DNA from: Psychroflexus sp. ALD_RP9
GTDB lineage: Bacteria > Bacteroidota > Bacteroidia > Flavobacteriales > Flavobacteriaceae
Reading direction: 5' to 3'
Assembly (NCBI RefSeq): GCF_017311165.1
Contig: NZ_CP062973.1
Location: 372,001-436,000, forward strand
Length of the DNA stretch: 64,000 bases
In this document: positions 1 to 64,000 of the stretch, one piece after another
Numbering within the stretch: position 1 is the first letter of the stretch
Layout: each line of letters begins with the position of its first letter
Notes under the pieces: model-generated
What the model was told of the DNA's origin: nothing
Seen by the model: the letters and a program-made list of their open reading frames with translations, nothing else
Database searches by the model: none
Translations under genes and position numbers: made by a program

Positions 1-131
1 CTTAAATCATTTTCAGAAAAAATCTCATAAACCGTTTTACATCCATTACAGCAAAAATGCTTCTCATCATAAGCAATATCGGTCGGTTTACAGTCATCTC
101 CACAATGATAACAGGAATTAATTTTTGACAT
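1..131 (-). CDS. ccoI: Copper-transporting P-type ATPase, CcoI/FixI type (N-terminus only)
   Basis: Reading leftwards from an ATG at 131 gives 43 codons before the window edge. The peptide carries four cysteines in a CYHCGDDC cluster (residues 7-14) and a CCNGC cluster (residues 27-31) followed by KTVYEIF. This is the cysteine-rich metal-binding domain that opens the heavy-metal P-type ATPases which supply copper to cbb3-type cytochrome oxidase in Bacteroidetes. Known members are inner-membrane pumps of about 790 residues, usually followed by ccoS and ccoNOP; that part lies outside the window. The family call rests on the N-terminal motif alone, so the catalytic domain is inferred. Any heavy-metal ATPase with the same leader domain is the alternative. 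Confidence 0.8.
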   Translation of the reverse strand, partial: MSKINSCYHCGDDCKPTDIAYDEKHFCCNGCKTVYEIFSENDL

Positions 132-234
132 TTAAGAAGTTTTGCCCAAAATTGATTTAAATGAGTGATATTAAAAATGATAAGCATCAGCTTTTATAAA
201 AATATCTGTAACTTTATACACAAAATCCAACTAT

Positions 235-792
235 ATGAGAATTATATTATTCATCGCATTTATACTCACATCTAGCTTAGGTTTTGCTCAAGAATGGTTT
301 GATGGAAAATGCCAATTAAACGCTGCAATTTCTGAAGAGCAATATAAGAGTGAAAAAATTAGAAATTTACTTACAATTATTATTACCCAAGACAACACCT
401 TAATTATCAACGACGAACCATACAAACAGCTTTCAGAAATTAAGTTTAAAGAGCTCATACTTGATTTCATAGACAATCCTAAGCAAAATAATCAATTAGC
501 AGAATCTCCAAAAAAAGCAATAATTGCAATGCGAGCTTTTGGTAATCAAGACCGATACAAATTACTTGAAAATTATATACGCGAGGTCTACCTATATGTT
601 TGGAATGTTACCGCAAAAAAAGAATTTAATAAAGCTTTTGCTGAATTAAATTGTAATAAGCGAGAACGCATTTTTTCTAAGTTTTATCCTTATAATTTTT
701 ACAAAATGGCTGAAGCGAAACAAAACAAAAATCGTTTTCCTTCAAATACACCTGGACCACCACCATTCCCAAGCGATGTAAAGGATAACTAG
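235..792 (+). CDS. Exported protein with ExbD-like periplasmic domain
   Basis: A 185-residue protein with a clear signal peptide (residues 1-18, hydrophobic core, cleavage likely after GFA). Residues about 45-130 follow the pattern of the ExbD/TolR periplasmic domain: a TIIITQDNTLIIND strand pair, a helix with FKELILDF, an AIIAMRAFG strand and a YKLLENYIREVYLYVW helix. ExbD itself has an uncleaved N-terminal membrane anchor and works with ExbB to energise TonB; here the anchor is replaced by a cleavable signal and no exbB is nearby. The tail (about 168-185) is proline-rich. Similar stand-alone proteins occur in flavobacteria. The ExbD resemblance is seen by eye and its role is unknown. The gene converges on its right-hand neighbour with only 3 bases between the two stops. 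Confidence 0.6.
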   Translation: MRIILFIAFILTSSLGFAQEWFDGKCQLNAAISEEQYKSEKIRNLLTIIITQDNTLIINDEPYKQLSEIKFKELILDFIDNPKQNNQLAESPKKAIIAMRAFGNQDRYKLLENYIREVYLYVWNVTAKKEFNKAFAELNCNKRERIFSKFYPYNFYKMAEAKQNKNRFPSNTPGPPPFPSDVKDN

Positions 793-795
793 TGA

Positions 796-1260
796 TTATA
801 GCTTTAGGAGTAATGACTCTTCAAATAAATCTAAATCATCACCAAATATATGAAGATAAGGATGTTTTTGGTTGTAAGTAATTTTAGCTTTAATATTTCT
901 TAACTCAACCAAGCCCGCATTAGGACATCTGCAACTAGTCTTTCTATAGGCTTTTAAACTTTTAACAGCTGTCTTAATAGTCTTTTCATAATTAAAATAA
1001 TACGTAATGCTAAGCATATCTTCTGCTTTGATGGTTTTTTTTGAAGCTTGAACTTTTACGGAAACCAACTTACAAGTTGAGTTTTTTTTGTGACTTAAGT
1101 ACAATTGATTTAACTCATCATTCTTTTCAATTAACTCTGTATCATCATAATAATTAACCTCGCAATTGTAATCGGACTTACAAGTAATTTTAGGCTTCAA
1201 GACACTCAAAGATTTGCATGAAAAAAGAATCAATAGAAATAATGCCGCTTGAAGTCTCAT
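796..1260 (-). CDS. Hypothetical lipoprotein
   Basis: A 154-residue product. The N-terminus MRLQAALFLLILFSC is a short signal ending in a lipobox with Cys15 as the probable lipidation site. The mature part is lysine-rich and holds several more cysteines (the CKSDYNCEV region, STCKL and TSCRCPN), which suggests a small disulfide-bonded domain outside the inner membrane. I do not recognise a family. The ATG at 1260 is preceded by a good TAnnTTTG element on the minus strand (1276-1283), which supports a real, separately transcribed gene. Confidence 0.6.
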   Translation of the reverse strand: MRLQAALFLLILFSCKSLSVLKPKITCKSDYNCEVNYYDDTELIEKNDELNQLYLSHKKNSTCKLVSVKVQASKKTIKAEDMLSITYYFNYEKTIKTAVKSLKAYRKTSCRCPNAGLVELRNIKAKITYNQKHPYLHIFGDDLDLFEESLLLKL

Positions 1261-1275
1261 CTAGATATTTTTAAT

Positions 1276-1283
1276 CAAATATA
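1276..1283 (-). promoter_or_regulatory. -7 element for lipoprotein gene
   Basis: CAAATATA on the plus strand reads TATATTTG on the minus strand, matching the Bacteroidetes -7 consensus TAnnTTTG. It lies 15 bases upstream of the start at 1260. No clear -33 element was found. Confidence 0.45.
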
Positions 1284-1303
1284 AGCTATTCAAACTATAA
1301 CTT

Positions 1304-1335
1304 TTGTTTAACTTATATATTTTTATATTAAACAA
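1304..1335. promoter_or_regulatory. Long inverted repeat, candidate operator of the light-associated operon
   Basis: Perfect 8-base arms TTGTTTAA (1304-1311) and TTAAACAA (1328-1335) are separated by 16 A/T-rich bases. The dyad ends 9 bases before the -7 element (1345-1352) of the operon starting at 1357. It also lies upstream of the divergent lipoprotein gene. The position suits a regulator binding site. Regulator identity is inference: in other bacteria similar photolyase gene sets are controlled by B12-dependent MerR proteins of the LitR/CarH type, but no such gene lies in this window. Confidence 0.45.
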
Positions 1336-1344
1336 TATAACTCA

Positions 1345-1352
1345 TACTTTTG
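1345..1352 (+). promoter_or_regulatory. -7 element for SRPBCC-SDR-photolyase operon
   Basis: TACTTTTG matches TAnnTTTG exactly and ends only 4 bases before the ATG at 1357. If used, transcription would begin at or within a few bases of the start codon, so the message would be nearly leaderless. No TTG at the usual -33 spacing is visible, which fits an activator- or repressor-controlled promoter. Confidence 0.45.
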
Positions 1353-1356
1353 AAAT

Positions 1357-1824
1357 ATGAGTTTACATGAAATAAAACAAAGTATAAAATTACCCATCTC
1401 AAAAAAAGAAGCTTGGGCATTTTTATCAAATCCTAAAAATCTTCAAAAAATAATGCCAGACGATATGGGATTTCAAATTATTTCTGGCCTAAATAAACAA
1501 ACATATCCAGGACAAATAATTCAATATAAAGTAACGCCGTTCAAAGGTTATACTACAAAATGGGTCACAGAAATTACACAGGTTCAAGAACCAGATTATT
1601 TTGTTGACATACAGCTTTTAGGACCTTACAAACTATGGCATCACAAACACTTCATTAAAGAGATTAAAAACGGTGTTGAGATTACAGATGTTGTGCATTA
1701 TCAGGTTCCTTTTGGTTTTATTGGCGAATTATTACGTCCTATTTTAATAAAACCTAAACTCAAACAAATTTTTAACCAACGAACTTCGAAAATGCATGCC
1801 ATTTTTGGAGCGTATAAAAATTAA
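1357..1824 (+). CDS. SRPBCC-family protein (START-like ligand-binding fold)
   Basis: A 155-residue protein with no signal peptide. The opening (IKLPISKKEAWAFLSNPKNLQKIMP), the central strands with GYTTKWVTEI and the closing helix are typical of the SRPBCC group related to polyketide cyclases and Bet v1. Family members bind hydrophobic ligands; no enzymatic activity can be assigned. It is the first gene of a tight trio with a short-chain dehydrogenase (5-base gap) and a cryptochrome/photolyase, a set that recurs in Bacteroidetes and is commonly linked to light response and carotenoid genes. A role in handling a light-related lipid or pigment is inference from context. Confidence 0.75.
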   Translation: MSLHEIKQSIKLPISKKEAWAFLSNPKNLQKIMPDDMGFQIISGLNKQTYPGQIIQYKVTPFKGYTTKWVTEITQVQEPDYFVDIQLLGPYKLWHHKHFIKEIKNGVEITDVVHYQVPFGFIGELLRPILIKPKLKQIFNQRTSKMHAIFGAYKN

Positions 1825-1829
1825 ATGCT

Positions 1830-2528
1830 ATGAAAAAGAATATATTGTTTATTGGCGGAAGCCAAGGAATTGGATTTGAAACTGCAAAATTACTTCACGA
1901 TCAACATAATGTCATTGTTGCTTCTAGAAGTAAAGGAAAACTAGATGAATTAAATGTAACACATCTAGAATTTGATGTAACTAAAGATAATATTTCAGAA
2001 TTAGATTTACCAGACACTTTAGATGGCTTGGTTTATTTTCCAGGTACCATTAATTTGAAACCTTTTAAAATGATGAAGCCTTCAGTTTTTGAAGAAGATT
2101 TTCAGCTAAATTTTATGGGACTGGTTAAAAGTACGCATGGCGTTTTAAAAAAATTAAAAAACTCAGAACAAGCTAGTATTATTTACTACAGTACAGTTGC
2201 TGTACAAACCGGAATGCCATTCCATACTAGTGTTGCTGCTGCAAAAGGTGCAATTGAAGGATTTGCAAGATCTCTAGCTGCAGAATATGCGCCAAGTTTT
2301 AGAGTAAATGTAATTGCGCCTTCTTTAACCAATACTCCATTAGCAGATAAATTGTTAGGAAACGAGAAAAAGAAAGAAAAAATGGATGAGCGTCATCCGT
2401 TAAAACGTGTTGGTGAAGCTAAAGATATCGCCAATATTAGTGCATTTTTATTAAGTGAAGAAAGTTCATGGATTACAGGACAGGTACTTGGAGTAGATGG
2501 CGGAATGTCTTCTTTAAATGTATCTTAA
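1830..2528 (+). CDS. Short-chain dehydrogenase/reductase with altered active site
   Basis: A 232-residue Rossmann protein. GGSQGIG (residues 9-15) is the dinucleotide-binding motif, and the C-terminal part has LAAEYAPSFRVNVIAPS, the AKDIANISAFLLSEESSWITGQ stretch and a VDGG ending, all usual for classical SDRs. The YxxxK catalytic motif is not intact: in the region HTSVAAAKGAIEG the lysine is present, but the position four before it is Val rather than Tyr. The preceding STVAV segment supplies the usual serine. From memory, homologues in other light-linked clusters also lack this Tyr, so this looks like a subfamily trait rather than damage. The substrate is unknown. It is translated between the SRPBCC and photolyase genes. 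Confidence 0.85.
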   Translation: MKKNILFIGGSQGIGFETAKLLHDQHNVIVASRSKGKLDELNVTHLEFDVTKDNISELDLPDTLDGLVYFPGTINLKPFKMMKPSVFEEDFQLNFMGLVKSTHGVLKKLKNSEQASIIYYSTVAVQTGMPFHTSVAAAKGAIEGFARSLAAEYAPSFRVNVIAPSLTNTPLADKLLGNEKKKEKMDERHPLKRVGEAKDIANISAFLLSEESSWITGQVLGVDGGMSSLNVS

Positions 2529-2537
2529 TTGAGTACA

Positions 2538-3845
2538 ATGAGTGAACAAGTAAATATTTTTTGGTTTAGAAGAGACCTACGTTTAAATGATAACGTAGGT
2601 CTTTTCAATGCTTTAAAACAAGAAGAAAAAACATTGCCAGTATTTATCTTCGATAAGCATATTTTAGATGAGTTGCCAAAAAACGATGCTCGTGTAAATT
2701 TCATTTACGATGAAATTCAAAAAATGAGAGTTGAGCTTCAAGAAAAGTATGGTAGTTCAATAGCAACTTATTACGGTTATCCTGAAGAAATATTTATTGA
2801 AATTATTAAAAATTATAATATTAAAGCCGTTTTTACCAATAGAGATTATGAACCTTATACCTACAAGCGTGATGCAAAAATCAAAGCTCTATTGGCTGAA
2901 AATGCAATCGAATTTCATGATTTTAAAGATCAAGTAATTTTTGAAAAAAATGAAGTTGAAAAAAATGGCGGTGGAATGTATTTGGTTTTCACGCCATATA
3001 TGAAGCAATGGAAAAAAGAATTTGAAAATATTAAGCTAGATGAATACAATTCTGAAGCTTACTTAGATAACACTTATAAAAATTCTCGCTTACCCAATTT
3101 GAATTTAAGTGACATGGGTTTTGAAGCATCTTCTATTAAAGTACCAGAATATCATTTAGAAGAAGAATTTTTAGAAAGTTATGAAGAAACTAGAAACATT
3201 CCTTCTATAAATGGAACATCTAGATTAAGTCCACATTTACGTTTTGGAACTGTAGGTTATCGAAATATTATAAAAAAGGCTTTATCTGTAAAAAATGAAA
3301 CTTTTCTAAATGAACTAATTTGGAGAGAATTCTACAAAGCAATTTTGCATAATTATCCTGAAACACAAAGCAGATCTTTTAAGCCTATCTATGATGATAT
3401 TAAATGGCGAAATGATAAGGAAGAGTTTGAAAAGTGGAAATCGGGAACAACTGGATATCCTATTGTCGATGCAGGAATGCGTCAATTAAATGAAACAGGT
3501 TGGATGCATAACCGAATAAGAATGGTAGTTGGTAGTTTTTTATGCAAACATTTATTAATCGATTGGCGTTGGGGTGAAGCATATTTCGCCGAAAAACTTT
3601 TAGACTACGAAATGTCTTCTAACATTGGTGGTTGGCAATGGGTGGCAGGAACTGGCGTAGATGCTGCTCCCTATTTTAGGATTTTTAATCCGTATTCACA
3701 GACCGATAAGTTCGATAAAAATAAAAAATACATCAAAAAATGGGTTCCTGAGTTTGGAACAGAAAATTATCCAGAGCCTATGGTTGAGCATAAAATGGCT
3801 CGTGAACGTTGTTTAGAAACTTACAAAGCGGCTGTTAAGAAGTAA
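2538..3845 (+). CDS. phrB: Cryptochrome/deoxyribodipyrimidine photolyase
   Basis: A 435-residue flavoprotein that uses blue light to split pyrimidine dimers in DNA or to signal. The N-terminal photolyase domain begins VNIFWFRRDLRLNDN. The C-terminal FAD domain shows GYPIVDAGMRQL, GWMHNRIRMVVGSFL, then SSNIGGWQWVAGTG and DAAPYFRIFNP, the standard class I photolyase block. Start: a TTG at 2529 is possible, but the ATG at 2538 gives the usual N-terminus and is preferred; the gap to the dehydrogenase is 9 bases. The 3' end overlaps kdsB by 11 bases in convergent orientation. An inverted repeat with a T run lies inside codons 12-23 (2573-2605). Repair enzyme versus photoreceptor cannot be told from sequence alone. 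Confidence 0.92.
   Translation: MSEQVNIFWFRRDLRLNDNVGLFNALKQEEKTLPVFIFDKHILDELPKNDARVNFIYDEIQKMRVELQEKYGSSIATYYGYPEEIFIEIIKNYNIKAVFTNRDYEPYTYKRDAKIKALLAENAIEFHDFKDQVIFEKNEVEKNGGGMYLVFTPYMKQWKKEFENIKLDEYNSEAYLDNTYKNSRLPNLNLSDMGFEASSIKVPEYHLEEEFLESYEETRNIPSINGTSRLSPHLRFGTVGYRNIIKKALSVKNETFLNELIWREFYKAILHNYPETQSRSFKPIYDDIKWRNDKEEFEKWKSGTTGYPIVDAGMRQLNETGWMHNRIRMVVGSFLCKHLLIDWRWGEAYFAEKLLDYEMSSNIGGWQWVAGTGVDAAPYFRIFNPYSQTDKFDKNKKYIKKWVPEFGTENYPEPMVEHKMARERCLETYKAAVKK
2573..2605 (+). other. Terminator-like hairpin inside the photolyase coding region
   Basis: An 11-base arm (2573-2583, starting AGACCTACG) pairs perfectly with 2592-2602 across an 8-base loop, and TTTT follows (2602-2605). It sits about 35-65 bases after the photolyase start codon. 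The structure has the form of an intrinsic terminator or attenuator but is embedded in codons for the conserved RRDLRLND region. Function is unproven; codon choice makes it possible without changing the protein. Confidence 0.4.
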
Positions 3846-4566
3846 ATAGTTGCCTAGCTTTTTCTAAATCTTCAGGTGTATCTATTCCGATAGAAACCTC
3901 AGCAGTTTCTACCATTTTAATGGTTTTTCCATGTTCAAGATGTCTTATACATTCTATTTTTTCAGCAGTTTCAAGCGGTGTCATTTTAGAATGATAGAAG
4001 TCTAATAAAGCTTGTTTTCTAAAAGCATAAATACCAACATGTTTAAAGTACAAAGTATTTACGTCAGAATTTCGACGGAAAGGTATCGCCGACCGCGAAA
4101 AATATAAGGCCCGATTTTGGGCATCGGTCACTACTTTAACGTTATTTGGGTTTTCGATATCAGCTAAAGTTTTTAGTGGCGTTTTTAATGAAGCTAAATC
4201 AATACTTTGATTAATATCATCATCAAAAACCGCAAGCAACTTCGCTAAAGCGGCTTTATTAATAAATGGTTCATCGCCCTGAACATTAACAACAATATCG
4301 GCCTGTAAAAATTCAACAGCTTCTGCGATACGATCACTACCGCATTGATGAACTTTTTTAGACATAATGATATTATCTGTATATTTTTTAATCTCATCAT
4401 GAATTTCAACTGCATCGGTAACTACATAAACTTCATCAAATAAGCCAGTTGATTGTGCAGCTAAAAAAGTGCGAGCTATAACTGATTTACCTCCCAAATC
4501 TTTCAATAATTTTTTTGGAAATCGAGATGCTTCTAAGCGCGCAGGAATCATCGCTATAATTTTCAT
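3835..4566 (-). CDS. kdsB: 3-deoxy-manno-octulosonate cytidylyltransferase
   Basis: A 243-residue cytosolic enzyme that couples CTP to Kdo for lipopolysaccharide inner core synthesis. The N-terminus IPARLEASRFPKKLL is the nucleotide-binding signature, VNVQGDEPFI is the metal/CTP motif near residue 95, and FKHVGIYAFRKQALL and IDTPEDLEKA complete the family pattern. Length equals that of known KdsB proteins. It follows the helicase gene on the same strand with a 21-base gap and overlaps the photolyase 3' end. Confidence 0.95.
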   Translation of the reverse strand: MKIIAMIPARLEASRFPKKLLKDLGGKSVIARTFLAAQSTGLFDEVYVVTDAVEIHDEIKKYTDNIIMSKKVHQCGSDRIAEAVEFLQADIVVNVQGDEPFINKAALAKLLAVFDDDINQSIDLASLKTPLKTLADIENPNNVKVVTDAQNRALYFSRSAIPFRRNSDVNTLYFKHVGIYAFRKQALLDFYHSKMTPLETAEKIECIRHLEHGKTIKMVETAEVSIGIDTPEDLEKARQLFTS

Positions 4567-4587
4567 TTTGAATAGGTTTTTAGGGAC

Positions 4588-6009
4588 TTAGTTTTTAAAA
4601 AAATCATCTTTAAATCCAATTAAATAAAGTTTTTCTTTTGCTCTTGTGCAAGCTGTGTATAACCAACGCAAATAATCTTGATTAATACCATCTTTAAGGT
4701 AAGGTTGCTCCACGAAAACAGTATGCCATTGACCACCTTGAGACTTATGACAAGTAATGGCATAACTAAATTTTACTTGTAAGGCGTTGAAAAATTTATT
4801 TTTCTTAACTTTTAAAAACTGTTTATATTTAGATTTTTCTTCAGCATAATCTTCAAGAACAGCTTGATAAAGTTGGTTAGATTCTTCATAAGTTAAAGCT
4901 GGTCCGTTAGAAGCTAAAGTATCTAATATAATAACGGTTTCAAAAGGCTTCATATTTGGATAATCAACCATTTGTACTTTTACTTCAGCAAATCTAAAGC
5001 CATATATTTCTTTGATGTGAAAAATCTCTAATATTTCAACAATATCGCCATTAGCTATAAAACCGGCGTCTGACGATGGCTTTAACCAGTAATAATTGTT
5101 TTTGACCACCATTAAATAATCTCCAGCCGCAATTTCATCTTCACGAAATAAAATTTTAGAACGTATTTGTTGATTATAAATATTGGCACGTTTATTCGAA
5201 CGAACAATTATAGCTGTTTCTTCATGACCTAAATGATCAAAAGAATGATTGACAGCATCCATAATTTCATAGCCATCAACTAACCTAATAATGTCTGAAG
5301 TATTAGAAATTTCAAATTTAAACTCATCTAAGTCATTATTAATGGCATCCCGAATCTCGGTAGCATTTAGTAGTATTTCGCTTTCTTGTTGTTGACGTAA
5401 AACTTCATCTAATTCTATGGCTTGCACATCCATGCTAAAATGGCGCTCTAAAGTCTCTTTAGATAAAGCAGGACTTAATTCTGCTTTAACTGGTGGTAAC
5501 TGAGCTGTATCACCAATAAAAATGAGTTTACAATTTTCACCTGAGTAAACATACTCAATCAAATCATCTAAAACAGAGTTGCTATTAAGTAAATCGCTTC
5601 CTTTGGGAAAATCTGGAATCATCGAGGCTTCATCAACCACAAAAACAGTGTTTCGATGTTTGTTTTCTTGAGGTATAAATTCAACACCGCCATTGCTGGT
5701 TTTCTTGGGTTGATAAATTTTACGATGAATGGTATTTGCTGTTTTTTTACTATAATTTGAGATTACCTTCGCTGCTCGCCCAGTAGGCGCGCACAAGATA
5801 ATTTTTTGATGAACCTTATGAATATTTTTAACTAAAGTGCTTATAATGGTTGTTTTACCAGTACCAGCATAACCCTTTAATAAAAATAACTGATCTGCTA
5901 AGTCATTAAAAATAAATTTAGATAACATTTGTAGCGCAACATCTTGCTTTTGGGTTGGCTGATGCCCGAAGTCACGCTTAAGGTGTTTATAAAATTCGTT
6001 ATTTAGCAT
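4588..6009 (-). CDS. RecD-like/Dda-like DNA helicase (AAA and UvrD_C_2 domains)
   Basis: A 473-residue superfamily 1B helicase. Walker A is GYAGTGKTT (about residues 45-53), motif II is VDEASM, motif III is FIGDTAQLPP, and near the C-terminus AITCHKSQGGQW plus WLYTACTRAKEKL form the UvrD_C_2 motor half. It lacks the N-terminal extension of RecD2, so it resembles phage Dda and the compact helicases common in Bacteroidetes. It probably acts as a 5'-3' helicase in repair or replication restart, which is inferred from family. Upstream is the divergent promoter region at 6010-6120. Confidence 0.88.
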   Translation of the reverse strand: MLNNEFYKHLKRDFGHQPTQKQDVALQMLSKFIFNDLADQLFLLKGYAGTGKTTIISTLVKNIHKVHQKIILCAPTGRAAKVISNYSKKTANTIHRKIYQPKKTSNGGVEFIPQENKHRNTVFVVDEASMIPDFPKGSDLLNSNSVLDDLIEYVYSGENCKLIFIGDTAQLPPVKAELSPALSKETLERHFSMDVQAIELDEVLRQQQESEILLNATEIRDAINNDLDEFKFEISNTSDIIRLVDGYEIMDAVNHSFDHLGHEETAIIVRSNKRANIYNQQIRSKILFREDEIAAGDYLMVVKNNYYWLKPSSDAGFIANGDIVEILEIFHIKEIYGFRFAEVKVQMVDYPNMKPFETVIILDTLASNGPALTYEESNQLYQAVLEDYAEEKSKYKQFLKVKKNKFFNALQVKFSYAITCHKSQGGQWHTVFVEQPYLKDGINQDYLRWLYTACTRAKEKLYLIGFKDDFFKN

Positions 6010-6062
6010 TATAAAGAGTCGTTAAAACATCAAATATAACAAGCTTTTTTAGATGCCAGACT

Positions 6063-6091
6063 TTTGTGATTGAAAAAAAGTTGTAGATTTG
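6063..6091 (+). promoter_or_regulatory. Bacteroidetes-type promoter for 6121 operon
   Basis: TTTG (6063-6066), a 17-base spacer and TAGATTTG (6084-6091) match the -33 and -7 elements of Bacteroidetes housekeeping promoters. The -7 box ends 29 bases before the ATG at 6121. This is one of the few promoters in the window with both elements. Confidence 0.6.
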
Positions 6092-6120
6092 TGAACAGTA
6101 GAAAATTTAATTTTTAAGCT

Positions 6121-6768
6121 ATGAAAATTGTCTTGCAAATTGTACTAACGGTTCTAATTGTTGTACTTGGTTATTTTACTTATAAATCGGTTTACGGACC
6201 AGTTGAATTTAACAAAGCTAAACAAAAACGTTATGCTGAAGTTATAGAGAAACTTCAAGATATTAGAGATTCAGAAATTGCTCACCGAGAGGTAACTGGA
6301 AAGTTTGTAGGGTCTTTTGATAGTTTGGTTCGTTTTATCGACACTGCACAATTTGTTTTAACCCAAAGAAAAGATACAACTTATCTAGACTTAGATTATA
6401 AAAAACGCTATGGCGTTGACGAATATATAGAAGATGTTGTCATAGATACGCTTGGATACGTTAGTGTTAAAGATTCTTTATTTAAAGGTACAGACCGTTA
6501 TAAAACAATGATGAATATTCCTTACACCGATAATAAAAAGTTTGATCTTGAAGCAGGAATGTTAGATAAAGATGGAACAATGATTCCTGTCTTTGAAGCT
6601 AAAGTTAACAAATCAGACATTTTAAGCGATTTAGATCAGGATTTGGTAATCCAAGAGAAACAAACTGTTGCTGTTGATGGTGTTAATGGTGCCTTTATTA
6701 AAGTTGGTTCTATGACAGAAGTCAACACAAGTGGTAACTGGCCTAAAAATTATGGTGACAAAGACTAA
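6121..6768 (+). CDS. Conserved membrane-anchored hypothetical protein
   Basis: A 215-residue protein with one N-terminal membrane helix (residues about 3-23), then a charged helical stretch (KAKQKRYAEVIEKLQDIRDSE) and a soluble, strand-rich domain that would face the periplasm. I recognise no named domain. In flavobacteria it is regularly found directly before DUF3822 and rsmD, as here, where its end overlaps the DUF3822 start. A structural or assembly role at the membrane is possible but not supported by any motif. Confidence 0.75.
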   Translation: MKIVLQIVLTVLIVVLGYFTYKSVYGPVEFNKAKQKRYAEVIEKLQDIRDSEIAHREVTGKFVGSFDSLVRFIDTAQFVLTQRKDTTYLDLDYKKRYGVDEYIEDVVIDTLGYVSVKDSLFKGTDRYKTMMNIPYTDNKKFDLEAGMLDKDGTMIPVFEAKVNKSDILSDLDQDLVIQEKQTVAVDGVNGAFIKVGSMTEVNTSGNWPKNYGDKD

Positions 6769-7558
6769 CAAAAATACAGATAAATTTAATCAAAAGTTGT
6801 CCATTTTGTTAACACAAAGTGGACTTTCTTTTTTACATCTAAAAGACAGTGAAATTCATAATGAGAGTTTCATAAAATTGAGTGCTACTAATAAATTTTC
6901 TGAAGAAGCAGAATCAATTATTTTTGAAAAACTACATCAAATAAATTCTAACACATTTGATGAAGTGGTGCTTATTTATCAAAATACTGACTATAATTTA
7001 CTGCCCAATAAATTAAGCAAAGAAAAAATTAATAGTTTAGATGCTAACAAGTACAACTTAAGTCTACAAGCCGAAGACGATTTTAGTGAAGATTTTAGCT
7101 ATAACAACCAAATTACGGTATCATTTATACCGCTGATTAATATCAATAATTTAATTTTTGAGAAGTTTGGTGAATTTAATCATACACATCAAACCAGTTT
7201 ATATCTAAAAGCAGCTGAAACCTATACAGGTGAATCGGGTAATTGTATTTGTTTTATAAACAATTACCAAATTGATATCGTTATTATTGAAGCAAAGAAA
7301 CTACAACTTTACAACACTTTTGATATTTCATCTGAAGAAGATATTATCTACTACATACTTTATTGCCTAGAAATCAATGAAATAAATCGTAAGTTGATTG
7401 AAACCACAATTGTCAACTTTTCAGACCAGTTGAAGTTAGAAAACATAAACTCAATTTTAGAACTTTATATTAAACATATTAGTAGTAAAGATTTTTCAAA
7501 AGAGTCTTTAAACCCACATTTAACGAATCACAAATTTTTAAATGAATTATGCGCATAA
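6752..7558 (+). CDS. DUF3822 family protein
   Basis: A 268-residue protein of a family confined to Bacteroidetes. The pattern of short strands and helices (KLSILLTQSGLSFL, the LNEVYTLL-like central strands, the YNTFDISSEEDIIYYILYCLE segment) matches DUF3822 as I know it. An upstream ATG at 6731 exists, but the ATG at 6752 yields the usual MVTKTNKNT... start and still overlaps the previous gene by 17 bases. It overlaps rsmD by 10 bases, so the three genes form one translationally linked operon. Function is unknown; the fixed link with rsmD suggests a role near ribosomal RNA modification, but that is speculation. Confidence 0.8.
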   Translation: MVTKTNKNTDKFNQKLSILLTQSGLSFLHLKDSEIHNESFIKLSATNKFSEEAESIIFEKLHQINSNTFDEVVLIYQNTDYNLLPNKLSKEKINSLDANKYNLSLQAEDDFSEDFSYNNQITVSFIPLININNLIFEKFGEFNHTHQTSLYLKAAETYTGESGNCICFINNYQIDIVIIEAKKLQLYNTFDISSEEDIIYYILYCLEINEINRKLIETTIVNFSDQLKLENINSILELYIKHISSKDFSKESLNPHLTNHKFLNELCA

Positions 7559-8088
7559 TCTCTGGAATTCATAAAGGCCGAAGACTATCAGCTCCAAAAA
7601 ACTTACCAGTGCGTCCAACCACAGATCGCGCCAAAGAGGCTTTATTCAACATTTTAATGCACCGATTTAGTCTTGCAGAAATTCGTCTTTTAGATTTATT
7701 TGCAGGTATTGGCTCAATTTCATTTGAATTTGCTTCGCGCGGAACCCAACAAGTTACCTGTGTTGATAATAACTCTAAGTGTTGCAATTGGCTTATAAAA
7801 ACTTCAGAAAATTTAAAATTCAACTGCAATGTGGTTAAAAAAGACGTTTTTGAATTTATAAAGCAAACTCCACAAAAATTTGATGTAATTTTTGCAGATC
7901 CGCCTTATGATATCACTAAAGAGAAACTTGAAGAGATGATCAATATTACTTTTGAACGAGAATTGCTTCAAAGTGAAGAAGGTCTATTAATTATCGAGCA
8001 TTCAAAATTTATTAATTTTAATGAATATCCTAAATTTACTGAAGAGCGACGCTATGGTCTCTCAACCTTCTCTTTTTTTAATCGATAA
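7549..8088 (+). CDS. rsmD: 16S rRNA (guanine-966-N2)-methyltransferase
   Basis: A 179-residue SAM-dependent enzyme that methylates G966 in the 30S subunit. GIHKGRRLSAP opens the protein, RPTTDRAKEALFNIL is the RsmD signature, LDLFAGIGSISFEFASRG is the SAM-binding motif I, and FADPPYD is the catalytic motif IV shared by N2-guanine methylases. Length is typical. Its start lies inside the end of the DUF3822 gene. Confidence 0.94.
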   Translation: MRIISGIHKGRRLSAPKNLPVRPTTDRAKEALFNILMHRFSLAEIRLLDLFAGIGSISFEFASRGTQQVTCVDNNSKCCNWLIKTSENLKFNCNVVKKDVFEFIKQTPQKFDVIFADPPYDITKEKLEEMINITFERELLQSEEGLLIIEHSKFINFNEYPKFTEERRYGLSTFSFFNR

Positions 8089-8117
8089 GAAAAGAATAAT
8101 TGAATTTTAGTTATCTA

Positions 8118-8537
8118 TTAAGCTTGTTGCTTTAAAAGGTCTCGAATTTCTGCAAGAAGTTCAATGTTTTTAGGCGTTGATTCTTTTGTATTCTTAACAT
8201 CTTCAGCTTTTGTCCTAAGCCTATTAAAAAAACGTATAACCAAGAAAATCGTGAAACCAACAATTATAAAGTCTAATATAATTTGCAAAAAACTACCGTA
8301 TTCTATAGCCACAGCCTCTGTAACTTCACCATTTTCTAAAACCTTTTTCGGTTGTAATATAATCTGATAACTAGAAAAATTCATTTTTCCTGTTATGTAA
8401 ATTAAAGGTGGCATGATTATATTATTTACTAATGAAGTGACCACTTTACTAAATGCTGTACCTATAATTATACCAACAGCCATATCAAACATATTGCCTT
8501 TTACAGCAAATTCTTTAAACTCTTTTAATACTTTCAT
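8118..8537 (-). CDS. mscL: Large-conductance mechanosensitive channel
   Basis: A 139-residue inner-membrane channel that opens under osmotic downshock. The N-terminal helix KEFKEFAVKGN leads into TM1 (MFDMAVGIIIGTAFSKVV), a periplasmic loop of about 40 residues, TM2 (LDFIIVGFTIFLVIRFFNRL) and a charged C-terminal helix, exactly the MscL plan. A TTG at 8543 is possible but the ATG at 8537 gives the standard start. It is transcribed alone and converges with rsmD. Confidence 0.95.
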   Translation of the reverse strand: MKVLKEFKEFAVKGNMFDMAVGIIIGTAFSKVVTSLVNNIIMPPLIYITGKMNFSSYQIILQPKKVLENGEVTEAVAIEYGSFLQIILDFIIVGFTIFLVIRFFNRLRTKAEDVKNTKESTPKNIELLAEIRDLLKQQA

Positions 8538-8641
8538 AGTCAATTTTTTAAAAATATTTGTTTTATAAAAATAAATAGGAATTAAGCAAATAGAGTGATG
8601 GAATCAGTATAATTTGGACATCAACCAAATTAGATATAAAA

Positions 8642-8673
8642 AAGCGCCAAAATTAATCATAATTTTGGCGCTT
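8642..8673 (-). terminator. Intrinsic terminator after the acyltransferase gene
   Basis: A perfect 13-base stem (8642-8654 with 8661-8673, core GCGCCAAAATT) closes on a 6-base loop. On the minus strand it is followed by six T residues. It lies 24 bases beyond the stop of the gene at 8697-9953 and should end that transcript. Confidence 0.85.
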
Positions 8674-8696
8674 ATCATTTATAATTAGATGTAAAA

Positions 8697-9953
8697 TTAA
8701 CCTTTCTGCTTCATCAAAGCATCAGATAATTTTTTATAAGTACCATTTTCGAGACGCTCTCTTATCGCTGAAAATGCTTTTAAAGTTAAGTCAATATCCT
8801 CCATTGTGTGTGTTGCTGTTGGTATCATTCTAAGAAGGATTAATCCTTTAGGAATCACTGGATAAACAACTATTGAACAGAAAATACCATGATTTTCTCG
8901 TAAATCTTTAACAAGAGCCATCGCTTCTGGAATGCTTCCTTTTAGATAAACAGGTGTTACACAACTTGTTGTTGTACCTATATCAAACCCATTTTCTTTC
9001 AAGCCAGATTGAAGTGCATTAACATTTTCCCATAGTTTATTCTTTAACTCAGGCATTGTTCTAAGCATTTCAAGACGTTTAAGTGCACCTTCAACTAAAG
9101 TCATTTGTAAAGACTTAGCGAACATTTGTGAACGAAGGTTATACTTAAGGTAATCAATAATTTCTTGATCGCCTGCGATAAAAGCGCCTGTACTAGCTAA
9201 AGATTTTGCAAATGTTGCGAAATAAACATCAATTTCATCTTGAACGCCTTGCTCCTCGCCTGCACCAGCTCCTGTCTTTCCTAATGTTCCGAAACCGTGA
9301 GCATCATCTACTAATAATCTAAAATTGTATTTCTTTTTAAGTTCAACAATTTCTTTTAGTTTTCCTTGCTCACCACGCATACCAAATACACCTTCGGAAA
9401 TAAATAAAACGCCGCCACCTGTCTGTTCAGCTATTTTTTCAGCTCTTGCAAGGTTTAATTCGATACTGTCTAAGTCATTATGCTTATAGGTAAAGCGTTT
9501 ACCTAAATGCAATCTTACACCATCGATAATACAAGCATGGGCATCAACATCATAAACAATAACATCATCTTTACCAACTAAGGCATCGATTGTTGATAGT
9601 ATACCTTGGTAACCAAAATTTAAAACATATGCTGCTTCTTTATTGACAAAGTCAGCAAGTTCGTTTTGCAATTTCTCATGTAACTCTGTATGGCCGCTCA
9701 TCATTCTAGCGCCCATTGGGTATGCACTACCATATTTTTTTGCGGCTTCTGCATCAACCTTTCTAACTTCAGGATGGTTTGCTAAGCCTAAATAATCATT
9801 AATACTCCATGTAATCACGTCACGACCTTGAAACTTCATACGGTTACTGATTTGCCCTTCAAGTTTTGGAAAAACAAAATAACCTTCAGCTTGGTCTGCC
9901 CATTTTCCTAACGGACCTTTATCACGGTAAATTTTTGCAAATAAATCTTTCAT
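8697..9953 (-). CDS. Alpha-oxoamine synthase; probable cysteate acyltransferase (CapB/SulA type)
   Basis: A 418-residue PLP enzyme of the serine palmitoyltransferase/2-amino-3-ketobutyrate CoA ligase family. TWSINDYLGLANHPEV is the substrate-binding start, DAHACIIDG and VDDAHGFGTLG bind PLP, and FAKSLASTGAF holds the PLP lysine. These enzymes join an amino acid to an acyl thioester with loss of CO2. A cysteine-synthase-like gene lies 30 bases upstream in the same transcript. In Capnocytophaga and related gliding bacteria such a pair makes L-cysteate and condenses it with a fatty acyl group to start capnine (sulfonolipid) synthesis. I infer the same here; serine palmitoyltransferase (sphingolipid start) is the main alternative, and threonine-degrading Kbl is less likely because no tdh is present. 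Confidence 0.8.
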   Translation of the reverse strand: MKDLFAKIYRDKGPLGKWADQAEGYFVFPKLEGQISNRMKFQGRDVITWSINDYLGLANHPEVRKVDAEAAKKYGSAYPMGARMMSGHTELHEKLQNELADFVNKEAAYVLNFGYQGILSTIDALVGKDDVIVYDVDAHACIIDGVRLHLGKRFTYKHNDLDSIELNLARAEKIAEQTGGGVLFISEGVFGMRGEQGKLKEIVELKKKYNFRLLVDDAHGFGTLGKTGAGAGEEQGVQDEIDVYFATFAKSLASTGAFIAGDQEIIDYLKYNLRSQMFAKSLQMTLVEGALKRLEMLRTMPELKNKLWENVNALQSGLKENGFDIGTTTSCVTPVYLKGSIPEAMALVKDLRENHGIFCSIVVYPVIPKGLILLRMIPTATHTMEDIDLTLKAFSAIRERLENGTYKKLSDALMKQKG

Positions 9954-9983
9954 AATTGTAATACTAAAATTAGTAAACCCAGT

Positions 9984-11027
9984 TTAACTTACTTTAGTAA
10001 GCTTATCACCACTTACTTGATCTTGGTTTTCTCTTATAAAACCTTGAGACTTCATCCAAGCATCGCTGTAAATTTTACTCATATATCTTGAGCCATGATC
10101 TGGAAATATTATCACGACATGGCTATTTTCATTAAATTCTTCTTGTTTGGCAAGCTGCATAACGCCTTGTAATGCGGCGCCACTTGTATAACCAACAAAC
10201 ATACCTTCTGTTTTGGCTATATCTCTGGCCATAAAAGCGCTTTCTGCGTCAGTCACTTTTGTAAATTTATCGATAATATTAAAATCTGTAGCTGTCGGCA
10301 CTAAATTTTTGCCAAGACCTTCAATTTTATAAGGGTAAATTTCATTTTTATCTAAAACTCTGGTTTCATGAAATTTTTTGATTATCGAACCATAAGCATC
10401 AATCCCAAGTATCTTGATGTCAGGATTTTTTTCTTTTAAATAACGTGCTGATCCTGAAATTGTACCACCAGTACCACTACAAGCTACTAAATGGGTTATT
10501 TTACCTTGAGTTTGTTTCCAAATTTCTGGACCAGTTGATAAATAATGTGCATCAATATTTAAACTATTGAAATATTGATTGATGTAGATAGAGTTAGGCG
10601 TTTCAGAATGAAGACGTTTAGCAACTTCATAATAAGAGCGTGGATCTTCAGGAGCAACATTAGCTGGGCAAACATAAACTTCTGCACCCATTGTTTTGAG
10701 TAATGATATTTTATCTTTAGAAGATTTATCACTAACAGCTAATATACACTTATAACCTTTAACCACACATGCCATAGCTAAACTAAATCCTGTGTTTCCT
10801 GATGTGGTTTCAATGACTGTATCGCCTGGATTTAAACGACCTTCTTTTTCGGCTTTATCTAGAATATACAATGCTATTCTATCTTTAGCTGAATGTCCCG
10901 GATTTTGGGCTTCATATTTTACAAAAAAGTCTCCTTTTAAATGCTTTGTGATATTGTTAAGGCGCACTAATGGTGTACAACCTATCATTTCTAATACATT
11001 ATCATGAACATTCATTTCACCATGCAT
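9984..11027 (-). CDS. Cysteine-synthase-like PLP enzyme; probable cysteate synthase (CapA type)
   Basis: About 347 residues, fold type II PLP enzyme. GHSAKDRIA holds the PLP lysine, [14 protein letters not shown] is the substrate loop and [11 protein letters not shown] binds phosphate. It is clearly distinct from the ordinary cysteine synthase of this window (48984-49871): it has an N-terminal [15 protein letters not shown], a longer C-terminal tail and [18 protein letters not shown] instead of the usual CDRGDRYLS ending. It sits directly before an acyltransferase of the cysteate-acylating type, so use of sulfite to make L-cysteate is inferred. Starts at 11051, 11027 and 11015 are all ATG; 11027 is chosen as giving a usual N-terminus. 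Cystathionine beta-synthase-like activity is the alternative. Confidence 0.8.
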
Positions 11028-11081
11028 AAAACACCTATCTTTACCCTGCATATACTAAAACAATGGTTAAATTTCAATTGG

Positions 11082-11089
11082 CAAAAGTA
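11082..11089 (-). promoter_or_regulatory. -7 element for the putative sulfonolipid gene pair
   Basis: CAAAAGTA reads TACTTTTG on the minus strand, an exact TAnnTTTG match, with a CAA (TTG on minus) 23 bases further upstream at 11113-11115. It lies within the intergenic gap before oligopeptidase B ends and 30 to 55 bases before the possible starts. Confidence 0.45.
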
Positions 11090-11104
11090 CAATATTTTTT
11101 TGGA

Positions 11105-13156
11105 TTACTTGGCAATTCCAACTAAATCGAACAAAAACGCATATTCTTTAGCTAACTCTTTTAAAGCTTCAAATCTTCCTGAAGCACCACCATGACCAGT
11201 ATTCATATTTGTTTCAAAATATAGTTTATTTGAGTAATTAGACTGCAATCTAAGTTTTGCAACCCATTTTGCTGGCTCCCAATATTGTACCTGCGAATCA
11301 TAAAAACCTGTTGTAACCAACATGTTAGGGTAGCTATGATTATTAACATTATCATAAGGTGAATAAGATTTAATGTAATGATAATATTCAGACTGATTAG
11401 GATTACCCCATTCATCATATTCTCCAGTAGTTAACGGTATACTCTCATCTAACATAGTAGTAACAACATCAACAAAAGGCACGGCTGCAATTACGCCATG
11501 ATACAATTCTGGTCTTAAGTTAATAACCGCACCAATTAAAAGTCCGCCAGCCGAACCACCCATCGCAAAAAGCTGTTCTGGTTTGGTATAATTATGTGTA
11601 ATAAGGTATTCGCTTACAGCAATAAAATCTGAAAAAGTATTGTTTTTATTTAACATTTTACCTGCTTCATACCAAGGTCTACCAAGATATTCTCCACCGC
11701 GTACATGAGCAATTACAAAGACAAATCCTCTGTCAAGCAAACTTAATCTTGTTGTTGAGAAATAAGGATCTACAGTATGACCATAACTACCGTAACCGTA
11801 TTGAAGTAATGGGTTTTGACCGTTGCGCTTTATGCCTTTTTTATAGACGATCGACATCGGAATTCGTGTACCATCTTGAGCAATTGCCCATTGGCGCTCT
11901 TCTATGTAATTAGAAGAATCAAAAGAATCGTCTAAAACCGCTTGTTGCTTCATTTTAACTTCTGTCTTTGTAGACAAATTATAATCGAAAACACTCGTTG
12001 GTGTGATTAACGAGCTAAATACATACCTAAAAGTATCGGTATTAAAATCAGGATTAGTTGAAGTTCCTATCGTGTATGTTTCACTCGAAATTGGTATAAA
12101 AAAGTCTTCATTAAAATCCCATGACATCACGCGCAAACGAGACAAGCCATTAAATCGCTCAGTAACAACAAAGTAATTTTTAAAAATTTCAACATCTTCA
12201 AGCAAAATATCTTCCCGATGTTTAATAACGTCATCCCAATGAATACTAGAAGTTTCTTCAATTTTAGTACGCATTAGTTTAAAATTCTGCGCATCGCCTT
12301 TATTTGTCAAAATGTAAAAATAATCTTCATAATGCATTATACTATATTCAAGTTGCGGTTGACGTTCCTGAAAAACTTGAAATTGAGCATCAGGTGTATT
12401 TGCGTTGATAAAACGATACTCGTCTTGTAATGTGCTTGACGAGCCTATGATAATAAATTGTTTTGATTTTGACTTATAAACAAAGCAATTGTAAGTTTCG
12501 TCATCTTCTTGATATACCAATTGGTCTTGACTCACGTCGGTTCCTAAAACATGTTTATAGATTTGATAAGACCTTAAGGTTTGTGGATCTTTTCGAGTGT
12601 AAAATAGGGTTTTATTATCATTAGCCCAGCAAGAGCTTCCGGTTGTTTTTTCAATTTTAGTAGGAAGAATTTCACCAGTTTTTAAATTTTTAACTTGAAT
12701 AGTATATTCTCTTCGACTAACATTGTCTACTCCAAAGGCTGCCATAGAATTATCAGGAGAAATAGCGATACCGCTCAATTTATAATAATCATGAGCTTCA
12801 GCCATTTTGTTAACATCAAATAAAAGCTCTTCTTTTGCTTCTAAAGATTGAAATTTTCTGATGTAAATAGGATAATCTTTTCCAGTTTCAAACTTTGCCT
12901 GATACCAATATTCATTTAAAAAGTAAGGAACAGATTCATCATCTTCTTTTATACGTGACTTCATTTCAGCAAACAAGTCATCTGTAAAGCGGTTTAAGTG
13001 TTTGGTTTCTTCTTTGTAATAATTGTTTTCAGCTTCTAAATAAGCTTTAACTTCCGGATTATCACGTTCATTAAGCCAATAAAATTCGTCTATTCTTTCA
13101 TCATTATGTTTTATTAACTTCTTAGGTATTTGTTTTGCTTTTGGTGGTGTATTCAA
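11105..13156 (-). CDS. ptrB: Oligopeptidase B (prolyl oligopeptidase family S9A)
   Basis: A 683-residue serine peptidase that cuts small peptides after basic residues. The N-terminal half is the seven-bladed propeller (starting RIDEFYWLNERDNPEVKAYL). The catalytic alpha/beta-hydrolase part carries GGSAGGLLIGAV (nucleophile Ser), VTTGFYDSQVQYWEPAKW (Asp region) and NTGHGGASGRFE (His). No signal peptide, so it is cytosolic. The start codon appears to be TTG at 13156, giving MNTPPKAKQIPKKL; no ATG lies nearby. A TAnnTTTG element sits 13 bases upstream. Confidence 0.92.
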   Translation of the reverse strand: MNTPPKAKQIPKKLIKHNDERIDEFYWLNERDNPEVKAYLEAENNYYKEETKHLNRFTDDLFAEMKSRIKEDDESVPYFLNEYWYQAKFETGKDYPIYIRKFQSLEAKEELLFDVNKMAEAHDYYKLSGIAISPDNSMAAFGVDNVSRREYTIQVKNLKTGEILPTKIEKTTGSSCWANDNKTLFYTRKDPQTLRSYQIYKHVLGTDVSQDQLVYQEDDETYNCFVYKSKSKQFIIIGSSSTLQDEYRFINANTPDAQFQVFQERQPQLEYSIMHYEDYFYILTNKGDAQNFKLMRTKIEETSSIHWDDVIKHREDILLEDVEIFKNYFVVTERFNGLSRLRVMSWDFNEDFFIPISSETYTIGTSTNPDFNTDTFRYVFSSLITPTSVFDYNLSTKTEVKMKQQAVLDDSFDSSNYIEERQWAIAQDGTRIPMSIVYKKGIKRNGQNPLLQYGYGSYGHTVDPYFSTTRLSLLDRGFVFVIAHVRGGEYLGRPWYEAGKMLNKNNTFSDFIAVSEYLITHNYTKPEQLFAMGGSAGGLLIGAVINLRPELYHGVIAAVPFVDVVTTMLDESIPLTTGEYDEWGNPNQSEYYHYIKSYSPYDNVNNHSYPNMLVTTGFYDSQVQYWEPAKWVAKLRLQSNYSNKLYFETNMNTGHGGASGRFEALKELAKEYAFLFDLVGIAK

Positions 13157-13169
13157 AATTTTTTTAATG

Positions 13170-13177
13170 CAAATATA
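13170..13177 (-). promoter_or_regulatory. -7 element for oligopeptidase B
   Basis: CAAATATA reads TATATTTG on the minus strand, 13 bases before the TTG start at 13156. No -33 element was seen. Confidence 0.4.
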
Positions 13178-13280
13178 GTTGTCTATAAAATGCTAATGAA
13201 TAAAGAACTTATAAAACTTGATCTACTAGAACAAAATCAACAGTCGAAGATTCTTACAATAAAAATCAAAGCTTGTTTTA

Positions 13281-13288
13281 TATCTTTG
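13281..13288 (+). promoter_or_regulatory. -7 element for ybaB
   Basis: TATCTTTG matches TAnnTTTG and ends 16 bases before the ATG at 13305. Confidence 0.5.
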
Positions 13289-13304
13289 TCTAAAAAATTA
13301 AATT

Positions 13305-13622
13305 ATGTTTGGAGATATGATGGGCATGATGGGAAAACTTAAAGAAACCCAAGCTAAGGTTGAAGAAACCAAAAAACGCTTAGATAGCGTTAGTATTTCA
13401 GAGCAATCTAATGATGCACTTCTTAAAGTTATCATTACCGCCAATCGTGAAATTAAAACGATTGAGATTGATGATGAATTGCTTAAAGATAAAGAGCAGC
13501 TTGAAGATTATTTGATTATAACTTTAAATCGTGCCATTAAAAAGGCAACCGAAGTTAATGAAGCCGAAATTTCTGCTGTAGCAAAAGATGGCCTTCCTGA
13601 TATTCCTGGACTAACGAGCTAG
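13305..13622 (+). CDS. ybaB: YbaB/EbfC family nucleoid-associated protein
   Basis: A 105-residue DNA-binding protein. The methionine-rich start [16 protein letters not shown] leads into a coiled helix, and the central [19 protein letters not shown] strands match the YbaB sheet. It forms dimers that bind DNA and help shape the nucleoid. It is transcribed alone here, not next to dnaX or recR as in many bacteria. Its stop codon overlaps the stop region of the DUF721 gene by 4 bases. Confidence 0.9.
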
Positions 13623-13927
13623 CGCAGTATTATTTGCTCAATGAGTGGCTGTTGCAATTGTTCGTTTAATCTTGCTACTAATTTAGATTTCCCATAACTT
13701 AGTTCTTCTCTTAGTGTAGAAGAACTAAGTTTTACAATCAATTTGCCGTTTGTGAAGGTTACTTTTTCGGTGTAAGTTTTAATTCCTGAGCCGAGTTCTT
13801 TAAACCAAAGTTCTTCTACTTCAACTTTATTGAGGCCTTTTTCTAATTTTAGATTTTTTTTAAAAGCACCTAATAAGTCTTTCATACTTTGTTCTTCACG
13901 ACTTCTTTTTTTATCGTTGTATTTCAT
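13619..13927 (-). CDS. DUF721 (DciA-like) protein
   Basis: A 102-residue protein with the DUF721 pattern: a first helix ([19 protein letters not shown]), an [20 protein letters not shown] strand region, [23 protein letters not shown] and the ending IEQIILR. DUF721 proteins include DciA, which helps load the replicative helicase in bacteria without DnaC. The gene is the last of a recF-lipocalin-DUF721 operon and its ATG overlaps the lipocalin stop by 4 bases. Proximity to recF supports a DNA replication role; the DciA function is inferred. Confidence 0.82.
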
Positions 13928-14340
13928 TGCTGCTCAACTTCAATAGGTTTAAAACGTTTGTAAGTGTATATGATAGATTGGCTATTTTTTAATACTAATT
14001 TATTTTCAGTTAATTCTAAAACATGCTCTGTCCAAGCATCATAAGGTGAAGAAAATTTAATTTTTAAGCTATCATTTTTAGTCATAAATGCAAAGTTCTC
14101 ATTACTTTCAGTTACCTTATGTTTTCCTAATAAACTTGGTTGTACTTTTTTTCTTAATCCTGTTGAATCAGTTTCAAGGTAGAAATAGTCTACGCTTTTA
14201 CTCATTTTATATTGCTTTGTACCATAAGGTGTTTGGGCTTCAACAATTTCCCAGTAACCATTAATTTGTTCTAAATTATAATTGGTTTTATTGCACGAAA
14301 CCGTGACTATTATGAGCCATAATAATGTTAGCCTTTTCAT
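13924..14340 (-). CDS. Lipocalin-like lipoprotein
   Basis: A 138-residue lipoprotein. The signal [16 protein letters not shown] ends with a lipobox Cys at residue 16. The mature part reads as a small beta barrel ([14 protein letters not shown] near the start, [14 protein letters not shown] and IIYTYKRF near the end), which resembles the lipocalin-like proteins common in Bacteroidetes. It overlaps recF by 4 bases upstream and DUF721 by 4 bases downstream, so all three are co-translated. The ligand is unknown. Confidence 0.7.
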
Positions 14341-15428
14341 ATCATTTCTTTTAAATGTATCATTTTATAATTTTGAGTGCTTGCCTTAACAACAGCTTCA
14401 GTTCGTTCTGGATGTGTGTCACTAATAAATAATTGTCCCATGTCTTCTCGTGTAACCATATTAACTATTTGACTCACACGAGTTTCATCTAATTTATCAA
14501 AAATATCGTCAAGCAATACAATTGGTTTAAATCCGTTTTTTTGCTTAATAAAATCATATTGTGCAAATTTTAAAGCAATTAAATAGGATTTTTGCTGACC
14601 TTGGGAACCGAACTTTTTAATAGGATGCTGATTGATATTAAATAATAAATCATCTTTATGAATGCCAACGGTCGTGTACTGACGCCGTCGATCTTTGTCT
14701 TGAGATTTCAAAAATAAATCTTGCAAATCATGGTCGTGCAATTGACTCTTATAAACTAAATCAATTGTTTCGTTACCGCTACTTATATCTCTATAGCGTT
14801 GTTGTAAAATAGGTAAAAACTGTTCTACAAAAGCTTGTCTTACATCATAAATATATGCTGCAAAATTTGAAAGTTGCTCATTATAAACTAACAATGAATC
14901 TTGATTGAAAGTTCTGTTTGCTGCGAAATATTTCAGCAAAGCGTTACGTTGCCCCAGTACTTTGTTATAATTTATCACACACTCCAAATACTTCTTATCA
15001 GACTGAGCTATTACTGCATCAATAAATTTACGTCTTACATCACTTCCTTCTAGAATCAAATCGCGATCAGTTGGCGAGATAATAACAAGCGGAATTAACC
15101 CTATATGATCACTTAATTTATCATAAACCTTAGCATTGCGTTTAATAATTTTCTTTTGTGTTTTTTTAAAACTTACAACAACTCGCTCAGTTTTTTCAGC
15201 TTTAGAAAAAGTACCATCTACAACAAAAAAATCTTCTCCATGAGTAATATTTTGACTACTCACAGGATTAAAATAACTCTTACCAAAAGCTAAATGGTAA
15301 ATAGCATCTAATACATTTGTTTTTCCGATGCCATTGTTACCAACCAAACAATTAATATGCTGATGTAAATCAAGGTTTAGCTGCGTAAAATTTTTGTAAT
15401 TTAGCAATGATAAAAGTTTAATGTGCAT
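14337..15428 (-). CDS. recF: DNA replication and repair protein RecF
   Basis: A 363-residue SMC-like ATPase that loads RecA at single-strand gaps. Walker A is [13 protein letters not shown] (about residues 30-42), the signature motif is [17 protein letters not shown] and Walker B is [12 protein letters not shown]. Length is standard. It heads the recF-lipocalin-DUF721 operon and is divergent from the TPR gene at 15531. Confidence 0.95.
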
Positions 15429-15501
15429 TAGCTGAAATTCAGTTTAAAATTCAAATAGCGAAATTATCAAATAAAATGTATTTTTAAATCGATAAAAATT
15501 A

Positions 15502-15509
15502 TATTTTTG
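15502..15509 (+). promoter_or_regulatory. -7 element for TPR-ribH operon
   Basis: TATTTTTG matches TAnnTTTG and ends 21 bases before the ATG at 15531. No clear -33 element. Confidence 0.45.
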
Positions 15510-15530
15510 CGCGTCGATTAAACAAAAATT

Positions 15531-16313
15531 ATGGCATCATACAAGAAAAGAGGATATAAAAACAAGCAGAATAAAGAGAACGATCAACCAAATGATGTTG
15601 AAACTCAAGATTCAACAACCGCTGAAGTTTTTGAGTCACTTGACCAAAGCGCTAGTAAAACTGAAGAGTTTATCAGCAAATATCAAAAACAAATTTTTGG
15701 TGCAATAATTGTTGTGGTTGTTGTAGTTTTAGGCTCTCTTGCCTATCAAAAATTTATAGTAGAACCAACCGAAATTGAAGCTGCTAATGAGCTTAATCAG
15801 GCGCAGATGTATTTTAAGAACGCTATAGAAGCCTCTGGTAAAAATGCCAAAGACTCACTTTACACTTTATCATTAGATGGTGGTAATGGTAAATTTGGAT
15901 TTACTGATATCGCTTCGCAGTATAGCGGAACAAAATCAGGTAATTTAGCCAATTACTATGCTGGTATGGCTTATTTTAAGTTATCTAATTATGAAAAAGC
16001 TATCGAATATTTAGATGCTTTTTCAAGTGATGATGAACTACTAATGCCAATGGCTCAAGGCACAATTGCTGATGCTTTTCAGCAAATTGGGCAAACTGAT
16101 AAAGCGCTTAACTATTACGAAAAGGCAGCAAACCTTAGATCGAATTCCTTTACATCTGCCAAATATTTATTGAAGGCAGCCATAACTGCTATTGAATTAG
16201 GAAAAGCCGATATCGCTTTAAAGCACCTCAATAACCTTAAAGATAATTACTCAGATACTGAAGAAGCAAAACAAGCTGACGTCTATTTAGGTCAAGCTGA
16301 AGCAATGCAATAA
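15531..16313 (+). CDS. Membrane-anchored TPR protein (YfgM-like)
   Basis: A 260-residue protein with a charged cytosolic N-terminus (residues 1-50), one membrane helix (about 54-73, AIIVVVVVVLGSLAYQKF) and at least three TPR-like helical pairs in the periplasm (GNLANYYAGMAYFKLSNYEKA, MAQGTIADAFQQIGQ, KYLLKAAITAIELG). The plan equals YfgM and other ancillary translocon-associated proteins. It lies 2 bases before ribH in the same direction. A role in envelope protein handling is inferred from architecture. Confidence 0.82.
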   Translation: MASYKKRGYKNKQNKENDQPNDVETQDSTTAEVFESLDQSASKTEEFISKYQKQIFGAIIVVVVVVLGSLAYQKFIVEPTEIEAANELNQAQMYFKNAIEASGKNAKDSLYTLSLDGGNGKFGFTDIASQYSGTKSGNLANYYAGMAYFKLSNYEKAIEYLDAFSSDDELLMPMAQGTIADAFQQIGQTDKALNYYEKAANLRSNSFTSAKYLLKAAITAIELGKADIALKHLNNLKDNYSDTEEAKQADVYLGQAEAMQ

Positions 16314-16315
16314 TT

Positions 16316-16822
16316 ATGGCAACTAAAGGCACTAATCTTTCTTTTTACAATAAATCTGAACTACCACAAGCAAAAGATTTTAAAATAGGTGTCGTTGTGT
16401 CTGAGTGGAATAACGAAATTACTGAAAACCTATTTCAAGGCGCTTTTGATGCTTTGATTGATGTTGGCGTTATTAAAGAAAATATCGTCCGTTGGAATGT
16501 CCCTGGCAGTTTTGAATTAATCTATGGTTGCAAAAAAATACAAGAAAGCTTTGAAATGCTAGACGCTGTGATTGCAATTGGTAGCGTTATTCAAGGTGAA
16601 ACTAAACATTTTGATTTTGTTTGTCATGGTGTTACTAACGGTATTGCTGAACTTAATTTAACCTCAGATATCCCAACCATTTTTTGTGTACTTACCGACA
16701 ACCACATTCAGCAGTCTAGAGATCGTTCGGGTGGCAAATACGGTAACAAAGGCGCTGAAGCAGCAATAGCTGCTATAAAGATGGCTCAACTTAGAAAAGA
16801 CGCTAAGTTTTACAAAGCTTAA
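16316..16822 (+). CDS. ribH: 6,7-dimethyl-8-ribityllumazine synthase
   Basis: A 168-residue enzyme for the penultimate step of riboflavin synthesis, condensing the pyrimidine intermediate with dihydroxybutanone phosphate. IGVVVSEWNNEITENL is the substrate site start, VPGSFELIYGC and AIGSVIQGETKHFDFVC (with GETxHF) are the family blocks, and CVLTDNHIQQSRDRSGG completes the site. It forms icosahedral or pentameric shells in known cases. It probably shares a promoter with the TPR gene. Confidence 0.96.
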   Translation: MATKGTNLSFYNKSELPQAKDFKIGVVVSEWNNEITENLFQGAFDALIDVGVIKENIVRWNVPGSFELIYGCKKIQESFEMLDAVIAIGSVIQGETKHFDFVCHGVTNGIAELNLTSDIPTIFCVLTDNHIQQSRDRSGGKYGNKGAEAAIAAIKMAQLRKDAKFYKA

Positions 16823-16878
16823 TTCTTTTACTTTTCTTAAAATATAAGTGATGTTTACGCCGTTAAACAGTAAATCAC

Positions 16879-16886
16879 TAAATTTG
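16879..16886 (+). promoter_or_regulatory. -7 element for small membrane protein and mutL
   Basis: TAAATTTG matches TAnnTTTG and ends 16 bases before the ATG at 16903. A 6-base dyad TGTTTA/TAAACA (16852-16857 and 16864-16869) lies just upstream. Confidence 0.45.
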
Positions 16887-16902
16887 ATTTTTATTTAAGT
16901 TT

Positions 16903-17193
16903 ATGTTTAAAGTTAAATCATTCAAATTACCCAAGAACACGCGTTATAATTACACGCCACGTTATTATAATGGCAAAAAAATTAGTAATATTTACGAAAT
17001 AGATTCTAACTTTAATAAATATAAATCAACCCACAACTCTATAGATTTTGGGTCTCATTGGGCAGATGCTCGAAAAAATAGTCGCCATCGTAGTAATCGT
17101 TCAATTAATAGGCGAGTGATTTTAATCGCTTTAATATTAGTTTTCCTTTTTTTATGGCTTATCGATTTTGATCTCTCAATTTTCAGCCAGTAA
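16903..17193 (+). CDS. Small conserved membrane protein between ribH and mutL
   Basis: A 96-residue protein, very basic and Asn/Tyr-rich over residues 1-70, with one C-terminal membrane helix (about 71-90, RVILIALILVFLFLWLI). Homologues in flavobacteria sit in the same place and are often mislabelled as riboflavin synthase beta subunit because of the neighbour; nothing in the sequence supports that. The plan suggests a tail-anchored protein with a nucleic-acid- or lipid-binding basic head. Function unknown. Confidence 0.7.
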   Translation: MFKVKSFKLPKNTRYNYTPRYYNGKKISNIYEIDSNFNKYKSTHNSIDFGSHWADARKNSRHRSNRSINRRVILIALILVFLFLWLIDFDLSIFSQ

Positions 17194-17197
17194 ATTT

Positions 17198-19009
17198 ATG
17201 AGTAATCGCATAAAATTATTGCCAGATCACGTTGCTAATCAAATTGCCGCCGGTGAAGTGGTACAAAGACCGGCATCTGTTGTCAAAGAATTGCTAGAGA
17301 ATGCCGTCGATGCCCAAGCCTCTAAAATAAAACTTATTGTTAAAAATGCTGGCAAATCATTAATTCAAGTCGTAGACAACGGCGATGGCATGAGCGAAAC
17401 TGATGCTCGATTGTCACTTGAAAGGCATGCCACATCTAAAATATCAGCGGCTGAAGATTTATTTCAACTTCAAACTAAAGGATTTAGAGGTGAAGCTCTT
17501 GCATCTATTGCGGCCATTGCTCATCTAGAATTGAAAACAAAACAAGATCAGGAAGATGTTGGTACTCAAATTCAAGTCGAAGGAAGTGAAGTTAAAGAAC
17601 AACAACCTATAGTAACTGCGAAAGGAACTTCAATCGCCGTTAAAAATTTATTCTTTAATATCCCTGCACGTCGAAACTTTTTAAAATCAGATCAAGTTGA
17701 ACTTAAGCATATTATAGACGAATTTCAGCGTGTTGCCTTGGCGCATCCTAATATCGCTTTTGATATGATTCATAATTCTAACGAATTATTTCAATTACAA
17801 ACCTCAAACCTTCGACAACGTATAGTTGGAATAATGGGTACAAAAAGCAATGAAAAACTTGTTCCTGTTGAAGAATCTACAGATTTACTGAAAGTTAAAG
17901 GATTTATTGGTAAGCCCGAATATGCAAAGCGCAGCCGTGGCGAACAATTTATATTTGTTAATAATCGTTACATTAAAGATCATTATTTAAACCACGCCAT
18001 ATTAGCTGGTTTCGAAGGCTTGCTGAAAGACAAAACACATCCATCCTATTTTTTATATTTAGATATAGATCCTAAACGGATAGACATTAACATTCACCCT
18101 ACTAAAACGGAAATTAAATTTGATGACCAACATGCTATTTATAGCATCATTCAAAGTAGTGTTAAACATAGTTTAGGACAGTTTAATATTGCACCTGTTC
18201 TTGATTTTGAAAAAGATAGTAGCCTAGAAACAAACTATAAACAACACCATTCACCTGCCAAAATACCAAGTATTGAAGTAGATCGCGATTATAATCCTTT
18301 TAAAACAGAGTCTACCCAATCGCAGAGTCGCCAAAAGTCAAATTCGATAACCAACTGGGAAGATTTATATTCTGTTGAAGTACCAAAAACTTCAACTGAA
18401 ACTGTTGAATTTGAATCAAAATTATTTGAAGAACATGAGTTTACAACACAAAACAAAGCCTTTCAATTAGCTGATAAATACTTAGTTTCAGCTTTTAAAA
18501 GCGGGCTCATTTTAATTAATCAACATCGGGCACATTATAGAATTCTATACGAAGCTTTATTAAAAAATATTACTGAACAGCCTGCTGCAAGCCAGCAACT
18601 TTTATTTCCTTTAGAGCTTGAACTAAATCAAAAAACAGCATTAGTTTTTGAAAATTTACAAGAATCTATTGAAAACACAGGATTTAGATTTTCAACTTCT
18701 TCAAAAAATCATTTAGTAATTAACGGGATTCCAGATTTAGTTCAAGAACAACAAGTGCCACAAATTTTAGATGAAATTTTTTCAGCCTTTACAGATGATT
18801 TGCCAAGTTCAAGTTTTGAAAGTAATACGATTTTAGCTAAAGCTTTAGCTAAAAATATGGCAATCAAAACAGGTGTACAGTTAGATCAGGCTGAAATCAA
18901 CCAAATAATCGATACCTTATTTTCTTGTAAAGATTATTTACAAACTCCCGACCAAAAACAAATTTATTTTAATTTAAGTTTAGACGACATCTCTAAAAAA
19001 TTCGCTTAA
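17198..19009 (+). CDS. mutL: DNA mismatch repair protein MutL
   Basis: A 603-residue protein. The N-terminal GHKL ATPase shows VVKELLENAVDAQA, DNGDGM, GFRGEALASIAAIA and TSIAVKNLFFNIPAR. The linker is about residues 330-430. The C-terminal dimerisation domain has INQHRAHYRILYEALL where endonuclease MutLs carry DQHA-x2-E-x4-E; here the Asp is Asn and the first Glu is Tyr, and no CPHGRP motif follows. Nicking activity therefore looks weakened or lost. An in-frame upstream start (17168) would add residues from the preceding gene; the ATG at 17198 gives the usual MSNRIKLLPDHVANQIAAGEV start. The stop overlaps the first rhomboid ATG. Confidence 0.95.
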   Translation: MSNRIKLLPDHVANQIAAGEVVQRPASVVKELLENAVDAQASKIKLIVKNAGKSLIQVVDNGDGMSETDARLSLERHATSKISAAEDLFQLQTKGFRGEALASIAAIAHLELKTKQDQEDVGTQIQVEGSEVKEQQPIVTAKGTSIAVKNLFFNIPARRNFLKSDQVELKHIIDEFQRVALAHPNIAFDMIHNSNELFQLQTSNLRQRIVGIMGTKSNEKLVPVEESTDLLKVKGFIGKPEYAKRSRGEQFIFVNNRYIKDHYLNHAILAGFEGLLKDKTHPSYFLYLDIDPKRIDINIHPTKTEIKFDDQHAIYSIIQSSVKHSLGQFNIAPVLDFEKDSSLETNYKQHHSPAKIPSIEVDRDYNPFKTESTQSQSRQKSNSITNWEDLYSVEVPKTSTETVEFESKLFEEHEFTTQNKAFQLADKYLVSAFKSGLILINQHRAHYRILYEALLKNITEQPAASQQLLFPLELELNQKTALVFENLQESIENTGFRFSTSSKNHLVINGIPDLVQEQQVPQILDEIFSAFTDDLPSSSFESNTILAKALAKNMAIKTGVQLDQAEINQIIDTLFSCKDYLQTPDQKQIYFNLSLDDISKKFA

Positions 19010-19767
19010 TGCAACAAATAACACCAACTGTAAAAACCCTTTTAATTGTTAACATCATCTTTTTTGTTGGCTCTCAGGTGATTGGCGATTACGCCTATAA
19101 AGTTTTTGCTTTATGGTTTCCAGAAAACCCTAATTTTGGGTTTTGGCAAATTTTCTCGCATATGTTTATGCATGCACAAGAAACCATATCGCACATTCTT
19201 TTTAATATGTTTGCACTTTATATTTTTGGTAGTGCTCTAGAAAATTATTTAGGTCAGCAGCGATTTTTATTTCTATATTTTTCGGCTGGTTTAGGTGCTG
19301 CTGGGTTGCAAATTTTATTCAGTTACTATAATTTTAATGAAGCCTACCAATATTATATTGATCAAGGTATCAGTGCTGGAGAAATTTCAGATCTTTTAGC
19401 GAGCGTGGTCGAAACAGGTCAATACCGTGTTTTTAGTCAAATTCCACAGGGTATTACAGATCAACTTTTAGGAACTTATGTTGTACCAATGGTAGGTGCA
19501 TCAGGTGCAATTTTTGGTGTATTAGCAGCATTTGCGATTGTATATCCTAATATGCACTTATTTATTATATTTATACCAATTCCTATTAAAGCTAAATACT
19601 TAATAGGTGGCTATTTTTTAATTAATGTATTTTCTGCACTGAGTGGCGTTAGTTTATTTGGACCATCGAATACAGCGTATTGGGCACATATCGGTGGTGC
19701 AATTATCGGATTTATTATGATGTGGTATTGGAAAAAAAATCAGTTTAATTATAACCGATGGAATTAA
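19009..19767 (+). CDS. Rhomboid family intramembrane serine protease (first copy)
   Basis: A 252-residue membrane protein with about six membrane helices. HMFMHAQETISHILFNMFALYIFG holds the HxxxN-type region, GASGAIFGVLAAFA contains the catalytic Ser, and YWAHIGGAIIGFIMMW contains the catalytic His. Rhomboids cut membrane proteins inside or near the bilayer. Its ATG overlaps the mutL stop by one base and a second rhomboid follows after 1 base. An additional 40-residue loop (about residues 105-150) sits between helices. Confidence 0.9.
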   Translation: MQQITPTVKTLLIVNIIFFVGSQVIGDYAYKVFALWFPENPNFGFWQIFSHMFMHAQETISHILFNMFALYIFGSALENYLGQQRFLFLYFSAGLGAAGLQILFSYYNFNEAYQYYIDQGISAGEISDLLASVVETGQYRVFSQIPQGITDQLLGTYVVPMVGASGAIFGVLAAFAIVYPNMHLFIIFIPIPIKAKYLIGGYFLINVFSALSGVSLFGPSNTAYWAHIGGAIIGFIMMWYWKKNQFNYNRWN

Positions 19768-19768
19768 T

Positions 19769-20662
19769 ATGAATTGGCAAGATAAATTACGATATAGGTA
19801 CAACCTAGCAAATATTGTTGAAAAATTAATCGTTATTAATATCGCGATGTTTATATTGACTTTTGCAGTTAATACCATTGCATTTTTATTAACTGGAAAT
19901 CAATATTCAACTGGTTTTTTAACCGAGTGGTTAAGCTTTCCAAAGGATTTATTAGACTTTGCTATAAGACCATGGAGTATTATTACTTACGCTTTTATGC
20001 ATGCCGGGATATTTCATATTTTATCTAATATGATTATTCTTTATTTTTCTGGTCAATTTTTCTTAACCTTTTATTCTTCAAAACGCTTAGTTAATTTTTA
20101 TGTTTTAGGAGCTATTTTTGGAGCTTTAATCTTCAGTTTAAGTTATAACATTTTTCCAGCGTTTCAAGGAACAGGTAAATCATATTTAATTGGTGCTTCA
20201 GCATCTGTCATGGCTGTTTTGGTTGGTGTTGCAACTAAGGCACCAAACATGCAAGTGCGTTTATTAATTTTTGGAAATTTAAAACTTTGGTGGATTGCAA
20301 GCTTTTTAGTGGTGGTTGACTTTATACAAATTCCATTTGGAAATCCTGGTGGTCACTTAGCCCATCTTGGTGGAGCACTTTTAGGCTATATCTACACAAA
20401 ACAGCTAGATAAAGGAAACGATATTGGTGCATGGATTGAAGACAGCATTAATTGGTTTTCTAACTTTTTTAAGGCTACAAAATCTCCAAAGATGAAAACT
20501 GTTCATAAATCTAAAACAAAATCAAAGTCAAGAAAATCTACTCCAAACAAAGCTAATCAAGAAAAAGTAGACCAAATTCTGGATAAAATTAGTAAGAGTG
20601 GCTACGACAGTTTAACTAAAGCTGAAAAAGATTTTCTGTTTAATGCAGGGAAAGACTTGTAA
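19769..20662 (+). CDS. Rhomboid family intramembrane serine protease (second copy)
   Basis: A 297-residue paralogue of the preceding gene. YAFMHAGIFHILSNMIILYFSGQ, GASASVMAVLVGVA (catalytic Ser) and HLAHLGGALLGYIY (catalytic His) are intact. After the last helix a lysine/serine-rich linker (about 230-260) joins a short helical C-terminal domain ending EKDFLFNAGKDL, which is typical of Bacteroidetes rhomboids. The first copy lacks this tail, so the two have diverged in regulation or partners. It shares an operon with mutL, the first rhomboid and the EEP gene. Confidence 0.9.
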   Translation: MNWQDKLRYRYNLANIVEKLIVINIAMFILTFAVNTIAFLLTGNQYSTGFLTEWLSFPKDLLDFAIRPWSIITYAFMHAGIFHILSNMIILYFSGQFFLTFYSSKRLVNFYVLGAIFGALIFSLSYNIFPAFQGTGKSYLIGASASVMAVLVGVATKAPNMQVRLLIFGNLKLWWIASFLVVVDFIQIPFGNPGGHLAHLGGALLGYIYTKQLDKGNDIGAWIEDSINWFSNFFKATKSPKMKTVHKSKTKSKSRKSTPNKANQEKVDQILDKISKSGYDSLTKAEKDFLFNAGKDL

Positions 20663-20673
20663 AAAGTGAATTA

Positions 20674-21711
20674 ATGGCTGGTTTTAGAAAGCTTAATTTT
20701 CGAAATAAATTGATTTATAGCCTTAATTTATTGTTTGCGCTATTATTAATTGTTGCCTACTTGTTACCATTTATTCCTCCTAAATTATCATCCATATTGT
20801 CTATTATAAACCTTGGTTTAGGCATCCTTTTAGCAATAAATGTTTTGTTTATGTTGTATTGGGTAATTTTATTAAAGCGCCAAGTTTTCTTATCGCTATT
20901 ATGTATCCTTATAGGTTTTAACTATTGGAACTCTATTTATGCATTTAACACTTTAAATAAGAATCGAAACATCACAGATTCAACTATTGACATCATGAAC
21001 TATAATGTCCGGTTATTCAACAAATACAAATGGATTGACTCAGATAAAGTACCTCAAAATATAAAGAAATTTATCCATAAACAATCGCCTGATATTTTAG
21101 CATTACAAGATTATTATTTACATGAATCGACAGATTTAAAAGAATTTAAATACAGTTATAAACAACCTACAAAAGCTAACGGAAAAAACGGTTTAGCTAT
21201 TTTTAGTAATTATAAAATCATCAGAACTAAAAATCTTGAATTTGAGCAAACTGCTAATAATGCTATTTATGCTGATGTAGTTATTAACAACGACACTTTA
21301 CGAATCTTTGCAGTGCATTTAGAATCTTTAAAAATTGTTCCTAATGTTAAGCAACTTCAAAATAATGATCAACAAAAATTAGTAAACCGTATTGGTAAAT
21401 CATTTATCAAACAACAGTCACAAGCTGAATTAGTTGCAAAGGAAATTAAAAATTCACCTTACAAAGTGGTTGTTTGTGCTGATTTAAACAACTCGCCTGT
21501 TTCTTATGTCTCTAGGAAAATTTTAGGCAATCGTTTACAAGATAGTTTTAAAGAAGTTGGCCAAGGCTTTGGTAAAACTTTCGATTTTGATTTCATACCG
21601 TTAAGAATTGATGTAATTTATGTTGATAAAAACCTTAAACCGATTAAGTTTAAGAATTTTGATGTAAATTATTCAGACCACTACCCGATTTTAACACGAA
21701 TAGAAATATAA
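20674..21711 (+). CDS. Membrane endonuclease/exonuclease/phosphatase-family protein
   Basis: A 345-residue protein with three N-terminal membrane helices (within residues 14-95) and a C-terminal EEP domain that should face the periplasm. DIMNYNVRLFNKY, LRIFAVHLES, CADLNNSPVSYV, FDFIPLRIDVIYVD and SDHYPILTRI are the EEP motifs. The metal-binding Glu normally seen in LCLQEFY-like segments is Asp here (LALQDYY). Substrate could be a phospholipid head group, a phosphodiester or nucleic acid; sequence does not decide. It ends the mutL-rhomboid-rhomboid operon. Confidence 0.85.
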   Translation: MAGFRKLNFRNKLIYSLNLLFALLLIVAYLLPFIPPKLSSILSIINLGLGILLAINVLFMLYWVILLKRQVFLSLLCILIGFNYWNSIYAFNTLNKNRNITDSTIDIMNYNVRLFNKYKWIDSDKVPQNIKKFIHKQSPDILALQDYYLHESTDLKEFKYSYKQPTKANGKNGLAIFSNYKIIRTKNLEFEQTANNAIYADVVINNDTLRIFAVHLESLKIVPNVKQLQNNDQQKLVNRIGKSFIKQQSQAELVAKEIKNSPYKVVVCADLNNSPVSYVSRKILGNRLQDSFKEVGQGFGKTFDFDFIPLRIDVIYVDKNLKPIKFKNFDVNYSDHYPILTRIEI

Positions 21712-21714
21712 CAC

Positions 21715-22344
21715 TTATTTAATTTGATCAAAATAAACCTCAGCTGAAGGTCCTAAATTAAATAACACATCTAACACACATAAATTAGGAATAAAACCAT
21801 ACTTAGACTTAAAGACTTGGTTATATTCTGAAATTCCATAAAATGCTGAACGTTTAGCTGAAATGAATCGGCGTTCATCTTTAATTTCATTATTAGATGA
21901 ATAAACAAGTTTATATTCATCTGTAAATTTAAAATTGAAGTCTATGCCTAAAGCTTCAGCTACCACTTCTGTACATTTCAAATTGTAATCCATTAAAAAA
22001 GTTGCTGGTTTTTCAAACAAAAAGGCAAAATCATCTTCATAAAATTCAAAAAAAGGCGACGTTCTGTAAGCAGTTTGAATAGACTTCCAATGTAATTGCT
22101 GCCATTTAAAACTTTGCTCAATTTTTACATCTTTGTATAATTGACGCTGGTGATTGTCTTTCCTATGCTTAACAGGAATATTTAATTGCAACCTACCATT
22201 GGCACCATAAATATACTGTCTATTACGATAAGTTTGTTTCTGGTAATTATCATGCATTTCAAAAGCTATACAATCTGCCTTACTCATAGCAATGTATTGA
22301 TCTAAAGGACCAAAATAAGCTGGATGAAAAAGAGAAGTTACCAT
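21715..22344 (-). CDS. WbqC family protein
   Basis: A 209-residue cytosolic protein. FHPAYFGPLDQYIAMSKAD, YRNRQYIYGANGRLQLNIPVKH and the WQQLHWKSIQTAYRTSPFFEFY block match WbqC-like proteins, which occur in surface polysaccharide clusters and are suspected of modifying sugar nucleotides. The gene is last in a minus-strand run with lepB, dapB and parAB, so no polysaccharide context is present. The exact reaction is unknown. Confidence 0.85.
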   Translation of the reverse strand: MVTSLFHPAYFGPLDQYIAMSKADCIAFEMHDNYQKQTYRNRQYIYGANGRLQLNIPVKHRKDNHQRQLYKDVKIEQSFKWQQLHWKSIQTAYRTSPFFEFYEDDFAFLFEKPATFLMDYNLKCTEVVAEALGIDFNFKFTDEYKLVYSSNNEIKDERRFISAKRSAFYGISEYNQVFKSKYGFIPNLCVLDVLFNLGPSAEVYFDQIK

Positions 22345-22347
22345 AAA

Positions 22348-23925
22348 TTAAGCTTTTTTACGCTTTTTACTAAAATATCTGAAACCAAACCAAAGTACTA
22401 ATGCAATCAAGAAATATTGCAAATAAGATACGCGTTCGCCTTCACCAGCTACGGTTGTAAACATACGGTCTAACCTAAGTTTATCAAGTAAACCAGATGC
22501 ATTACCATCTAAACTTAACCAAATAAATACAGGTTTACCAACCACATGGCTCATTGGGACATAACCCCAGAAACGACTATCTTCACTGTTATGACGATTA
22601 TCACCCATCATAAAATAATAATCTTGTTTAAAGGTATAATTATCGATAGGTTTGTTATTCATGTAAACTTGATCTCCTTTAATAGACAAGCTTTGTTGCC
22701 TACCTAGCTCAGAACCTTCATAAACTTCAATCACACGACGATAAAGTGAAAAAGATTCAGCATTTAGTTTTACAGTTTTTCCTTTTTTTGGAATATAAAT
22801 AGGTCCAAACTGATCGCGATTCCAATTAACTTTTTTGTTATTAGGGAAGATTTTTAAATCTTTTTCACCTTTTGGGTCAATTTGCCGCTTAATCCATTCT
22901 ACATTAGGATGGTTTTCGAGTTTTTTAGCAGAAGCCTCTGTTACAGCGGGAATTAAATATTGCCGTTTTGATTTATTAAACCAAGCAATACCATCTGTAA
23001 TATTGTAAATTTCAACTAAACTACGCAAATTAAAACCCTGACCTTTACCTTGAACGATATAAGAATACTGTGGTTTTGCACGCTCAGGCAATTCTAAAGG
23101 CTTAGAATTAATATAAATTTTTCCATCAACAATTTTTAATGAATCACCTGGAACACCGACGGTTCGTTTAACGTAATTAGATTTTTTATCGATGGGTTTA
23201 TGGTAATGTTTTCCTGAGCTATCACCAAACATTCTTACCGTATCTACAGGCCAGTTAAAAACAACTATATCATTACGTTCAATTTCGGTGATAGCAGGTA
23301 ATCGCATTAAAGGTAATTCAACCGAAGATGAATAAGATTTAACACCAAGACCAGGAATTGAATCATGAACCATAGGAAAAGATATTGGTGTCTTTGGTAC
23401 GCGAGCTCCATAATGAAATTTACTAACAAACAGGAAATCACCAACCAATAAACTCTTTTCTAATGAAGAGGTTGGAATTGTAAAGGGCTGCATGACGTAT
23501 GTATGAACTATTGTTGCCGCTACCACTGCAAAAACAACAGAACTAACAAATTCTCCCGTTTTAGTTGTTGCTTTAATACTACGATTACCTAGGTATTGAC
23601 AAGTTGATAAATAGTTGAGATAATAATTGTAAAAACCTAAACTAAATATGGCTAGAAAAGTATCTAAAGTTGAATTTTTACCAAAGCTTCTAGCAGTTTC
23701 TACCCATATCACAGGAAACATAATAACATTGATTACAGGAATAAATAGTAAAAATACCCACCACCAAGGTCTATTGATTATTTTTAATAATACGATTGCA
23801 TTATAAATAGGGATTGCTGCTTCCCAAGCTTCTCGACCTGCGCGTTTATAAAGTTTCCAAGTTCCCAAAAAATGAATAACTTGGATAATAATGATCAATA
23901 CTAGTAAATTGATTAATGTTAGCAT
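22348..23925 (-). CDS. lepB: Signal peptidase I with N-terminal membrane extension
   Basis: A 525-residue inner-membrane protease that removes signal peptides from exported proteins. Residues 1-115 form several membrane helices with a DUF5684-like pattern (GREAWEAAIPIYNAIVLLKII). The S26 domain follows: FTIPTSSLEKSLLVGDFL has the catalytic Ser, NYVKRTVGVPGD the catalytic Lys, and MMGDNRHNSEDSRFWG the conserved box III. Between boxes lies a long insertion (about residues 290-420), making it much longer than E. coli LepB (324 residues). A Leu replaces the Met after the catalytic Ser. Large flavobacterial homologues share this plan. Confidence 0.93.
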   Translation of the reverse strand: MLTLINLLVLIIIIQVIHFLGTWKLYKRAGREAWEAAIPIYNAIVLLKIINRPWWWVFLLFIPVINVIMFPVIWVETARSFGKNSTLDTFLAIFSLGFYNYYLNYLSTCQYLGNRSIKATTKTGEFVSSVVFAVVAATIVHTYVMQPFTIPTSSLEKSLLVGDFLFVSKFHYGARVPKTPISFPMVHDSIPGLGVKSYSSSVELPLMRLPAITEIERNDIVVFNWPVDTVRMFGDSSGKHYHKPIDKKSNYVKRTVGVPGDSLKIVDGKIYINSKPLELPERAKPQYSYIVQGKGQGFNLRSLVEIYNITDGIAWFNKSKRQYLIPAVTEASAKKLENHPNVEWIKRQIDPKGEKDLKIFPNNKKVNWNRDQFGPIYIPKKGKTVKLNAESFSLYRRVIEVYEGSELGRQQSLSIKGDQVYMNNKPIDNYTFKQDYYFMMGDNRHNSEDSRFWGYVPMSHVVGKPVFIWLSLDGNASGLLDKLRLDRMFTTVAGEGERVSYLQYFLIALVLWFGFRYFSKKRKKA

Positions 23926-23927
23926 AA

Positions 23928-24641
23928 TTACTGAGTTAAATCGTCTAAAACTTGCGCCATTGTGTAAACGCCAGTTGGTTGTTTATAAATCCATTCGGCT
24001 GCTATAACAGCACCTTTTGAAAAGCCATCACGCGAAAAAGCAGTGTGACGAATACTTAATTGGTCAATTTTATTAAAAAAAGTTACAGTGTGATCACCAA
24101 AAACTTCTCCTTCTCTATATGCTTCAATTGGAAGTTTAAACGCTTCGTGTTCTGGAGGACAAGACCATTCTGAATATTTTGTGTGATCTTCTATTACTTG
24201 CTCCGCCAAAGTAATAGCTGTTCCGCTTGGTGCATCTTTTTTATGAATATGATGGGTTTCTTCTAATTTAGCATTATAATCTGTGTTGACCATTAATTTA
24301 GATAAGTAAGCATTTAGTTTAAAAAACAAATTAACTCCAACACTAAAGTTTGAAGCATATAAAAATTTTGATTCGTGCTTATGGCATAATTTTACAGCTT
24401 CATCATAACGGTTAAGCCAGCCTGTTGTTCCTGAAATCACAGGAAGTTGAATTTTTAAAGCTTCTGAGATATTTTTAAAGGCAGCATCAGGAACGCTAAA
24501 ATCTATTGCCAAATCTGCCTGCTTCAATAAATCTAAATCTATGTCTTTATTTGTTTTATATATCACTTCATGACCGCGATTAAGAGCAACTTTTTCGATT
24601 GCTTTTCCCATTTTTCCGTAGCCAAGTAAGGCAAGTTTCAT
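23928..24641 (-). CDS. dapB: 4-hydroxy-tetrahydrodipicolinate reductase
   Basis: A 237-residue enzyme of the lysine and diaminopimelate pathway that feeds peptidoglycan. LLGYGKMGKAIEKVAL is the NAD(P) motif, SGTTGW and YASNFSVGVNLFFKL are family blocks, and EETHHIHKKDAPSGTA is the substrate-binding and catalytic motif. It is shorter than the E. coli enzyme (273) as usual in this phylum. It lies 2 bases upstream of lepB. Confidence 0.95.
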   Translation of the reverse strand: MKLALLGYGKMGKAIEKVALNRGHEVIYKTNKDIDLDLLKQADLAIDFSVPDAAFKNISEALKIQLPVISGTTGWLNRYDEAVKLCHKHESKFLYASNFSVGVNLFFKLNAYLSKLMVNTDYNAKLEETHHIHKKDAPSGTAITLAEQVIEDHTKYSEWSCPPEHEAFKLPIEAYREGEVFGDHTVTFFNKIDQLSIRHTAFSRDGFSKGAVIAAEWIYKQPTGVYTMAQVLDDLTQ

Positions 24642-24642
24642 A

Positions 24643-25230
24643 TTAATTAAGCTTTATATTAAAAGTAAGATTAAATTCTGGTTTCCGAGTGATGTGATTG
24701 GGTATAATTTGCGGACTTACACTCAAATCGCGCGAAACATTAAACTGGTTTAAATGCGCTTCAACATTTGCATCTATGATATTTAGTATGTAAAATCCAA
24801 TAATAAATAATAAAGAGTATTCTTTATTTTGACGGAATTGCTTTTGAGCATCAATGAGATTTTCATTGGTTAGTACACCAAAAAATTCATCATCTTCAAA
24901 ACCCGCTAAACGACTTTTATAAGCATCTCTATAGCGATTATACTCATTATTATTAAAAATATAAAAGTAGGTGCTCGCACCTATTGCACCATATACAAGC
25001 GGAATTTTCCAATAACTTTTGTTATAAGCTTGACCCAATCCAGGTAAAACAGCCGAATAAAATGCAGCTTTAGCAGGTGCATTTGCATCGAAAGGGTTGG
25101 CTTGAAATTTTGATTCGGATTTTAGTGATTTTCTGTTTGTGTTTAGTTTTAAAACTGAGGTTGTATCAGTCTGTGCAAAGACAAACGAATTTATGAAAAC
25201 AACAATTAATGCTATTAATAATTTAGGCAT
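24643..25230 (-). CDS. DUF5683 domain protein, exported
   Basis: A 195-residue protein starting MPKLLIALIVVFINSFVFAQ, a clear signal peptide. The core KAAFYSAVLPGLGQAYNKSYWKIPLVYGAIG with its small-residue-rich helices is the DUF5683 signature, followed by a membrane helix (LLFIIGFYILNIIDANVEAHLNQF) and a beta-rich tail. The ATG at 25230 is chosen over 25344 because the longer form loses the signal peptide; it overlaps parB by 8 bases. Found beside parB in many flavobacteria. Function unknown. Confidence 0.85.
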   Translation of the reverse strand: MPKLLIALIVVFINSFVFAQTDTTSVLKLNTNRKSLKSESKFQANPFDANAPAKAAFYSAVLPGLGQAYNKSYWKIPLVYGAIGASTYFYIFNNNEYNRYRDAYKSRLAGFEDDEFFGVLTNENLIDAQKQFRQNKEYSLLFIIGFYILNIIDANVEAHLNQFNVSRDLSVSPQIIPNHITRKPEFNLTFNIKLN

Positions 25231-26125
25231 TTTTTGAATCTTGTAAAAGCTTAGCGATTCGGTTAAAATCTTCATCTGAAGAAAATGGTAATATAATTTT
25301 TCCGTTACCCTTTTTTGTAATCTTAATGTCAATTTTAGCTCCAAAATGTTGTGATATAGCTTTTAATTGTTGCTGCTTGTCTTGGTCGAGTTTTGGTTGA
25401 GAAATCGGTTTTTTACGACCTTCATTAATCGACTTTACTAATTTTTCAGTCTCGCGCACTGAAAGCTTTTCTTTTAGTATTTTTTCATACACTTCAATTT
25501 GCTGTTCAGTATTAGAGATATTGATTAAAGCACGACCGTGACCCATACTTAAAAAGCCGTCTCGCATGCCGGTTTGTATAATTGGGTCTAATTTTAATAA
25601 ACGTAAGTAATTAGCAATTGTAGACCTATTTTTACCAACGCGATCGCTCAATTGCTCTTGTGTTAAATCTATTTCATCTATTAATCGTTGGTAAGATAAT
25701 GCTATTTCAATTGGGTCTAAATCTTGGCGTTGAATATTTTCAACTAAGGCCATCTCAAGAGATTCTTGATCGTTTGCGATTCTAATGTAAGCAGGAATAG
25801 TTTCTAATCCCACTATTTTAGATGCTCTAAAACGACGTTCGCCTGAAACTAACTGATAAGCTTGTTGACCTACCTTTCTAACTGTAATTGGCTGTATTAC
25901 ACCTAGTTCACGAATAGAAGAAGCTAACTCGTCTAAGGCGTCTTCGTTAAAGCTAGTTCGTGGTTGAAATGGGTTTACTTCAATAGAATCGAGTTCTAAC
26001 TCGACAATGTTGCCAACTACTTTATCAGCATTTTTATCTTCAACAGATTGAATATCGTTTTCAGGATCATTCAATAAAGCCGATAATCCTCTTCCTAATG
26101 CTTTTTTACGTGTTGTTTTTGCCAT
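25223..26125 (-). CDS. parB: Chromosome partitioning protein ParB
   Basis: A 300-residue CTPase and DNA-binding protein. VNPFQPRTSF, LVSGERRFRASKIVGL (box I and II) and LVENIQRQDLDPIEIA form the nuclease-like CTP domain; LTQEQLSDRVGKNRSTIANYLRLL is the helix-turn-helix that reads parS; the C-terminal part dimerises. It loads onto parS and spreads, and with ParA moves the origin region. parA lies 10 bases upstream. Confidence 0.95.
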   Translation of the reverse strand: MAKTTRKKALGRGLSALLNDPENDIQSVEDKNADKVVGNIVELELDSIEVNPFQPRTSFNEDALDELASSIRELGVIQPITVRKVGQQAYQLVSGERRFRASKIVGLETIPAYIRIANDQESLEMALVENIQRQDLDPIEIALSYQRLIDEIDLTQEQLSDRVGKNRSTIANYLRLLKLDPIIQTGMRDGFLSMGHGRALINISNTEQQIEVYEKILKEKLSVRETEKLVKSINEGRKKPISQPKLDQDKQQQLKAISQHFGAKIDIKITKKGNGKIILPFSSDEDFNRIAKLLQDSKNA

Positions 26126-26135
26126 AGTTTAAAAA

Positions 26136-26894
26136 TTAGGCATTGATTAATTCTTCTGCCAAACTTAGGTAATTATTTGCACCTTTGCTGGCAGCATCAT
26201 ATTTAATAATGCTTTCACCATAACTTGGTGCTTCACTTAAACGTACATTGCGCTGTATAATTGTATCAAATACCATATCACTGAAATGCTTTTTAACCTC
26301 GTCGACCACCTGATTAGATAATCGTAAGCGTGAATCGTACATGGTTAGTAATAAACCTTCAATTAGTAAGTCTTTATGATGAACCTTTTGTACACTTTTA
26401 ATCGTGTTAAGTAATTTACCTAAACCTTCTAAGGCAAAATACTCACATTGTATAGGTATAATTACACTATCTGCAGCAGCTAAAGCATTTAAGGTTAATA
26501 AACCTAATGAAGGTGCGCAGTCAATAATCACGTAATCATAATTTTCTTTCAAATTGCGTGTAGCCTGTTTAAGCATTAATTCGCGATTATCTTGATCAAC
26601 CAATTCGAGCTCAATCGCAACTAAATCAATATGGGCAGGAATTAAGTCTAAGTTTGGTGAGTCTGTTTCTATTATAGCTTCATTAGCTTTTGAAGTATGT
26701 TCTAGTAACTGATAAGTACCAACCTCAACAGTCTCTACATCTATTCCTAAGCCAGATGTTGCATTAGCCTGAGGATCAGCGTCTATTAGTAAAACTTTTT
26801 TCTCTAAAACCCCTAAAGCTGCGGCTAAATTAACAGCAGTTGTTGTTTTACCAACACCACCTTTTTGGTTTGCAATCGCAATTATTTTACCCAT
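26136..26894 (-). CDS. parA: Chromosome partitioning ATPase ParA
   Basis: A 252-residue Walker-type ATPase. KGGVGKTTTAVNLAAAL is the deviant Walker A motif near the N-terminus, LLIDADPQANATSGLG is motif A', and YVIIDCAPSLGLLTLNAL is motif B. The ATG at 26894 gives the standard MGKIIAIANQKGG start; an ATG at 26927 would add an unlikely 11 residues. It heads the parA-parB-DUF5683-dapB-lepB-WbqC run. Confidence 0.96.
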   Translation of the reverse strand: MGKIIAIANQKGGVGKTTTAVNLAAALGVLEKKVLLIDADPQANATSGLGIDVETVEVGTYQLLEHTSKANEAIIETDSPNLDLIPAHIDLVAIELELVDQDNRELMLKQATRNLKENYDYVIIDCAPSLGLLTLNALAAADSVIIPIQCEYFALEGLGKLLNTIKSVQKVHHKDLLIEGLLLTMYDSRLRLSNQVVDEVKKHFSDMVFDTIIQRNVRLSEAPSYGESIIKYDAASKGANNYLSLAEELINA

Positions 26895-27023
26895 GTAAAA
26901 GCCTTTTTTTGAATCGTAAAAATACAATTAATTACGCCATTTTAAAATCTAAGTTATCAACAGATAAATCTTACATTATTATTTGAAATTCAAACCATTT
27001 TTAGGCTTTTATTCACAATAAAA

Positions 27024-29417
27024 TTGAATCTAACCAAATATATTTGCTTAAAAAACTTGAGAAATTTACTCACTCTTTTTGTCTGTATATATACTTTTAG
27101 TTTCACATTAGCTCAAACTTATGAGATTTCGGGAAAAATCACAGACACAAATAACCAACCTATACTAGGCGCAAATATTATTTTAAAAGAGAATTTAGGA
27201 ACAGTTTCAGGACAGAATGGAAATTATTCATTGAAAGTAGGAAAAGGAAACTATACGATTAAGATTTCTTACTTGGGATTTAAAACCATTACAAAATCTA
27301 TTTCAGTTGAAGCATCTCAAGTATATAATTTTACACTCGTTCCTAAAGCAGAGTCTTTAAATGAAATTGTTATTACTGAAAATATTGAAGCTTTAGACAC
27401 TCGCGACACACAAATGAGTGTTAATTCTCTTGACGCCGAAAGTATTAAAAATATTCCTGCCGCATTTGGTGAAGTAGATGTTATTAGATCACTCTTACAA
27501 TTACCAGGTGTTTCTAATGCCGGTGAAGGTGCAGCTGGATTTAATGTTCGAGGTGGTAATACTGACCAGAATTTAATTCTTGTTGATGATGCTATACTAT
27601 TCAGCTCTTCGCATCTTTTTGGCTTTTTCTCGATATTTAACCCAGATGCAGTAGATAATTTAAAACTTTACAAAGGCGGTATTCCTGCAAACTTTGGCGG
27701 TCGTGTTTCTTCTGTGTTAGATATTAATCAAAAAAAAGCTAATCTTGATCGTATTTCAGGAAATGGTGGTATTGGTGTTATTTCAAGCAAACTGTTGTTA
27801 GAATTGCCTGTAAAAAAGAAAAAATCTTCACTTTTATTAGCTGGTCGTGCCACTTACGCGCATCTATTTTTAAAATTAACTGACAACCAAAATACGGCTT
27901 ATTTTTACGATTTTAATGCTAAGTATTTCGATCAAATTAACGAAAAAAATAGTATAGAATTTTCAGTTTATCATGGCAATGATTTGGTAAGCATAAATGA
28001 GAGCTTTACAAATACTTATGGTAATACGTTCGGAAATTTAAAATGGAACAGCCTTCTTAGCGAAAATTTATCTGGAGACTTCAACCTGTCGTATAGTCGC
28101 TACAATTACAACTTAGATTTAAGCCTAGTGGGATTTGAATTTGACAATTGGGTAAGTAACCTCAACTTAAACGCAAATTTTAATCATTTTATATCAGACC
28201 AATTCAGCTTTAAATATGGCTTAAGCAGTATTAAATATACTATTGAACCTGGAAACATCATCCCTAATACTGCTAATTCTGGTATTAATCCTGATAACCT
28301 TGCAAACAAACATGCTTTTGAGCATGCGGCGTATTTCAGTGTTAAACAAAAACTGAATGATGCCATCAATTTAGAGTACGGTTTAAGACTCAATGCTTTT
28401 TGGCGTATGGGACAAGGTGAGATTTTTAGTTACGAAAACAACCAACCCATTAGGTACAATAATGTAACAGGTATTTATGAGGAAGCCGAACCTACTAACA
28501 CAAGACAAAGTAGTGCTTCTAAAATTGAACATGAGTTTTATAATTTAGAGCCACGATTTGCAATATCTTATAGTTTCAACGATGATACATCTTTAAAAGC
28601 AAGTTATAACCGCTTAGCTCAAAATATGCACCTGCTTTCTAACACTTCTTCACCAACACCATTTGATGTATGGACGCCCAGCGGAGAATTTGTAAAACCG
28701 CAACTTCTTAACCAATATTCAGTCGGGTTTTTTAAAAATTACCGAAATAAAACTTATAGTTTTGAAACTGAAGCGTTCTATAAAACAGTAGACAACCGAA
28801 TTGATTATGTTAATGGAGCTAATTTAATCGCTAACGACCAAATTGAAAGCGTTATTTTAAATGGAGAAAGTCGCGCCTATGGTTTAGAACTTTTAGCTCG
28901 AAAAAATAAAGGCAAACTTACAGGCTGGATTGCCTACACTATTTCTCGTTCAGAGCAACGCACACCTGGATTTTCAGCTAATGATCCCGGCATTAATAAT
29001 GGTGATTGGTATTTAGCAAATTTTGATCGCCTTCACGATTTAAGTCTTACAGCAAATTATGACTTTAATAAAAAATGGGATTTTAATGCTAGCTTCACGC
29101 TTCAAACGGGGCGACCTGTTAATTTTCCTGTCGGTCAATTTGAATACCAAGGGCTAAACATTCCAGTTTACGAAGGCCGCAACACAAACCGATTACCCGC
29201 ATTTCATAGATTAGATATTTCAGCCACATTAACTCCTCAAAATCAAAATCATAAGTCATGGACTTCAAAATGGAATTTTGGCATTTTTAATCTATACAAT
29301 CGAAAAAATGCAGCTTCCTTAAATTTCGAACAAAACCGAACTTCTGGCCAAAACGAAGCTGTCCGTTTATCAATATTTGGAATTATACCTTCTGTGAGTT
29401 ACATCTTTGAATTTTAA
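27024..29417 (+). CDS. TonB-dependent outer-membrane receptor
   Basis: About 797 residues. Signal peptide, then a carboxypeptidase-regulatory-like domain (EISGKITDTNNQPILGANI, VGKGNYTIKISYLGFKTI, about residues 33-115), a plug domain (FNVRGGNTDQNLILVDDAI) and a long barrel closing with a terminal Phe. Both available starts are TTG: 27024 gives a 16-residue leader before the hydrophobic core, 27057 gives MRNLLTLFVC. A TAnnTTTG box at 27039-27046 overlaps the longer form, which favours the shorter one only if it is used. A DUF4249 lipoprotein follows 3 bases later, a pairing usual for uptake of an unknown ligand. The downstream murQ hints at a sugar or muropeptide link. Confidence 0.9.
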   Translation: MNLTKYICLKNLRNLLTLFVCIYTFSFTLAQTYEISGKITDTNNQPILGANIILKENLGTVSGQNGNYSLKVGKGNYTIKISYLGFKTITKSISVEASQVYNFTLVPKAESLNEIVITENIEALDTRDTQMSVNSLDAESIKNIPAAFGEVDVIRSLLQLPGVSNAGEGAAGFNVRGGNTDQNLILVDDAILFSSSHLFGFFSIFNPDAVDNLKLYKGGIPANFGGRVSSVLDINQKKANLDRISGNGGIGVISSKLLLELPVKKKKSSLLLAGRATYAHLFLKLTDNQNTAYFYDFNAKYFDQINEKNSIEFSVYHGNDLVSINESFTNTYGNTFGNLKWNSLLSENLSGDFNLSYSRYNYNLDLSLVGFEFDNWVSNLNLNANFNHFISDQFSFKYGLSSIKYTIEPGNIIPNTANSGINPDNLANKHAFEHAAYFSVKQKLNDAINLEYGLRLNAFWRMGQGEIFSYENNQPIRYNNVTGIYEEAEPTNTRQSSASKIEHEFYNLEPRFAISYSFNDDTSLKASYNRLAQNMHLLSNTSSPTPFDVWTPSGEFVKPQLLNQYSVGFFKNYRNKTYSFETEAFYKTVDNRIDYVNGANLIANDQIESVILNGESRAYGLELLARKNKGKLTGWIAYTISRSEQRTPGFSANDPGINNGDWYLANFDRLHDLSLTANYDFNKKWDFNASFTLQTGRPVNFPVGQFEYQGLNIPVYEGRNTNRLPAFHRLDISATLTPQNQNHKSWTSKWNFGIFNLYNRKNAASLNFEQNRTSGQNEAVRLSIFGIIPSVSYIFEF

Positions 29418-29420
29418 ATT

Positions 29421-30245
29421 ATGGCAAAACAAATTAAATATATCGTTCTTCTAACAATGAGCATCTTTTTAATAAGCTGTGAAGATGTAGTTGAAGTCAA
29501 TTTAGAAACTGCTGAACCACGTTTAGTGATAGATGCCGCCTTAAAATGGGAAAAGGGAACAGCAGGCAATTACCAAGAAATTCGCATTTCGCAATCAAGA
29601 GGCTTTTACGATGAATCGCCTTCTATGGTTTCCGGCGCAACTGTACAAGTAAGTAATTCTGAAAATACAATTTTTGAATTTATTGATACTAACGCTAACG
29701 GAGTTTACACCACTAATGATTTTCAACCTCAACTAAACGAAGTTTATACATTATTAGTTGAAGTTAACGGTAGAACTTTTGAAGCAACAGAGCAACTCAT
29801 GCCTGTTGCCACAATTGATTCTATCCAGCAACGTAATGATGGCGGATTTTCTGGTGAAGATATTGAGCTTAAAGCTTTTTACAAAGATCCTGTTGAAACC
29901 GAAAATTACAATTTATTTACTTTTGATGTAGACTTTATTGCTTTTCCAGAATTTGAAATTTATGATGACGAATTTAATAACGGAAATACAAATTTTGCCT
30001 TTTATACAGAAGAAGATCTCGAAGTTGGTAATTCTGTTGAAATTATTAACCACGGAATATCAAAAAGTTATTATAATTACCTTGTAATATTACTTAACCA
30101 AGTTGGTAGTTCTGGTGGCCCTTTTCAAACACAGCCTGCTGTGGTTCGCGGTAACATTAATGATGTTGATAATCCTGATGATTATATTTTTGGCTACTTT
30201 AGCCTTTCAGAAATCGATCGTGTAAATTTTACTGTTAATGAGTGA
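29421..30245 (+). CDS. DUF4249 lipoprotein
   Basis: A 274-residue lipoprotein with a lipobox at FLISCEDVVEVNL (Cys20). VNLETAEPRLVIDAALKWEKG, VSNSENTIFEF and the late YFSLSEIDRVNF segment match DUF4249, a family always found beside TonB receptors in Bacteroidetes. It probably sits on the outer membrane and assists the receptor encoded 3 bases upstream. Its end overlaps murQ by 8 bases. Confidence 0.88.
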   Translation: MAKQIKYIVLLTMSIFLISCEDVVEVNLETAEPRLVIDAALKWEKGTAGNYQEIRISQSRGFYDESPSMVSGATVQVSNSENTIFEFIDTNANGVYTTNDFQPQLNEVYTLLVEVNGRTFEATEQLMPVATIDSIQQRNDGGFSGEDIELKAFYKDPVETENYNLFTFDVDFIAFPEFEIYDDEFNNGNTNFAFYTEEDLEVGNSVEIINHGISKSYYNYLVILLNQVGSSGGPFQTQPAVVRGNINDVDNPDDYIFGYFSLSEIDRVNFTVNE

Positions 30246-31053
30246 TTTTAGAAAAATAACCGAAGAAGATTCACATTACAATGACATTGAAAAAATGTCT
30301 ACTTCAACAATCTTAACATCAATTAATCAAGAAGACCAAAAAATTGCTTTAGCCGTTAAAAAAGTGATACCTCAAATTGAAAACTTTATTAATGTTTTAG
30401 TCAAAAAAATGCAAAGTGGTGGTCGACTTTTCTACATTGGTGCTGGAACAAGTGGCCGATTAGGAATTTTAGATGCTAGTGAATGTCCGCCAACTTTTGG
30501 TGTAAATGAAGATGTAGTTATTGGTATAATTGCTGGTGGTGACAAAGCCATAAGAACGGCCGTAGAAAATGCTGAAGATAATACTAATCAAGGTATTAAA
30601 GATCTTAAAAATCATTCAATTTCTCAAAAAGACTGTGTTGTAGGCTTGGCTGCTTCCGGAACAACTCCATATGTTGTTAAAGGTTTACAAGCTTGCCAAA
30701 ATCTCAATATAATCACTGCATGTATTACCTGTAATCCAAAATCACCAATTACTGAAGTTTCAAACTTTCCTATAGAAGTCCCAGTTGGACCCGAATTTAT
30801 TACAGGAAGTTCACGAATGAAAGCTGGTACAGCACAAAAACTAATCTTAAATATGATAAGTACAACAGCGATGATTAAGCTTGGACGCATTAAAGACAAC
30901 AAGATGGTAGACATGCAATTATCTAATGCAAAGCTAATTGAGCGTGGTACTAAAATGATTGCAAAATCTTTAAATATTAATGAGTCGAAAGCAAATGAAC
31001 TATTACTAAAACACGGTAGCGTTAGAAAAGCAATACTTCATGCAACACACTAA
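30238..31053 (+). CDS. murQ: N-acetylmuramic acid 6-phosphate etherase
   Basis: A 271-residue cytosolic SIS-domain enzyme that cleaves the lactyl ether of MurNAc-6-phosphate to give GlcNAc-6-phosphate and lactate during cell-wall recycling. GRLFYIGAGTSGRLGILDASECPPTFG is spread over residues about 62-88, GLAASGTTPYV over the second sugar-binding loop, and GPEFITGSSRMKAGTAQKLILNM is the family hallmark. No MurNAc kinase or PTS gene is visible, so how the substrate is phosphorylated here is not known. It is translationally joined to DUF4249 upstream and DUF6095 downstream. Confidence 0.95.
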   Translation: MSDFRKITEEDSHYNDIEKMSTSTILTSINQEDQKIALAVKKVIPQIENFINVLVKKMQSGGRLFYIGAGTSGRLGILDASECPPTFGVNEDVVIGIIAGGDKAIRTAVENAEDNTNQGIKDLKNHSISQKDCVVGLAASGTTPYVVKGLQACQNLNIITACITCNPKSPITEVSNFPIEVPVGPEFITGSSRMKAGTAQKLILNMISTTAMIKLGRIKDNKMVDMQLSNAKLIERGTKMIAKSLNINESKANELLLKHGSVRKAILHATH

Positions 31054-31264
31054 TCAAGAACTACTATTTAAAGGTTTAAAATATCTAGCTGCTGCTTTAC
31101 CTCTATTATTTTTAGGGCCTGTGATTATGTATAGCGCCTTCGGTAATCAAGACAAATTTTTATTTTGGCCTGTTTTAATTTTGTCAATCATATTATGCAT
31201 CGCTGCTGGGTATTTAATTTTTAAAGGTATTAAAACCTTAATGAAAGCATTGTTTAACAATTAA
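31040..31264 (+). CDS. DUF6095 family small membrane protein
   Basis: A 74-residue protein with two membrane helices (residues about 13-31 and 40-60) and no signal peptide. It overlaps murQ by 14 bases and follows it in other flavobacteria, which supports a real gene despite its size. It overlaps the MFS gene by 11 bases at its convergent end. Function unknown. Confidence 0.75.
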   Translation: MQHTNQELLFKGLKYLAAALPLLFLGPVIMYSAFGNQDKFLFWPVLILSIILCIAAGYLIFKGIKTLMKALFNN

Positions 31265-32567
31265 TTTTTCTGTCAGGAACCCTAAGTAATAAAACTACAC
31301 CTACAACAAAAAAGAGTATTAAAAATACTATTGAGTAGCGTAGGCTTCCTGTAAGCTGAGCTGAAATTCCGTAGAATGCCATTCCGATTACAATTCCTAT
31401 TTTTTCAGTAACATCGTAAAAACTAAAATATGAGGTTGTATCTTCAGCATGGTCGGGAATATATTTTGAATAAGTTGAACGTGATAATGATTGTATACCA
31501 CCCATTACAAGACCTACAAAAAAAGCAGCAATATAAAATTCATTAGGTGTTTCCATAAAAAAAGCAAAGACACAAACACCAATCCATATTAAATTCAAAC
31601 CAATTAAAACATGAATATTACCAAAAAACTTAACTAATCGAGAAGCTAAAAAAGCACCTAAAATGGCTACCAGTTGAATAACAAGTATACTAATAATTAA
31701 TCCCATGGTAGCATCGTTATTTGGCCATTTAATTTCTTCAACACCAAAATAAGTAGCAATTAGCATTATGGTCTGTACAGCCATACTGTAAACAAAATAG
31801 GCACCTAAATAACGTTCTAGATTTAAGTTAGTTTTAATCGATTTGTAAATTGATTTTAACTCTTTAAAACCATTAAAAAAGACATCTTTAGTGTAGCGGC
31901 CTTTTTTATTAGAAATTGGTAAGTGATAAAAAGAATATTGGCTAAAGCCTATCCACCAAACCCCAGTCAATATGAAAGATAAACGTGTTGGTAAAGCTTC
32001 AGACTCAAACCCGAAGAGTTTATAGTTAAGAATCATTACAAGACACAGCACAAGCAACAAAACACTACCGATGTAGCCTAAAGAAAAGCCTTTTGCACTT
32101 AAACTGTCTTGCTCATTTTTCGGACAAATATCAGGTAAATAAGAATTATAAAAGACAATACTTCCCCAAAAACCAATTAAACCAAACAAATAACATAGCA
32201 AACCAAACCACAAATATTCTAAATTAAACCAGTAAAGCCCAATACATGCAGATGCGCCAACATAGCAGAATATTTTCATGAAAAGCTTTTTATTACCTAC
32301 GTAATCGGCTATACCACTTAGAATAGGACTCATTAACGAGATAATCAAAAAAGCAAAAGCAGTAACATAGCTAATCAAAGCATCATTATTAAAACTATAA
32401 CCTAAAAAGCTAACAGAATCTGAAATAACATCACCTTGTTCATCCTTAACTACAGTTAAAGCTGAATAAAACAAAGGAAAAATAGCTGAAGAAATAACTA
32501 AGCTGTAAACCGAATTAGCCCAATCATAAAACGCCCAAGCATTTTTAATTGTTTGAAAAGACTTCAT
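31254..32567 (-). CDS. MFS transporter, UMF1/Atg22-like
   Basis: A 437-residue permease with about 12 membrane helices. NAWAFYDWANSVYSLVISSAIFP is the typical opening of the UMF1 (Atg22-like) branch, and the ISLMSPILSGIADYVGNKK loop is the MFS motif A equivalent. Known relatives are suspected amino-acid exporters, but the substrate cannot be read from sequence. It lies directly after the M48 protease gene, sharing its promoter. Confidence 0.88.
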   Translation of the reverse strand: MKSFQTIKNAWAFYDWANSVYSLVISSAIFPLFYSALTVVKDEQGDVISDSVSFLGYSFNNDALISYVTAFAFLIISLMSPILSGIADYVGNKKLFMKIFCYVGASACIGLYWFNLEYLWFGLLCYLFGLIGFWGSIVFYNSYLPDICPKNEQDSLSAKGFSLGYIGSVLLLVLCLVMILNYKLFGFESEALPTRLSFILTGVWWIGFSQYSFYHLPISNKKGRYTKDVFFNGFKELKSIYKSIKTNLNLERYLGAYFVYSMAVQTIMLIATYFGVEEIKWPNNDATMGLIISILVIQLVAILGAFLASRLVKFFGNIHVLIGLNLIWIGVCVFAFFMETPNEFYIAAFFVGLVMGGIQSLSRSTYSKYIPDHAEDTTSYFSFYDVTEKIGIVIGMAFYGISAQLTGSLRYSIVFLILFFVVGVVLLLRVPDRKINC

Positions 32568-33383
32568 TTAATTAAAATTAATAATCCCGATTTTTTCGGC
32601 TTCGGCTCTTGCTGCAGGAATTCGATTTCGTAAATTCTCTATTCTAGTATCGTGTGATGGATGTGTACTTAAAAATTCTGGTGGAGATTGCCCATTACTT
32701 GCAGCCTTCATTCGCTCCCAAAGTTTTGGGGCTTCTTGTGGGTCATAACCAGCTAAAATCATTAAAACTAAACCTTGTTCATCAGCTTCAGTTTCATGCT
32801 TCCTACTAAAAGGCAACATTCCAAACACCTGACTTCCAACACCAAAGGCTACATTAAAAATCTGTTGCTGCTCTTCTTTCTCACTCAACGCAACATTACC
32901 TACCACAGCTGCTCCTTGCTGTATGAGACCAGCACTCATTCTTTGCTGCCCATGATTTGCTAGTGCATGAACAATTTCATGTCCCATAATAGCGGCAACT
33001 CCATCTTCATTTTCTGCAATTGATAAAATTCCTGTATAAAAGGCAACCTTACCACCTGGCATAGCCCAAGCATTAACTTGTTCACTTTCAATCAAATTAA
33101 ATTCCCAATCATAATTAGCATCGTAATCATCCATTCCTTTAAATTTTAAATACTTACGAGCAGCTAATTTAATTCGTTCGCCAACACGCTTTATCATTTC
33201 TGATTCCTCTGTATTTTTTAAGACTTCACTTTCGCTCAAAACCTCATCATATTGGCTGTAAGCCATCGGTATCAATTTTGAATCTGGAACAAAAGCCATG
33301 GTTTTTTTACCTGTAAATGGATTTACGGCACAGTTTGTGGTAATAAATATTAATATAACTGCAAACAAAAGACGATACTTCAT
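32568..33383 (-). CDS. M48 family metallopeptidase lipoprotein
   Basis: A 271-residue lipoprotein. The ATG at 33383 gives MKYRLLFAVILIFITTNC with lipobox Cys18; a longer upstream form (33446) would bury this signal. GHEIVHALANHGQQR is the zinc-binding HExxH helix, and KHETEADEQGLVLM supplies the third ligand Glu. The ending EFLSTHPSHDTRIENLRNRIP is typical of BepA/LoiP-type proteases that quality-control outer-membrane proteins. A TAnnTTTG element at 33402-33409 supports this start. Confidence 0.92.
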   Translation of the reverse strand: MKYRLLFAVILIFITTNCAVNPFTGKKTMAFVPDSKLIPMAYSQYDEVLSESEVLKNTEESEMIKRVGERIKLAARKYLKFKGMDDYDANYDWEFNLIESEQVNAWAMPGGKVAFYTGILSIAENEDGVAAIMGHEIVHALANHGQQRMSAGLIQQGAAVVGNVALSEKEEQQQIFNVAFGVGSQVFGMLPFSRKHETEADEQGLVLMILAGYDPQEAPKLWERMKAASNGQSPPEFLSTHPSHDTRIENLRNRIPAARAEAEKIGIINFN

Positions 33384-33401
33384 AATGATTGTTTTAAAAA
33401 C

Positions 33402-33409
33402 CAAATTTA
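33402..33409 (-). promoter_or_regulatory. -7 element for M48 protease-MFS operon
   Basis: CAAATTTA reads TAAATTTG on the minus strand and lies 18 bases before the ATG at 33383. This position excludes the longer M48 start at 33446. Confidence 0.45.
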
Positions 33410-33495
33410 TGACAATTACTAGAAAAATTAGAGATTGGTTTAACAAATTAATAATAAGTTTTTGATTTAAAAAACTTTACTTTTAAAATAAAAAA

Positions 33496-33975
33496 ATGAA
33501 AAAAATAGTTTTACTACTCATTTGTATTCAATTAGGTTCGTGTCAATCAAATGCCCAAAAAAAAGAAACTAAGCCAGATTTTGAAGTTTCTAAAACTGAG
33601 ACTGAATGGCGTAAAGCATTAACAGCAGAAGAGTTTAATGTCTTGAGAAAATCAGGTACTGAACCTGCTTTTTCAAGCCCGTTAAATAAGATAAAAAAAC
33701 CAGGTACTTTTGTTTGCGCAGCTTGTAAAAACCCACTTTATCAAACCAAACATAAATTTGACAGCGGCACTGGATGGCCAAGTTTTGATCGCGCAATTGA
33801 TAGCAGCCTGGCAATTAGTTCAGATAGAAAATTGGGCTATAAGCGCACAGAAGCTCTCTGCGGCAAATGCGGTAGCCATTTAGGTCATATCTTTAACGAT
33901 GGCCCCAGAGAAACCACTGGAATGAGACACTGCATAAATGGTGTCGCTTTAGATTTTATACCCAAAAACAAATAA
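33496..33975 (+). CDS. msrB: Peptide-methionine (R)-S-oxide reductase, lipoprotein form
   Basis: A 159-residue MsrB with an N-terminal signal MKKIVLLLICIQLGSC ending in a lipobox Cys16, so it acts outside the cytoplasm. FVCAACKNPLYQ and ALCGKCGSHLGHIF give the four zinc cysteines, SGTGWPSFDRAI is the substrate loop and MRHCINGVAL carries the catalytic Cys. It reduces oxidised methionines in envelope proteins. A second msrB follows after 2 bases. Confidence 0.94.
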   Translation: MKKIVLLLICIQLGSCQSNAQKKETKPDFEVSKTETEWRKALTAEEFNVLRKSGTEPAFSSPLNKIKKPGTFVCAACKNPLYQTKHKFDSGTGWPSFDRAIDSSLAISSDRKLGYKRTEALCGKCGSHLGHIFNDGPRETTGMRHCINGVALDFIPKNK

Positions 33976-33977
33976 GA

Positions 33978-34349
33978 ATGACAACGCAAAACTGGAAAGA
34001 GATACTTACAGAAGAAGAATACCGTATTCTTAGAGAAAAAGGAACTGAACCACCATTTTCGGGCAAATACAATACACATTTTGAAGATGGAAAATACCAT
34101 TGCAAAGGCTGTAATGAAGTACTATTTGACAGTAAAGCCAAATTTGAAAGTAACTGTGGTTGGCCAAGTTTTGATAGCTCAGTTGAAGGTGCCATAGAAT
34201 ACAAGAAAGACAATAGTTTTGGTATGCAACGCATCGAAATTTTATGTAGTAATTGTGGTGGACATATCGGACATATATTTGATGATGGCCCAACAGAAAC
34301 ACGAAAACGCTACTGCGTTAATTCACTTAGTATTAATTTTAAATCATAA
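33978..34349 (+). CDS. msrB: Peptide-methionine (R)-S-oxide reductase, cytosolic form
   Basis: A 123-residue MsrB without signal peptide. YHCKGCNEVLFD and ILCSNCGGHIGHIF hold the zinc cysteines, NCGWPSFDSSV the substrate loop and RYCVNSLSI the catalytic Cys. An additional Cys lies in the SNCGWPSF loop, where a resolving Cys is found in many MsrBs; the lipoprotein copy has Thr-Gly there (SGTGWPSF), so the two may use different recycling partners. The pair looks like a local duplication followed by relocation of one copy to the envelope. Confidence 0.94.
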   Translation: MTTQNWKEILTEEEYRILREKGTEPPFSGKYNTHFEDGKYHCKGCNEVLFDSKAKFESNCGWPSFDSSVEGAIEYKKDNSFGMQRIEILCSNCGGHIGHIFDDGPTETRKRYCVNSLSINFKS

Positions 34350-34352
34350 ATT

Positions 34353-34889
34353 ATGAAAAAAATCTTAAGCATTTTATTAATCAGTCTTATCGTAATTGCC
34401 TGCGAAGGAGACATAGGTCCTCCAGGACCTCCAGGACCTCCAGGTCTTAATGGTGTAAATATTTTAGGCAATGTGTATGAGATTGAAGTCAACTTCACTC
34501 CTAGCAATGACTTTAGCATCATTTCTGAATTTCCTAATACTATTGAAGTCTTTGAGTCTGATGTTGTCATGGTTTACCTTTTAGAAGAACAAGTCAATGA
34601 CCCAACTGGTCCAGTTGATGTTTGGGCGCAACTTCCTCAAACATTTTATTTAAACAACGGAGATGAAGTTGTTTACAATTTTAATCATACATTTTTCGAT
34701 ACCAACATTTTTCTTGATGGAAATGCGGCTTTTAATTTGTTGCCTCCAGAGTTTACCCAAAATCAAGTTTTTAGAATAGCTATTCTACCAGCCGAATTTG
34801 CAGAAGCTTATGATGTATCTACTTTTAAAAAACTCAACCAAGCCCTTAAACAAGAAAATATAAACCTCAACCTTATTTCTCTCAATTAA
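34353..34889 (+). CDS. Lipoprotein with short collagen-like repeat
   Basis: A 178-residue lipoprotein. The lipobox is LIVIACEGD (Cys17); immediately after come three GPP triplets (GPPGPPGPPG), then a beta-rich domain (about 35-178). Proteins of this layout are frequent in flavobacteria. The collagen-like stretch is too short for a stable collagen helix and may serve as a stiff spacer from the membrane. It follows msrB after 3 bases. Role unknown. Confidence 0.78.
   Translation: MKKILSILLISLIVIACEGDIGPPGPPGPPGLNGVNILGNVYEIEVNFTPSNDFSIISEFPNTIEVFESDVVMVYLLEEQVNDPTGPVDVWAQLPQTFYLNNGDEVVYNFNHTFFDTNIFLDGNAAFNLLPPEFTQNQVFRIAILPAEFAEAYDVSTFKKLNQALKQENINLNLISLN
34417..34444 (+). repeat. 9-base tandem repeat encoding GPP triplets
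   Basis: About three copies of a CCTCCAGGA unit encode the GPP run of the lipoprotein. The copies are identical or nearly so, so copy number could change by slippage without shifting the frame. Confidence 0.6.
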
Positions 34890-34908
34890 AAGTCTTTCCT
34901 TTGGCTGT

Positions 34909-36765
34909 ATGAAGTTATTAGTTACAAGTATTTTTATATTATTTTTCTATAACGCCTACAGCCAATTGGGCTTTTGTTCTGGAAATACAGGCAACCCAAT
35001 TTTTACAGAAAATTTTGGTCAAGGTTTAAACAATGGGCCGCCTTTACCGCCTGGCACAACAACCTATAATTTCATTAATGCTAATAATCCACAAGATGGG
35101 CAATACACCATATCAAATAGTACATTTCAATTTGGTTGGAATATGCCAAGTGACCATACACCAAATGATTCTAATGGTAAGGCTTTAATTGTCAATGCAG
35201 ATGAAAACAACGCGGGTGAATTTTTTAGAACTACAATAAATGGTTTATGCGAAAATAATTCTTATGAGTTTTCGGCTTGGTTAATAAACATCCTACCTGC
35301 TAATAATGCTTGTCCTGGCACTGCCATTCCTGTCAACGTGAAATTTCAAATTTGGGATTCTACAGATACCAATTTATTAGCTGAAGGAGATACTGGTAAC
35401 ATCAATAGCAGTAACTCACCAACATGGCAACAATATGGACTTACATTTTCTACTTTAGAAAATCAAACTGAAGTTATTTTAAAAATGATTAATAATGGCA
35501 CAGGCGGTTGTGGCAACGACTTAGCCATCGATGATATAGTTTTTAGGTCTTGTGGAGATGAAACTGAAGTTGTTTTTGAAAATCAAGCTGAATTCAGTTA
35601 TTGCGAAAATGAAACCTTTAACCCTTTCACAATTAATGCAATACCTGATTTTAGCATCTACGATTCGCATTTTTACCAATGGCAGGTGAGCCAAGACCTA
35701 GAAAATTGGTCTAGCATTCCAGGAGAAACAAACTCTACACTTACTATTACAAATTCTAATGGTTTAGAGTTTTATCGTGCCTTAGTTGCTGAAGACGAAA
35801 TCAATGTTGAAAACAACTTATGCAATAGTATTTCAAATGTATTTACCGTAGAAGAAATAGAAATCTCTGATCCTGTTAGCTTAGGTAATGTCGAGGTTTG
35901 CGAAGGTGAAACACAAATTATAGCTGTTCAAGAAAATCCCAACATTACAGTTAACTGGTATGATGCCCAAACCAACGGAAACTTACTGGCCGAAAATTCG
36001 TTTACCTACCAAGCAGAAAATGAAGGTACTTATTATGCTGAAGCCATTTCCGTCAATGGAAGCTGTGTCAACTCAAACCGAATACCAATTACCTATTCTA
36101 TCAATTCAAATCCTCCTGAATTTACAAATGAAATTGTTTTATGTGAAGGAGAAAGCGCAACACTAACAGCTTTAGAAGGAAACTCTTTCAATTGGAGTAA
36201 CGGCGAAACAAATGAAGAAATAGAGGTCAATCAAGCTGGTCAATATTCCGTTGAGGTAACCAATGTTTCAAATTGTACAAGCTTACAAATATTTAATGTT
36301 GAAATTAACGCAACGCCTGTTATTGAGTCAGTTGAAAGTGTTGGTAGTGACATTCAAATCAACCTTCAAAATAATGGAGATTTCAGCTATGCAATAAATA
36401 ATCAATTTTACCAAGATAGTCCTTATTTTTCATCTGTAAAAGGTGGCTTAAAAACCATTATTGTAAGTGAGAATAATGGTTGTGGTACAACTGAAGTTGA
36501 TTTTCTTCATTTGGTAGTTCCTAAGTTTTTCACACCAAATAATGACGGCATAAATGATGTTTTTAAAATCAATGATGCAAATTTGGTTCAACCTTACAAA
36601 ATTCAAATCTTTAATCGCTATGGAAAGTTATTAACACGTGGTGAAAATGAAAATTTCAGCTGGAACGGGCAATTTAATGGACAACCTGTTCCTTCAGGCG
36701 ATTATTGGTACAACATTGTAGTTGGCGATAAAAATTTTACGGGTCATTTCACCTTAAAACGATAA
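34909..36765 (+). CDS. Type IX-secreted protein with Ig-like repeats and type B sorting domain
   Basis: A 618-residue exported protein. Signal peptide 1-18 (FYNAYS), a jelly-roll-like N-terminal domain (about 20-205, GNTGNPIFTENFGQG and the NNSYEFSAWLINI block), then several Ig-like units (about 225-530, each starting with a cysteine-bearing VCEGE motif). The end KFFTPNNDGINDVFKI...YKIQIFNRYGKLL...WNGQFNGQPVPSGDYWY is the gliding-motility-type (type B) C-terminal sorting signal read by the type IX secretion system. It should be released or fixed on the cell surface; adhesion is the likely job. Confidence 0.9.
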   Translation: MKLLVTSIFILFFYNAYSQLGFCSGNTGNPIFTENFGQGLNNGPPLPPGTTTYNFINANNPQDGQYTISNSTFQFGWNMPSDHTPNDSNGKALIVNADENNAGEFFRTTINGLCENNSYEFSAWLINILPANNACPGTAIPVNVKFQIWDSTDTNLLAEGDTGNINSSNSPTWQQYGLTFSTLENQTEVILKMINNGTGGCGNDLAIDDIVFRSCGDETEVVFENQAEFSYCENETFNPFTINAIPDFSIYDSHFYQWQVSQDLENWSSIPGETNSTLTITNSNGLEFYRALVAEDEINVENNLCNSISNVFTVEEIEISDPVSLGNVEVCEGETQIIAVQENPNITVNWYDAQTNGNLLAENSFTYQAENEGTYYAEAISVNGSCVNSNRIPITYSINSNPPEFTNEIVLCEGESATLTALEGNSFNWSNGETNEEIEVNQAGQYSVEVTNVSNCTSLQIFNVEINATPVIESVESVGSDIQINLQNNGDFSYAINNQFYQDSPYFSSVKGGLKTIIVSENNGCGTTEVDFLHLVVPKFFTPNNDGINDVFKINDANLVQPYKIQIFNRYGKLLTRGENENFSWNGQFNGQPVPSGDYWYNIVVGDKNFTGHFTLKR

Positions 36766-36812
36766 GCAACTATAAAGCTTGTCAAATCATACCATATTTA
36801 AGCGATATTCTT

Positions 36813-36820
36813 TAACTTTG
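36813..36820 (+). promoter_or_regulatory. -7 element for lpdA
   Basis: TAACTTTG matches TAnnTTTG and ends 28 bases before the ATG at 36849. Confidence 0.5.
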
Positions 36821-36848
36821 CGACTTAATTTATTGAAAAACAATTCAC

Positions 36849-38240
36849 ATGAATAAATATGACATCATTGTAGTCGGTAGTGGTCCTGGAGGCTATGTTA
36901 CAGCAATCCGTGCTTCTCAGCTAGGTTTTAAAGTTGCAGTTGTTGAAAAAGAAAGCCTCGGTGGCGTTTGTTTAAATTGGGGTTGTATACCAACTAAGGC
37001 ACTACTTAAAAGTGCTCAAGTATTTGACTATCTGAATCATGCAAGTGATTATGGTTTAAAAGTTGAAAAAGCAGACAAAGACTTTAGCGCTGTAGTAAAA
37101 CGAAGCCGAAATGTTGCTGAAGGAATGAGCAAAGGTGTACAGTTTTTAATGAAAAAAAATAAAATTGATGTTTTAAATGGTAATGGAAAACTTTTAAAAG
37201 GTAAAAAAGTTGAAGTCACCGATAAAAATGATAAAAAAACAACTTACGAAGCCGATCACGTCATTATAGCTACAGGCGCAAGATCACGTGAATTACCTAA
37301 TTTACCACAGGACGGCAAAAAAGTAATTGGTTACCGCAAAGCCATGACACTTGAAAAACAACCTAAGTCGATGATTGTTGTTGGATCTGGTGCAATTGGT
37401 GTTGAATTTGCAAGCTTCTATAACGCCATGGGAACCGATGTAACAATTGTTGAATATCTCCCAAATATTGTTCCTGTAGAAGATGAAGAAGTCTCAAAAC
37501 AATTTGAGCGCATCTACAAGAAAAAAGGCATTAAAATAATGACTAACTCTTCTGTAGAAAGTGTCGATACTTCAGGAAAACAAGTTAAAGCTAAAGTGAA
37601 AACAAAAAAAGGTGAAGAAACCCTTGAAGCCGATATTGTTCTTTCTGCCGTAGGAATTAAGACAAATATTGAAAATATTGGTTTAGAAGAAGTTGGTATT
37701 AAAACTGACAAAGATAAAATTCAAGTTAATGATTTTTATCAAACTAATATTCCTGGATACTATGCCATTGGCGATGTAACTCATGGCCCAGCATTAGCCC
37801 ATGTTGCATCAGCTGAAGGAATTCTTTGTGTTGAAAAAATTGCAGGAATGAAGGTTGAAGCAATTGATTACGGTAACATTCCTGGATGCACCTATTCTAA
37901 CCCAGAAATCGCAAGTGTTGGTATGACCGAAAAGCAAGCTAAAGAAGCAGGCTATGAAATTAAGGTTGGTAAGTTTCCTTTCTCTGCCTCAGGAAAAGCT
38001 AGTGCATCAGGTGCCAAAGATGGTTTTGTTAAAGTCATTTTCGATGCCAAATACGGCGAGTGGCTTGGTTGCCACATGCTAGGCGCTGGTGTCACCGATA
38101 TGATTGCCGAAGCTGTTCTTGGTAGAAAACTTGAAACTACAGGCCACGAAGTTTTAAAAGCCATTCATCCACACCCAACAATGAGTGAAGCAGTGATGGA
38201 AGCAGTTGCCGATGCTTATGACGAAGTAATTCACTTATAA
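36849..38240 (+). CDS. lpdA: Dihydrolipoyl dehydrogenase
   Basis: A 463-residue FAD enzyme, the E3 part of pyruvate and 2-oxoglutarate dehydrogenase and possibly the glycine cleavage system. GSGPGGYVTAIRASQLG binds FAD, GGVCLNWGCIPTKALL holds the redox-active disulfide, VVGSGAIGVEFASF binds NAD and HPHPTMSEAVMEA holds the His-Glu pair. Transcribed alone with its own terminator, away from the E1/E2 genes. Confidence 0.96.
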   Translation: MNKYDIIVVGSGPGGYVTAIRASQLGFKVAVVEKESLGGVCLNWGCIPTKALLKSAQVFDYLNHASDYGLKVEKADKDFSAVVKRSRNVAEGMSKGVQFLMKKNKIDVLNGNGKLLKGKKVEVTDKNDKKTTYEADHVIIATGARSRELPNLPQDGKKVIGYRKAMTLEKQPKSMIVVGSGAIGVEFASFYNAMGTDVTIVEYLPNIVPVEDEEVSKQFERIYKKKGIKIMTNSSVESVDTSGKQVKAKVKTKKGEETLEADIVLSAVGIKTNIENIGLEEVGIKTDKDKIQVNDFYQTNIPGYYAIGDVTHGPALAHVASAEGILCVEKIAGMKVEAIDYGNIPGCTYSNPEIASVGMTEKQAKEAGYEIKVGKFPFSASGKASASGAKDGFVKVIFDAKYGEWLGCHMLGAGVTDMIAEAVLGRKLETTGHEVLKAIHPHPTMSEAVMEAVADAYDEVIHL

Positions 38241-38255
38241 TCTAACTACTTTTTA

Positions 38256-38263
38256 TAACTTTG
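38256..38263 (+). promoter_or_regulatory. -7 element overlapping the lpdA terminator
   Basis: TAACTTTG matches TAnnTTTG directly before the terminator stem that starts at 38264. Transcription from it would begin inside the stem, about 25-30 bases before the ATG of the SpoU-family gene at 38296. Confidence 0.4.
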
Positions 38264-38292
38264 AAAGCTCCCACAAATCGGGAGCTTTTTTT
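38264..38292 (+). terminator. Intrinsic terminator of lpdA
   Basis: A perfect 9-base stem AAAGCTCCC (38264-38272) and GGGAGCTTT (38280-38288) with a 7-base loop is followed by T residues to 38292. It ends 3 bases before the next start codon. Confidence 0.85.
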
Positions 38293-38295
38293 ATA

Positions 38296-39072
38296 ATGAT
38301 TGAAAGTTTACAAAACCAAAATATTAAGAAAATTCAACGCTTACAAAAAAAAACTAAGCGTCGAAAAGATGATCAATTAATTGTTGTTGAAGGTGTCCGT
38401 GAAATTAAAATTGCTTTACAAAACAAATATCAATTTACTGAAGTTTATGTTTGTAATACTATTTATGATCATCAACTTGAACTAAAAGGCGTCAAAATAA
38501 TTAATGTATCTGAGCAGGTTTATCAAAAAATCGCTTATAGAAGTACAACTGAAGGTATAATAGGCCTAGCAAAACCCAAACAACATCACCTATTAAATCT
38601 CAAATTTAAAAACCAAAAACCTTTAATTCTTATTGCAGAAGCACCAGAAAAGCCAGGAAATATTGGTGCACTACTAAGAACTGCCGATGCTGCAAATTTA
38701 GATGCAGTAATTATTGCTAACCCAAAAACCGATTTGTATAATCCTAATATTATTAGGTCAAGCTTAGGAACCGTGTTTTCAAAGCAAATCGGTATTGGCT
38801 CAACCCATGAAATAATTAATTTTTTAAGAGAAAAAAAGATTTCAATTTATGCAGCAACACTTCAAAATTCAAACATTTACACAAAAGAAGATTTTACAAA
38901 GGCTTCAGCAATTGTAGTTGGCACTGAATCTAAAGGACTATCAGAACTTTGGCGAAATGCTGCAAAACAAAATATAAACATCCCTATGCAAGGTAGCATC
39001 GATTCTATGAATGTTTCAGTATCGGCTGCCATAATAATTTTTGAAGCCAAGCGACAACGCGATTTAAAATAA
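38296..39072 (+). CDS. TrmH/SpoU-family RNA 2'-O-methyltransferase
   Basis: A 258-residue SPOUT methylase. The N-terminal substrate-binding domain reads QNIKKIQRLQKKTKRRKDDQ, and the knotted SAM domain shows ILIAEAPEKPGNIGALLRTADAANLD, IIRSSLGTVFS, VVGTESKGLSELW and PMQGSIDSMNVSVSAAIIIFE, the three SpoU motifs. It methylates ribose in rRNA or tRNA; the exact site is not readable. The gene begins just past the lpdA terminator. Confidence 0.9.
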   Translation: MIESLQNQNIKKIQRLQKKTKRRKDDQLIVVEGVREIKIALQNKYQFTEVYVCNTIYDHQLELKGVKIINVSEQVYQKIAYRSTTEGIIGLAKPKQHHLLNLKFKNQKPLILIAEAPEKPGNIGALLRTADAANLDAVIIANPKTDLYNPNIIRSSLGTVFSKQIGIGSTHEIINFLREKKISIYAATLQNSNIYTKEDFTKASAIVVGTESKGLSELWRNAAKQNINIPMQGSIDSMNVSVSAAIIIFEAKRQRDLK

Positions 39073-39113
39073 TGTATTAACTTCAGCGTTTAAACTAAAA
39101 GCTTAATTTGTTT

Positions 39114-40817
39114 ATGAAAAACCTCCTTAAAATTGCAGTCTTGTTATGTTGCAGTTATTGGTGTTTTCCCCAGCAAATTTCAAAACCAATTCCTGAAAAC
39201 TATTTTAAGTCACCGCTAGAAATACCACTTTTACTTTCTGGCACATTTGGTGAACTTAGGTCTAATCATTTTCATGCTGGCCTTGACCTTAAAACTAAAG
39301 GTGTTACTGGCTTAAAAGTTAAAGCATCAGCTGATGGATATATAAGTCGAATAAAAATACAACGGTTTGGCTATGGTATGGCACTATACATTAAGCATCC
39401 CAACGGCTACCAAACGGTTTATGCTCATTTAAGTGCCTATGCAGAAAAAATTCATGACTATGTTTTAAAAGAGCAATATAAGCGTGAGTCTTTTGAAATA
39501 GAATTGTTTCCAAAACCAGGTAATTTACCAGTAAAACAAGGTGAAGTTATTGGCTATAGCGGTAATTCAGGATCTAGCGGCGGACCTCATTTACATTTTG
39601 AAATTAGAGATGAAAATTCCAGACCAATGAATCCGTTTTTATTTGGTTTCAAAAGTGTAAAAGACACTAAACCACCTAGAATTAGAGGATTATATGCTTA
39701 TAGTTTAAGTGAAGAAGCTCATATCAACGGACAACAAAGTCGACAAAAAATTAAATTAACTAAAATTAGTCAAAACACTTATAAAGCTGAAGAAATTACA
39801 GCTTTTGGTAAAATTGCTTTGGGTGTTGATACTTACGATCAGTTTGATTTAAGCTATAACAAAAATGGTATTTACGCTGTTGAAGTTTTTGAAAATGGCC
39901 ATCAAAAATTTAAAACCTATTTTAACCGATTTTCATTTTCAGAAACAAGATATATCAATCGGTTAATCGATTATAGTTATTACAAGTCAGACCGAAAACG
40001 TATAATGAAGTTATATAAACCCGATGAACTTCAACTTGACTTAGTAGAATCAATAGATCGAAATGGCATTATTCATCTTGATAAAGATAGCCTTAACCTT
40101 AACATCAAAGTTGTGATTAAAGACTTTAATAACAACACAAAACAAATACATATTCCTTTGAAGAGTAATCCCATTAAATTGCCTTCAAAAAAAGATTCTG
40201 TTACGCCGTATTATGCACAAGTTGACTATCCTTCGATGTTTGAGAATGGTAAAATTGATGTCTTTATTCCGAAAAATGCACTTTACGAAGACACCTATTT
40301 AGACATTAAATTTAAAGCAAATGCTGTAAAAGTTCATGATTATAAAACACCACTACATAAAAGTATTAGTATAGGTTTTGATGTTTCAGAGTTTTCAGAA
40401 AAAGATAAGCAACAATTATACATTGCTAAAACTTATCCATGGGGAAAGTTTTATTATTCAAATACTAAGAAAACTAACAATAGATTTGTGACTTACACTA
40501 AAGAATTTGGAGATTACGAGCTAAAAATTGATAAAACACCACCAACAATAAAACCCATTAATTTTAGAGACGGCAAATGGATGTCTAATTATCGGTATTT
40601 AAAACTAAAAATTGATGATGATGAAACTGGAATTGATAGTTATTATGCTACGGTAAATGGTAAATTCATTTTAATGTCTTATGATTACAAGACAAAAATA
40701 CTTACACACGACTTTAATGATGATGCCATTAAAGAAACCCGAAATAAACTAAAAGTAGTTGTGACTGATAATGTTGGAAATACTTCTATATTTGAAGCAA
40801 ATTTTAATCGAAAATAA
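39114..40817 (+). CDS. M23 family peptidase (LytM domain), exported
   Basis: A 567-residue protein with a signal peptide (MKNLLKIAVLLCCSYWCFPQ). The LytM domain (about 45-185) has SNHFHAGLDLKTKG (His and Asp zinc ligands) and GPHLHFEIRDENSRPMNP (HxH), so the catalytic set is intact. A long beta-rich C-terminal region follows (about 190-567). It probably cuts peptidoglycan cross-links. The ATG at 39114 is preferred to the TTG at 39108. The TonB receptor gene follows after 12 bases. Confidence 0.9.
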   Translation: MKNLLKIAVLLCCSYWCFPQQISKPIPENYFKSPLEIPLLLSGTFGELRSNHFHAGLDLKTKGVTGLKVKASADGYISRIKIQRFGYGMALYIKHPNGYQTVYAHLSAYAEKIHDYVLKEQYKRESFEIELFPKPGNLPVKQGEVIGYSGNSGSSGGPHLHFEIRDENSRPMNPFLFGFKSVKDTKPPRIRGLYAYSLSEEAHINGQQSRQKIKLTKISQNTYKAEEITAFGKIALGVDTYDQFDLSYNKNGIYAVEVFENGHQKFKTYFNRFSFSETRYINRLIDYSYYKSDRKRIMKLYKPDELQLDLVESIDRNGIIHLDKDSLNLNIKVVIKDFNNNTKQIHIPLKSNPIKLPSKKDSVTPYYAQVDYPSMFENGKIDVFIPKNALYEDTYLDIKFKANAVKVHDYKTPLHKSISIGFDVSEFSEKDKQQLYIAKTYPWGKFYYSNTKKTNNRFVTYTKEFGDYELKIDKTPPTIKPINFRDGKWMSNYRYLKLKIDDDETGIDSYYATVNGKFILMSYDYKTKILTHDFNDDAIKETRNKLKVVVTDNVGNTSIFEANFNRK

Positions 40818-40829
40818 TAATTTTAGCTT

Positions 40830-43289
40830 TTGAAATCCTATTTTTTCCTCACCTTAACCCTAATAACTTGGTTTTGTGTCTCTCAAACAGCACGTATCAA
40901 TGGCTTAGTTTTTAATGAAAATCAAGACCCACTCGAGGCTGTAAATGTAAGTTATGGTAATAGCGGCACAACAACTAATACGAATGGTTTTTATAATTTA
41001 ACTGTTCCGGCTAATCAAACCATAACAATAAAAGTTTCTTATATCGGTTATCAACCCATTACAGCCAAGTTAAATTTAAAACCAAATACGGTCAAAGAAC
41101 TAAACTTTGTATTAAAAACTAAAGTAGAGCAAATTAGTGAAGTTATAATTACCAATGAACCACGTTCAAGAATTGAAGGCATCACTATCTTAGCTCCCGA
41201 AACCGTTAGAAGAATTCCTGGTGCCAATCCTGGTGTTGAAAATATTTTAATGACTTTGCCTGGCGTAAACTCTAACAACGAATTAAGTACACAATACGCC
41301 GTTCGCGGTGGTAATTACGATGAAAATTTAGTTTACGTTAATGGCATTCAAGTCTATCGCCCATTTTTAGTAAGAAGCGGCCAGCAAGAAGGCTTAAGTT
41401 TTGTAAATACGGATTTAGTTAGAGATGTTAATTTTTCTGCTGGCGGATTTCAAGCCAAGTATGGTGACAAATTATCATCAGTTTTAGATATCGAATACCG
41501 AAGACCTGTAGATTTCGGCGGAAGCTTTGAAGCTAGTTTCTTAGGTGGTAGCGCTTCTGTTGAAGCCGTGTCAAAAAATCAAAAATTAACAGGTATTTTA
41601 GGTATAAGATATCGCGACAATAGTCTATTTGTAAATGCTAAACAAACCGACGCCGATTTTAAACCTCGGTTTTTTGACACACAAACTTATCTTACCTATC
41701 AATTTAATAATAAATTAGAGCTAAGCTTTTTAGGCAATATAGCAATTAATACCTATGATTACATTCCTTTTACTCGCCAAACAAATTTTGGAACCATCCA
41801 AGACCCAAAAGCACTTTTAATTTTTTACGAAGGCCAAGAACAAGACCAATATGAAACTTACTTTGGTGCCTTATCTGCTAACTATGAAATTAATGAAAAC
41901 TTTACAACAAAAACAACAGCTTCTGTTTATCACACTAAAGAGCAAGAATTTTTTGACATCGTAGCCAATTATAGGATAGGTGAAGTTAATTCAGGTTTTG
42001 GTGATGAAGATTTTGGTGAGGTAGAATTTACTGAAGGCGCTGGTGCTCAATACACGCATGCTCGAAACAAACTCGATGCCTTAATTGCAAATTTTAAACA
42101 CGAAGGTAAAGTTGATATTAACGACCATAAATTTGAATATGGCGCTAACTTTGTTCATGAAGATATTCGGGATCAATTGCAAGAATATGAAATGATTGAT
42201 TCTGCTGGTTTTTTTGTAAGACCAATACAACCCAACTTCGAAAACGATCAACCCTACAACCCTTACGAAGAACCTATTGAACCCTATTTTAGTATCAGAG
42301 CAAAAAATAGTACAACAATCAACCGTATTTCGGCTTATCTGCAGTGGAGTCATAAATTTAAAATCAATAATGCCAAAGCTTGGGTAAATGCTGGCGTTAG
42401 AACACAAGTATGGAATGTGAGTGGCGACCAAATTAACGCAAACACACAGCAAGTTTTTAGCCCTAGAGCGCAGTTTTCAATCAAACCAAAGTGGAAAAAA
42501 GATATGTTGTTTAGACTATCTGGTGGCTTTTATCATCAACCGCCAATGTATCGCGCTTTAAGAGACTCTACTGGTCAAGTTATACCAGAAGTTGAAGCCC
42601 AAGAATCGGTACATATAGTATTAGGAAACGATTATAGTTTTAAACTTTGGGACAGACCGTTTAAGTTAGTTTCAGAGGCTTATTACAAAAAGCTATCAAA
42701 TGTTAACCCTTACACAATTGAAAATGTTAGAATTCGCTATCGTGCTAGAAATGATGTTGAAGCTTATGCATACGGCCTAGATCTCCGCTTAAATGGAGAG
42801 TTTGTGCCTGGTACCGAAAGTTGGTTTAGCTTTGGCTACTTAAAAACCGAAGAACGGCAAATTGGACGGAGTAACTTTATTTCTCGACCAACTGATCAAC
42901 GCCTAAAGTTTGCTGCATTGTTTCAAGACTATGTACCTAACATACCTAAATTAAAACTTTATTTAAATTTAGTTTACAACACAGGTTTGCCAGGTGGCTC
43001 ACCTCGATTTGCTGATCCGTACGAGTATCAAACAAGACTACCAGATTATCAAAGGGTTGATATCGGCTTTTTTTATGCTTTAAAAGAGCCTGAAGACAAA
43101 CTGAAACCAAAGCATTGGTTAGCGAAATTTGAAAGTATTGATATAGGTTTCGAGATTTTTAACATGTTTGACCGCCTAAATTCTATTACAAATACCTTTG
43201 TACGTGACGCCACTACAAGAAATCAATTTGCGATTCCTAATTTTTTGAGTCCGCGTGTATTCAATTTAAAATTAAGAACAAGGTTTTAA
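40830..43289 (+). CDS. TonB-dependent outer-membrane receptor
   Basis: An 819-residue receptor with a TTG start giving MKSYFFLTLTLITWFCVSQ as signal peptide. The carboxypeptidase-regulatory domain (about 22-105: INGLVFNENQDPLEAVNVSY, IKVSYIGYQPI) precedes a plug domain (YAVRGGNYDENLVYVNGI, FSAGGFQAKYGDKLSSVLDIEY) and a barrel ending LRTRF with the terminal Phe. No SusD or DUF4249 partner is present, so sugar or metal uptake cannot be told apart. It overlaps the cysteine desulfurase end by 4 bases. Confidence 0.9.
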   Translation: MKSYFFLTLTLITWFCVSQTARINGLVFNENQDPLEAVNVSYGNSGTTTNTNGFYNLTVPANQTITIKVSYIGYQPITAKLNLKPNTVKELNFVLKTKVEQISEVIITNEPRSRIEGITILAPETVRRIPGANPGVENILMTLPGVNSNNELSTQYAVRGGNYDENLVYVNGIQVYRPFLVRSGQQEGLSFVNTDLVRDVNFSAGGFQAKYGDKLSSVLDIEYRRPVDFGGSFEASFLGGSASVEAVSKNQKLTGILGIRYRDNSLFVNAKQTDADFKPRFFDTQTYLTYQFNNKLELSFLGNIAINTYDYIPFTRQTNFGTIQDPKALLIFYEGQEQDQYETYFGALSANYEINENFTTKTTASVYHTKEQEFFDIVANYRIGEVNSGFGDEDFGEVEFTEGAGAQYTHARNKLDALIANFKHEGKVDINDHKFEYGANFVHEDIRDQLQEYEMIDSAGFFVRPIQPNFENDQPYNPYEEPIEPYFSIRAKNSTTINRISAYLQWSHKFKINNAKAWVNAGVRTQVWNVSGDQINANTQQVFSPRAQFSIKPKWKKDMLFRLSGGFYHQPPMYRALRDSTGQVIPEVEAQESVHIVLGNDYSFKLWDRPFKLVSEAYYKKLSNVNPYTIENVRIRYRARNDVEAYAYGLDLRLNGEFVPGTESWFSFGYLKTEERQIGRSNFISRPTDQRLKFAALFQDYVPNIPKLKLYLNLVYNTGLPGGSPRFADPYEYQTRLPDYQRVDIGFFYALKEPEDKLKPKHWLAKFESIDIGFEIFNMFDRLNSITNTFVRDATTRNQFAIPNFLSPRVFNLKLRTRF

Positions 43290-44425
43290 TCTAAAAGGAT
43301 TTGCTTCAACTTGTCCACAAAATAGTCAATATCAACAATTGAATTGGTAGATGAAAAGGACAAACGTAAACCATGCTGCTCGCCACCATAAATTTCATTT
43401 AACACAAATGAACCTTCTTGTGCACCACTTTGGCAAGCACTACCTTTAGAACAAGCAATGCCATGCAAATCAAGTTGAAGGATAAGCATATCAGACTCAA
43501 ATTTAGGTAACGGTATTGTAAAGTTTAAAATTTTATGCGAACTTAAATTAAAGTCACTTGATGCACCATTAAATCGAACATCTGGAAAAGTAGCTTCCAG
43601 TTTAGTTATACAATATGTTTTAAGTGTTTTTACGTGTTCGCGCTCACGAGTCATGTTTTCGTAAGCTAAGGTAAGTGCTTTTTCGGTTGCACCAACACTG
43701 TAAACATTTTCAGTACCAGCACGACGACCACGTTCTTGAGAGCCACCAAAAATAAGCGGATTTAAATTGTGTTGCTCTTTAATTATTGCAAAACCAATTC
43801 CTTTAGGGCCATTAAATTTATGTGCGCTTGCTGTTAAAAAATCAATTGGAATATGCTTTAAATCTAATGGATAAAATCCAATACTTTGAACGGTGTCACT
43901 GTGAAATAAAGCCTTATATTTTTGGCAGATTTCACTAATTTGTTTTAAATCATTTATGTGGCCAACTTCATTATTAATATGCATCAGAGAAACTAGAGTT
44001 GGCTTATCACTTTCAGCTAATAAGTGTTCTAAATGTGTGTAATTAATTAAACCATTTTTAGTCAAATTAACGTATAAAACTTCAACCGAAGACGAGTTTG
44101 CAAGATGTTCTACACAATTTAATACGGCATGGTGTTCAATTTTAGAAGTAATAATTCGTTTAACACCTAAGTCTTTCACAGCACCTATAATCACCAAATT
44201 ATCTGCTTCAGTTCCTCCAGAAGTAAATACAATTTCTTTAGATTTAACTTCTAAAAGTTTAGCCATTTTTTTCCGGCTCGACTCTATTAAAGCCTTAGCT
44301 TTTCTACCAATTGCATGTGTTGATGATGGATTACCAAAATTATTATTCATTAAATCAACCATCACACTAATAGCTTCTGGTCGCATTGGTGTTGTTGCAG
44401 CGTGATCAAGATATACTTTGCGCAT
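43286..44425 (-). CDS. Cysteine desulfurase (NifS/IscS family)
   Basis: A 379-residue PLP enzyme that takes sulfur from cysteine for iron-sulfur clusters or tRNA thiolation. VYLDHAATTPMRPEA is the classical start, GGTEADNLVI binds PLP, SAHKFNGPKGIGF holds the PLP Lys and GSACQSGAQEGSFV the catalytic Cys. A start at 44443 is open but the -7 element at 44441-44448 argues for the ATG at 44425. No iscU or suf gene is adjacent, so the acceptor is unknown. Confidence 0.93.
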   Translation of the reverse strand: MRKVYLDHAATTPMRPEAISVMVDLMNNNFGNPSSTHAIGRKAKALIESSRKKMAKLLEVKSKEIVFTSGGTEADNLVIIGAVKDLGVKRIITSKIEHHAVLNCVEHLANSSSVEVLYVNLTKNGLINYTHLEHLLAESDKPTLVSLMHINNEVGHINDLKQISEICQKYKALFHSDTVQSIGFYPLDLKHIPIDFLTASAHKFNGPKGIGFAIIKEQHNLNPLIFGGSQERGRRAGTENVYSVGATEKALTLAYENMTREREHVKTLKTYCITKLEATFPDVRFNGASSDFNLSSHKILNFTIPLPKFESDMLILQLDLHGIACSKGSACQSGAQEGSFVLNEIYGGEQHGLRLSFSSTNSIVDIDYFVDKLKQILLD

Positions 44426-44440
44426 TGTCTTAGTTTTTAG

Positions 44441-44448
44441 CAAAATTA
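44441..44448 (-). promoter_or_regulatory. -7 element for cysteine desulfurase
   Basis: CAAAATTA reads TAATTTTG on the minus strand, 15 bases before the ATG at 44425. Confidence 0.4.
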
Positions 44449-44493
44449 ATGCAATTATAGTTTTGAAGACTGATATTTATCACTCAGATAGCT

Positions 44494-44501
44494 TAAATTT
44501 G
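44494..44501 (+). promoter_or_regulatory. -7 element for calcium-repeat lipoprotein
   Basis: TAAATTTG matches TAnnTTTG and ends 13 bases before the ATG at 44515. Confidence 0.45.
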
Positions 44502-44514
44502 AAAAAAAATTGAC

Positions 44515-45447
44515 ATGAAAAGGTATATCTGGCTATTAAGTTTGTTTTTTATTGCCTGCGATGATGGAGACCCAATTATTACAAACTTCAATTTTTCAAA
44601 TGAAACACCGCTTGAAGTTTGTCAAGATAATACAGACTATGTTTTTCATTACATAGATAGTGAAACTAATGAAGCTATTTCATTTGTGTTTAGCAGTGCT
44701 GATTTCGAAACCAGCTATGAAGGTTTCGAAGCACCTGAACCTATCGTAATACCATTAAACACAAGCAATCGATTAAACTATAGAACTTTATCAGCATCAA
44801 CTAATTCTAACACCTATTTTTGTCAAGATATCCCACCAAGTTCACCTGTGGTTTTAGAAGAGTTTAGAAGCACAAGTGGTGGTGAAGCTGTTATTATTCT
44901 TGAAGTTTTTGAACAAGATGATGACGATGGTGTACCAGCAGAACTTGAAGACATTAATGGTAACGGTAACCTATTTGATGATGATACTGATAATGACGGT
45001 ATCCCTAATTTTTTAGATGTCGATGATGATAATGATAATGTACTAACTGAAGTTGAAAACATCAATGATGAAAATAATAACCAATTTCCTGATACAGATG
45101 ATGATGGCACACCAGATTATTTAGATAATGATGATGATAATGATGGTGTTTTAACACGCTTTGAAGATATAAATGCCTTTGATAGTGGCAATGAAGAGCC
45201 TATTATTAACCCAACCGATGATGTTAATGCAGACGGTTTACCTAACTATTTAAATCCTGAAATATCTGAATCGATTGAAATTAATGCGGTTAGAGCCAAT
45301 GAAATTACACGTCGATTTAGAGTACAAGTTGTATTTAATGATGTAACCTTAAACAATGTAAATAACGATCAGACGGTAACTATAAGCCGTTTAAATATGG
45401 GATTTATTGAAACTACTACACAAGAAAATTTGGTTGAGACTAATTAA
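44515..45447 (+). CDS. Lipoprotein with thrombospondin type 3-like calcium repeats
   Basis: A 310-residue lipoprotein; the signal MKRYIWLLSLFFIAC ends at Cys15. The centre (about 140-240) is a run of Asp/Asn-rich units of the form DxDxDGxPD and DxDNDGxL, with the repeated segments DDTDNDGIPNFLDVDDD and DTDDDGTPDYLDNDDD, which is the calcium-binding thrombospondin type 3 pattern. It is probably held on the outer membrane and stabilised by calcium. Function unknown. It converges with the Smr gene with a 4-base overlap. Confidence 0.8.
   Translation: MKRYIWLLSLFFIACDDGDPIITNFNFSNETPLEVCQDNTDYVFHYIDSETNEAISFVFSSADFETSYEGFEAPEPIVIPLNTSNRLNYRTLSASTNSNTYFCQDIPPSSPVVLEEFRSTSGGEAVIILEVFEQDDDDGVPAELEDINGNGNLFDDDTDNDGIPNFLDVDDDNDNVLTEVENINDENNNQFPDTDDDGTPDYLDNDDDNDGVLTRFEDINAFDSGNEEPIINPTDDVNADGLPNYLNPEISESIEINAVRANEITRRFRVQVVFNDVTLNNVNNDQTVTISRLNMGFIETTTQENLVETN
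44925..45145 (+). repeat. Imperfect coding repeats (Asp/Asn calcium loops)
   Basis: GATGATGATAATGAT-like tracts recur about every 60-75 bases and encode the calcium loops of the lipoprotein. The copies are imperfect, so the repeat is old or under protein-level selection. Confidence 0.55.
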
Positions 45448-45974
45448 CTTTGATAAATGTAAACCTCTGTTGCTCCATAACCATAAGTTTTAAAATCGGC
45501 ATCATAAAAATCAATATGATCATAACGTCTAAACAAGGTCTCTAATTCTTGTTTTAGTACACCTTCGCCAACACCGTGAATAAATACTAGTCGTTTATGG
45601 CGAGATTTAATGGCTTGCTCTAGACGATGTCTTGCGGTATCTAACTGTAAATTTAACATATCGAAGTTAGACATATTTTTAACGTTATTAACCAACTCAT
45701 GAATGTGTAAATCTATTTCTATAATAGGAACATCTCGTACAGATTTTTGAGAAGATTTGGTTTTTCCGAGGTTTAAATCTGTTTTTATTTTATCGCGAAC
45801 ATCATCAGCATTAATCTGAATATCAAGTGGTTTAATAGGTACAACTTCAGTTTTAGAGACCTCAAAGCGAAAACCATCTTGGTCTTCAATGGTTACAAAT
45901 TCACTGCTTAATTGAACAACTTTACCGGTGATGGTATCATCTAAAACTTCAACTTGGTCACCTAGCCTAATCAT
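45444..45974 (-). CDS. DUF2027-Smr domain protein
   Basis: A 176-residue protein. The N-terminal DUF2027 part (GDQVEVLDDTITGKVVQL, about 4-60) is an SH3-like barrel; the C-terminal Smr domain (about 95-176) shows IDLHIHELV, RLVFIHGVGEGVLKQELETLF and YGYGATEVYI. Smr domains nick DNA or cleave RNA, as in MutS2 and in ribosome rescue. It is longer in other Bacteroidetes, so this is a short form. A membrane protein gene sits directly upstream. Confidence 0.85.
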   Translation of the reverse strand: MIRLGDQVEVLDDTITGKVVQLSSEFVTIEDQDGFRFEVSKTEVVPIKPLDIQINADDVRDKIKTDLNLGKTKSSQKSVRDVPIIEIDLHIHELVNNVKNMSNFDMLNLQLDTARHRLEQAIKSRHKRLVFIHGVGEGVLKQELETLFRRYDHIDFYDADFKTYGYGATEVYIYQS

Positions 45975-46268
45975 CTATTTTGAAGGTTTAGTTTTATCTT
46001 CAACAGAAAACTGTTCAGTAGTATTTTTATCAGTTTCAGTATTCTCTTGTTGGTTATTATCTAAATCAGTTTCAGCAGGATTTTTATGATCTTTTGGGTT
46101 ATCTTGTGCCCATTGTTTGGTAGAATTATATAAACCAAACATCAGTAAAACTAAGCCAATGATTTTATAATAAACCACATCTGGCTTTTCAACTAAGTCG
46201 TAAATTAATAAGGCCGCACCAACTAAAATAAATGTGGTAAAAAGACCTTGCTTTTTTGTATTAATCAT
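45975..46268 (-). CDS. Small two-helix membrane protein
   Basis: A 97-residue protein with two membrane helices (about 9-24 and 33-47) and a charged C-terminal tail rich in Asn, Glu and Lys (about 55-97). It lies directly against the DUF2027-Smr gene and has its own -7 element upstream, so they form an operon. I recognise no family beyond a pattern common in flavobacteria. Confidence 0.65.
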   Translation of the reverse strand: MINTKKQGLFTTFILVGAALLIYDLVEKPDVVYYKIIGLVLLMFGLYNSTKQWAQDNPKDHKNPAETDLDNNQQENTETDKNTTEQFSVEDKTKPSK

Positions 46269-46292
46269 GCTTTATAAATCTATAATAAACAA

Positions 46293-46300
46293 CAAATATA
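46293..46300 (-). promoter_or_regulatory. -7 element for the two-helix protein-Smr operon
   Basis: CAAATATA reads TATATTTG on the minus strand, 24 bases before the ATG at 46268. Confidence 0.4.
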
Positions 46301-46394
46301 GCCTTATTTAAAAGCTTAGGTTAACATTTTTACAGATTTGAATTTGTTAAACCATAAATTATGTTAATTTTATCAAAACAAAATTAGTAAACTG

Positions 46395-46721
46395 ATGGAA
46401 ACTACTCAACCTAAACGCCCAAGCAACCATTTGGTGATGGCAATCATAACAACGATTTTATGTTGTGCACCAGGCCTACCGGCTGGTATTGCAAGTATTG
46501 TGTTCTCAACACAGGTTAATAAAAAATATAACGAAGGTGATTATGAAGGTGCTGAAAGAGCATCTAAAAATGCTAAAATCGCTTGGATAATAGCCTTGGT
46601 TTTAGGCTTAATCGGCGCTATTTCTTACATTGTATTTGTATTTGTAATTGCTAGTGACGAAGGATTTAGAGAAGCCCTTGAACAAGAGCTACAAAGACAA
46701 CAATCTTTACAAAATAACTAA
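46395..46721 (+). CDS. CD225/dispanin family membrane protein (first copy)
   Basis: A 108-residue protein. The CD225 core is plain: NHLVMAIITTILCCAPGLPAGIASIVFS, the loop NKKYNEGDYEGAERASKNAK and the second helix IAWIIALVLGLIGAISYIVF. The family includes the animal IFITM proteins, where the CC pair and the GDYEGAxRAS-like loop are also conserved. In bacteria the function is unknown; membrane curvature or fusion control is one idea by analogy. A second copy and a DUF2752 gene follow. Confidence 0.85.
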   Translation: METTQPKRPSNHLVMAIITTILCCAPGLPAGIASIVFSTQVNKKYNEGDYEGAERASKNAKIAWIIALVLGLIGAISYIVFVFVIASDEGFREALEQELQRQQSLQNN

Positions 46722-46723
46722 TG

Positions 46724-47002
46724 ATGGAAACAAGCAAACCTAAGCATCCACAAAATCACTTAGCAATGGCTATTATCTCAGCATTGCTTTGTTGCCAACC
46801 AGCTGGCATTGTTAGCATTGTTTATGCTGCTCAAGTGAACTCTAAATATGCCTCTGGAGATTACGAAGGTGCTGAACGTGCTTCTCAAAATGCCAAAACT
46901 TGGTGGATTGTCTCATTAGTATTAGCCTTAGTGGTTTGGGTAGGTTTTATACTTATTTACGGTTTAGGTGCTATTCTAGCAATAGCATCTGGCGATTTAT
47001 AA
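46724..47002 (+). CDS. CD225/dispanin family membrane protein (second copy)
   Basis: A 92-residue paralogue of the preceding gene: NHLAMAIISALLCCQPAGIVSIVYAAQ, NSKYASGDYEGAERASQNAK and a second membrane helix. It is shorter, with a trimmed LLCCQPAG and a different C-terminus. The ATG at 46724 aligns with the start of the first copy; 46721 overlaps the previous stop. The two copies share most loop residues, which points to a tandem duplication. Confidence 0.85.
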   Translation: METSKPKHPQNHLAMAIISALLCCQPAGIVSIVYAAQVNSKYASGDYEGAERASQNAKTWWIVSLVLALVVWVGFILIYGLGAILAIASGDL

Positions 47003-47005
47003 TGC

Positions 47006-47413
47006 ATGACCAAAAAAAGTAAAGCCATATTATATTCAGGCTTAGCCGTTATTTTAATTTTACTGCTAAGCCTTTATCTAAATTTCAGCCCTAAAGAATT
47101 TAAGTTTTTTCCGAAATGTATGTTTCATAGCTTAACAGGATTACATTGTCCTGGTTGTGGAAGTCAACGCGCTGTACACGCAATTCTAAATGGCCAAATT
47201 ATAGAAGGCTTAAAGTACAACTTACTCATTATACTGGCCATTTTTGTGTTATCTTATCAAATTGTACAACAAATTATCGTTTATTTTTATCCAGAGAAAA
47301 ACAATAACATACTTTATAAATCGGCAACGCCTTGGGTGATTTTTATAATCATTATTTTATTCTGGATTTTACGAAACATTCCATTTGCACCATTTACATT
47401 TTTAGCACCTTAA
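47006..47413 (+). CDS. DUF2752 membrane protein
   Basis: A 135-residue membrane protein with about three helices. The motif MFHSLTGLHCPGCGSQRAVHAILNG is the DUF2752 signature with its CPGCGxxR core, which may bind a metal or heme. It lies 3 bases after two CD225 genes, an arrangement recurring in Bacteroidetes, so the three probably act together. Function unknown. Confidence 0.85.
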   Translation: MTKKSKAILYSGLAVILILLLSLYLNFSPKEFKFFPKCMFHSLTGLHCPGCGSQRAVHAILNGQIIEGLKYNLLIILAIFVLSYQIVQQIIVYFYPEKNNNILYKSATPWVIFIIIILFWILRNIPFAPFTFLAP

Positions 47414-47451
47414 AGCTTCTATAAAGCCGCCTTAAATGGATTTTAAATTTC

Positions 47452-47459
47452 TATTTTTG
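47452..47459 (+). promoter_or_regulatory. -7 element for pepD
   Basis: TATTTTTG matches TAnnTTTG and ends 17 bases before the ATG at 47477. Confidence 0.45.
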
Positions 47460-47476
47460 TTGAAAAATAGATTTAA

Positions 47477-48937
47477 ATGCAAACACCACTTCACAACTTA
47501 GAACCAAAACCCATTTGGAAAAACTTTGAAGCTATTAATGCTATTCCAAGAGCTTCAAAAAAAGAAGAGAAGATTATACAATTCATGCTTGATTTTGGAA
47601 AGAAGTTAAACCTTGAAACATTTACTGATTCTGGCCAAAATGTAATTATAAAAAAACCAGCCACAAAGGGTTTTGAAGATCGAAAAACCGTAGTCTTACA
47701 ATCCCATTTAGACATGGTTCATCAAAAAAATAACGATACTGAATTTGACTTTGACAAACAAGGTATTGATATGTATATTGATGATGATTGGGTAAAAGCA
47801 AACGGCACAACCTTAGGTGCAGATAATGGTTTAGGCGTTGCCACAATCATGGCTATTTTAGAGTCTAAAGATATAGAACATCCAGCTCTAGAAGCCCTTT
47901 TTACCATAGATGAAGAAACTGGTATGACTGGTGCTAAAAATTTAGACCAATCGGTTTTAAAAGGCGATATATTACTTAACCTCGATACTGAAGAAGATGA
48001 CGAGATTGGGATTGGCTGTGCAGGTGGTATAGATATTACTGCTACCCGATTTTACATAGAAGAATCTATTCCTGAAAACTATCAAGCTCTAAAAATCACT
48101 GTAAAAGGTTTAAACGGAGGCCACTCTGGAATGGACATCATCAAAGGTCTTGGCAATGCCAATAAATTATTAAACAGATTTTTATATCTCGGCCATACAA
48201 AATTTCAAATAAGATTAGCGTCTTTTGTTGGTGGCGGACTTCGAAATGCTATTCCTCGCGAAAGTGAAGCTGTAATATGTATCAATAAAGATGATATTAA
48301 TGCGTTTAAAGAGAAGTTCTTAAGCTTAGTTGAAGCTATTAAAACAGAGTACAAAAATTTAGAACCTCAACTTGACATAAGCTTAATTGAAGTAAACCAA
48401 CCTGAAAAAGTCATTAGTGCCGATGTACAAGATTTATTTATTAAATCTATCTACGCTATTGCTAATGGTGTGTACAGAATGAGTCCAGATATTGAAGGTT
48501 TAGTAGAAACCTCTAACAATCTAGCTAAAATTGAAGCCAAAAACGGTAAAATTGAAGTAATGTGCTTAACTCGCTCATCTGTAGAAAGTACAAAAGATGA
48601 TTTAGCAAACTCGATTTCAAGTAGCCTAGACTTAGCTGGGTTTAGTGTAGAGTTATCAGGTGATTATCCTGGTTGGCAACCAAATACTGAGTCTGACATT
48701 TTAAAAATTGTAGACCACGTTTACAAAAAACAAAATGGCGAAAAAGCCAACATAGCAGCCTGTCACGCTGGTTTAGAATGTGGTATACTAGGAAGCCACT
48801 ACCCTGAAATGGATATGATTTCATTTGGACCAACTATTCGAGGCGCACATTCACCCGATGAACGTGCTAGCATTTCAAGCACACAAAAATTTTGGAAACT
48901 TACACTTGAAGTTTTAAAACAAATTCCAAAAAAATAA
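47477..48937 (+). CDS. pepD: Aminoacyl-histidine dipeptidase (M20C)
   Basis: A 486-residue zinc dipeptidase. VVLQSHLDMVHQKN and TTLGADNGLGVATIMA give the first metal ligands and catalytic Asp, FTIDEETGMTGAKNL the Glu-Glu pair, and GLNGGHSGMDI the lid region. It cleaves Xaa-His and other dipeptides in the cytosol. It is transcribed alone with a shared terminator to its right. Confidence 0.94.
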   Translation: MQTPLHNLEPKPIWKNFEAINAIPRASKKEEKIIQFMLDFGKKLNLETFTDSGQNVIIKKPATKGFEDRKTVVLQSHLDMVHQKNNDTEFDFDKQGIDMYIDDDWVKANGTTLGADNGLGVATIMAILESKDIEHPALEALFTIDEETGMTGAKNLDQSVLKGDILLNLDTEEDDEIGIGCAGGIDITATRFYIEESIPENYQALKITVKGLNGGHSGMDIIKGLGNANKLLNRFLYLGHTKFQIRLASFVGGGLRNAIPRESEAVICINKDDINAFKEKFLSLVEAIKTEYKNLEPQLDISLIEVNQPEKVISADVQDLFIKSIYAIANGVYRMSPDIEGLVETSNNLAKIEAKNGKIEVMCLTRSSVESTKDDLANSISSSLDLAGFSVELSGDYPGWQPNTESDILKIVDHVYKKQNGEKANIAACHAGLECGILGSHYPEMDMISFGPTIRGAHSPDERASISSTQKFWKLTLEVLKQIPKK

Positions 48938-48960
48938 TTTTATTAATTTTAAATTCTTTT

Positions 48961-48985
48961 AAAACCCTGAAAATTTCAGGGTTTT
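48961..48985. terminator. Bidirectional terminator between pepD and cysM
   Basis: AAAACCCTG (48961-48969) pairs with CAGGGTTTT (48977-48985) across an A/T loop whose bases can extend the stem. T residues flank it on both strands. It serves the convergent pepD and cysM genes; its right arm ends at the cysM stop codon. Confidence 0.8.
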
Positions 48986-49871
48986 AATATTTAAATAAAG
49001 GTGAAGATAGATAGCGGTCACCGCGATCGCAAACAATACTTACCACAACACCTTCGTCGAGCTGCTCACATAATTTTACAGCTGCAGTTGCAGCGCCACC
49101 ACTACTCATTCCAGAAAAAATTCCCTCATGAGCTGCTAAGTATCTAGCCATATCGGTTGCCTCTTTTTCGTTAACTTCAATAACTTGATCAACTTTATTT
49201 GAATTGAAAATTTTAGGTAAATATGCTTTAGGCCATTTTCTAATTCCAGGAATTTTAGCACCATCTTCAGGTTGAACTCCAATAATTTTAATAGAAGGAT
49301 TTTGCTCTTTTAAAAAGGTTGATGTTCCCATAATGGTGCCCGTTGTTCCCATAGAAGAAACAAAATGCGTGACTTTATGTTCTGTAGCTTTCCATATTTC
49401 TGGACCTGTTGTTTTGTAATGTGCCTTCCAATTATCATCATTAGCAAATTGGTTAAAACTGTAATAATCTCCAGATTTCATCTTACTTTCAACATAATCT
49501 CGTGAGCCGATAATACCTTCTTCAGCACTTGTTAAAGTTACTTTTGCACCATAAGCACGCATGGTTTTGACGCGTTCTTCGGTGGCATTTTCAGGCATGA
49601 CCAACTCTAAATTTAAACCGAAAACACTTGCGATCATAGCTAAGGCAATGCCGGTGTTGCCACTGGTAGGCTCAATTAAACGTGAATTTGTGATAATCTC
49701 ACCTCGTTTTAAAGCCTCATTAATCATATTAAATGCTGCACGATCTTTTACACTTCCGCCAGGGTTATGACCTTCCAGCTTAAATAAGAGTTTAACCTTA
49801 GGATTTTTAATTAATGTTTTAGCTTCAACTAGTGGCGTATTTCCTACTAAATCAATTATACTTTTATTCAT
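48984..49871 (-). CDS. cysM: Cysteine synthase
   Basis: A 295-residue PLP enzyme that makes cysteine from O-acetylserine and sulfide. GHNPGGSVKDRAAFNM holds the PLP Lys, EPTSGNTGIALAMIA the substrate loop, SSMGTTGTIMGTSTFL the phosphate site, and IFSGMSSGGAATAA the second substrate loop. The ending VCDRGDRYLSSPLFKY is that of CysM-type synthases. It lies 1 base after cysE in the same direction. Confidence 0.93.
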   Translation of the reverse strand: MNKSIIDLVGNTPLVEAKTLIKNPKVKLLFKLEGHNPGGSVKDRAAFNMINEALKRGEIITNSRLIEPTSGNTGIALAMIASVFGLNLELVMPENATEERVKTMRAYGAKVTLTSAEEGIIGSRDYVESKMKSGDYYSFNQFANDDNWKAHYKTTGPEIWKATEHKVTHFVSSMGTTGTIMGTSTFLKEQNPSIKIIGVQPEDGAKIPGIRKWPKAYLPKIFNSNKVDQVIEVNEKEATDMARYLAAHEGIFSGMSSGGAATAAVKLCEQLDEGVVVSIVCDRGDRYLSSPLFKY

Positions 49872-49872
49872 C

Positions 49873-50664
49873 TTACTTAGATTTTATTTGAATCTGTGGC
49901 TTATGGGTTACCAACGAATTATCTTCAACAGATGATGTTAACCAAACGTTTCCGCCGATGGTACTATTCTTACCAATAATAGTTTTTCCACCTAAAATAG
50001 TTGCATTAGCGTAAATTGTAACGTCACTTTCTATCGTTGGATGTCGTTTCTTATTAATCATATTTTTATCAACAGAAAGTGCACCAAGTGTTACGCCTTG
50101 ATAGATTTTTACGCGGTCTTTTATAACCGATGTTTCACCTATAACAACACCAGTGGCATGGTCTATAAAAAAAGGAACACCAATTTTTGCGGCTGGGTTA
50201 ATATCAGTTCCAGTAAGCGTATGAGCAGATTCAGACATTAGTCGAGGCACTAAAGGCAATCCGAATTTTTGAAGTTCATGGCTTAATCTATAAATAGCAA
50301 TTGCATAAAAACCTGGATAAGATAAGTAAACTTCTTCAACAGAGTTGGCTGCGGGATCATTTTCATAAATAAACTCGGCATCTTGATTTAATTGTTTTAA
50401 AATTTTAGGTAATTTCTGCATGTACTCCGTCCATTTATCTCTACATGGATTATCATCTTCAAAACAAACTAAATCAGCTAAACCTTTAAATTCAAGCTCA
50501 AGTAAATTCATATATTCTTCAACATTGATACTTTTGTCGAAGAGCGTTAAGAACAAAGTCTTTGTAAAAGATTCGGTCTTTTCTTTAATTTTATACAAGC
50601 ATGAAACCTTATTTTTTTCAGTTTCTATATTTTGGATAATTGTTTGTCGTTCTGTATTACTCAA
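49873..50664 (-). CDS. cysE: Serine O-acetyltransferase (EpsC-like CysE)
   Basis: A 263-residue enzyme that acetylates serine for cysteine synthesis. [13 protein letters not shown] and the [26 protein letters not shown] block are the CysE catalytic part with the left-handed beta helix ([33 protein letters not shown]). Residues 1-100 form the helical trimer interface. It heads the cysE-cysM operon, so both enzymes are made together and may form the cysteine synthase complex. Confidence 0.93.
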
Positions 50665-50674
50665 CTTTTTTTTA

Positions 50675-50682
50675 CAAATTTA
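50675..50682 (-). promoter_or_regulatory. -7 element for cysE-cysM
   Basis: CAAATTTA reads TAAATTTG on the minus strand, 10 bases before the ATG at 50664. Confidence 0.4.
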
Positions 50683-50769
50683 GGATTTGCAATTGCCGAA
50701 TACTTTAAAATTTGCATAAAATTAGGCAAAGGCTTAGTTTAAACTGATTGAGTATTGCATTTTTGAAGC

Positions 50770-51825
50770 ATGAAAACACATGATGTTATTATAGTTGGTG
50801 GTGGCTTAAGCGGTTTGTCTCTTGCATATTACCTAGAGCAAAATGCCATAAATTATAAACTACTGGAAGGAAGAAGTAGGCTTGGTGGTCGGGTTTTCAC
50901 AATTACTAAAAACGGTTTTCCTTTTGAAATGGGCGCAACTTGGTTCGGTGAAAAGCACAAACGTTTAATGGCGCTTGTTAAAGATTTAAAGATTGGATAC
51001 AAACCACAAGTCAATGGTGAAAAGGCGCTCGTTGATCAGCGACCATTTGGTTCGGTTGGATTTATAAATATTCCTTCATCTGAAGAAACAACATATAAGT
51101 TTACAAAAGGTAGCTTCAGTCTTATTGAAGCTTTGTCAGAAAAAATTCCAGCTCTAAAAATTCAGTTGAATTGTAAGGTTAACTCGATTAAGCAACAATC
51201 TGAATATATTGAAGTGAATAGTGATTCAGAAAGCTTTTGTGCAAAACAAGTTATTGTTTGCTTGCCGCCAAACTTAAGTCAATCTATTAATTTTCAACCA
51301 GCTTTGAAAACAAGTTTTAAAAATACACTTCACCAAACACATACTTGGATGGGCAATTCAGTTAAAATTGCTATTGCATATGAAAATGATTTTTGGAGTA
51401 ATGATGGATTTACAGGGACTATTTTCTCTAACCAGCAAAGCATTCAAGAATTGTATCAGCATTATAACAAATCTGGCTATGGTCTTGTTGGTTTTATCAA
51501 TCAAAAATTCAACAACCTATCCGTAATTAATTTAAAAGAGAAAGCAATAAAACAGCTTGTGGAATATTTTGGAGAGGCTGCAAAAGACTATAAAGAAATT
51601 TCAATATTAAATTGGCATAATGAAAGGTTAACCACGTCAAAACACAACCAAAATTTAATACCTCACCAAACTAATGGTGCGAAAAGTCTACGAGAACCTG
51701 AATGGAAAAATAATCTTTGGTTTGGAGCTTCAGAAACAGCCAAGGAAAATCCAGGTTACATGAATGGTGCAGTCGTTAGAGCTGAAGAGCTCGCTAAGCT
51801 TTTATTAAAAAAAATTAAGGCTTAA
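50770..51825 (+). CDS. Flavin-dependent amine oxidase
   Basis: A 351-residue FAD enzyme. VIIVGGGLSGLSLAYYLEQ is the dinucleotide motif, GRSRLGGRVFTITKNGFPFEMGATWFG the monoamine-oxidase start block, and WFGASETAKENPGYMNGAVVRAEELA the C-terminal FAD contact. The family includes monoamine, polyamine and protoporphyrinogen oxidases; this short bacterial form has no known substrate. It is divergent from cysE. Confidence 0.88.
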   Translation: MKTHDVIIVGGGLSGLSLAYYLEQNAINYKLLEGRSRLGGRVFTITKNGFPFEMGATWFGEKHKRLMALVKDLKIGYKPQVNGEKALVDQRPFGSVGFINIPSSEETTYKFTKGSFSLIEALSEKIPALKIQLNCKVNSIKQQSEYIEVNSDSESFCAKQVIVCLPPNLSQSINFQPALKTSFKNTLHQTHTWMGNSVKIAIAYENDFWSNDGFTGTIFSNQQSIQELYQHYNKSGYGLVGFINQKFNNLSVINLKEKAIKQLVEYFGEAAKDYKEISILNWHNERLTTSKHNQNLIPHQTNGAKSLREPEWKNNLWFGASETAKENPGYMNGAVVRAEELAKLLLKKIKA

Positions 51826-51852
51826 ACTAATTTAATAATTTTAAAAATATAA

Positions 51853-51888
51853 AATCGCCAGTTTGTTTTAAGAGCAGAACTGGCGATT
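51853..51888. terminator. Hairpin terminator between amine oxidase and hemL
   Basis: AATCGCCAGTT (51853-51863) pairs with AACTGGCGATT (51878-51888) across a 14-base loop. The minus strand has a T-rich tract beyond it, so it should end the hemL transcript; it may also serve the amine oxidase. It lies about 105 bases past the hemL stop. Confidence 0.7.
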
Positions 51889-51993
51889 ACAATTATGTAG
51901 GATGTTAATTTTAATAATGTTTTTTACACCTTTAAAATTAGCAATCGTATGTCTAACCCAACTTATGCGTTGAAAATCTATTACGGCCTGAAA

Positions 51994-53283
51994 TTACTTC
52001 AAATCAGGAGCTAAATCATCTAAAGCTTCAATGGTATGATCTAAATCTGCATAAGATAACGCATTGTTTAAAAAATAACTTTCAAATGCACTAGGAGGCA
52101 AATAAATTCCACGGTTTAGCATACCATGAAAATAGGTTTTAAACTTACTATTATTTCCTTTAGCAGCAGATTCAAAATCAACAACCGGTTCATCTGTAAA
52201 ATGAACAGAAATCATGGAGCCACAGCGGTTAATTTGATGTGTAATATCATGTTTGGTTAAGACTTTAGCTATGCCTTCATGGAGATAGGCTGTTTTTTGA
52301 GCTAGTTCGTCAAAGATTTCTGGTTTAGAGTTGAGTTCAGTTAGCATAGCTAATCCTGCTGCCATTGCTAAAGGATTTCCGCTTAAAGTTCCTGCTTGAT
52401 ATACTGGACCTTCTGGTGCTAGATGAGCCATGATTTCTTCACGTGCTGCAAAAGCTCCGACAGGCAAACCACCACCGACGACTTTTCCAAAGGTAACTAT
52501 ATCAGCCTTAACACCTAACAATTCTTGAACACCACCAGGTGCTAACCTAAAGCCAGTCATTACTTCATCAAAAACTAATAAAATATTGTGGTTATTACAT
52601 AACTCACGAAGTTGTTTTAAGAAATCATTTTGAGGTAAAATACAACCCATATTCCCTGGAACGGGTTCAATTATAATACAAGCTATTTCACCTTCATTAG
52701 CTTTAATTAAAGATTTTACGCTATCTATATCATTGTAATTGGCAAGTAAAGTATCTTTAGCTGTTCCTTTAGTTACACCTGGAGAGTTTGGTGCACCAAA
52801 GGTTACAGCACCACTTCCGGCTTGAATTAAAAAAGAATCACTATGACCATGATAACAGCCCGCAAATTTTATTATTTTGTCCTTTTGGGTAAAACCTCTG
52901 GCTAAGCGTACAGCACTCATACAAGCTTCAGTTCCGCTATTGACAAATCGAATTTTATCAATATTAGGAACCATCTCTACTGCCAGTTGAGCAATTTTTG
53001 TTTCAATTTCGGTAGGAATACCAAAAGAAGTACCTAATTTTGTTTTATCAATAAGTGCATCTACAACAGGCTGATGAGCGTGGCCTAAAATCATTGGACC
53101 CCAAGAAGCAATGTAATCGATTAGTTTATTACCATCTTCATCATATAAATAAGCGCCTTTAGCTTTTTTAATATAAATGGGTTCACCACCAACAGCATTA
53201 AAAGCACGAACTGGTGAATTTACACCACCCGGAATATATTGTTTAGCTTTATTAAAAAGTTGACTACTTCGTTTATAAATCAT
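51994..53283 (-). CDS. hemL: Glutamate-1-semialdehyde 2,1-aminomutase
   Basis: A 429-residue PLP enzyme making 5-aminolevulinate for heme. [17 protein letters not shown] is the start signature, [17 protein letters not shown] binds [19 protein letters not shown] has the Asp and [19 protein letters not shown] the PLP Lys. Other heme genes are not adjacent. It is the last gene after an N-acetylglucosaminidase lipoprotein and the deaminase-like gene. Confidence 0.96.
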
Positions 53284-53286
53284 ATT

Positions 53287-54114
53287 TTAATTAAGTTTTA
53301 AAAGTTGTCCTATTGAAATTGTATTAGAATTTAAACGATTAATGGTTTTTAGTTCTTCTACTGTTAGGTTAAATTTTTGGGCTATTCCATATAAAGTATC
53401 ACCGGCTTTCACTCTATAAGCATTTTCGGTTGGTTGAACTCGAATTGGCTTAGGTAAATCTCTAACATCAATTTTACCTAATACTTCTAAATCATAACGG
53501 TGTAAATCATAGCGCTCAATTAAACTAATTAATTTTCTAGGATATGCGGGATCTGTAGCATAACCTGCTTTTTTTAAGCCTCTTGCCCATGATTTATAAT
53601 CATCTCTATCAAAATCAAATAGAAATGCATAACGTGAACGCTCGTATAAAAACAATGAATGGTCTCTAAATGAGTACTTAGGATCTTTATATTTTCTGAA
53701 GCATTCCTGTAGTTCATCATCATCATGGTACACTTTTTCACCTTGCCAGCCGTTGCATTTTATACCAAAATGATTGTTACTTTTTTGAGTTAATGGACCA
53801 TTACCACTACCCGATTCTAAAATACCTTGCGCTAAAGTAATACTCGCAGGAATGCCATACAAACGCATTTCTTCTTGAGCTATACCTGCGAAGTTATAAA
53901 TATAGCGTTCTACAGGAGATAAGTTTTTAAGTGAAATTTCTTGTTGACTTTTTGGTGCTTTTTCTTGAACTGATTTAGGCGAAATTGGTTGACTCTTAGG
54001 TACTTGATTATTAACTTCAGTTGAAGTTGTTGGCTGTTTTGTAACCAACTTCTTTTTTGTTCCACATGAAATAACAAAAATCCCTATTAAAATAAATACA
54101 CTTATTTTTTTCAT
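53287..54114 (-). CDS. Glucosaminidase-LysM lipoprotein
   Basis: A 275-residue lipoprotein with lipobox Cys17 (IFVISCGTKKK). A Ser/Pro/Lys-rich linker (20-65) leads to a mannosyl-glycoprotein endo-beta-N-acetylglucosaminidase domain (about 70-205: PASITLAQGILESGSGNGPL with the catalytic Glu, NNHFGIKCNGWQG, YDLHRYDLEVLG) and one LysM domain at the C-terminus (YRVKAGDTLYGIAQKFNLTVEEL). It should cut and bind peptidoglycan from the outer membrane. It overlaps the upstream gene by 4 bases. Confidence 0.9.
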   Translation of the reverse strand: MKKISVFILIGIFVISCGTKKKLVTKQPTTSTEVNNQVPKSQPISPKSVQEKAPKSQQEISLKNLSPVERYIYNFAGIAQEEMRLYGIPASITLAQGILESGSGNGPLTQKSNNHFGIKCNGWQGEKVYHDDDELQECFRKYKDPKYSFRDHSLFLYERSRYAFLFDFDRDDYKSWARGLKKAGYATDPAYPRKLISLIERYDLHRYDLEVLGKIDVRDLPKPIRVQPTENAYRVKAGDTLYGIAQKFNLTVEELKTINRLNSNTISIGQLLKLN

Positions 54115-55031
54115 ATAAGTTGTGGTTGTTTTTTAGTTACTAAACGCTTGTTAAAGCCTTCTATTGACTGCAAGCCGCCAGTATGAATTGCTAAAATACG
54201 AGTATTTTTAGAAAAGTGCCCAGATTTAACAAGCTCTAGTAAACCATACATCATTTTGCCGGTATAAATCGGGTCTAGACTAATACCATATGTCCGTTTA
54301 AAATGATTGATAAAATTAATCAATTCGGGAGAATATTTAGCATAACCACCAAAATGATAATTTGCAAGTGACCAATTAGATTTGGAGGTATATTTTTTAA
54401 TTTCGTTATGAAAAAAATCCCCTTTTAAAGCAGGAAGTCCTATTAGATATTGTTTTGAGTTTGAGGCTTCGACTAGGCCTGAAAAAGTTCCTGAAGTCCC
54501 TAACGAACAAGCAATGACGTCAAAATCATCATCAGCCTTTGTTAATATTTCTTGACAACCCATAATCGCTAATTGATTTGTACCGCCTTCGGGAATTAAA
54601 AGTGCATTTTCTGACTCTAAAAGTCGCTTTACTAAAGGTAAAAGTTCTTTTTTTCGATAATCGGCTCTTGACACAAAATGTAATTGCATACCATTTGAAT
54701 GTGCGCGTTTTAAGGTTTGATTTTCAGAAAGTGTCTTTTCAAGATTTTGCCCAAGTTCATCACCTCTGATAATTCCGATCGACTTCAAATTAGTTAGCTT
54801 ACAAGCTTCAGCCAATGCTGCAATATGATTAGAATAAGCACCGCCGAAACTCAACACTGAAGCTAATTTTTGTTGTTCAGCTTCTAATAAATTATATTTT
54901 AGTTTACGAAATTTATTCCCAGAAATATAAGGATGAATTTGGTCTTCACGCTTTAGATAAAGTTCAACACCATTAATTCGATCGATAAATTGATTTTTAG
55001 AAATTACAGTTTTTGTGAAAAAATTATCGAT
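54111..55031 (-). CDS. ACC deaminase/D-cysteine desulfhydrase-like PLP enzyme with atypical start
   Basis: The frame is open from a TAG at 55038-55040 down to 54111. The protein includes INGVELYLKREDQIHPYISGNKFRKLKYNLL, with the PLP Lys of the SGNK motif, LSFGGAYSNHIAALAEA, GIIRGDELGQ and GTSGTFSGL. It belongs to the fold type II deaminase family. No ATG, GTG or TTG exists in frame before the PLP lysine; the first is GTG at 54857, which would remove it. The start shown (ATC, 55031) is a guess; ATT at 55004 is another. It is co-transcribed with the glucosaminidase gene and hemL, a recurring flavobacterial order. Whether the substrate is ACC, D-cysteine or another amino acid is unclear. Confidence 0.7.
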   Translation of the reverse strand: MDNFFTKTVISKNQFIDRINGVELYLKREDQIHPYISGNKFRKLKYNLLEAEQQKLASVLSFGGAYSNHIAALAEACKLTNLKSIGIIRGDELGQNLEKTLSENQTLKRAHSNGMQLHFVSRADYRKKELLPLVKRLLESENALLIPEGGTNQLAIMGCQEILTKADDDFDVIACSLGTSGTFSGLVEASNSKQYLIGLPALKGDFFHNEIKKYTSKSNWSLANYHFGGYAKYSPELINFINHFKRTYGISLDPIYTGKMMYGLLELVKSGHFSKNTRILAIHTGGLQSIEGFNKRLVTKKQPQLI

Positions 55032-55038
55032 TGTATTC

Positions 55039-55046
55039 TATTTTTG
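55039..55046 (+). promoter_or_regulatory. -7 element for DUF5522-hutU
   Basis: TATTTTTG matches TAnnTTTG, with TTTG at 55012-55015 giving a 23-base spacer. It ends 68 bases before the DUF5522 ATG at 55115. Confidence 0.4.
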
Positions 55047-55067
55047 TAGTTTAATTGCTGATTTTTA

Positions 55068-55075
55068 CAAAAATA
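55068..55075 (-). promoter_or_regulatory. -7 element for the deaminase-like gene
   Basis: CAAAAATA reads TATTTTTG on the minus strand. Transcription would start near 55061, which leaves room for a translation start near 55031 and argues against an internal start as the main one. Confidence 0.4.
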
Positions 55076-55114
55076 CAAGCAATTTTTAAACCTAAATATC
55101 TTATTAAAGATTAA

Positions 55115-55276
55115 ATGAGTTTTCACAACAAAAAAATTCCATTAGAAGAAGGTGATTATTACATTACCCCAGAAGGTTATCGATGTTTTACTGAGCAATA
55201 TCACCTCAAACGCGGATATTGCTGTAAAAGTGGTTGCCGTCATTGTCCTTATGGATTTAATAAAAAAACAGATTAA
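55115..55276 (+). CDS. DUF5522 family small cysteine-rich protein
   Basis: A 53-residue protein, below usual gene-finder length limits. The core is YITPEGYRCFTEQYHLKRGYCCKSGCRHCPYGF, quoted here in two parts: residues 17-34 and a CCKSGCRHCPYGF cluster (36-48) with four cysteines and a His that could bind zinc or iron. This is the DUF5522 pattern, a short protein widespread in Bacteroidetes. It lies 5 bases before hutU in the same direction. Function unknown. Confidence 0.82.
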   Translation: MSFHNKKIPLEEGDYYITPEGYRCFTEQYHLKRGYCCKSGCRHCPYGFNKKTD

Positions 55277-55281
55277 CAATT

Positions 55282-57306
55282 ATGATTACATTTAAAGAAG
55301 AAATCTTAGAAGGCATTCCTAACAAGTTACCTCAACCTACAACTTTAGACGAAACAATTAATCATGCACCAAAACGTAAAAAAATATTATCACCCGAAGA
55401 AGAACAATTAGCATTACGTAATGCACTTCGTTATTTTGAGCCTCAACATCATGCAGAATTAGCCAAAGAGTTTAAAAACGAACTTAAAACCTATGGCAGA
55501 ATTTACATGTACAGATTTAAACCTGTGCATAAAATTTACGCCAGACCAATTGACGATTATCCTGGAAAAAGTATACAAGCTAAAGCGATTATGTTGATGA
55601 TTCAAAACAATCTTGATCACGCAGTAGCACAACATCCAGACGAGCTAATTACATATGGCGGTAATGGTGGTGTTTTTCAAAACTGGGCACAATATCGGTT
55701 AACTATGAAATATCTAGCTGAAATGACCGATGAACAAACCTTGGCTATGTATTCTGGACATCCAATGGGTTTATTTCCATCAAGTGAACAAGCACCTAGA
55801 GTTGTTGTTACTAATGGTATGGTAATTCCAAATTACTCAAAGCCTGATGATTGGGAAAAGTTTAATGCTTTAGGCGTTTCACAATACGGACAGATGACAG
55901 CAGGAAGTTATATGTATATTGGCCCACAAGGTATAGTTCACGGGACAACAATTACTGTTTTAAATGCCTTTAGGAAAATAAAAAAATCCCCTAAAGGCGG
56001 TTTATTTGTAACTGCTGGATTAGGCGGAATGAGTGGCGCACAACCTAAAGCTGGTAATATTGCAGGTTGTATTACCGTTTGTGCTGAAGTTAATCCTAAA
56101 GCAACGAAAGTAAGACATGAACAAGCTTGGGTTGATGAAGTTATTAGCGATATTAACCAGTTAGTTGAACGAGTTAAAAAAGCAAAAGAACAAAAGGAAG
56201 TTGTTTCAATTGCCTATGATGGCAACATTGTTGAAGTTTGGGAAGCCTTTGATGAGGCTAACTTGCACATTGATTTGGGAAGTGACCAAACATCTCTCCA
56301 TAATCCATGGGCTGGCGGCTATTATCCCGTTGGATTAACTTATGAAGAAGCCAACGAGCTTATGGCAAACAAGCCTGAAAAGTTTAAATCTTATGTAAGA
56401 AAAAGCTTAATAAGACAAACTAAAGCTATTAACAAACATACTGAGAAAGGGACATATTTTTTTGATTATGGTAATGCGTTTTTACTTGAAGCATCTCGTG
56501 CAGGCGCTAAAATTTACCGTAACGATAAAGGTGAGTTTGTAACAAAAAGTGAAATTAAAAACCCTAACTCGGCCTTTGCATATCCTAGTTATGTTCAAGA
56601 TATTATGGGCCCTATGTGTTTTGATTATGGTTTTGGCCCGTTTCGTTGGGTTTGTGCTTCAGGCAAACCTGAAGACTTAGCCAAAACTGACCAAATTGCA
56701 ACTGAAGTCTTAAAACAACTTAAAGAAGAGGCTACTCCAGATATTGAGCAGCAAATGCAAGATAATATTACTTGGATAAAAGGTGCTCAAGAAAATAAGT
56801 TAGTTGTAGGCTCACAAGCTAGAATATTATATGCCGATACACAAGGTCGTATGAAAATTGCCGAAGCTTTTAATGAAGCTATTGCAAATGGAGAAATTGG
56901 CCCTGTGATTTTAGGTCGTGACCATCACGATGTTTCTGGGACCGACTCACCTTATCGAGAAACTTCAAATATTTATGATGGCAGCCAATTTACCGCCGAC
57001 ATGGCCATACAAAATGTAATTGGAGATAGTTTTAGAGGAGCGACTTGGGTAAGTATACATAACGGCGGTGGCGTTGGCTGGGGAGAAGTTATTAATGGCG
57101 GATTTGGCATGATACTTGAAGGTAATGAATCGTCTCGACACAAGTTAAAATCGATGCTCCATTGGGATGTTACAAATGGTATTTCAAGAAGAAGCTGGGC
57201 TAGAAATAAAGGTGCAATTGATACCATTAAGAGAGCTATGAAGTCTGAGCCAAGACTTAAAGTAACTTTACCTAACTTGGTTGATGATAATTTAATTAAC
57301 TCTTAA
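55282..57306 (+). CDS. hutU: Urocanate hydratase
   Basis: A 674-residue enzyme converting urocanate to imidazolone propionate in histidine breakdown. YGGNGGVFQNWAQYR, PSSEQAPRVVVTNGMVIPNY, GSYMYIGPQGIVHGTTIT, GGLGGMSGAQPKAG-type and SDQTSLHNPWAGGYYP blocks are all present, and ISIHNGGGVGWGEVINGG closes the NAD site. It is about 100 residues longer than most bacterial HutU and near the animal form in length, with an N-terminal extension (about 1-60). No other hut gene is in the window, so the rest of the pathway lies elsewhere. Confidence 0.93.
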   Translation: MITFKEEILEGIPNKLPQPTTLDETINHAPKRKKILSPEEEQLALRNALRYFEPQHHAELAKEFKNELKTYGRIYMYRFKPVHKIYARPIDDYPGKSIQAKAIMLMIQNNLDHAVAQHPDELITYGGNGGVFQNWAQYRLTMKYLAEMTDEQTLAMYSGHPMGLFPSSEQAPRVVVTNGMVIPNYSKPDDWEKFNALGVSQYGQMTAGSYMYIGPQGIVHGTTITVLNAFRKIKKSPKGGLFVTAGLGGMSGAQPKAGNIAGCITVCAEVNPKATKVRHEQAWVDEVISDINQLVERVKKAKEQKEVVSIAYDGNIVEVWEAFDEANLHIDLGSDQTSLHNPWAGGYYPVGLTYEEANELMANKPEKFKSYVRKSLIRQTKAINKHTEKGTYFFDYGNAFLLEASRAGAKIYRNDKGEFVTKSEIKNPNSAFAYPSYVQDIMGPMCFDYGFGPFRWVCASGKPEDLAKTDQIATEVLKQLKEEATPDIEQQMQDNITWIKGAQENKLVVGSQARILYADTQGRMKIAEAFNEAIANGEIGPVILGRDHHDVSGTDSPYRETSNIYDGSQFTADMAIQNVIGDSFRGATWVSIHNGGGVGWGEVINGGFGMILEGNESSRHKLKSMLHWDVTNGISRRSWARNKGAIDTIKRAMKSEPRLKVTLPNLVDDNLINS

Positions 57307-57317
57307 AACTTAAAGTC

Positions 57318-57857
57318 ATGTTACGAACTATTAAATTGTTAGGTTTTGCTGTCTTTATTGCCTTATTAGGTGCTTGTAGTGGTATAAAAGTGGCTACTGA
57401 TTATAGCAAAGAAGCTAACTTTGATACCTATAAAAGCTTTGCTTTTTATAAACCTGGTATAGATGAAGCTAAAATTTCTGATTTAGACAAAAAACGCATT
57501 TTACGCGCCATTGAATCTGAACTGCTTAAAAAAGGTTTCAAGAAATCTTCAAACCCTGATTTATTAGTTAGTATTTTTACTGAAACACGTGAAAATATAA
57601 ACATTCATCAAAATAATTTTGGTTATGGTTGGGGTTGGAATCCTTGGTTTTGGGGACCACAAGGAATGAATACAGTTACACAAAACATTGAAGGTACACT
57701 TTTTATAGATTTAATTGATGCCCAAAAAAATGAATTAGTTTGGCAAGGTTTAGGTACTGGAATTTTAGATTTAGATCGTGGTGTTGATAAAAAAATCGAA
57801 AAAATTAATCGCATCGTAGCTGAAATATTAGCAAAATATCCACCAGAGGATAATTAA
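57318..57857 (+). CDS. DUF4136 lipoprotein
   Basis: A 179-residue lipoprotein with lipobox Cys20 (FIALLGACSGIKV). TDYSKEANFDTYKSFAFYKPG is the DUF4136 hallmark, and KKGFKKSSNPDLLVSI and GTLFIDLIDAQKNELVWQGLG follow the family pattern. Sits on the outer membrane; function unknown. It follows hutU after 11 bases and ends at a strong bidirectional terminator. Confidence 0.88.
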   Translation: MLRTIKLLGFAVFIALLGACSGIKVATDYSKEANFDTYKSFAFYKPGIDEAKISDLDKKRILRAIESELLKKGFKKSSNPDLLVSIFTETRENINIHQNNFGYGWGWNPWFWGPQGMNTVTQNIEGTLFIDLIDAQKNELVWQGLGTGILDLDRGVDKKIEKINRIVAEILAKYPPEDN

Positions 57858-57885
57858 TAAAATTTGTTCTTATAGTTTTATATTA

Positions 57886-57919
57886 AAAAAAGCGTAAATC
57901 AGAAGATTTACGCTTTTTT
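57886..57919. terminator. Bidirectional terminator between DUF4136 and the double immunophilin gene
   Basis: A perfect 15-base stem (57886-57900 with 57905-57919, core GCGTAAATC) closes on the loop AGAA. Runs of A before and T after make it work on both strands for the two convergent genes. Confidence 0.9.
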
Positions 57920-57946
57920 ATTAAAATTCCACTTTAAACATTTATG

Positions 57947-58873
57947 TTAAACCACTTCAATCTCAAAACACAGAATTGAATTAGCAGGAATAACACCTTG
58001 AATATCGCGATTACCATAACCTAAATGTGGTGGTATTACAAATTTAGCTTTTGCGCCTTTAGACAATAACTGAAGTCCCTCATCCCAGCCTTGAATAACT
58101 TGACCTTGACCTAAAACAAAATTTATAGGTTGATGACGTTGATACGAAGAGTCGAATACTTGACCATTAGCTAACTTACCTGTATAATGAATATTAACAG
58201 AAGTTCCTGCTTTCAAAGTTTCTCCATCACCTTCAGCTAAAACTTTATAGCGCAAACCGGAGTCAGTAGTTTTAAAGCTATCGTCGACTAATTCATCTAT
58301 TTTATTTTCTAATTCAGCTTTTGCTTTGGCTTCGCGTTCAGCTTTGGCTTCGTTAAAATCCTTAAATGTTTTTACAGCATCAAAGGCTTCAGCAGCATCT
58401 CCTATACGCTTTATTTCAAGTGTTTCAATTGTATCTCCTTGGTTAATTTTGTTTACAACATCTTGGCCATTAACTACATAGCCAAAAACAGCATGCTTAC
58501 CATCTAGCCAAGGTGTTTCATTATGTGTGATAAAGAATTGACTTCCATTTGTGCCAGGTCCAGCGTTTGCCATAGACAAAACTCCTGCTCGATCATGTTT
58601 TAAATCAGGATGAATTTCATCATCAAAATTATAGCCTGGACCACCTGTTCCATTTCCAGCAGGATCACCACCTTGAATTACAAAATCAGCAATTACTCGG
58701 TGAAATTTTAATCCATCATAGTAAGGCTCACCTATTTTTTTAGCTTTATTTTCAAGTTTTCCTTCAGCAAGGCCAACAAAATTTGCTACTGTTCCTGGTG
58801 TTTTTTCAAAGGTTAGTTGAACTAAAATATCGCCTTTATTGGTTTTAAAGTTTGCGTATAGACCGTCTTTCAT
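57947..58873 (-). CDS. Double immunophilin: cyclophilin-FKBP fusion peptidyl-prolyl isomerase
   Basis: A 308-residue fusion. Residues about 4-150 are a cyclophilin ([43 protein letters not shown]). A charged helix (about 160-185) links to an FKBP domain at about 190-308 ([56 protein letters not shown]). Both have the usual catalytic residues in view. Two unrelated isomerase folds in one protein are rare but known in flavobacteria and a few protists. It has no signal peptide, so it should act in the cytosol. Confidence 0.92.
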
Positions 58874-58880
58874 AGGTTTT

Positions 58881-60017
58881 TTAATTTAGATGAGAAATTG
58901 AATAGTTTATTGTTTTTATCAGTTGATTATAGTCGCTTCTAGAGTTCACAAAATCAATAGAAGCCATATCAATTAATTTAATATTAAGTTGTTGTTGATG
59001 TTTAATAAATTCAAGATAACCCGTATTTATTTGTTCCAGATAATCTGGTGCTATATTTTGCTCATAATCTCGGCCACGTTTTTTAATATTTTCAAGTAAC
59101 TGCTCAGTACTCTGATACAAATAAACGTATAAATCTGGTTTGGGAATTTCACTGTACATAACATTAAATATCTTTTTGTAAAGTGAGAATTCCTCCGCTT
59201 CGAGCGTTACTTTAGCAAAAATGAGTGATTTGTGCACATCATAATCAGAAACAACGAAATCGGTAAACAAATCAAATTGTGCAATATCGTCTGCAATTTG
59301 TTGATGGCGATCGGCAAGAAAAGACATCTCTAATGGAAAAGCATAACGTTTCTGATCTTCATAAAACTTTGGTAAAAAAGCATTATCTTTAAATCGTTCT
59401 AAGATAAGTTTTGCGTTAAAGTCTTCTGAAATCATTTGAGATAAACTGGTTTTACCCGAACCTATATTACCTTCAATGGCTAAAAAACTTAATTTCTCTA
59501 GCTGATTAAATTTTGGTTGAAGTTTTTCTGTAACACTTTCTATAACAGAATTATCGGTTGTGTTTGCTAATAATTCAGAAATATTAGCTTCGAAATCAGG
59601 ATGTACAAATTCAGGAATCAAATCGGCCAAAGGCTGTAATACAAATTTTCGACTGCTAAGTTTAGGGTGAGGAATAACCAAATGTTCACACTCTAACTTT
59701 AGTCTATCATAAAAAATAATGTCTAAATCTATAGTTCGATTGGTATATTGATTTGGAAAGCGTTCTCTACCTAATTTTAATTCAATTTCTAAAAGCGATC
59801 TTAATAAATCTTCGGCAGTTAGTCTTGTATTAACTTCTATACAAGCGTTTAAAAAATCGTTACCTTTAAAACCCCAAGCTGGTGTTTTGTAAATTTTTGA
59901 AACGCGAACAACATCTCCTACTTCATTGTAAATCATATCAATAGCATCTTGAAGATGCTGTAATTTTTGTCCTTGATTACTACCAATAGCAATGTAAGCC
60001 GTTTTGTTGGTTTCCAA
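58881..60017 (-). CDS. folK: Fusion of HPPK (FolK) and deoxynucleoside kinase
   Basis: A 378-residue protein. Residues about 5-140 are HPPK of folate synthesis ([33 protein letters not shown]). Residues about 172-378 are a deoxynucleoside kinase: [20 protein letters not shown] is the P-loop, [15 protein letters not shown] holds the DRx substrate motif and [22 protein letters not shown] the lid. The start codon is TTG at 60017 ([12 protein letters not shown]). Folate and deoxynucleotide salvage are both nucleotide supply steps, so a joint role in DNA precursor supply is likely. Such fusions are usual in flavobacteria. Confidence 0.92.
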
Positions 60018-60090
60018 TAGTTAAGAAAAATTTAGTACTGTTGCCTCAAACAAATTAGTAATTTGATTAAGTATTGCTTGTTAAACTAAT

Positions 60091-60098
60091 TAAATTTG
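60091..60098 (+). promoter_or_regulatory. -7 element for the queuosine-precursor transporter
   Basis: TAAATTTG matches TAnnTTTG and ends 30 bases before the TTG start at 60129. Confidence 0.4.
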
Positions 60099-60101
60099 CC
60101 A

Positions 60102-60109
60102 CAAAGGTA
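60102..60109 (-). promoter_or_regulatory. -7 element for FolK-dNK
   Basis: CAAAGGTA reads TACCTTTG on the minus strand. It lies 84 bases before the TTG start at 60017, so the 5' leader would be about 75 bases. The divergent -7 box for the transporter is 3 bases away. Confidence 0.35.
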
Positions 60110-60128
60110 AACATCAACTTTAAAACTT

Positions 60129-60833
60129 TTGACTCTAAAACAAAAACTTTCAGCCCAACGCGTGTACCTAATCTTGGGTGCCTTATTTGTGGCTTCATTA
60201 GTTGCCTCTAATTTAATTTTTCAAAAGTTTTTTTACTACGATTTTTTTGGTTTGTACACATTTGAAATTTCAGTAGGAATTTTACCTTATCCTATCACGT
60301 TTCTGATTACTGATTTAATCAGTGAAATTTATGGCAAAAGAAAGGCTAATCAAGTGGTAACAGCTGGAATATTTGCCTCTTTTTTTTCGCTTTTAATTAT
60401 CTTGGCTGCTGATGCAGTTCCTGCAACAAGCTGGAGCCCTATTGGCGATCAGCTTTTTAACAAAGTCTTTGGCGCAACAGGTATTGCTGTTTTTGCTTCG
60501 ATGGTGGCTTATTTATTGGCGCAATATATTGATATCTACATTTATCATTTTTGGAAAAAGCTTACCAAGGGCAAACATTTATGGCTGCGTAACAACTTTT
60601 CAACCTTTAGTTCTCAATTTGTAGATACAGCATCTGTACTTTTATTATTATGCACTTTTGGTAAAATTGAATGGTCTCTTTTTGGCGGATTACTCTTAGG
60701 CGGTTTTTTATTTAAAGTCTTAATTGCCATAATAGACACGCCTTTTTTGTATCTTTTTGTTTACCTTTTCAGAAAAGTTTACCAACTAAAACCGAACGAA
60801 GAAATTAATCTCGAAGCTGACGTAACAGCTTGA
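60129..60833 (+). CDS. Queuosine precursor transporter (VUT/YhhQ family)
   Basis: A 234-residue membrane protein with about six helices. ASNLIFQKFFYYDFFGLYTFEISVGILPYPITFLITDLISEIYGKRKA spans the first conserved block (residues about 27-75) and holds the PITFLxTDLISEIYG signature. Relatives import queuine precursors for tRNA modification. The start codon is TTG at 60129 with no nearby ATG. It lies 15 bases before the AsmA gene. Confidence 0.88.
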   Translation: MTLKQKLSAQRVYLILGALFVASLVASNLIFQKFFYYDFFGLYTFEISVGILPYPITFLITDLISEIYGKRKANQVVTAGIFASFFSLLIILAADAVPATSWSPIGDQLFNKVFGATGIAVFASMVAYLLAQYIDIYIYHFWKKLTKGKHLWLRNNFSTFSSQFVDTASVLLLLCTFGKIEWSLFGGLLLGGFLFKVLIAIIDTPFLYLFVYLFRKVYQLKPNEEINLEADVTA

Positions 60834-60848
60834 TAACAACATTAATCT

Positions 60849-63449
60849 ATGAAAAAAACACTTAAAATTATCGGTCTGATTTTAGGACTCTTTATTCTTG
60901 CACTTTTTGTGATTCCTATTTTATTTGAAGATGAAATTGAAGCTAAGCTCAAAAAGAGTATTAATCAAAATTTAACCGCAAAAGTTGACTGGCAATCCTT
61001 AGATTTAAGCTTGATTAGTCATTTTCCGAAAGCAAGTCTAGACTTACAACAGCTAGAAATTGTTAATAAACTTGAATTTAAAGGCGATACCCTGATTAAA
61101 TCTGGCGCTATTTCGTTAGAGTTAGGCGTTTGGCAGCTTCTAACTTCAGATGAAATAATTATTGACGCAGTTGAAGTTAATCAAGCCCATATTAACATTA
61201 AAGTTAATGAAGACGGTAAAGCCAACTACAATATAACTAAGGTTGAAGCTAACGAAAAAACTTCAACTAATACTGATACAAAAGATTCTAAGCCGCTTCA
61301 ACTCGCGCTAAACAGCTACAGCATATCAAATTCGTCTATCGTTTATGATGATGCGTCTTCTAAAATGCGCTTTAGCTTATCAGATTTTAACCATAATGGA
61401 GAAGGAAATTTAGTGGCTTCAACTACAAACCTTAATACACATACTGATGCAAAAATCAGTTTTAACTATGATGGCGTAGACTATCTTAGCAATAATAGCA
61501 TACAGCTTGATGCATTATTAAAAATAGATTTTGATAAAATGAAGTTTTCATTTTTAGAGAATGAAGCCTTGATAAATCAACTACCACTTAATTTTGATGG
61601 TTATGTACAACTATTCGATGATTATCAAGATATTGCTATTAGTTTTTCTACACCAAACGCAGATTTCAAAAACTTTATGGGTTTAATTCCTGAAGCCTAC
61701 GCCGGTAACCTTAATGGTATTGAAACTCAAGGAGAATTTCAACTCAAAGGTGAAATAAAAGGTCAAGTAACTGATGTAAAAATACCTACAATTAACATTA
61801 CAGGTAATAGTAACAATGCGCATATAAAATATAGTGATTTACCACAACCGATTAGCGATATAGATATTGATTTAGCTGTGATTAATGAAACTGGAATTGT
61901 AGAAGATACTTATGTCAGTATTAATCCTTTTAGTTTTAAGATTGTGGAAGATCGATTTTCAGGGAGCTTAAAAATGAGCGATTTAACAGAAAAAATGATG
62001 ATCGATTTAGCTGCAAATGGAACTTTAAACCTTGCCAATTTAAAGCAAGCTTACCCTATTGAAACTGATTTACCAATGCAAGGTATTTTAAAAAGTAATT
62101 TGAACGGTAAATTTAGTTTAGCTGAAGTCCAAAATAAAAATTATGAACAAGTTAATTTAAATGGGAATCTAGGTTTAAATAATTTTATTTATCAAGATGA
62201 AGCTCTACCGAAAGAAATTACTATTAGTAATGCCAAGTTGAAATTTACAACTAATACAGCAAGCCTAACAAATTTTGAAATGCAAGCTGGCAAAAGTGAC
62301 TTAAAAGCAACTGGTAGCTTAAATAATCTCATGGGCTTTGCGCTTAATGACGAGACCCTAAAAGGAGTTTTAAATGCTACTTCAACTAATTTTAGAGTTG
62401 GCGATTTTATGGCAGCTACTGAAAGTGTTAGCAAACAGCCAAGTGAAGAAACTTCAACCGATTATGAAGTAGCCAACACGCCTGAAACAGCTCAGTTACA
62501 ATTACCAAATTTTTTAGATTTAACACTAAAATTTAACGCAAACAAAGTCAACTATACAAATTTCAATTTTAAAAATATGAGCGGCCGCATGCAAATTAAA
62601 GATGCGTCTGTAAAAATCAGTGATGCCTCGACTGAAATTTTTGGCGGAACACTTAATCTTGACGGACTTTTTGATACAAAAACATCTCAACCAAATTTTG
62701 ATTTTAAGCTTGGATTTAATTTGGTAGATATCACCGAAAGTTTTGAAGCCGTAGATTTACTAAAATCTCTAGCACCGATTACAAAAGCACTAAATGGTAA
62801 TATGAACTTTGACCTTAATTTTGATGGCAAATTAACTCAAAATTTCGACTTGGTTAAGGAAAGTTTAGACGGTAACCTGAAAGCTACTATTGTAAAAGCT
62901 GGTGTAGCGCCTGAACAATCAAAATTATTAAGCGGTCTAAATTCTAATTTTAGTGGCATTAAACTTGACAAGCTTAATTTGAAAGATATAACTGCGCTTT
63001 TAAGTTTTACTAATGGCCAAATTAAAACCAAACCTTTTAGTTTTAATATCGGTGATATTGGAGTGAATGCACAAGGATCTCATGGATTTGATAATCAATT
63101 AGACTATCAACTCAATTTAAATTTACCAGCAAAATATTTAGGTGATGATGTTGGTAATCAATTGAGTCAACTAGCTGGAAAATCTAATGAAAATTTTAAA
63201 GTTGATGTTCCGGTAAGTATTTCTGGAAGCCACACAAATCCTACATTTAATATTAACACTAAGCAAGCCATTAATAGTTTAAAAAATCAAATAATTAACC
63301 AACAAAAAGAAAATCTAAAAGATAAAATAAGCGATAAGGTTGGTGATTTACTGGGAAATAACAAATCTGATAGCACAAGTACAAAAACTGAAGAAAAAGT
63401 AAAAGAGGTACTCGGCGGTTTGTTTGGTAAAAAGAAGAAAAAAAATTAG
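60849..63449 (+). CDS. AsmA family protein
   Basis: An 866-residue protein with one N-terminal membrane helix (residues 5-25, IIGLILGLFILALFVIPILF) and a very long periplasmic part of repeated beta strands. The opening after the helix (INQNLTAKVDWQSLDLSLISHFPKASLDL) and the C-terminal AsmA_2 block with GLNSNFSGIKLDKLNLKDI and PFSFNIGDIGVNAQGSHGFDNQLDY are typical. AsmA-like proteins form grooves that move phospholipids between inner and outer membrane. The last 45 residues are lysine- and glutamate-rich. Confidence 0.85.
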   Translation: MKKTLKIIGLILGLFILALFVIPILFEDEIEAKLKKSINQNLTAKVDWQSLDLSLISHFPKASLDLQQLEIVNKLEFKGDTLIKSGAISLELGVWQLLTSDEIIIDAVEVNQAHINIKVNEDGKANYNITKVEANEKTSTNTDTKDSKPLQLALNSYSISNSSIVYDDASSKMRFSLSDFNHNGEGNLVASTTNLNTHTDAKISFNYDGVDYLSNNSIQLDALLKIDFDKMKFSFLENEALINQLPLNFDGYVQLFDDYQDIAISFSTPNADFKNFMGLIPEAYAGNLNGIETQGEFQLKGEIKGQVTDVKIPTINITGNSNNAHIKYSDLPQPISDIDIDLAVINETGIVEDTYVSINPFSFKIVEDRFSGSLKMSDLTEKMMIDLAANGTLNLANLKQAYPIETDLPMQGILKSNLNGKFSLAEVQNKNYEQVNLNGNLGLNNFIYQDEALPKEITISNAKLKFTTNTASLTNFEMQAGKSDLKATGSLNNLMGFALNDETLKGVLNATSTNFRVGDFMAATESVSKQPSEETSTDYEVANTPETAQLQLPNFLDLTLKFNANKVNYTNFNFKNMSGRMQIKDASVKISDASTEIFGGTLNLDGLFDTKTSQPNFDFKLGFNLVDITESFEAVDLLKSLAPITKALNGNMNFDLNFDGKLTQNFDLVKESLDGNLKATIVKAGVAPEQSKLLSGLNSNFSGIKLDKLNLKDITALLSFTNGQIKTKPFSFNIGDIGVNAQGSHGFDNQLDYQLNLNLPAKYLGDDVGNQLSQLAGKSNENFKVDVPVSISGSHTNPTFNINTKQAINSLKNQIINQQKENLKDKISDKVGDLLGNNKSDSTSTKTEEKVKEVLGGLFGKKKKKN

Positions 63450-63481
63450 TCTTAATTACTTTATTGTAAGAGAATTATTTC

Positions 63482-63489
63482 TAAATTTG
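63482..63489 (+). promoter_or_regulatory. -7 element for rpsU
   Basis: TAAATTTG matches TAnnTTTG, with TTG at 63464-63466 (15-base spacer). It ends 41 bases before the ATG at 63531. No purine-rich ribosome binding site is visible in the leader. Confidence 0.5.
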
Positions 63490-63530
63490 CAACCTTTAAA
63501 ATAAGTAAACACGATTTAATATATTTATAT

Positions 63531-63725
63531 ATGCTAGTAGTAAAAGTTAAAGATGGTGAAAAAATAGAACGTGCATTAAAACGTTTAAAGCGAAAGTTTC
63601 GTGATACTAAAGTTTTACAGACTTTACGCGATAAAAAAGAATTTACAAAACCATCTGTTGAAAAGAGACAGCAAGTAAAAAAGGCTCAGTACATTCAGTC
63701 TTTAAAAGAGAAAGAGAACTTATAA
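63531..63725 (+). CDS. rpsU: 30S ribosomal protein bS21
   Basis: A 64-residue basic protein. VKVKDGEKIERALKRLKRKFRDTKVLQTLRDKKEFTKPS (spread over residues about 3-42) is the bS21 core; the C-terminal tail is Lys/Glu-rich. In Bacteroidetes bS21 covers the 16S rRNA tail that would pair with a Shine-Dalgarno sequence. A strong such site before rpsU has been described in Flavobacterium as an autoregulatory signal; I do not see one here. A terminator follows. Confidence 0.95.
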   Translation: MLVVKVKDGEKIERALKRLKRKFRDTKVLQTLRDKKEFTKPSVEKRQQVKKAQYIQSLKEKENL

Positions 63726-63754
63726 ACTTTCTTTTATTTTTGAATATAAAGCTT

Positions 63755-63786
63755 AAAGCTTTAGCGTAAATGCTAAAGCTTTTTTT
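63755..63786. terminator. Terminator between rpsU and DUF2797
   Basis: AAAGCTTTAGC (63755-63765) pairs with GCTAAAGCTTT (63772-63782) over a 6-base loop, and T residues run to 63786. It sits between the two convergent genes and ends 3 bases before the DUF2797 stop codon. Confidence 0.85.
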
Positions 63787-63788
63787 GC

Positions 63789-64000
63789 TTATACTAACTC
63801 TAAATCTACTACTAAACCTTCGTTGTTTCTAACATTAAAAACCGTTTGATCTTCAAAAATCAGGTATTGACCTTTAATCCCAACTAATTTACCTTTATAA
63901 TTTTGAGACTTATTAAGGTTTAAACTTTTAAGCTTTTCTGGATATTTTGTAACCGGAAATTTAATATTGGTTTCTTTATTATTGGTAATAACATAATCTT
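63789..64000 (-). CDS. DUF2797 family protein (C-terminus only)
   Basis: Reading leftwards from the window edge gives about 70 codons ending at a TAA at 63789-63791. The peptide contains YPEKLKSLNLNKSQ, YKGKLVGIKGQYLIFED and TVFNVRNNEG followed by VVDLELV, which is the end of DUF2797 proteins. These are about 260 residues long in full and of unknown function; they have zinc-binding cysteines in the N-terminal part, which is outside the window. Confidence 0.8.
   Translation of the reverse strand, partial: DYVITNNKETNIKFPVTKYPEKLKSLNLNKSQNYKGKLVGIKGQYLIFEDQTVFNVRNNEGLVVDLELV

Follow-up and report, generated by a model that had tools for sequence, protein, structure and literature searches.

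Described relatives of the gene pair

The roles of the CapA, CapB and CapC enzymes are described in PMC10191378. The CapA-CapB enzymes of Capnocytophaga ochracea (Liu et al. 2022), as presented in the accessible parts of that paper and of PMC12927429, belong to the same two enzyme families as the gene pair reported here; the genus is different and the two systems are likened by family, not letter by letter. The consecutive UniProt numbers of the C. ochracea proteins (C7M8J5 and C7M8J6) suggest that their genes are adjacent. In Alistipes finegoldii, the acyltransferase SulA (PDB 7u7h) has 61% identity to the acyltransferase of our pair and shares with it all the active-site residues named in the available text of PMC9304779, including Lys281. 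According to the same text, Lys281 distinguishes SulA from serine palmitoyltransferase (SPT), the K281A change cuts activity by three orders of magnitude, and the acyl donor of the enzyme is acyl-ACP. Unlike the pair described here, Alistipes uses a homologue of archaeal cysteate synthase in place of CapA, as stated in the accessible part of PMC10191378. A solved cysteate-C-fatty acyltransferase (PDB 28eh/28fa) has 73% identity over 418 residues and does not differ at the sites examined. For Chryseobacterium gleum, the excerpts available of PMC11211663 report Cys and CFAT enzymes for the same first two steps, together with several active ketocapnine-type (KCR) reductases that are not adjacent to the pair; in the present genome the reductase is a candidate.

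Layout of the gene pair

The window, a stretch of 64,000 nucleotides of Psychroflexus sp. ALD_RP9 (NZ_CP062973.1, positions 372,001 to 436,000), carries the pair and its surroundings as follows.

8118-8543, minus strand: mscL, over its cut-off, the next same-strand gene past cfat
8642-8673, minus strand: intrinsic terminator between cfat and mscL
8697-9953, minus strand: cfat (capB/sulA), predicted cysteate fatty-acyl transferase (CFAT), 418 aa
9954-9983, minus strand: spacer of 30 bases between capA and cfat
9984-11051, minus strand: capA, predicted cysteate synthase, a PLP enzyme, 355 aa
11082-11089, minus strand: weak promoter box TACTTTTG of TAnnTTTG type, in the 53-base gap between the upstream gene and capA
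11105-13156, minus strand: oligopeptidase-B-like gene
13305-13622, plus strand: YbaB-like gene

Two frames spaced by 30 bases had been predicted, and both were found with exactly this spacing on one strand. The alignment to the NCBIfam model NF053679 starts at CapA residue 12, and the true start of CapA may therefore be M9 or M13. The two genes are probably co-transcribed. The terminator predicted after the pair is clear: a 14-pair stem followed by a T run was located at 8673-8642 on the minus strand, and the 81 bases around the stem have a folding energy of -22.2 kcal/mol, where shuffles average -9.3 (z -5.0) and none of 200 does as well. Of the promoter predicted before the pair, a single TAnnTTTG box was recovered, which we take to be a Bacteroidota-type promoter box. 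The assignment is weak, since a box of this type also arises in 89 of 2000 shuffles of the 53-base gap. The sigma-70 scan of 8500-11300 gave 5 matches compared to a shuffle mean of 11.8, with none in the gap before capA.

We consider it almost certain that the pair, judged from its sequence, encodes the committed first steps of a sulfonolipid pathway of capnine/sulfobacin type, as originally predicted, in a flavobacterium close to Psychroflexus. The identification is routine and of an already known kind; it is based on family membership (CapA over the cut-off of its equivalog model, CFAT in its clade with support 100/99), on active-site residues including the counterpart of SulA Lys281, on synteny, and on the lack of any SPT over cut-off in the genome.

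Identity of the acyltransferase

The frame at 8697-9953 matched PF00155, the family whose fold the alpha-oxoamine synthases share, in agreement with the family first assigned to it. The protein is 73.4% identical to 28eh and 60.9% to SulA (7u7h), compared to 34.7% for SPT (3a2b) and 28-30% for Kbl. Residues N52, H139, D216, H219, T247, K250, K280 and R375 all match SulA; K250 is the PLP lysine, K280 corresponds to SulA Lys281, and the other SulA counterparts, all identical, are N53, H140, D217, H220, T248, K251 and R376. At the Lys281 site, lysine was present in 80/80 nearest loci and in 20/20 further homologues, six of them from the window's family, whereas the residue is A in SPT 3a2b, N in three Kbl proteins and T in the BioF-like protein. 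In the tree of alpha-oxoamine synthases, the frame falls in a 31-row CFAT clade (100/99) that includes both solved CFAT/SulA enzymes, with SPT and Kbl outside; the SPT and BioF-like branches are long and the outgroup order is unsure, and reliance is placed on the CFAT clade. By family, 8697-9953 is thus predicted to be a CFAT that makes 3-ketocapnine.

One alternative is that this frame is a serine palmitoyltransferase or a glycine C-acetyltransferase (Kbl) and that the cell makes sphingolipids. The three enzymes share a fold, and by name the top NCBIfam match of 8697-9953 is the SPT model NF047600 with 306 bits. The cut-off of that model, however, is 640; the score to the Kbl model NF005394 (285 bits) likewise lies below its cut-off of 460, and the genome has its own Kbl elsewhere (L013, 678 bits, over cut-off). 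Identity is 35% to SPT as against 61-73% to SulA/CFAT, the discriminating site has a lysine and not the alanine of SPT, and the CFAT clade is separate from SPT at 100/99. The tree, proposed at the outset as a check on this frame, placed it with the solved SulA/CFAT enzymes and away from SPT and Kbl, leaving the prediction unrefuted. An SPT or Kbl identity was rejected on the cut-offs, the Lys281 site and the tree, and we regard the sphingolipid alternative as exceedingly improbable.

Identity of the cysteate synthase

The cysteine-synthase-like family assigned to 9984-11051 was borne out by a match to PF00291, the fold family of cysteine synthases. The protein scored 634 bits to the cysteate synthase equivalog NF053679 (cut-off 600), a model to which CysM and the paralogue L018 of the same genome scored 206 and 458 bits. 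The nearest solved structure is PDB 9k2p (520 bits), named just 'Pyridoxal-5'-phosphate-dependent protein beta subunit', which was counted against the CapA identity. In a tree of 35 proteins, the frame joins 15 others, 9k2p included, in a 16-row CapA clade (support 100/99) apart from CysM and the CBS-like proteins; one more CapA-like row, G037, joins this clade at 86/99. On these family grounds, 9984-11051 is predicted to be CapA, forming cysteate from O-phosphoserine and sulfite.

An ordinary cysteine synthase or cystathionine beta-synthase (CBS) at this position would leave CFAT alone in the lipid pathway. The PALP fold, the CBS-like C-terminus and a score of 394 bits to the CBS model speak for it. 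That score is below the CBS cut-off of 510 while the CapA cut-off is exceeded, and the frame is below cut-off for the CysK and CysM models as well. CysM is a separate gene of the genome, a further separate gene, L018, groups with proteins bearing a CBS domain, and CapA is linked to CFAT in 79/80 nearest loci. A CysK or CBS identity was rejected on the cut-offs and the tree, and this alternative is considered very unlikely. The original prediction had also argued from a normal cysE-cysM pair in the window that a second cysteine synthase is not needed. This argument is reasonable but indirect, and the pair was recovered in part:

48984-49871: cysM, over its cut-off

For the adjoining CysE frame the top match is serine acetyltransferase, but the frame scores below the cut-offs of both models matched.

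The non-standard C-terminus, put forward earlier as a mark of CapA, reads as quoted but is not specific. The end is of DHGSRY type in 74/79 CapA loci, and the same pattern is carried by a CBS-like paralogue and, among the 13 relatives fetched that lie outside the CapA clade, by six (G103p, G053p, G107p, G029p, G012p and G037p). The C-terminus is therefore not diagnostic, and this weak argument should go; the identification of CapA rests on other grounds. The motif before the PLP lysine is likewise no clean separator of the groups and was rejected as a marker: it reads NPG[HQLN]S[ASTN]KDR for CapA (79 loci) and NPG[NHQ]S[VILMT]KDR for the 13 relatives. The paralogue is:

C1:465670-466656 (L018:1492-2478), minus strand: L018, second CapA-like protein, 328 aa

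Its C-terminus, FHDHGSRYVGKMYNDDWM, is nearly identical to the end quoted for CapA. L018 scored 458 bits to the CapA model and 411 to the CBS model, below both cut-offs, and lies in an 8-row clade outside CapA (99/95). Four members of this clade are 455-462 aa from stop to stop, and the three long members scanned (about 453 aa) have a CBS domain and score 481-499 bits against the cystathionine beta-synthase cut-off of 510. The domain scan found no CBS domain in L018, which is possibly a shortened cystathionine beta-synthase.

Conservation and distribution

The CFAT shares 94% identity with its P. curvus counterpart, and the same value was obtained for the sole same-genus genome in the sample. 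Synteny was analysed in the 80 best-matching loci, which are near relatives by construction, and contig ends explain some of the absences. In 79/80 of these loci a match to CapA precedes CFAT, the distance between the two being 30-510 bases. An oligopeptidase-like gene lies upstream of CapA in 77/80 and a YbaB-like gene is present in 65/80; a single locus, L054, is without CapA, oligopeptidase and YbaB. Neither mscL nor rsmD, which lie on the other side of the pair, was found in any of the 80 loci, and there is no conserved context downstream of cfat in this set. CapA is less conserved than the linked CFAT (65-76% against 80-94% identity, best segments of the same loci).

Among the 118 genomes of the phylum sample, CFAT was matched in 42 (E <= 1e-90), including all 11 of the window's family. 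CapA exceeded its cut-off in 11/118; these are precisely the sampled members of the window's family, and each is CFAT-positive. The two genes are neighbours in 5/11 family genomes (G000, G053, G029, G103 and G107) and apart in 6/11, a split that speaks against the sulfonolipid reading of the pair. In three genomes outside the family (G012, G095 and G037), a sub-threshold CapA match (508-548 bits) also adjoins CFAT. The remaining CFAT-positive genomes have no CapA match or one of at most 492 bits (E <= 1e-130), in line with the use of another cysteate synthase by Alistipes, as given in the accessible part of PMC10191378. The pair is common, an ordinary trait of the window's family and not special to the strain.

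Predicted pathway

CapA would convert O-phosphoserine and sulfite to L-cysteate, and CFAT would form 3-ketocapnine from cysteate and an acyl thioester, with release of CO2. A short-chain reductase encoded elsewhere, in the role of CapC/KCR, would then reduce 3-ketocapnine to capnine, and an N-acyltransferase would complete the lipid. These reactions, the reductase and the lipid are those that we infer for the Psychroflexus strain. The best candidate for the reductase is KdsR-like:

C1:308566-309372 (L143:5567-6373), plus strand: L025, short-chain reductase, candidate 3-ketocapnine reductase

The genome has 14 matches to PF00106 (short-chain dehydrogenase), and among the 10 that were scanned L025 is closest to KdsR. 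Its top NCBIfam match is 3-ketodihydrosphingosine reductase (KdsR) with 269 bits, below the cut-off of 400, a shortfall that also speaks against the reading. The unlinked position of L025 fits the reductases away from the pair reported in the available text of PMC11211663. By eye, L025 adjoins a frame resembling transaldolase.

The search of the 2.56 Mb genome gave no SPT above the cut-off, and ordinary sphingolipid synthesis is therefore not indicated; the other alpha-oxoamine synthases found are Kbl, which exceeds its cut-off, and a BioF-like protein, which falls short of it. GldJ is present (903 bits), which fits a gliding context, with the role of the lipid in gliding or signalling being putative. 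The lineage thus probably makes sulfonolipids, without sign of ordinary sphingolipid synthesis. No sulfonolipid from Psychroflexus was found in the literature searched, as far as its accessible text goes; the term 'sulfonolipid' in the available part of PMC13232883 stands for a sulfoquinovosyl lipid.

Supply of sulfite

The genome, a single contig of 2.56 Mb and 99.94% complete, gave no match to PF01077, the domain of sulfite and nitrite reductases. This domain is present in 11/14 control genomes and 8/11 family members. The genes for sulfate activation and reduction are:

C1:741003-744620 (L141:7004-10621), minus strand: same-strand run CysQ-CysC-CysD-CysN
C1:2447933-2448619 (L142:7934-8620), minus strand: CysH, APS/PAPS reductase, 207 bits against a cut-off of 154

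The CysH protein carries ECGLH and the CC...CxxC cysteines, which we take to be catalytic-residue motifs. Linkage of CysH to the pair was rejected: the contig carries the pair at 0.38 Mb but CysH at 2.45 Mb, and no sulfonolipid genes were recognised beside CysH. A gene of the cysteine dioxygenase family is another possible source of sulfite.

In the phylum sample (n=118, CysH at E <= 1e-20, CFAT background 42/118), 41 genomes have both CysH and PF01077, and 17 of them are CFAT-positive. CysH without PF01077 was found in 11 genomes, our own included, all over the CysH cut-off and all 11 CFAT-positive. PF01077 without CysH occurs in 13 genomes, none CFAT-positive, and neither in 53, of which 14 are CFAT-positive. 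Among CysH genomes, CFAT is thus present in 11/11 without PF01077 compared to 17/41 with it (Fisher p = 0.0004). The 11 genomes belong to four families, with five in one of them (f21), and the effective number is small; by genus the figures are 8/8 and 12/22 (p = 0.029), with g17 counted in the first group despite a PF01077 match in one of its two genomes.

Of 54 CysH places, 41 were fetched, and a tree of 38 rows was obtained after G003, G030 and G107 were dropped for lack of a match to our CysH. Our CysH lies in an 8-row clade (100/97) with those of genomes lacking PF01077, six such genomes in all, plus G064 and the second CysH of G092; G092 has its reductase on another contig, and the CysH of G064 is about 2 kb from its reductase. 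G046 and G049, also without PF01077, join just in a wider 11-row clade, together with G001, which is CFAT-negative and has PF01077. The second CysH of G108 is outside the clade of our CysH. The CysH proteins of G012, G095 and G111 group with the ordinary ones, and their genes adjoin frames that by eye resemble CysD and CysN. One common CysH type for all the genomes with CysH and without PF01077 was therefore rejected, as 8/11 are in the 11-row clade and 3 in the ordinary clade.

A tentative and rather doubtful reading of these data is that some Bacteroidota, Psychroflexus among them, carry sulfate assimilation no further than sulfite, which goes mainly to cysteate and sulfonolipid. The sulfite would be made by CysDN(C), joined in many of these bacteria by a distinct subfamily of CysH whose catalytic residues are intact; with no sulfite reductase after CysH, it would pass mainly into cysteate and the sulfonolipid, and the sulfur of cysteine would be taken up from outside in reduced form. 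Sulfate to sulfite to sulfonate would be the simplest account, with cysteate as the natural user. The 14 CFAT-positive genomes with neither CysH nor PF01077 count against it, and CysH is accordingly not needed for the sulfonolipid pathway. The tree rows of G108 and G001 weaken it. The CapA-like proteins of G026, G042, G061, G069 and G108, all of f21, also count against it in lying outside the CapA clade; of these five fetched genomes, G061 alone belongs to the five of f21 with CysH and without PF01077. A sulfite reductase of an unrecognised type in these genomes is a possible alternative, and the fact that PF01077 covers nitrite reductases as well also weighs against the reading.

If sulfite does end mainly in sulfonolipid, membrane sulfonate would be a main sink for the sulfate that the cell assimilates, and the source of the sulfonate sulfur of cysteate, as well as the reason for the orphan-looking CysH, would be explained. 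Such producers would be unable to grow with sulfate as their only source of sulfur and yet would label their membrane from sulfate. The interest of the pair would come mostly from this lead. The idea was not found in the literature searched, and it may still be published.

In two other Bacteroidota (G046 and G049; L148:5372-7027 and L150:4004-5622), CysH adjoins a sugar-nucleotide epimerase-like gene, an arrangement that allows another sulfonate as the sink. CysH beside such a gene may mark another sulfite/sulfonate sink. The CysH of L150 lies among frames resembling a polysaccharide cluster.
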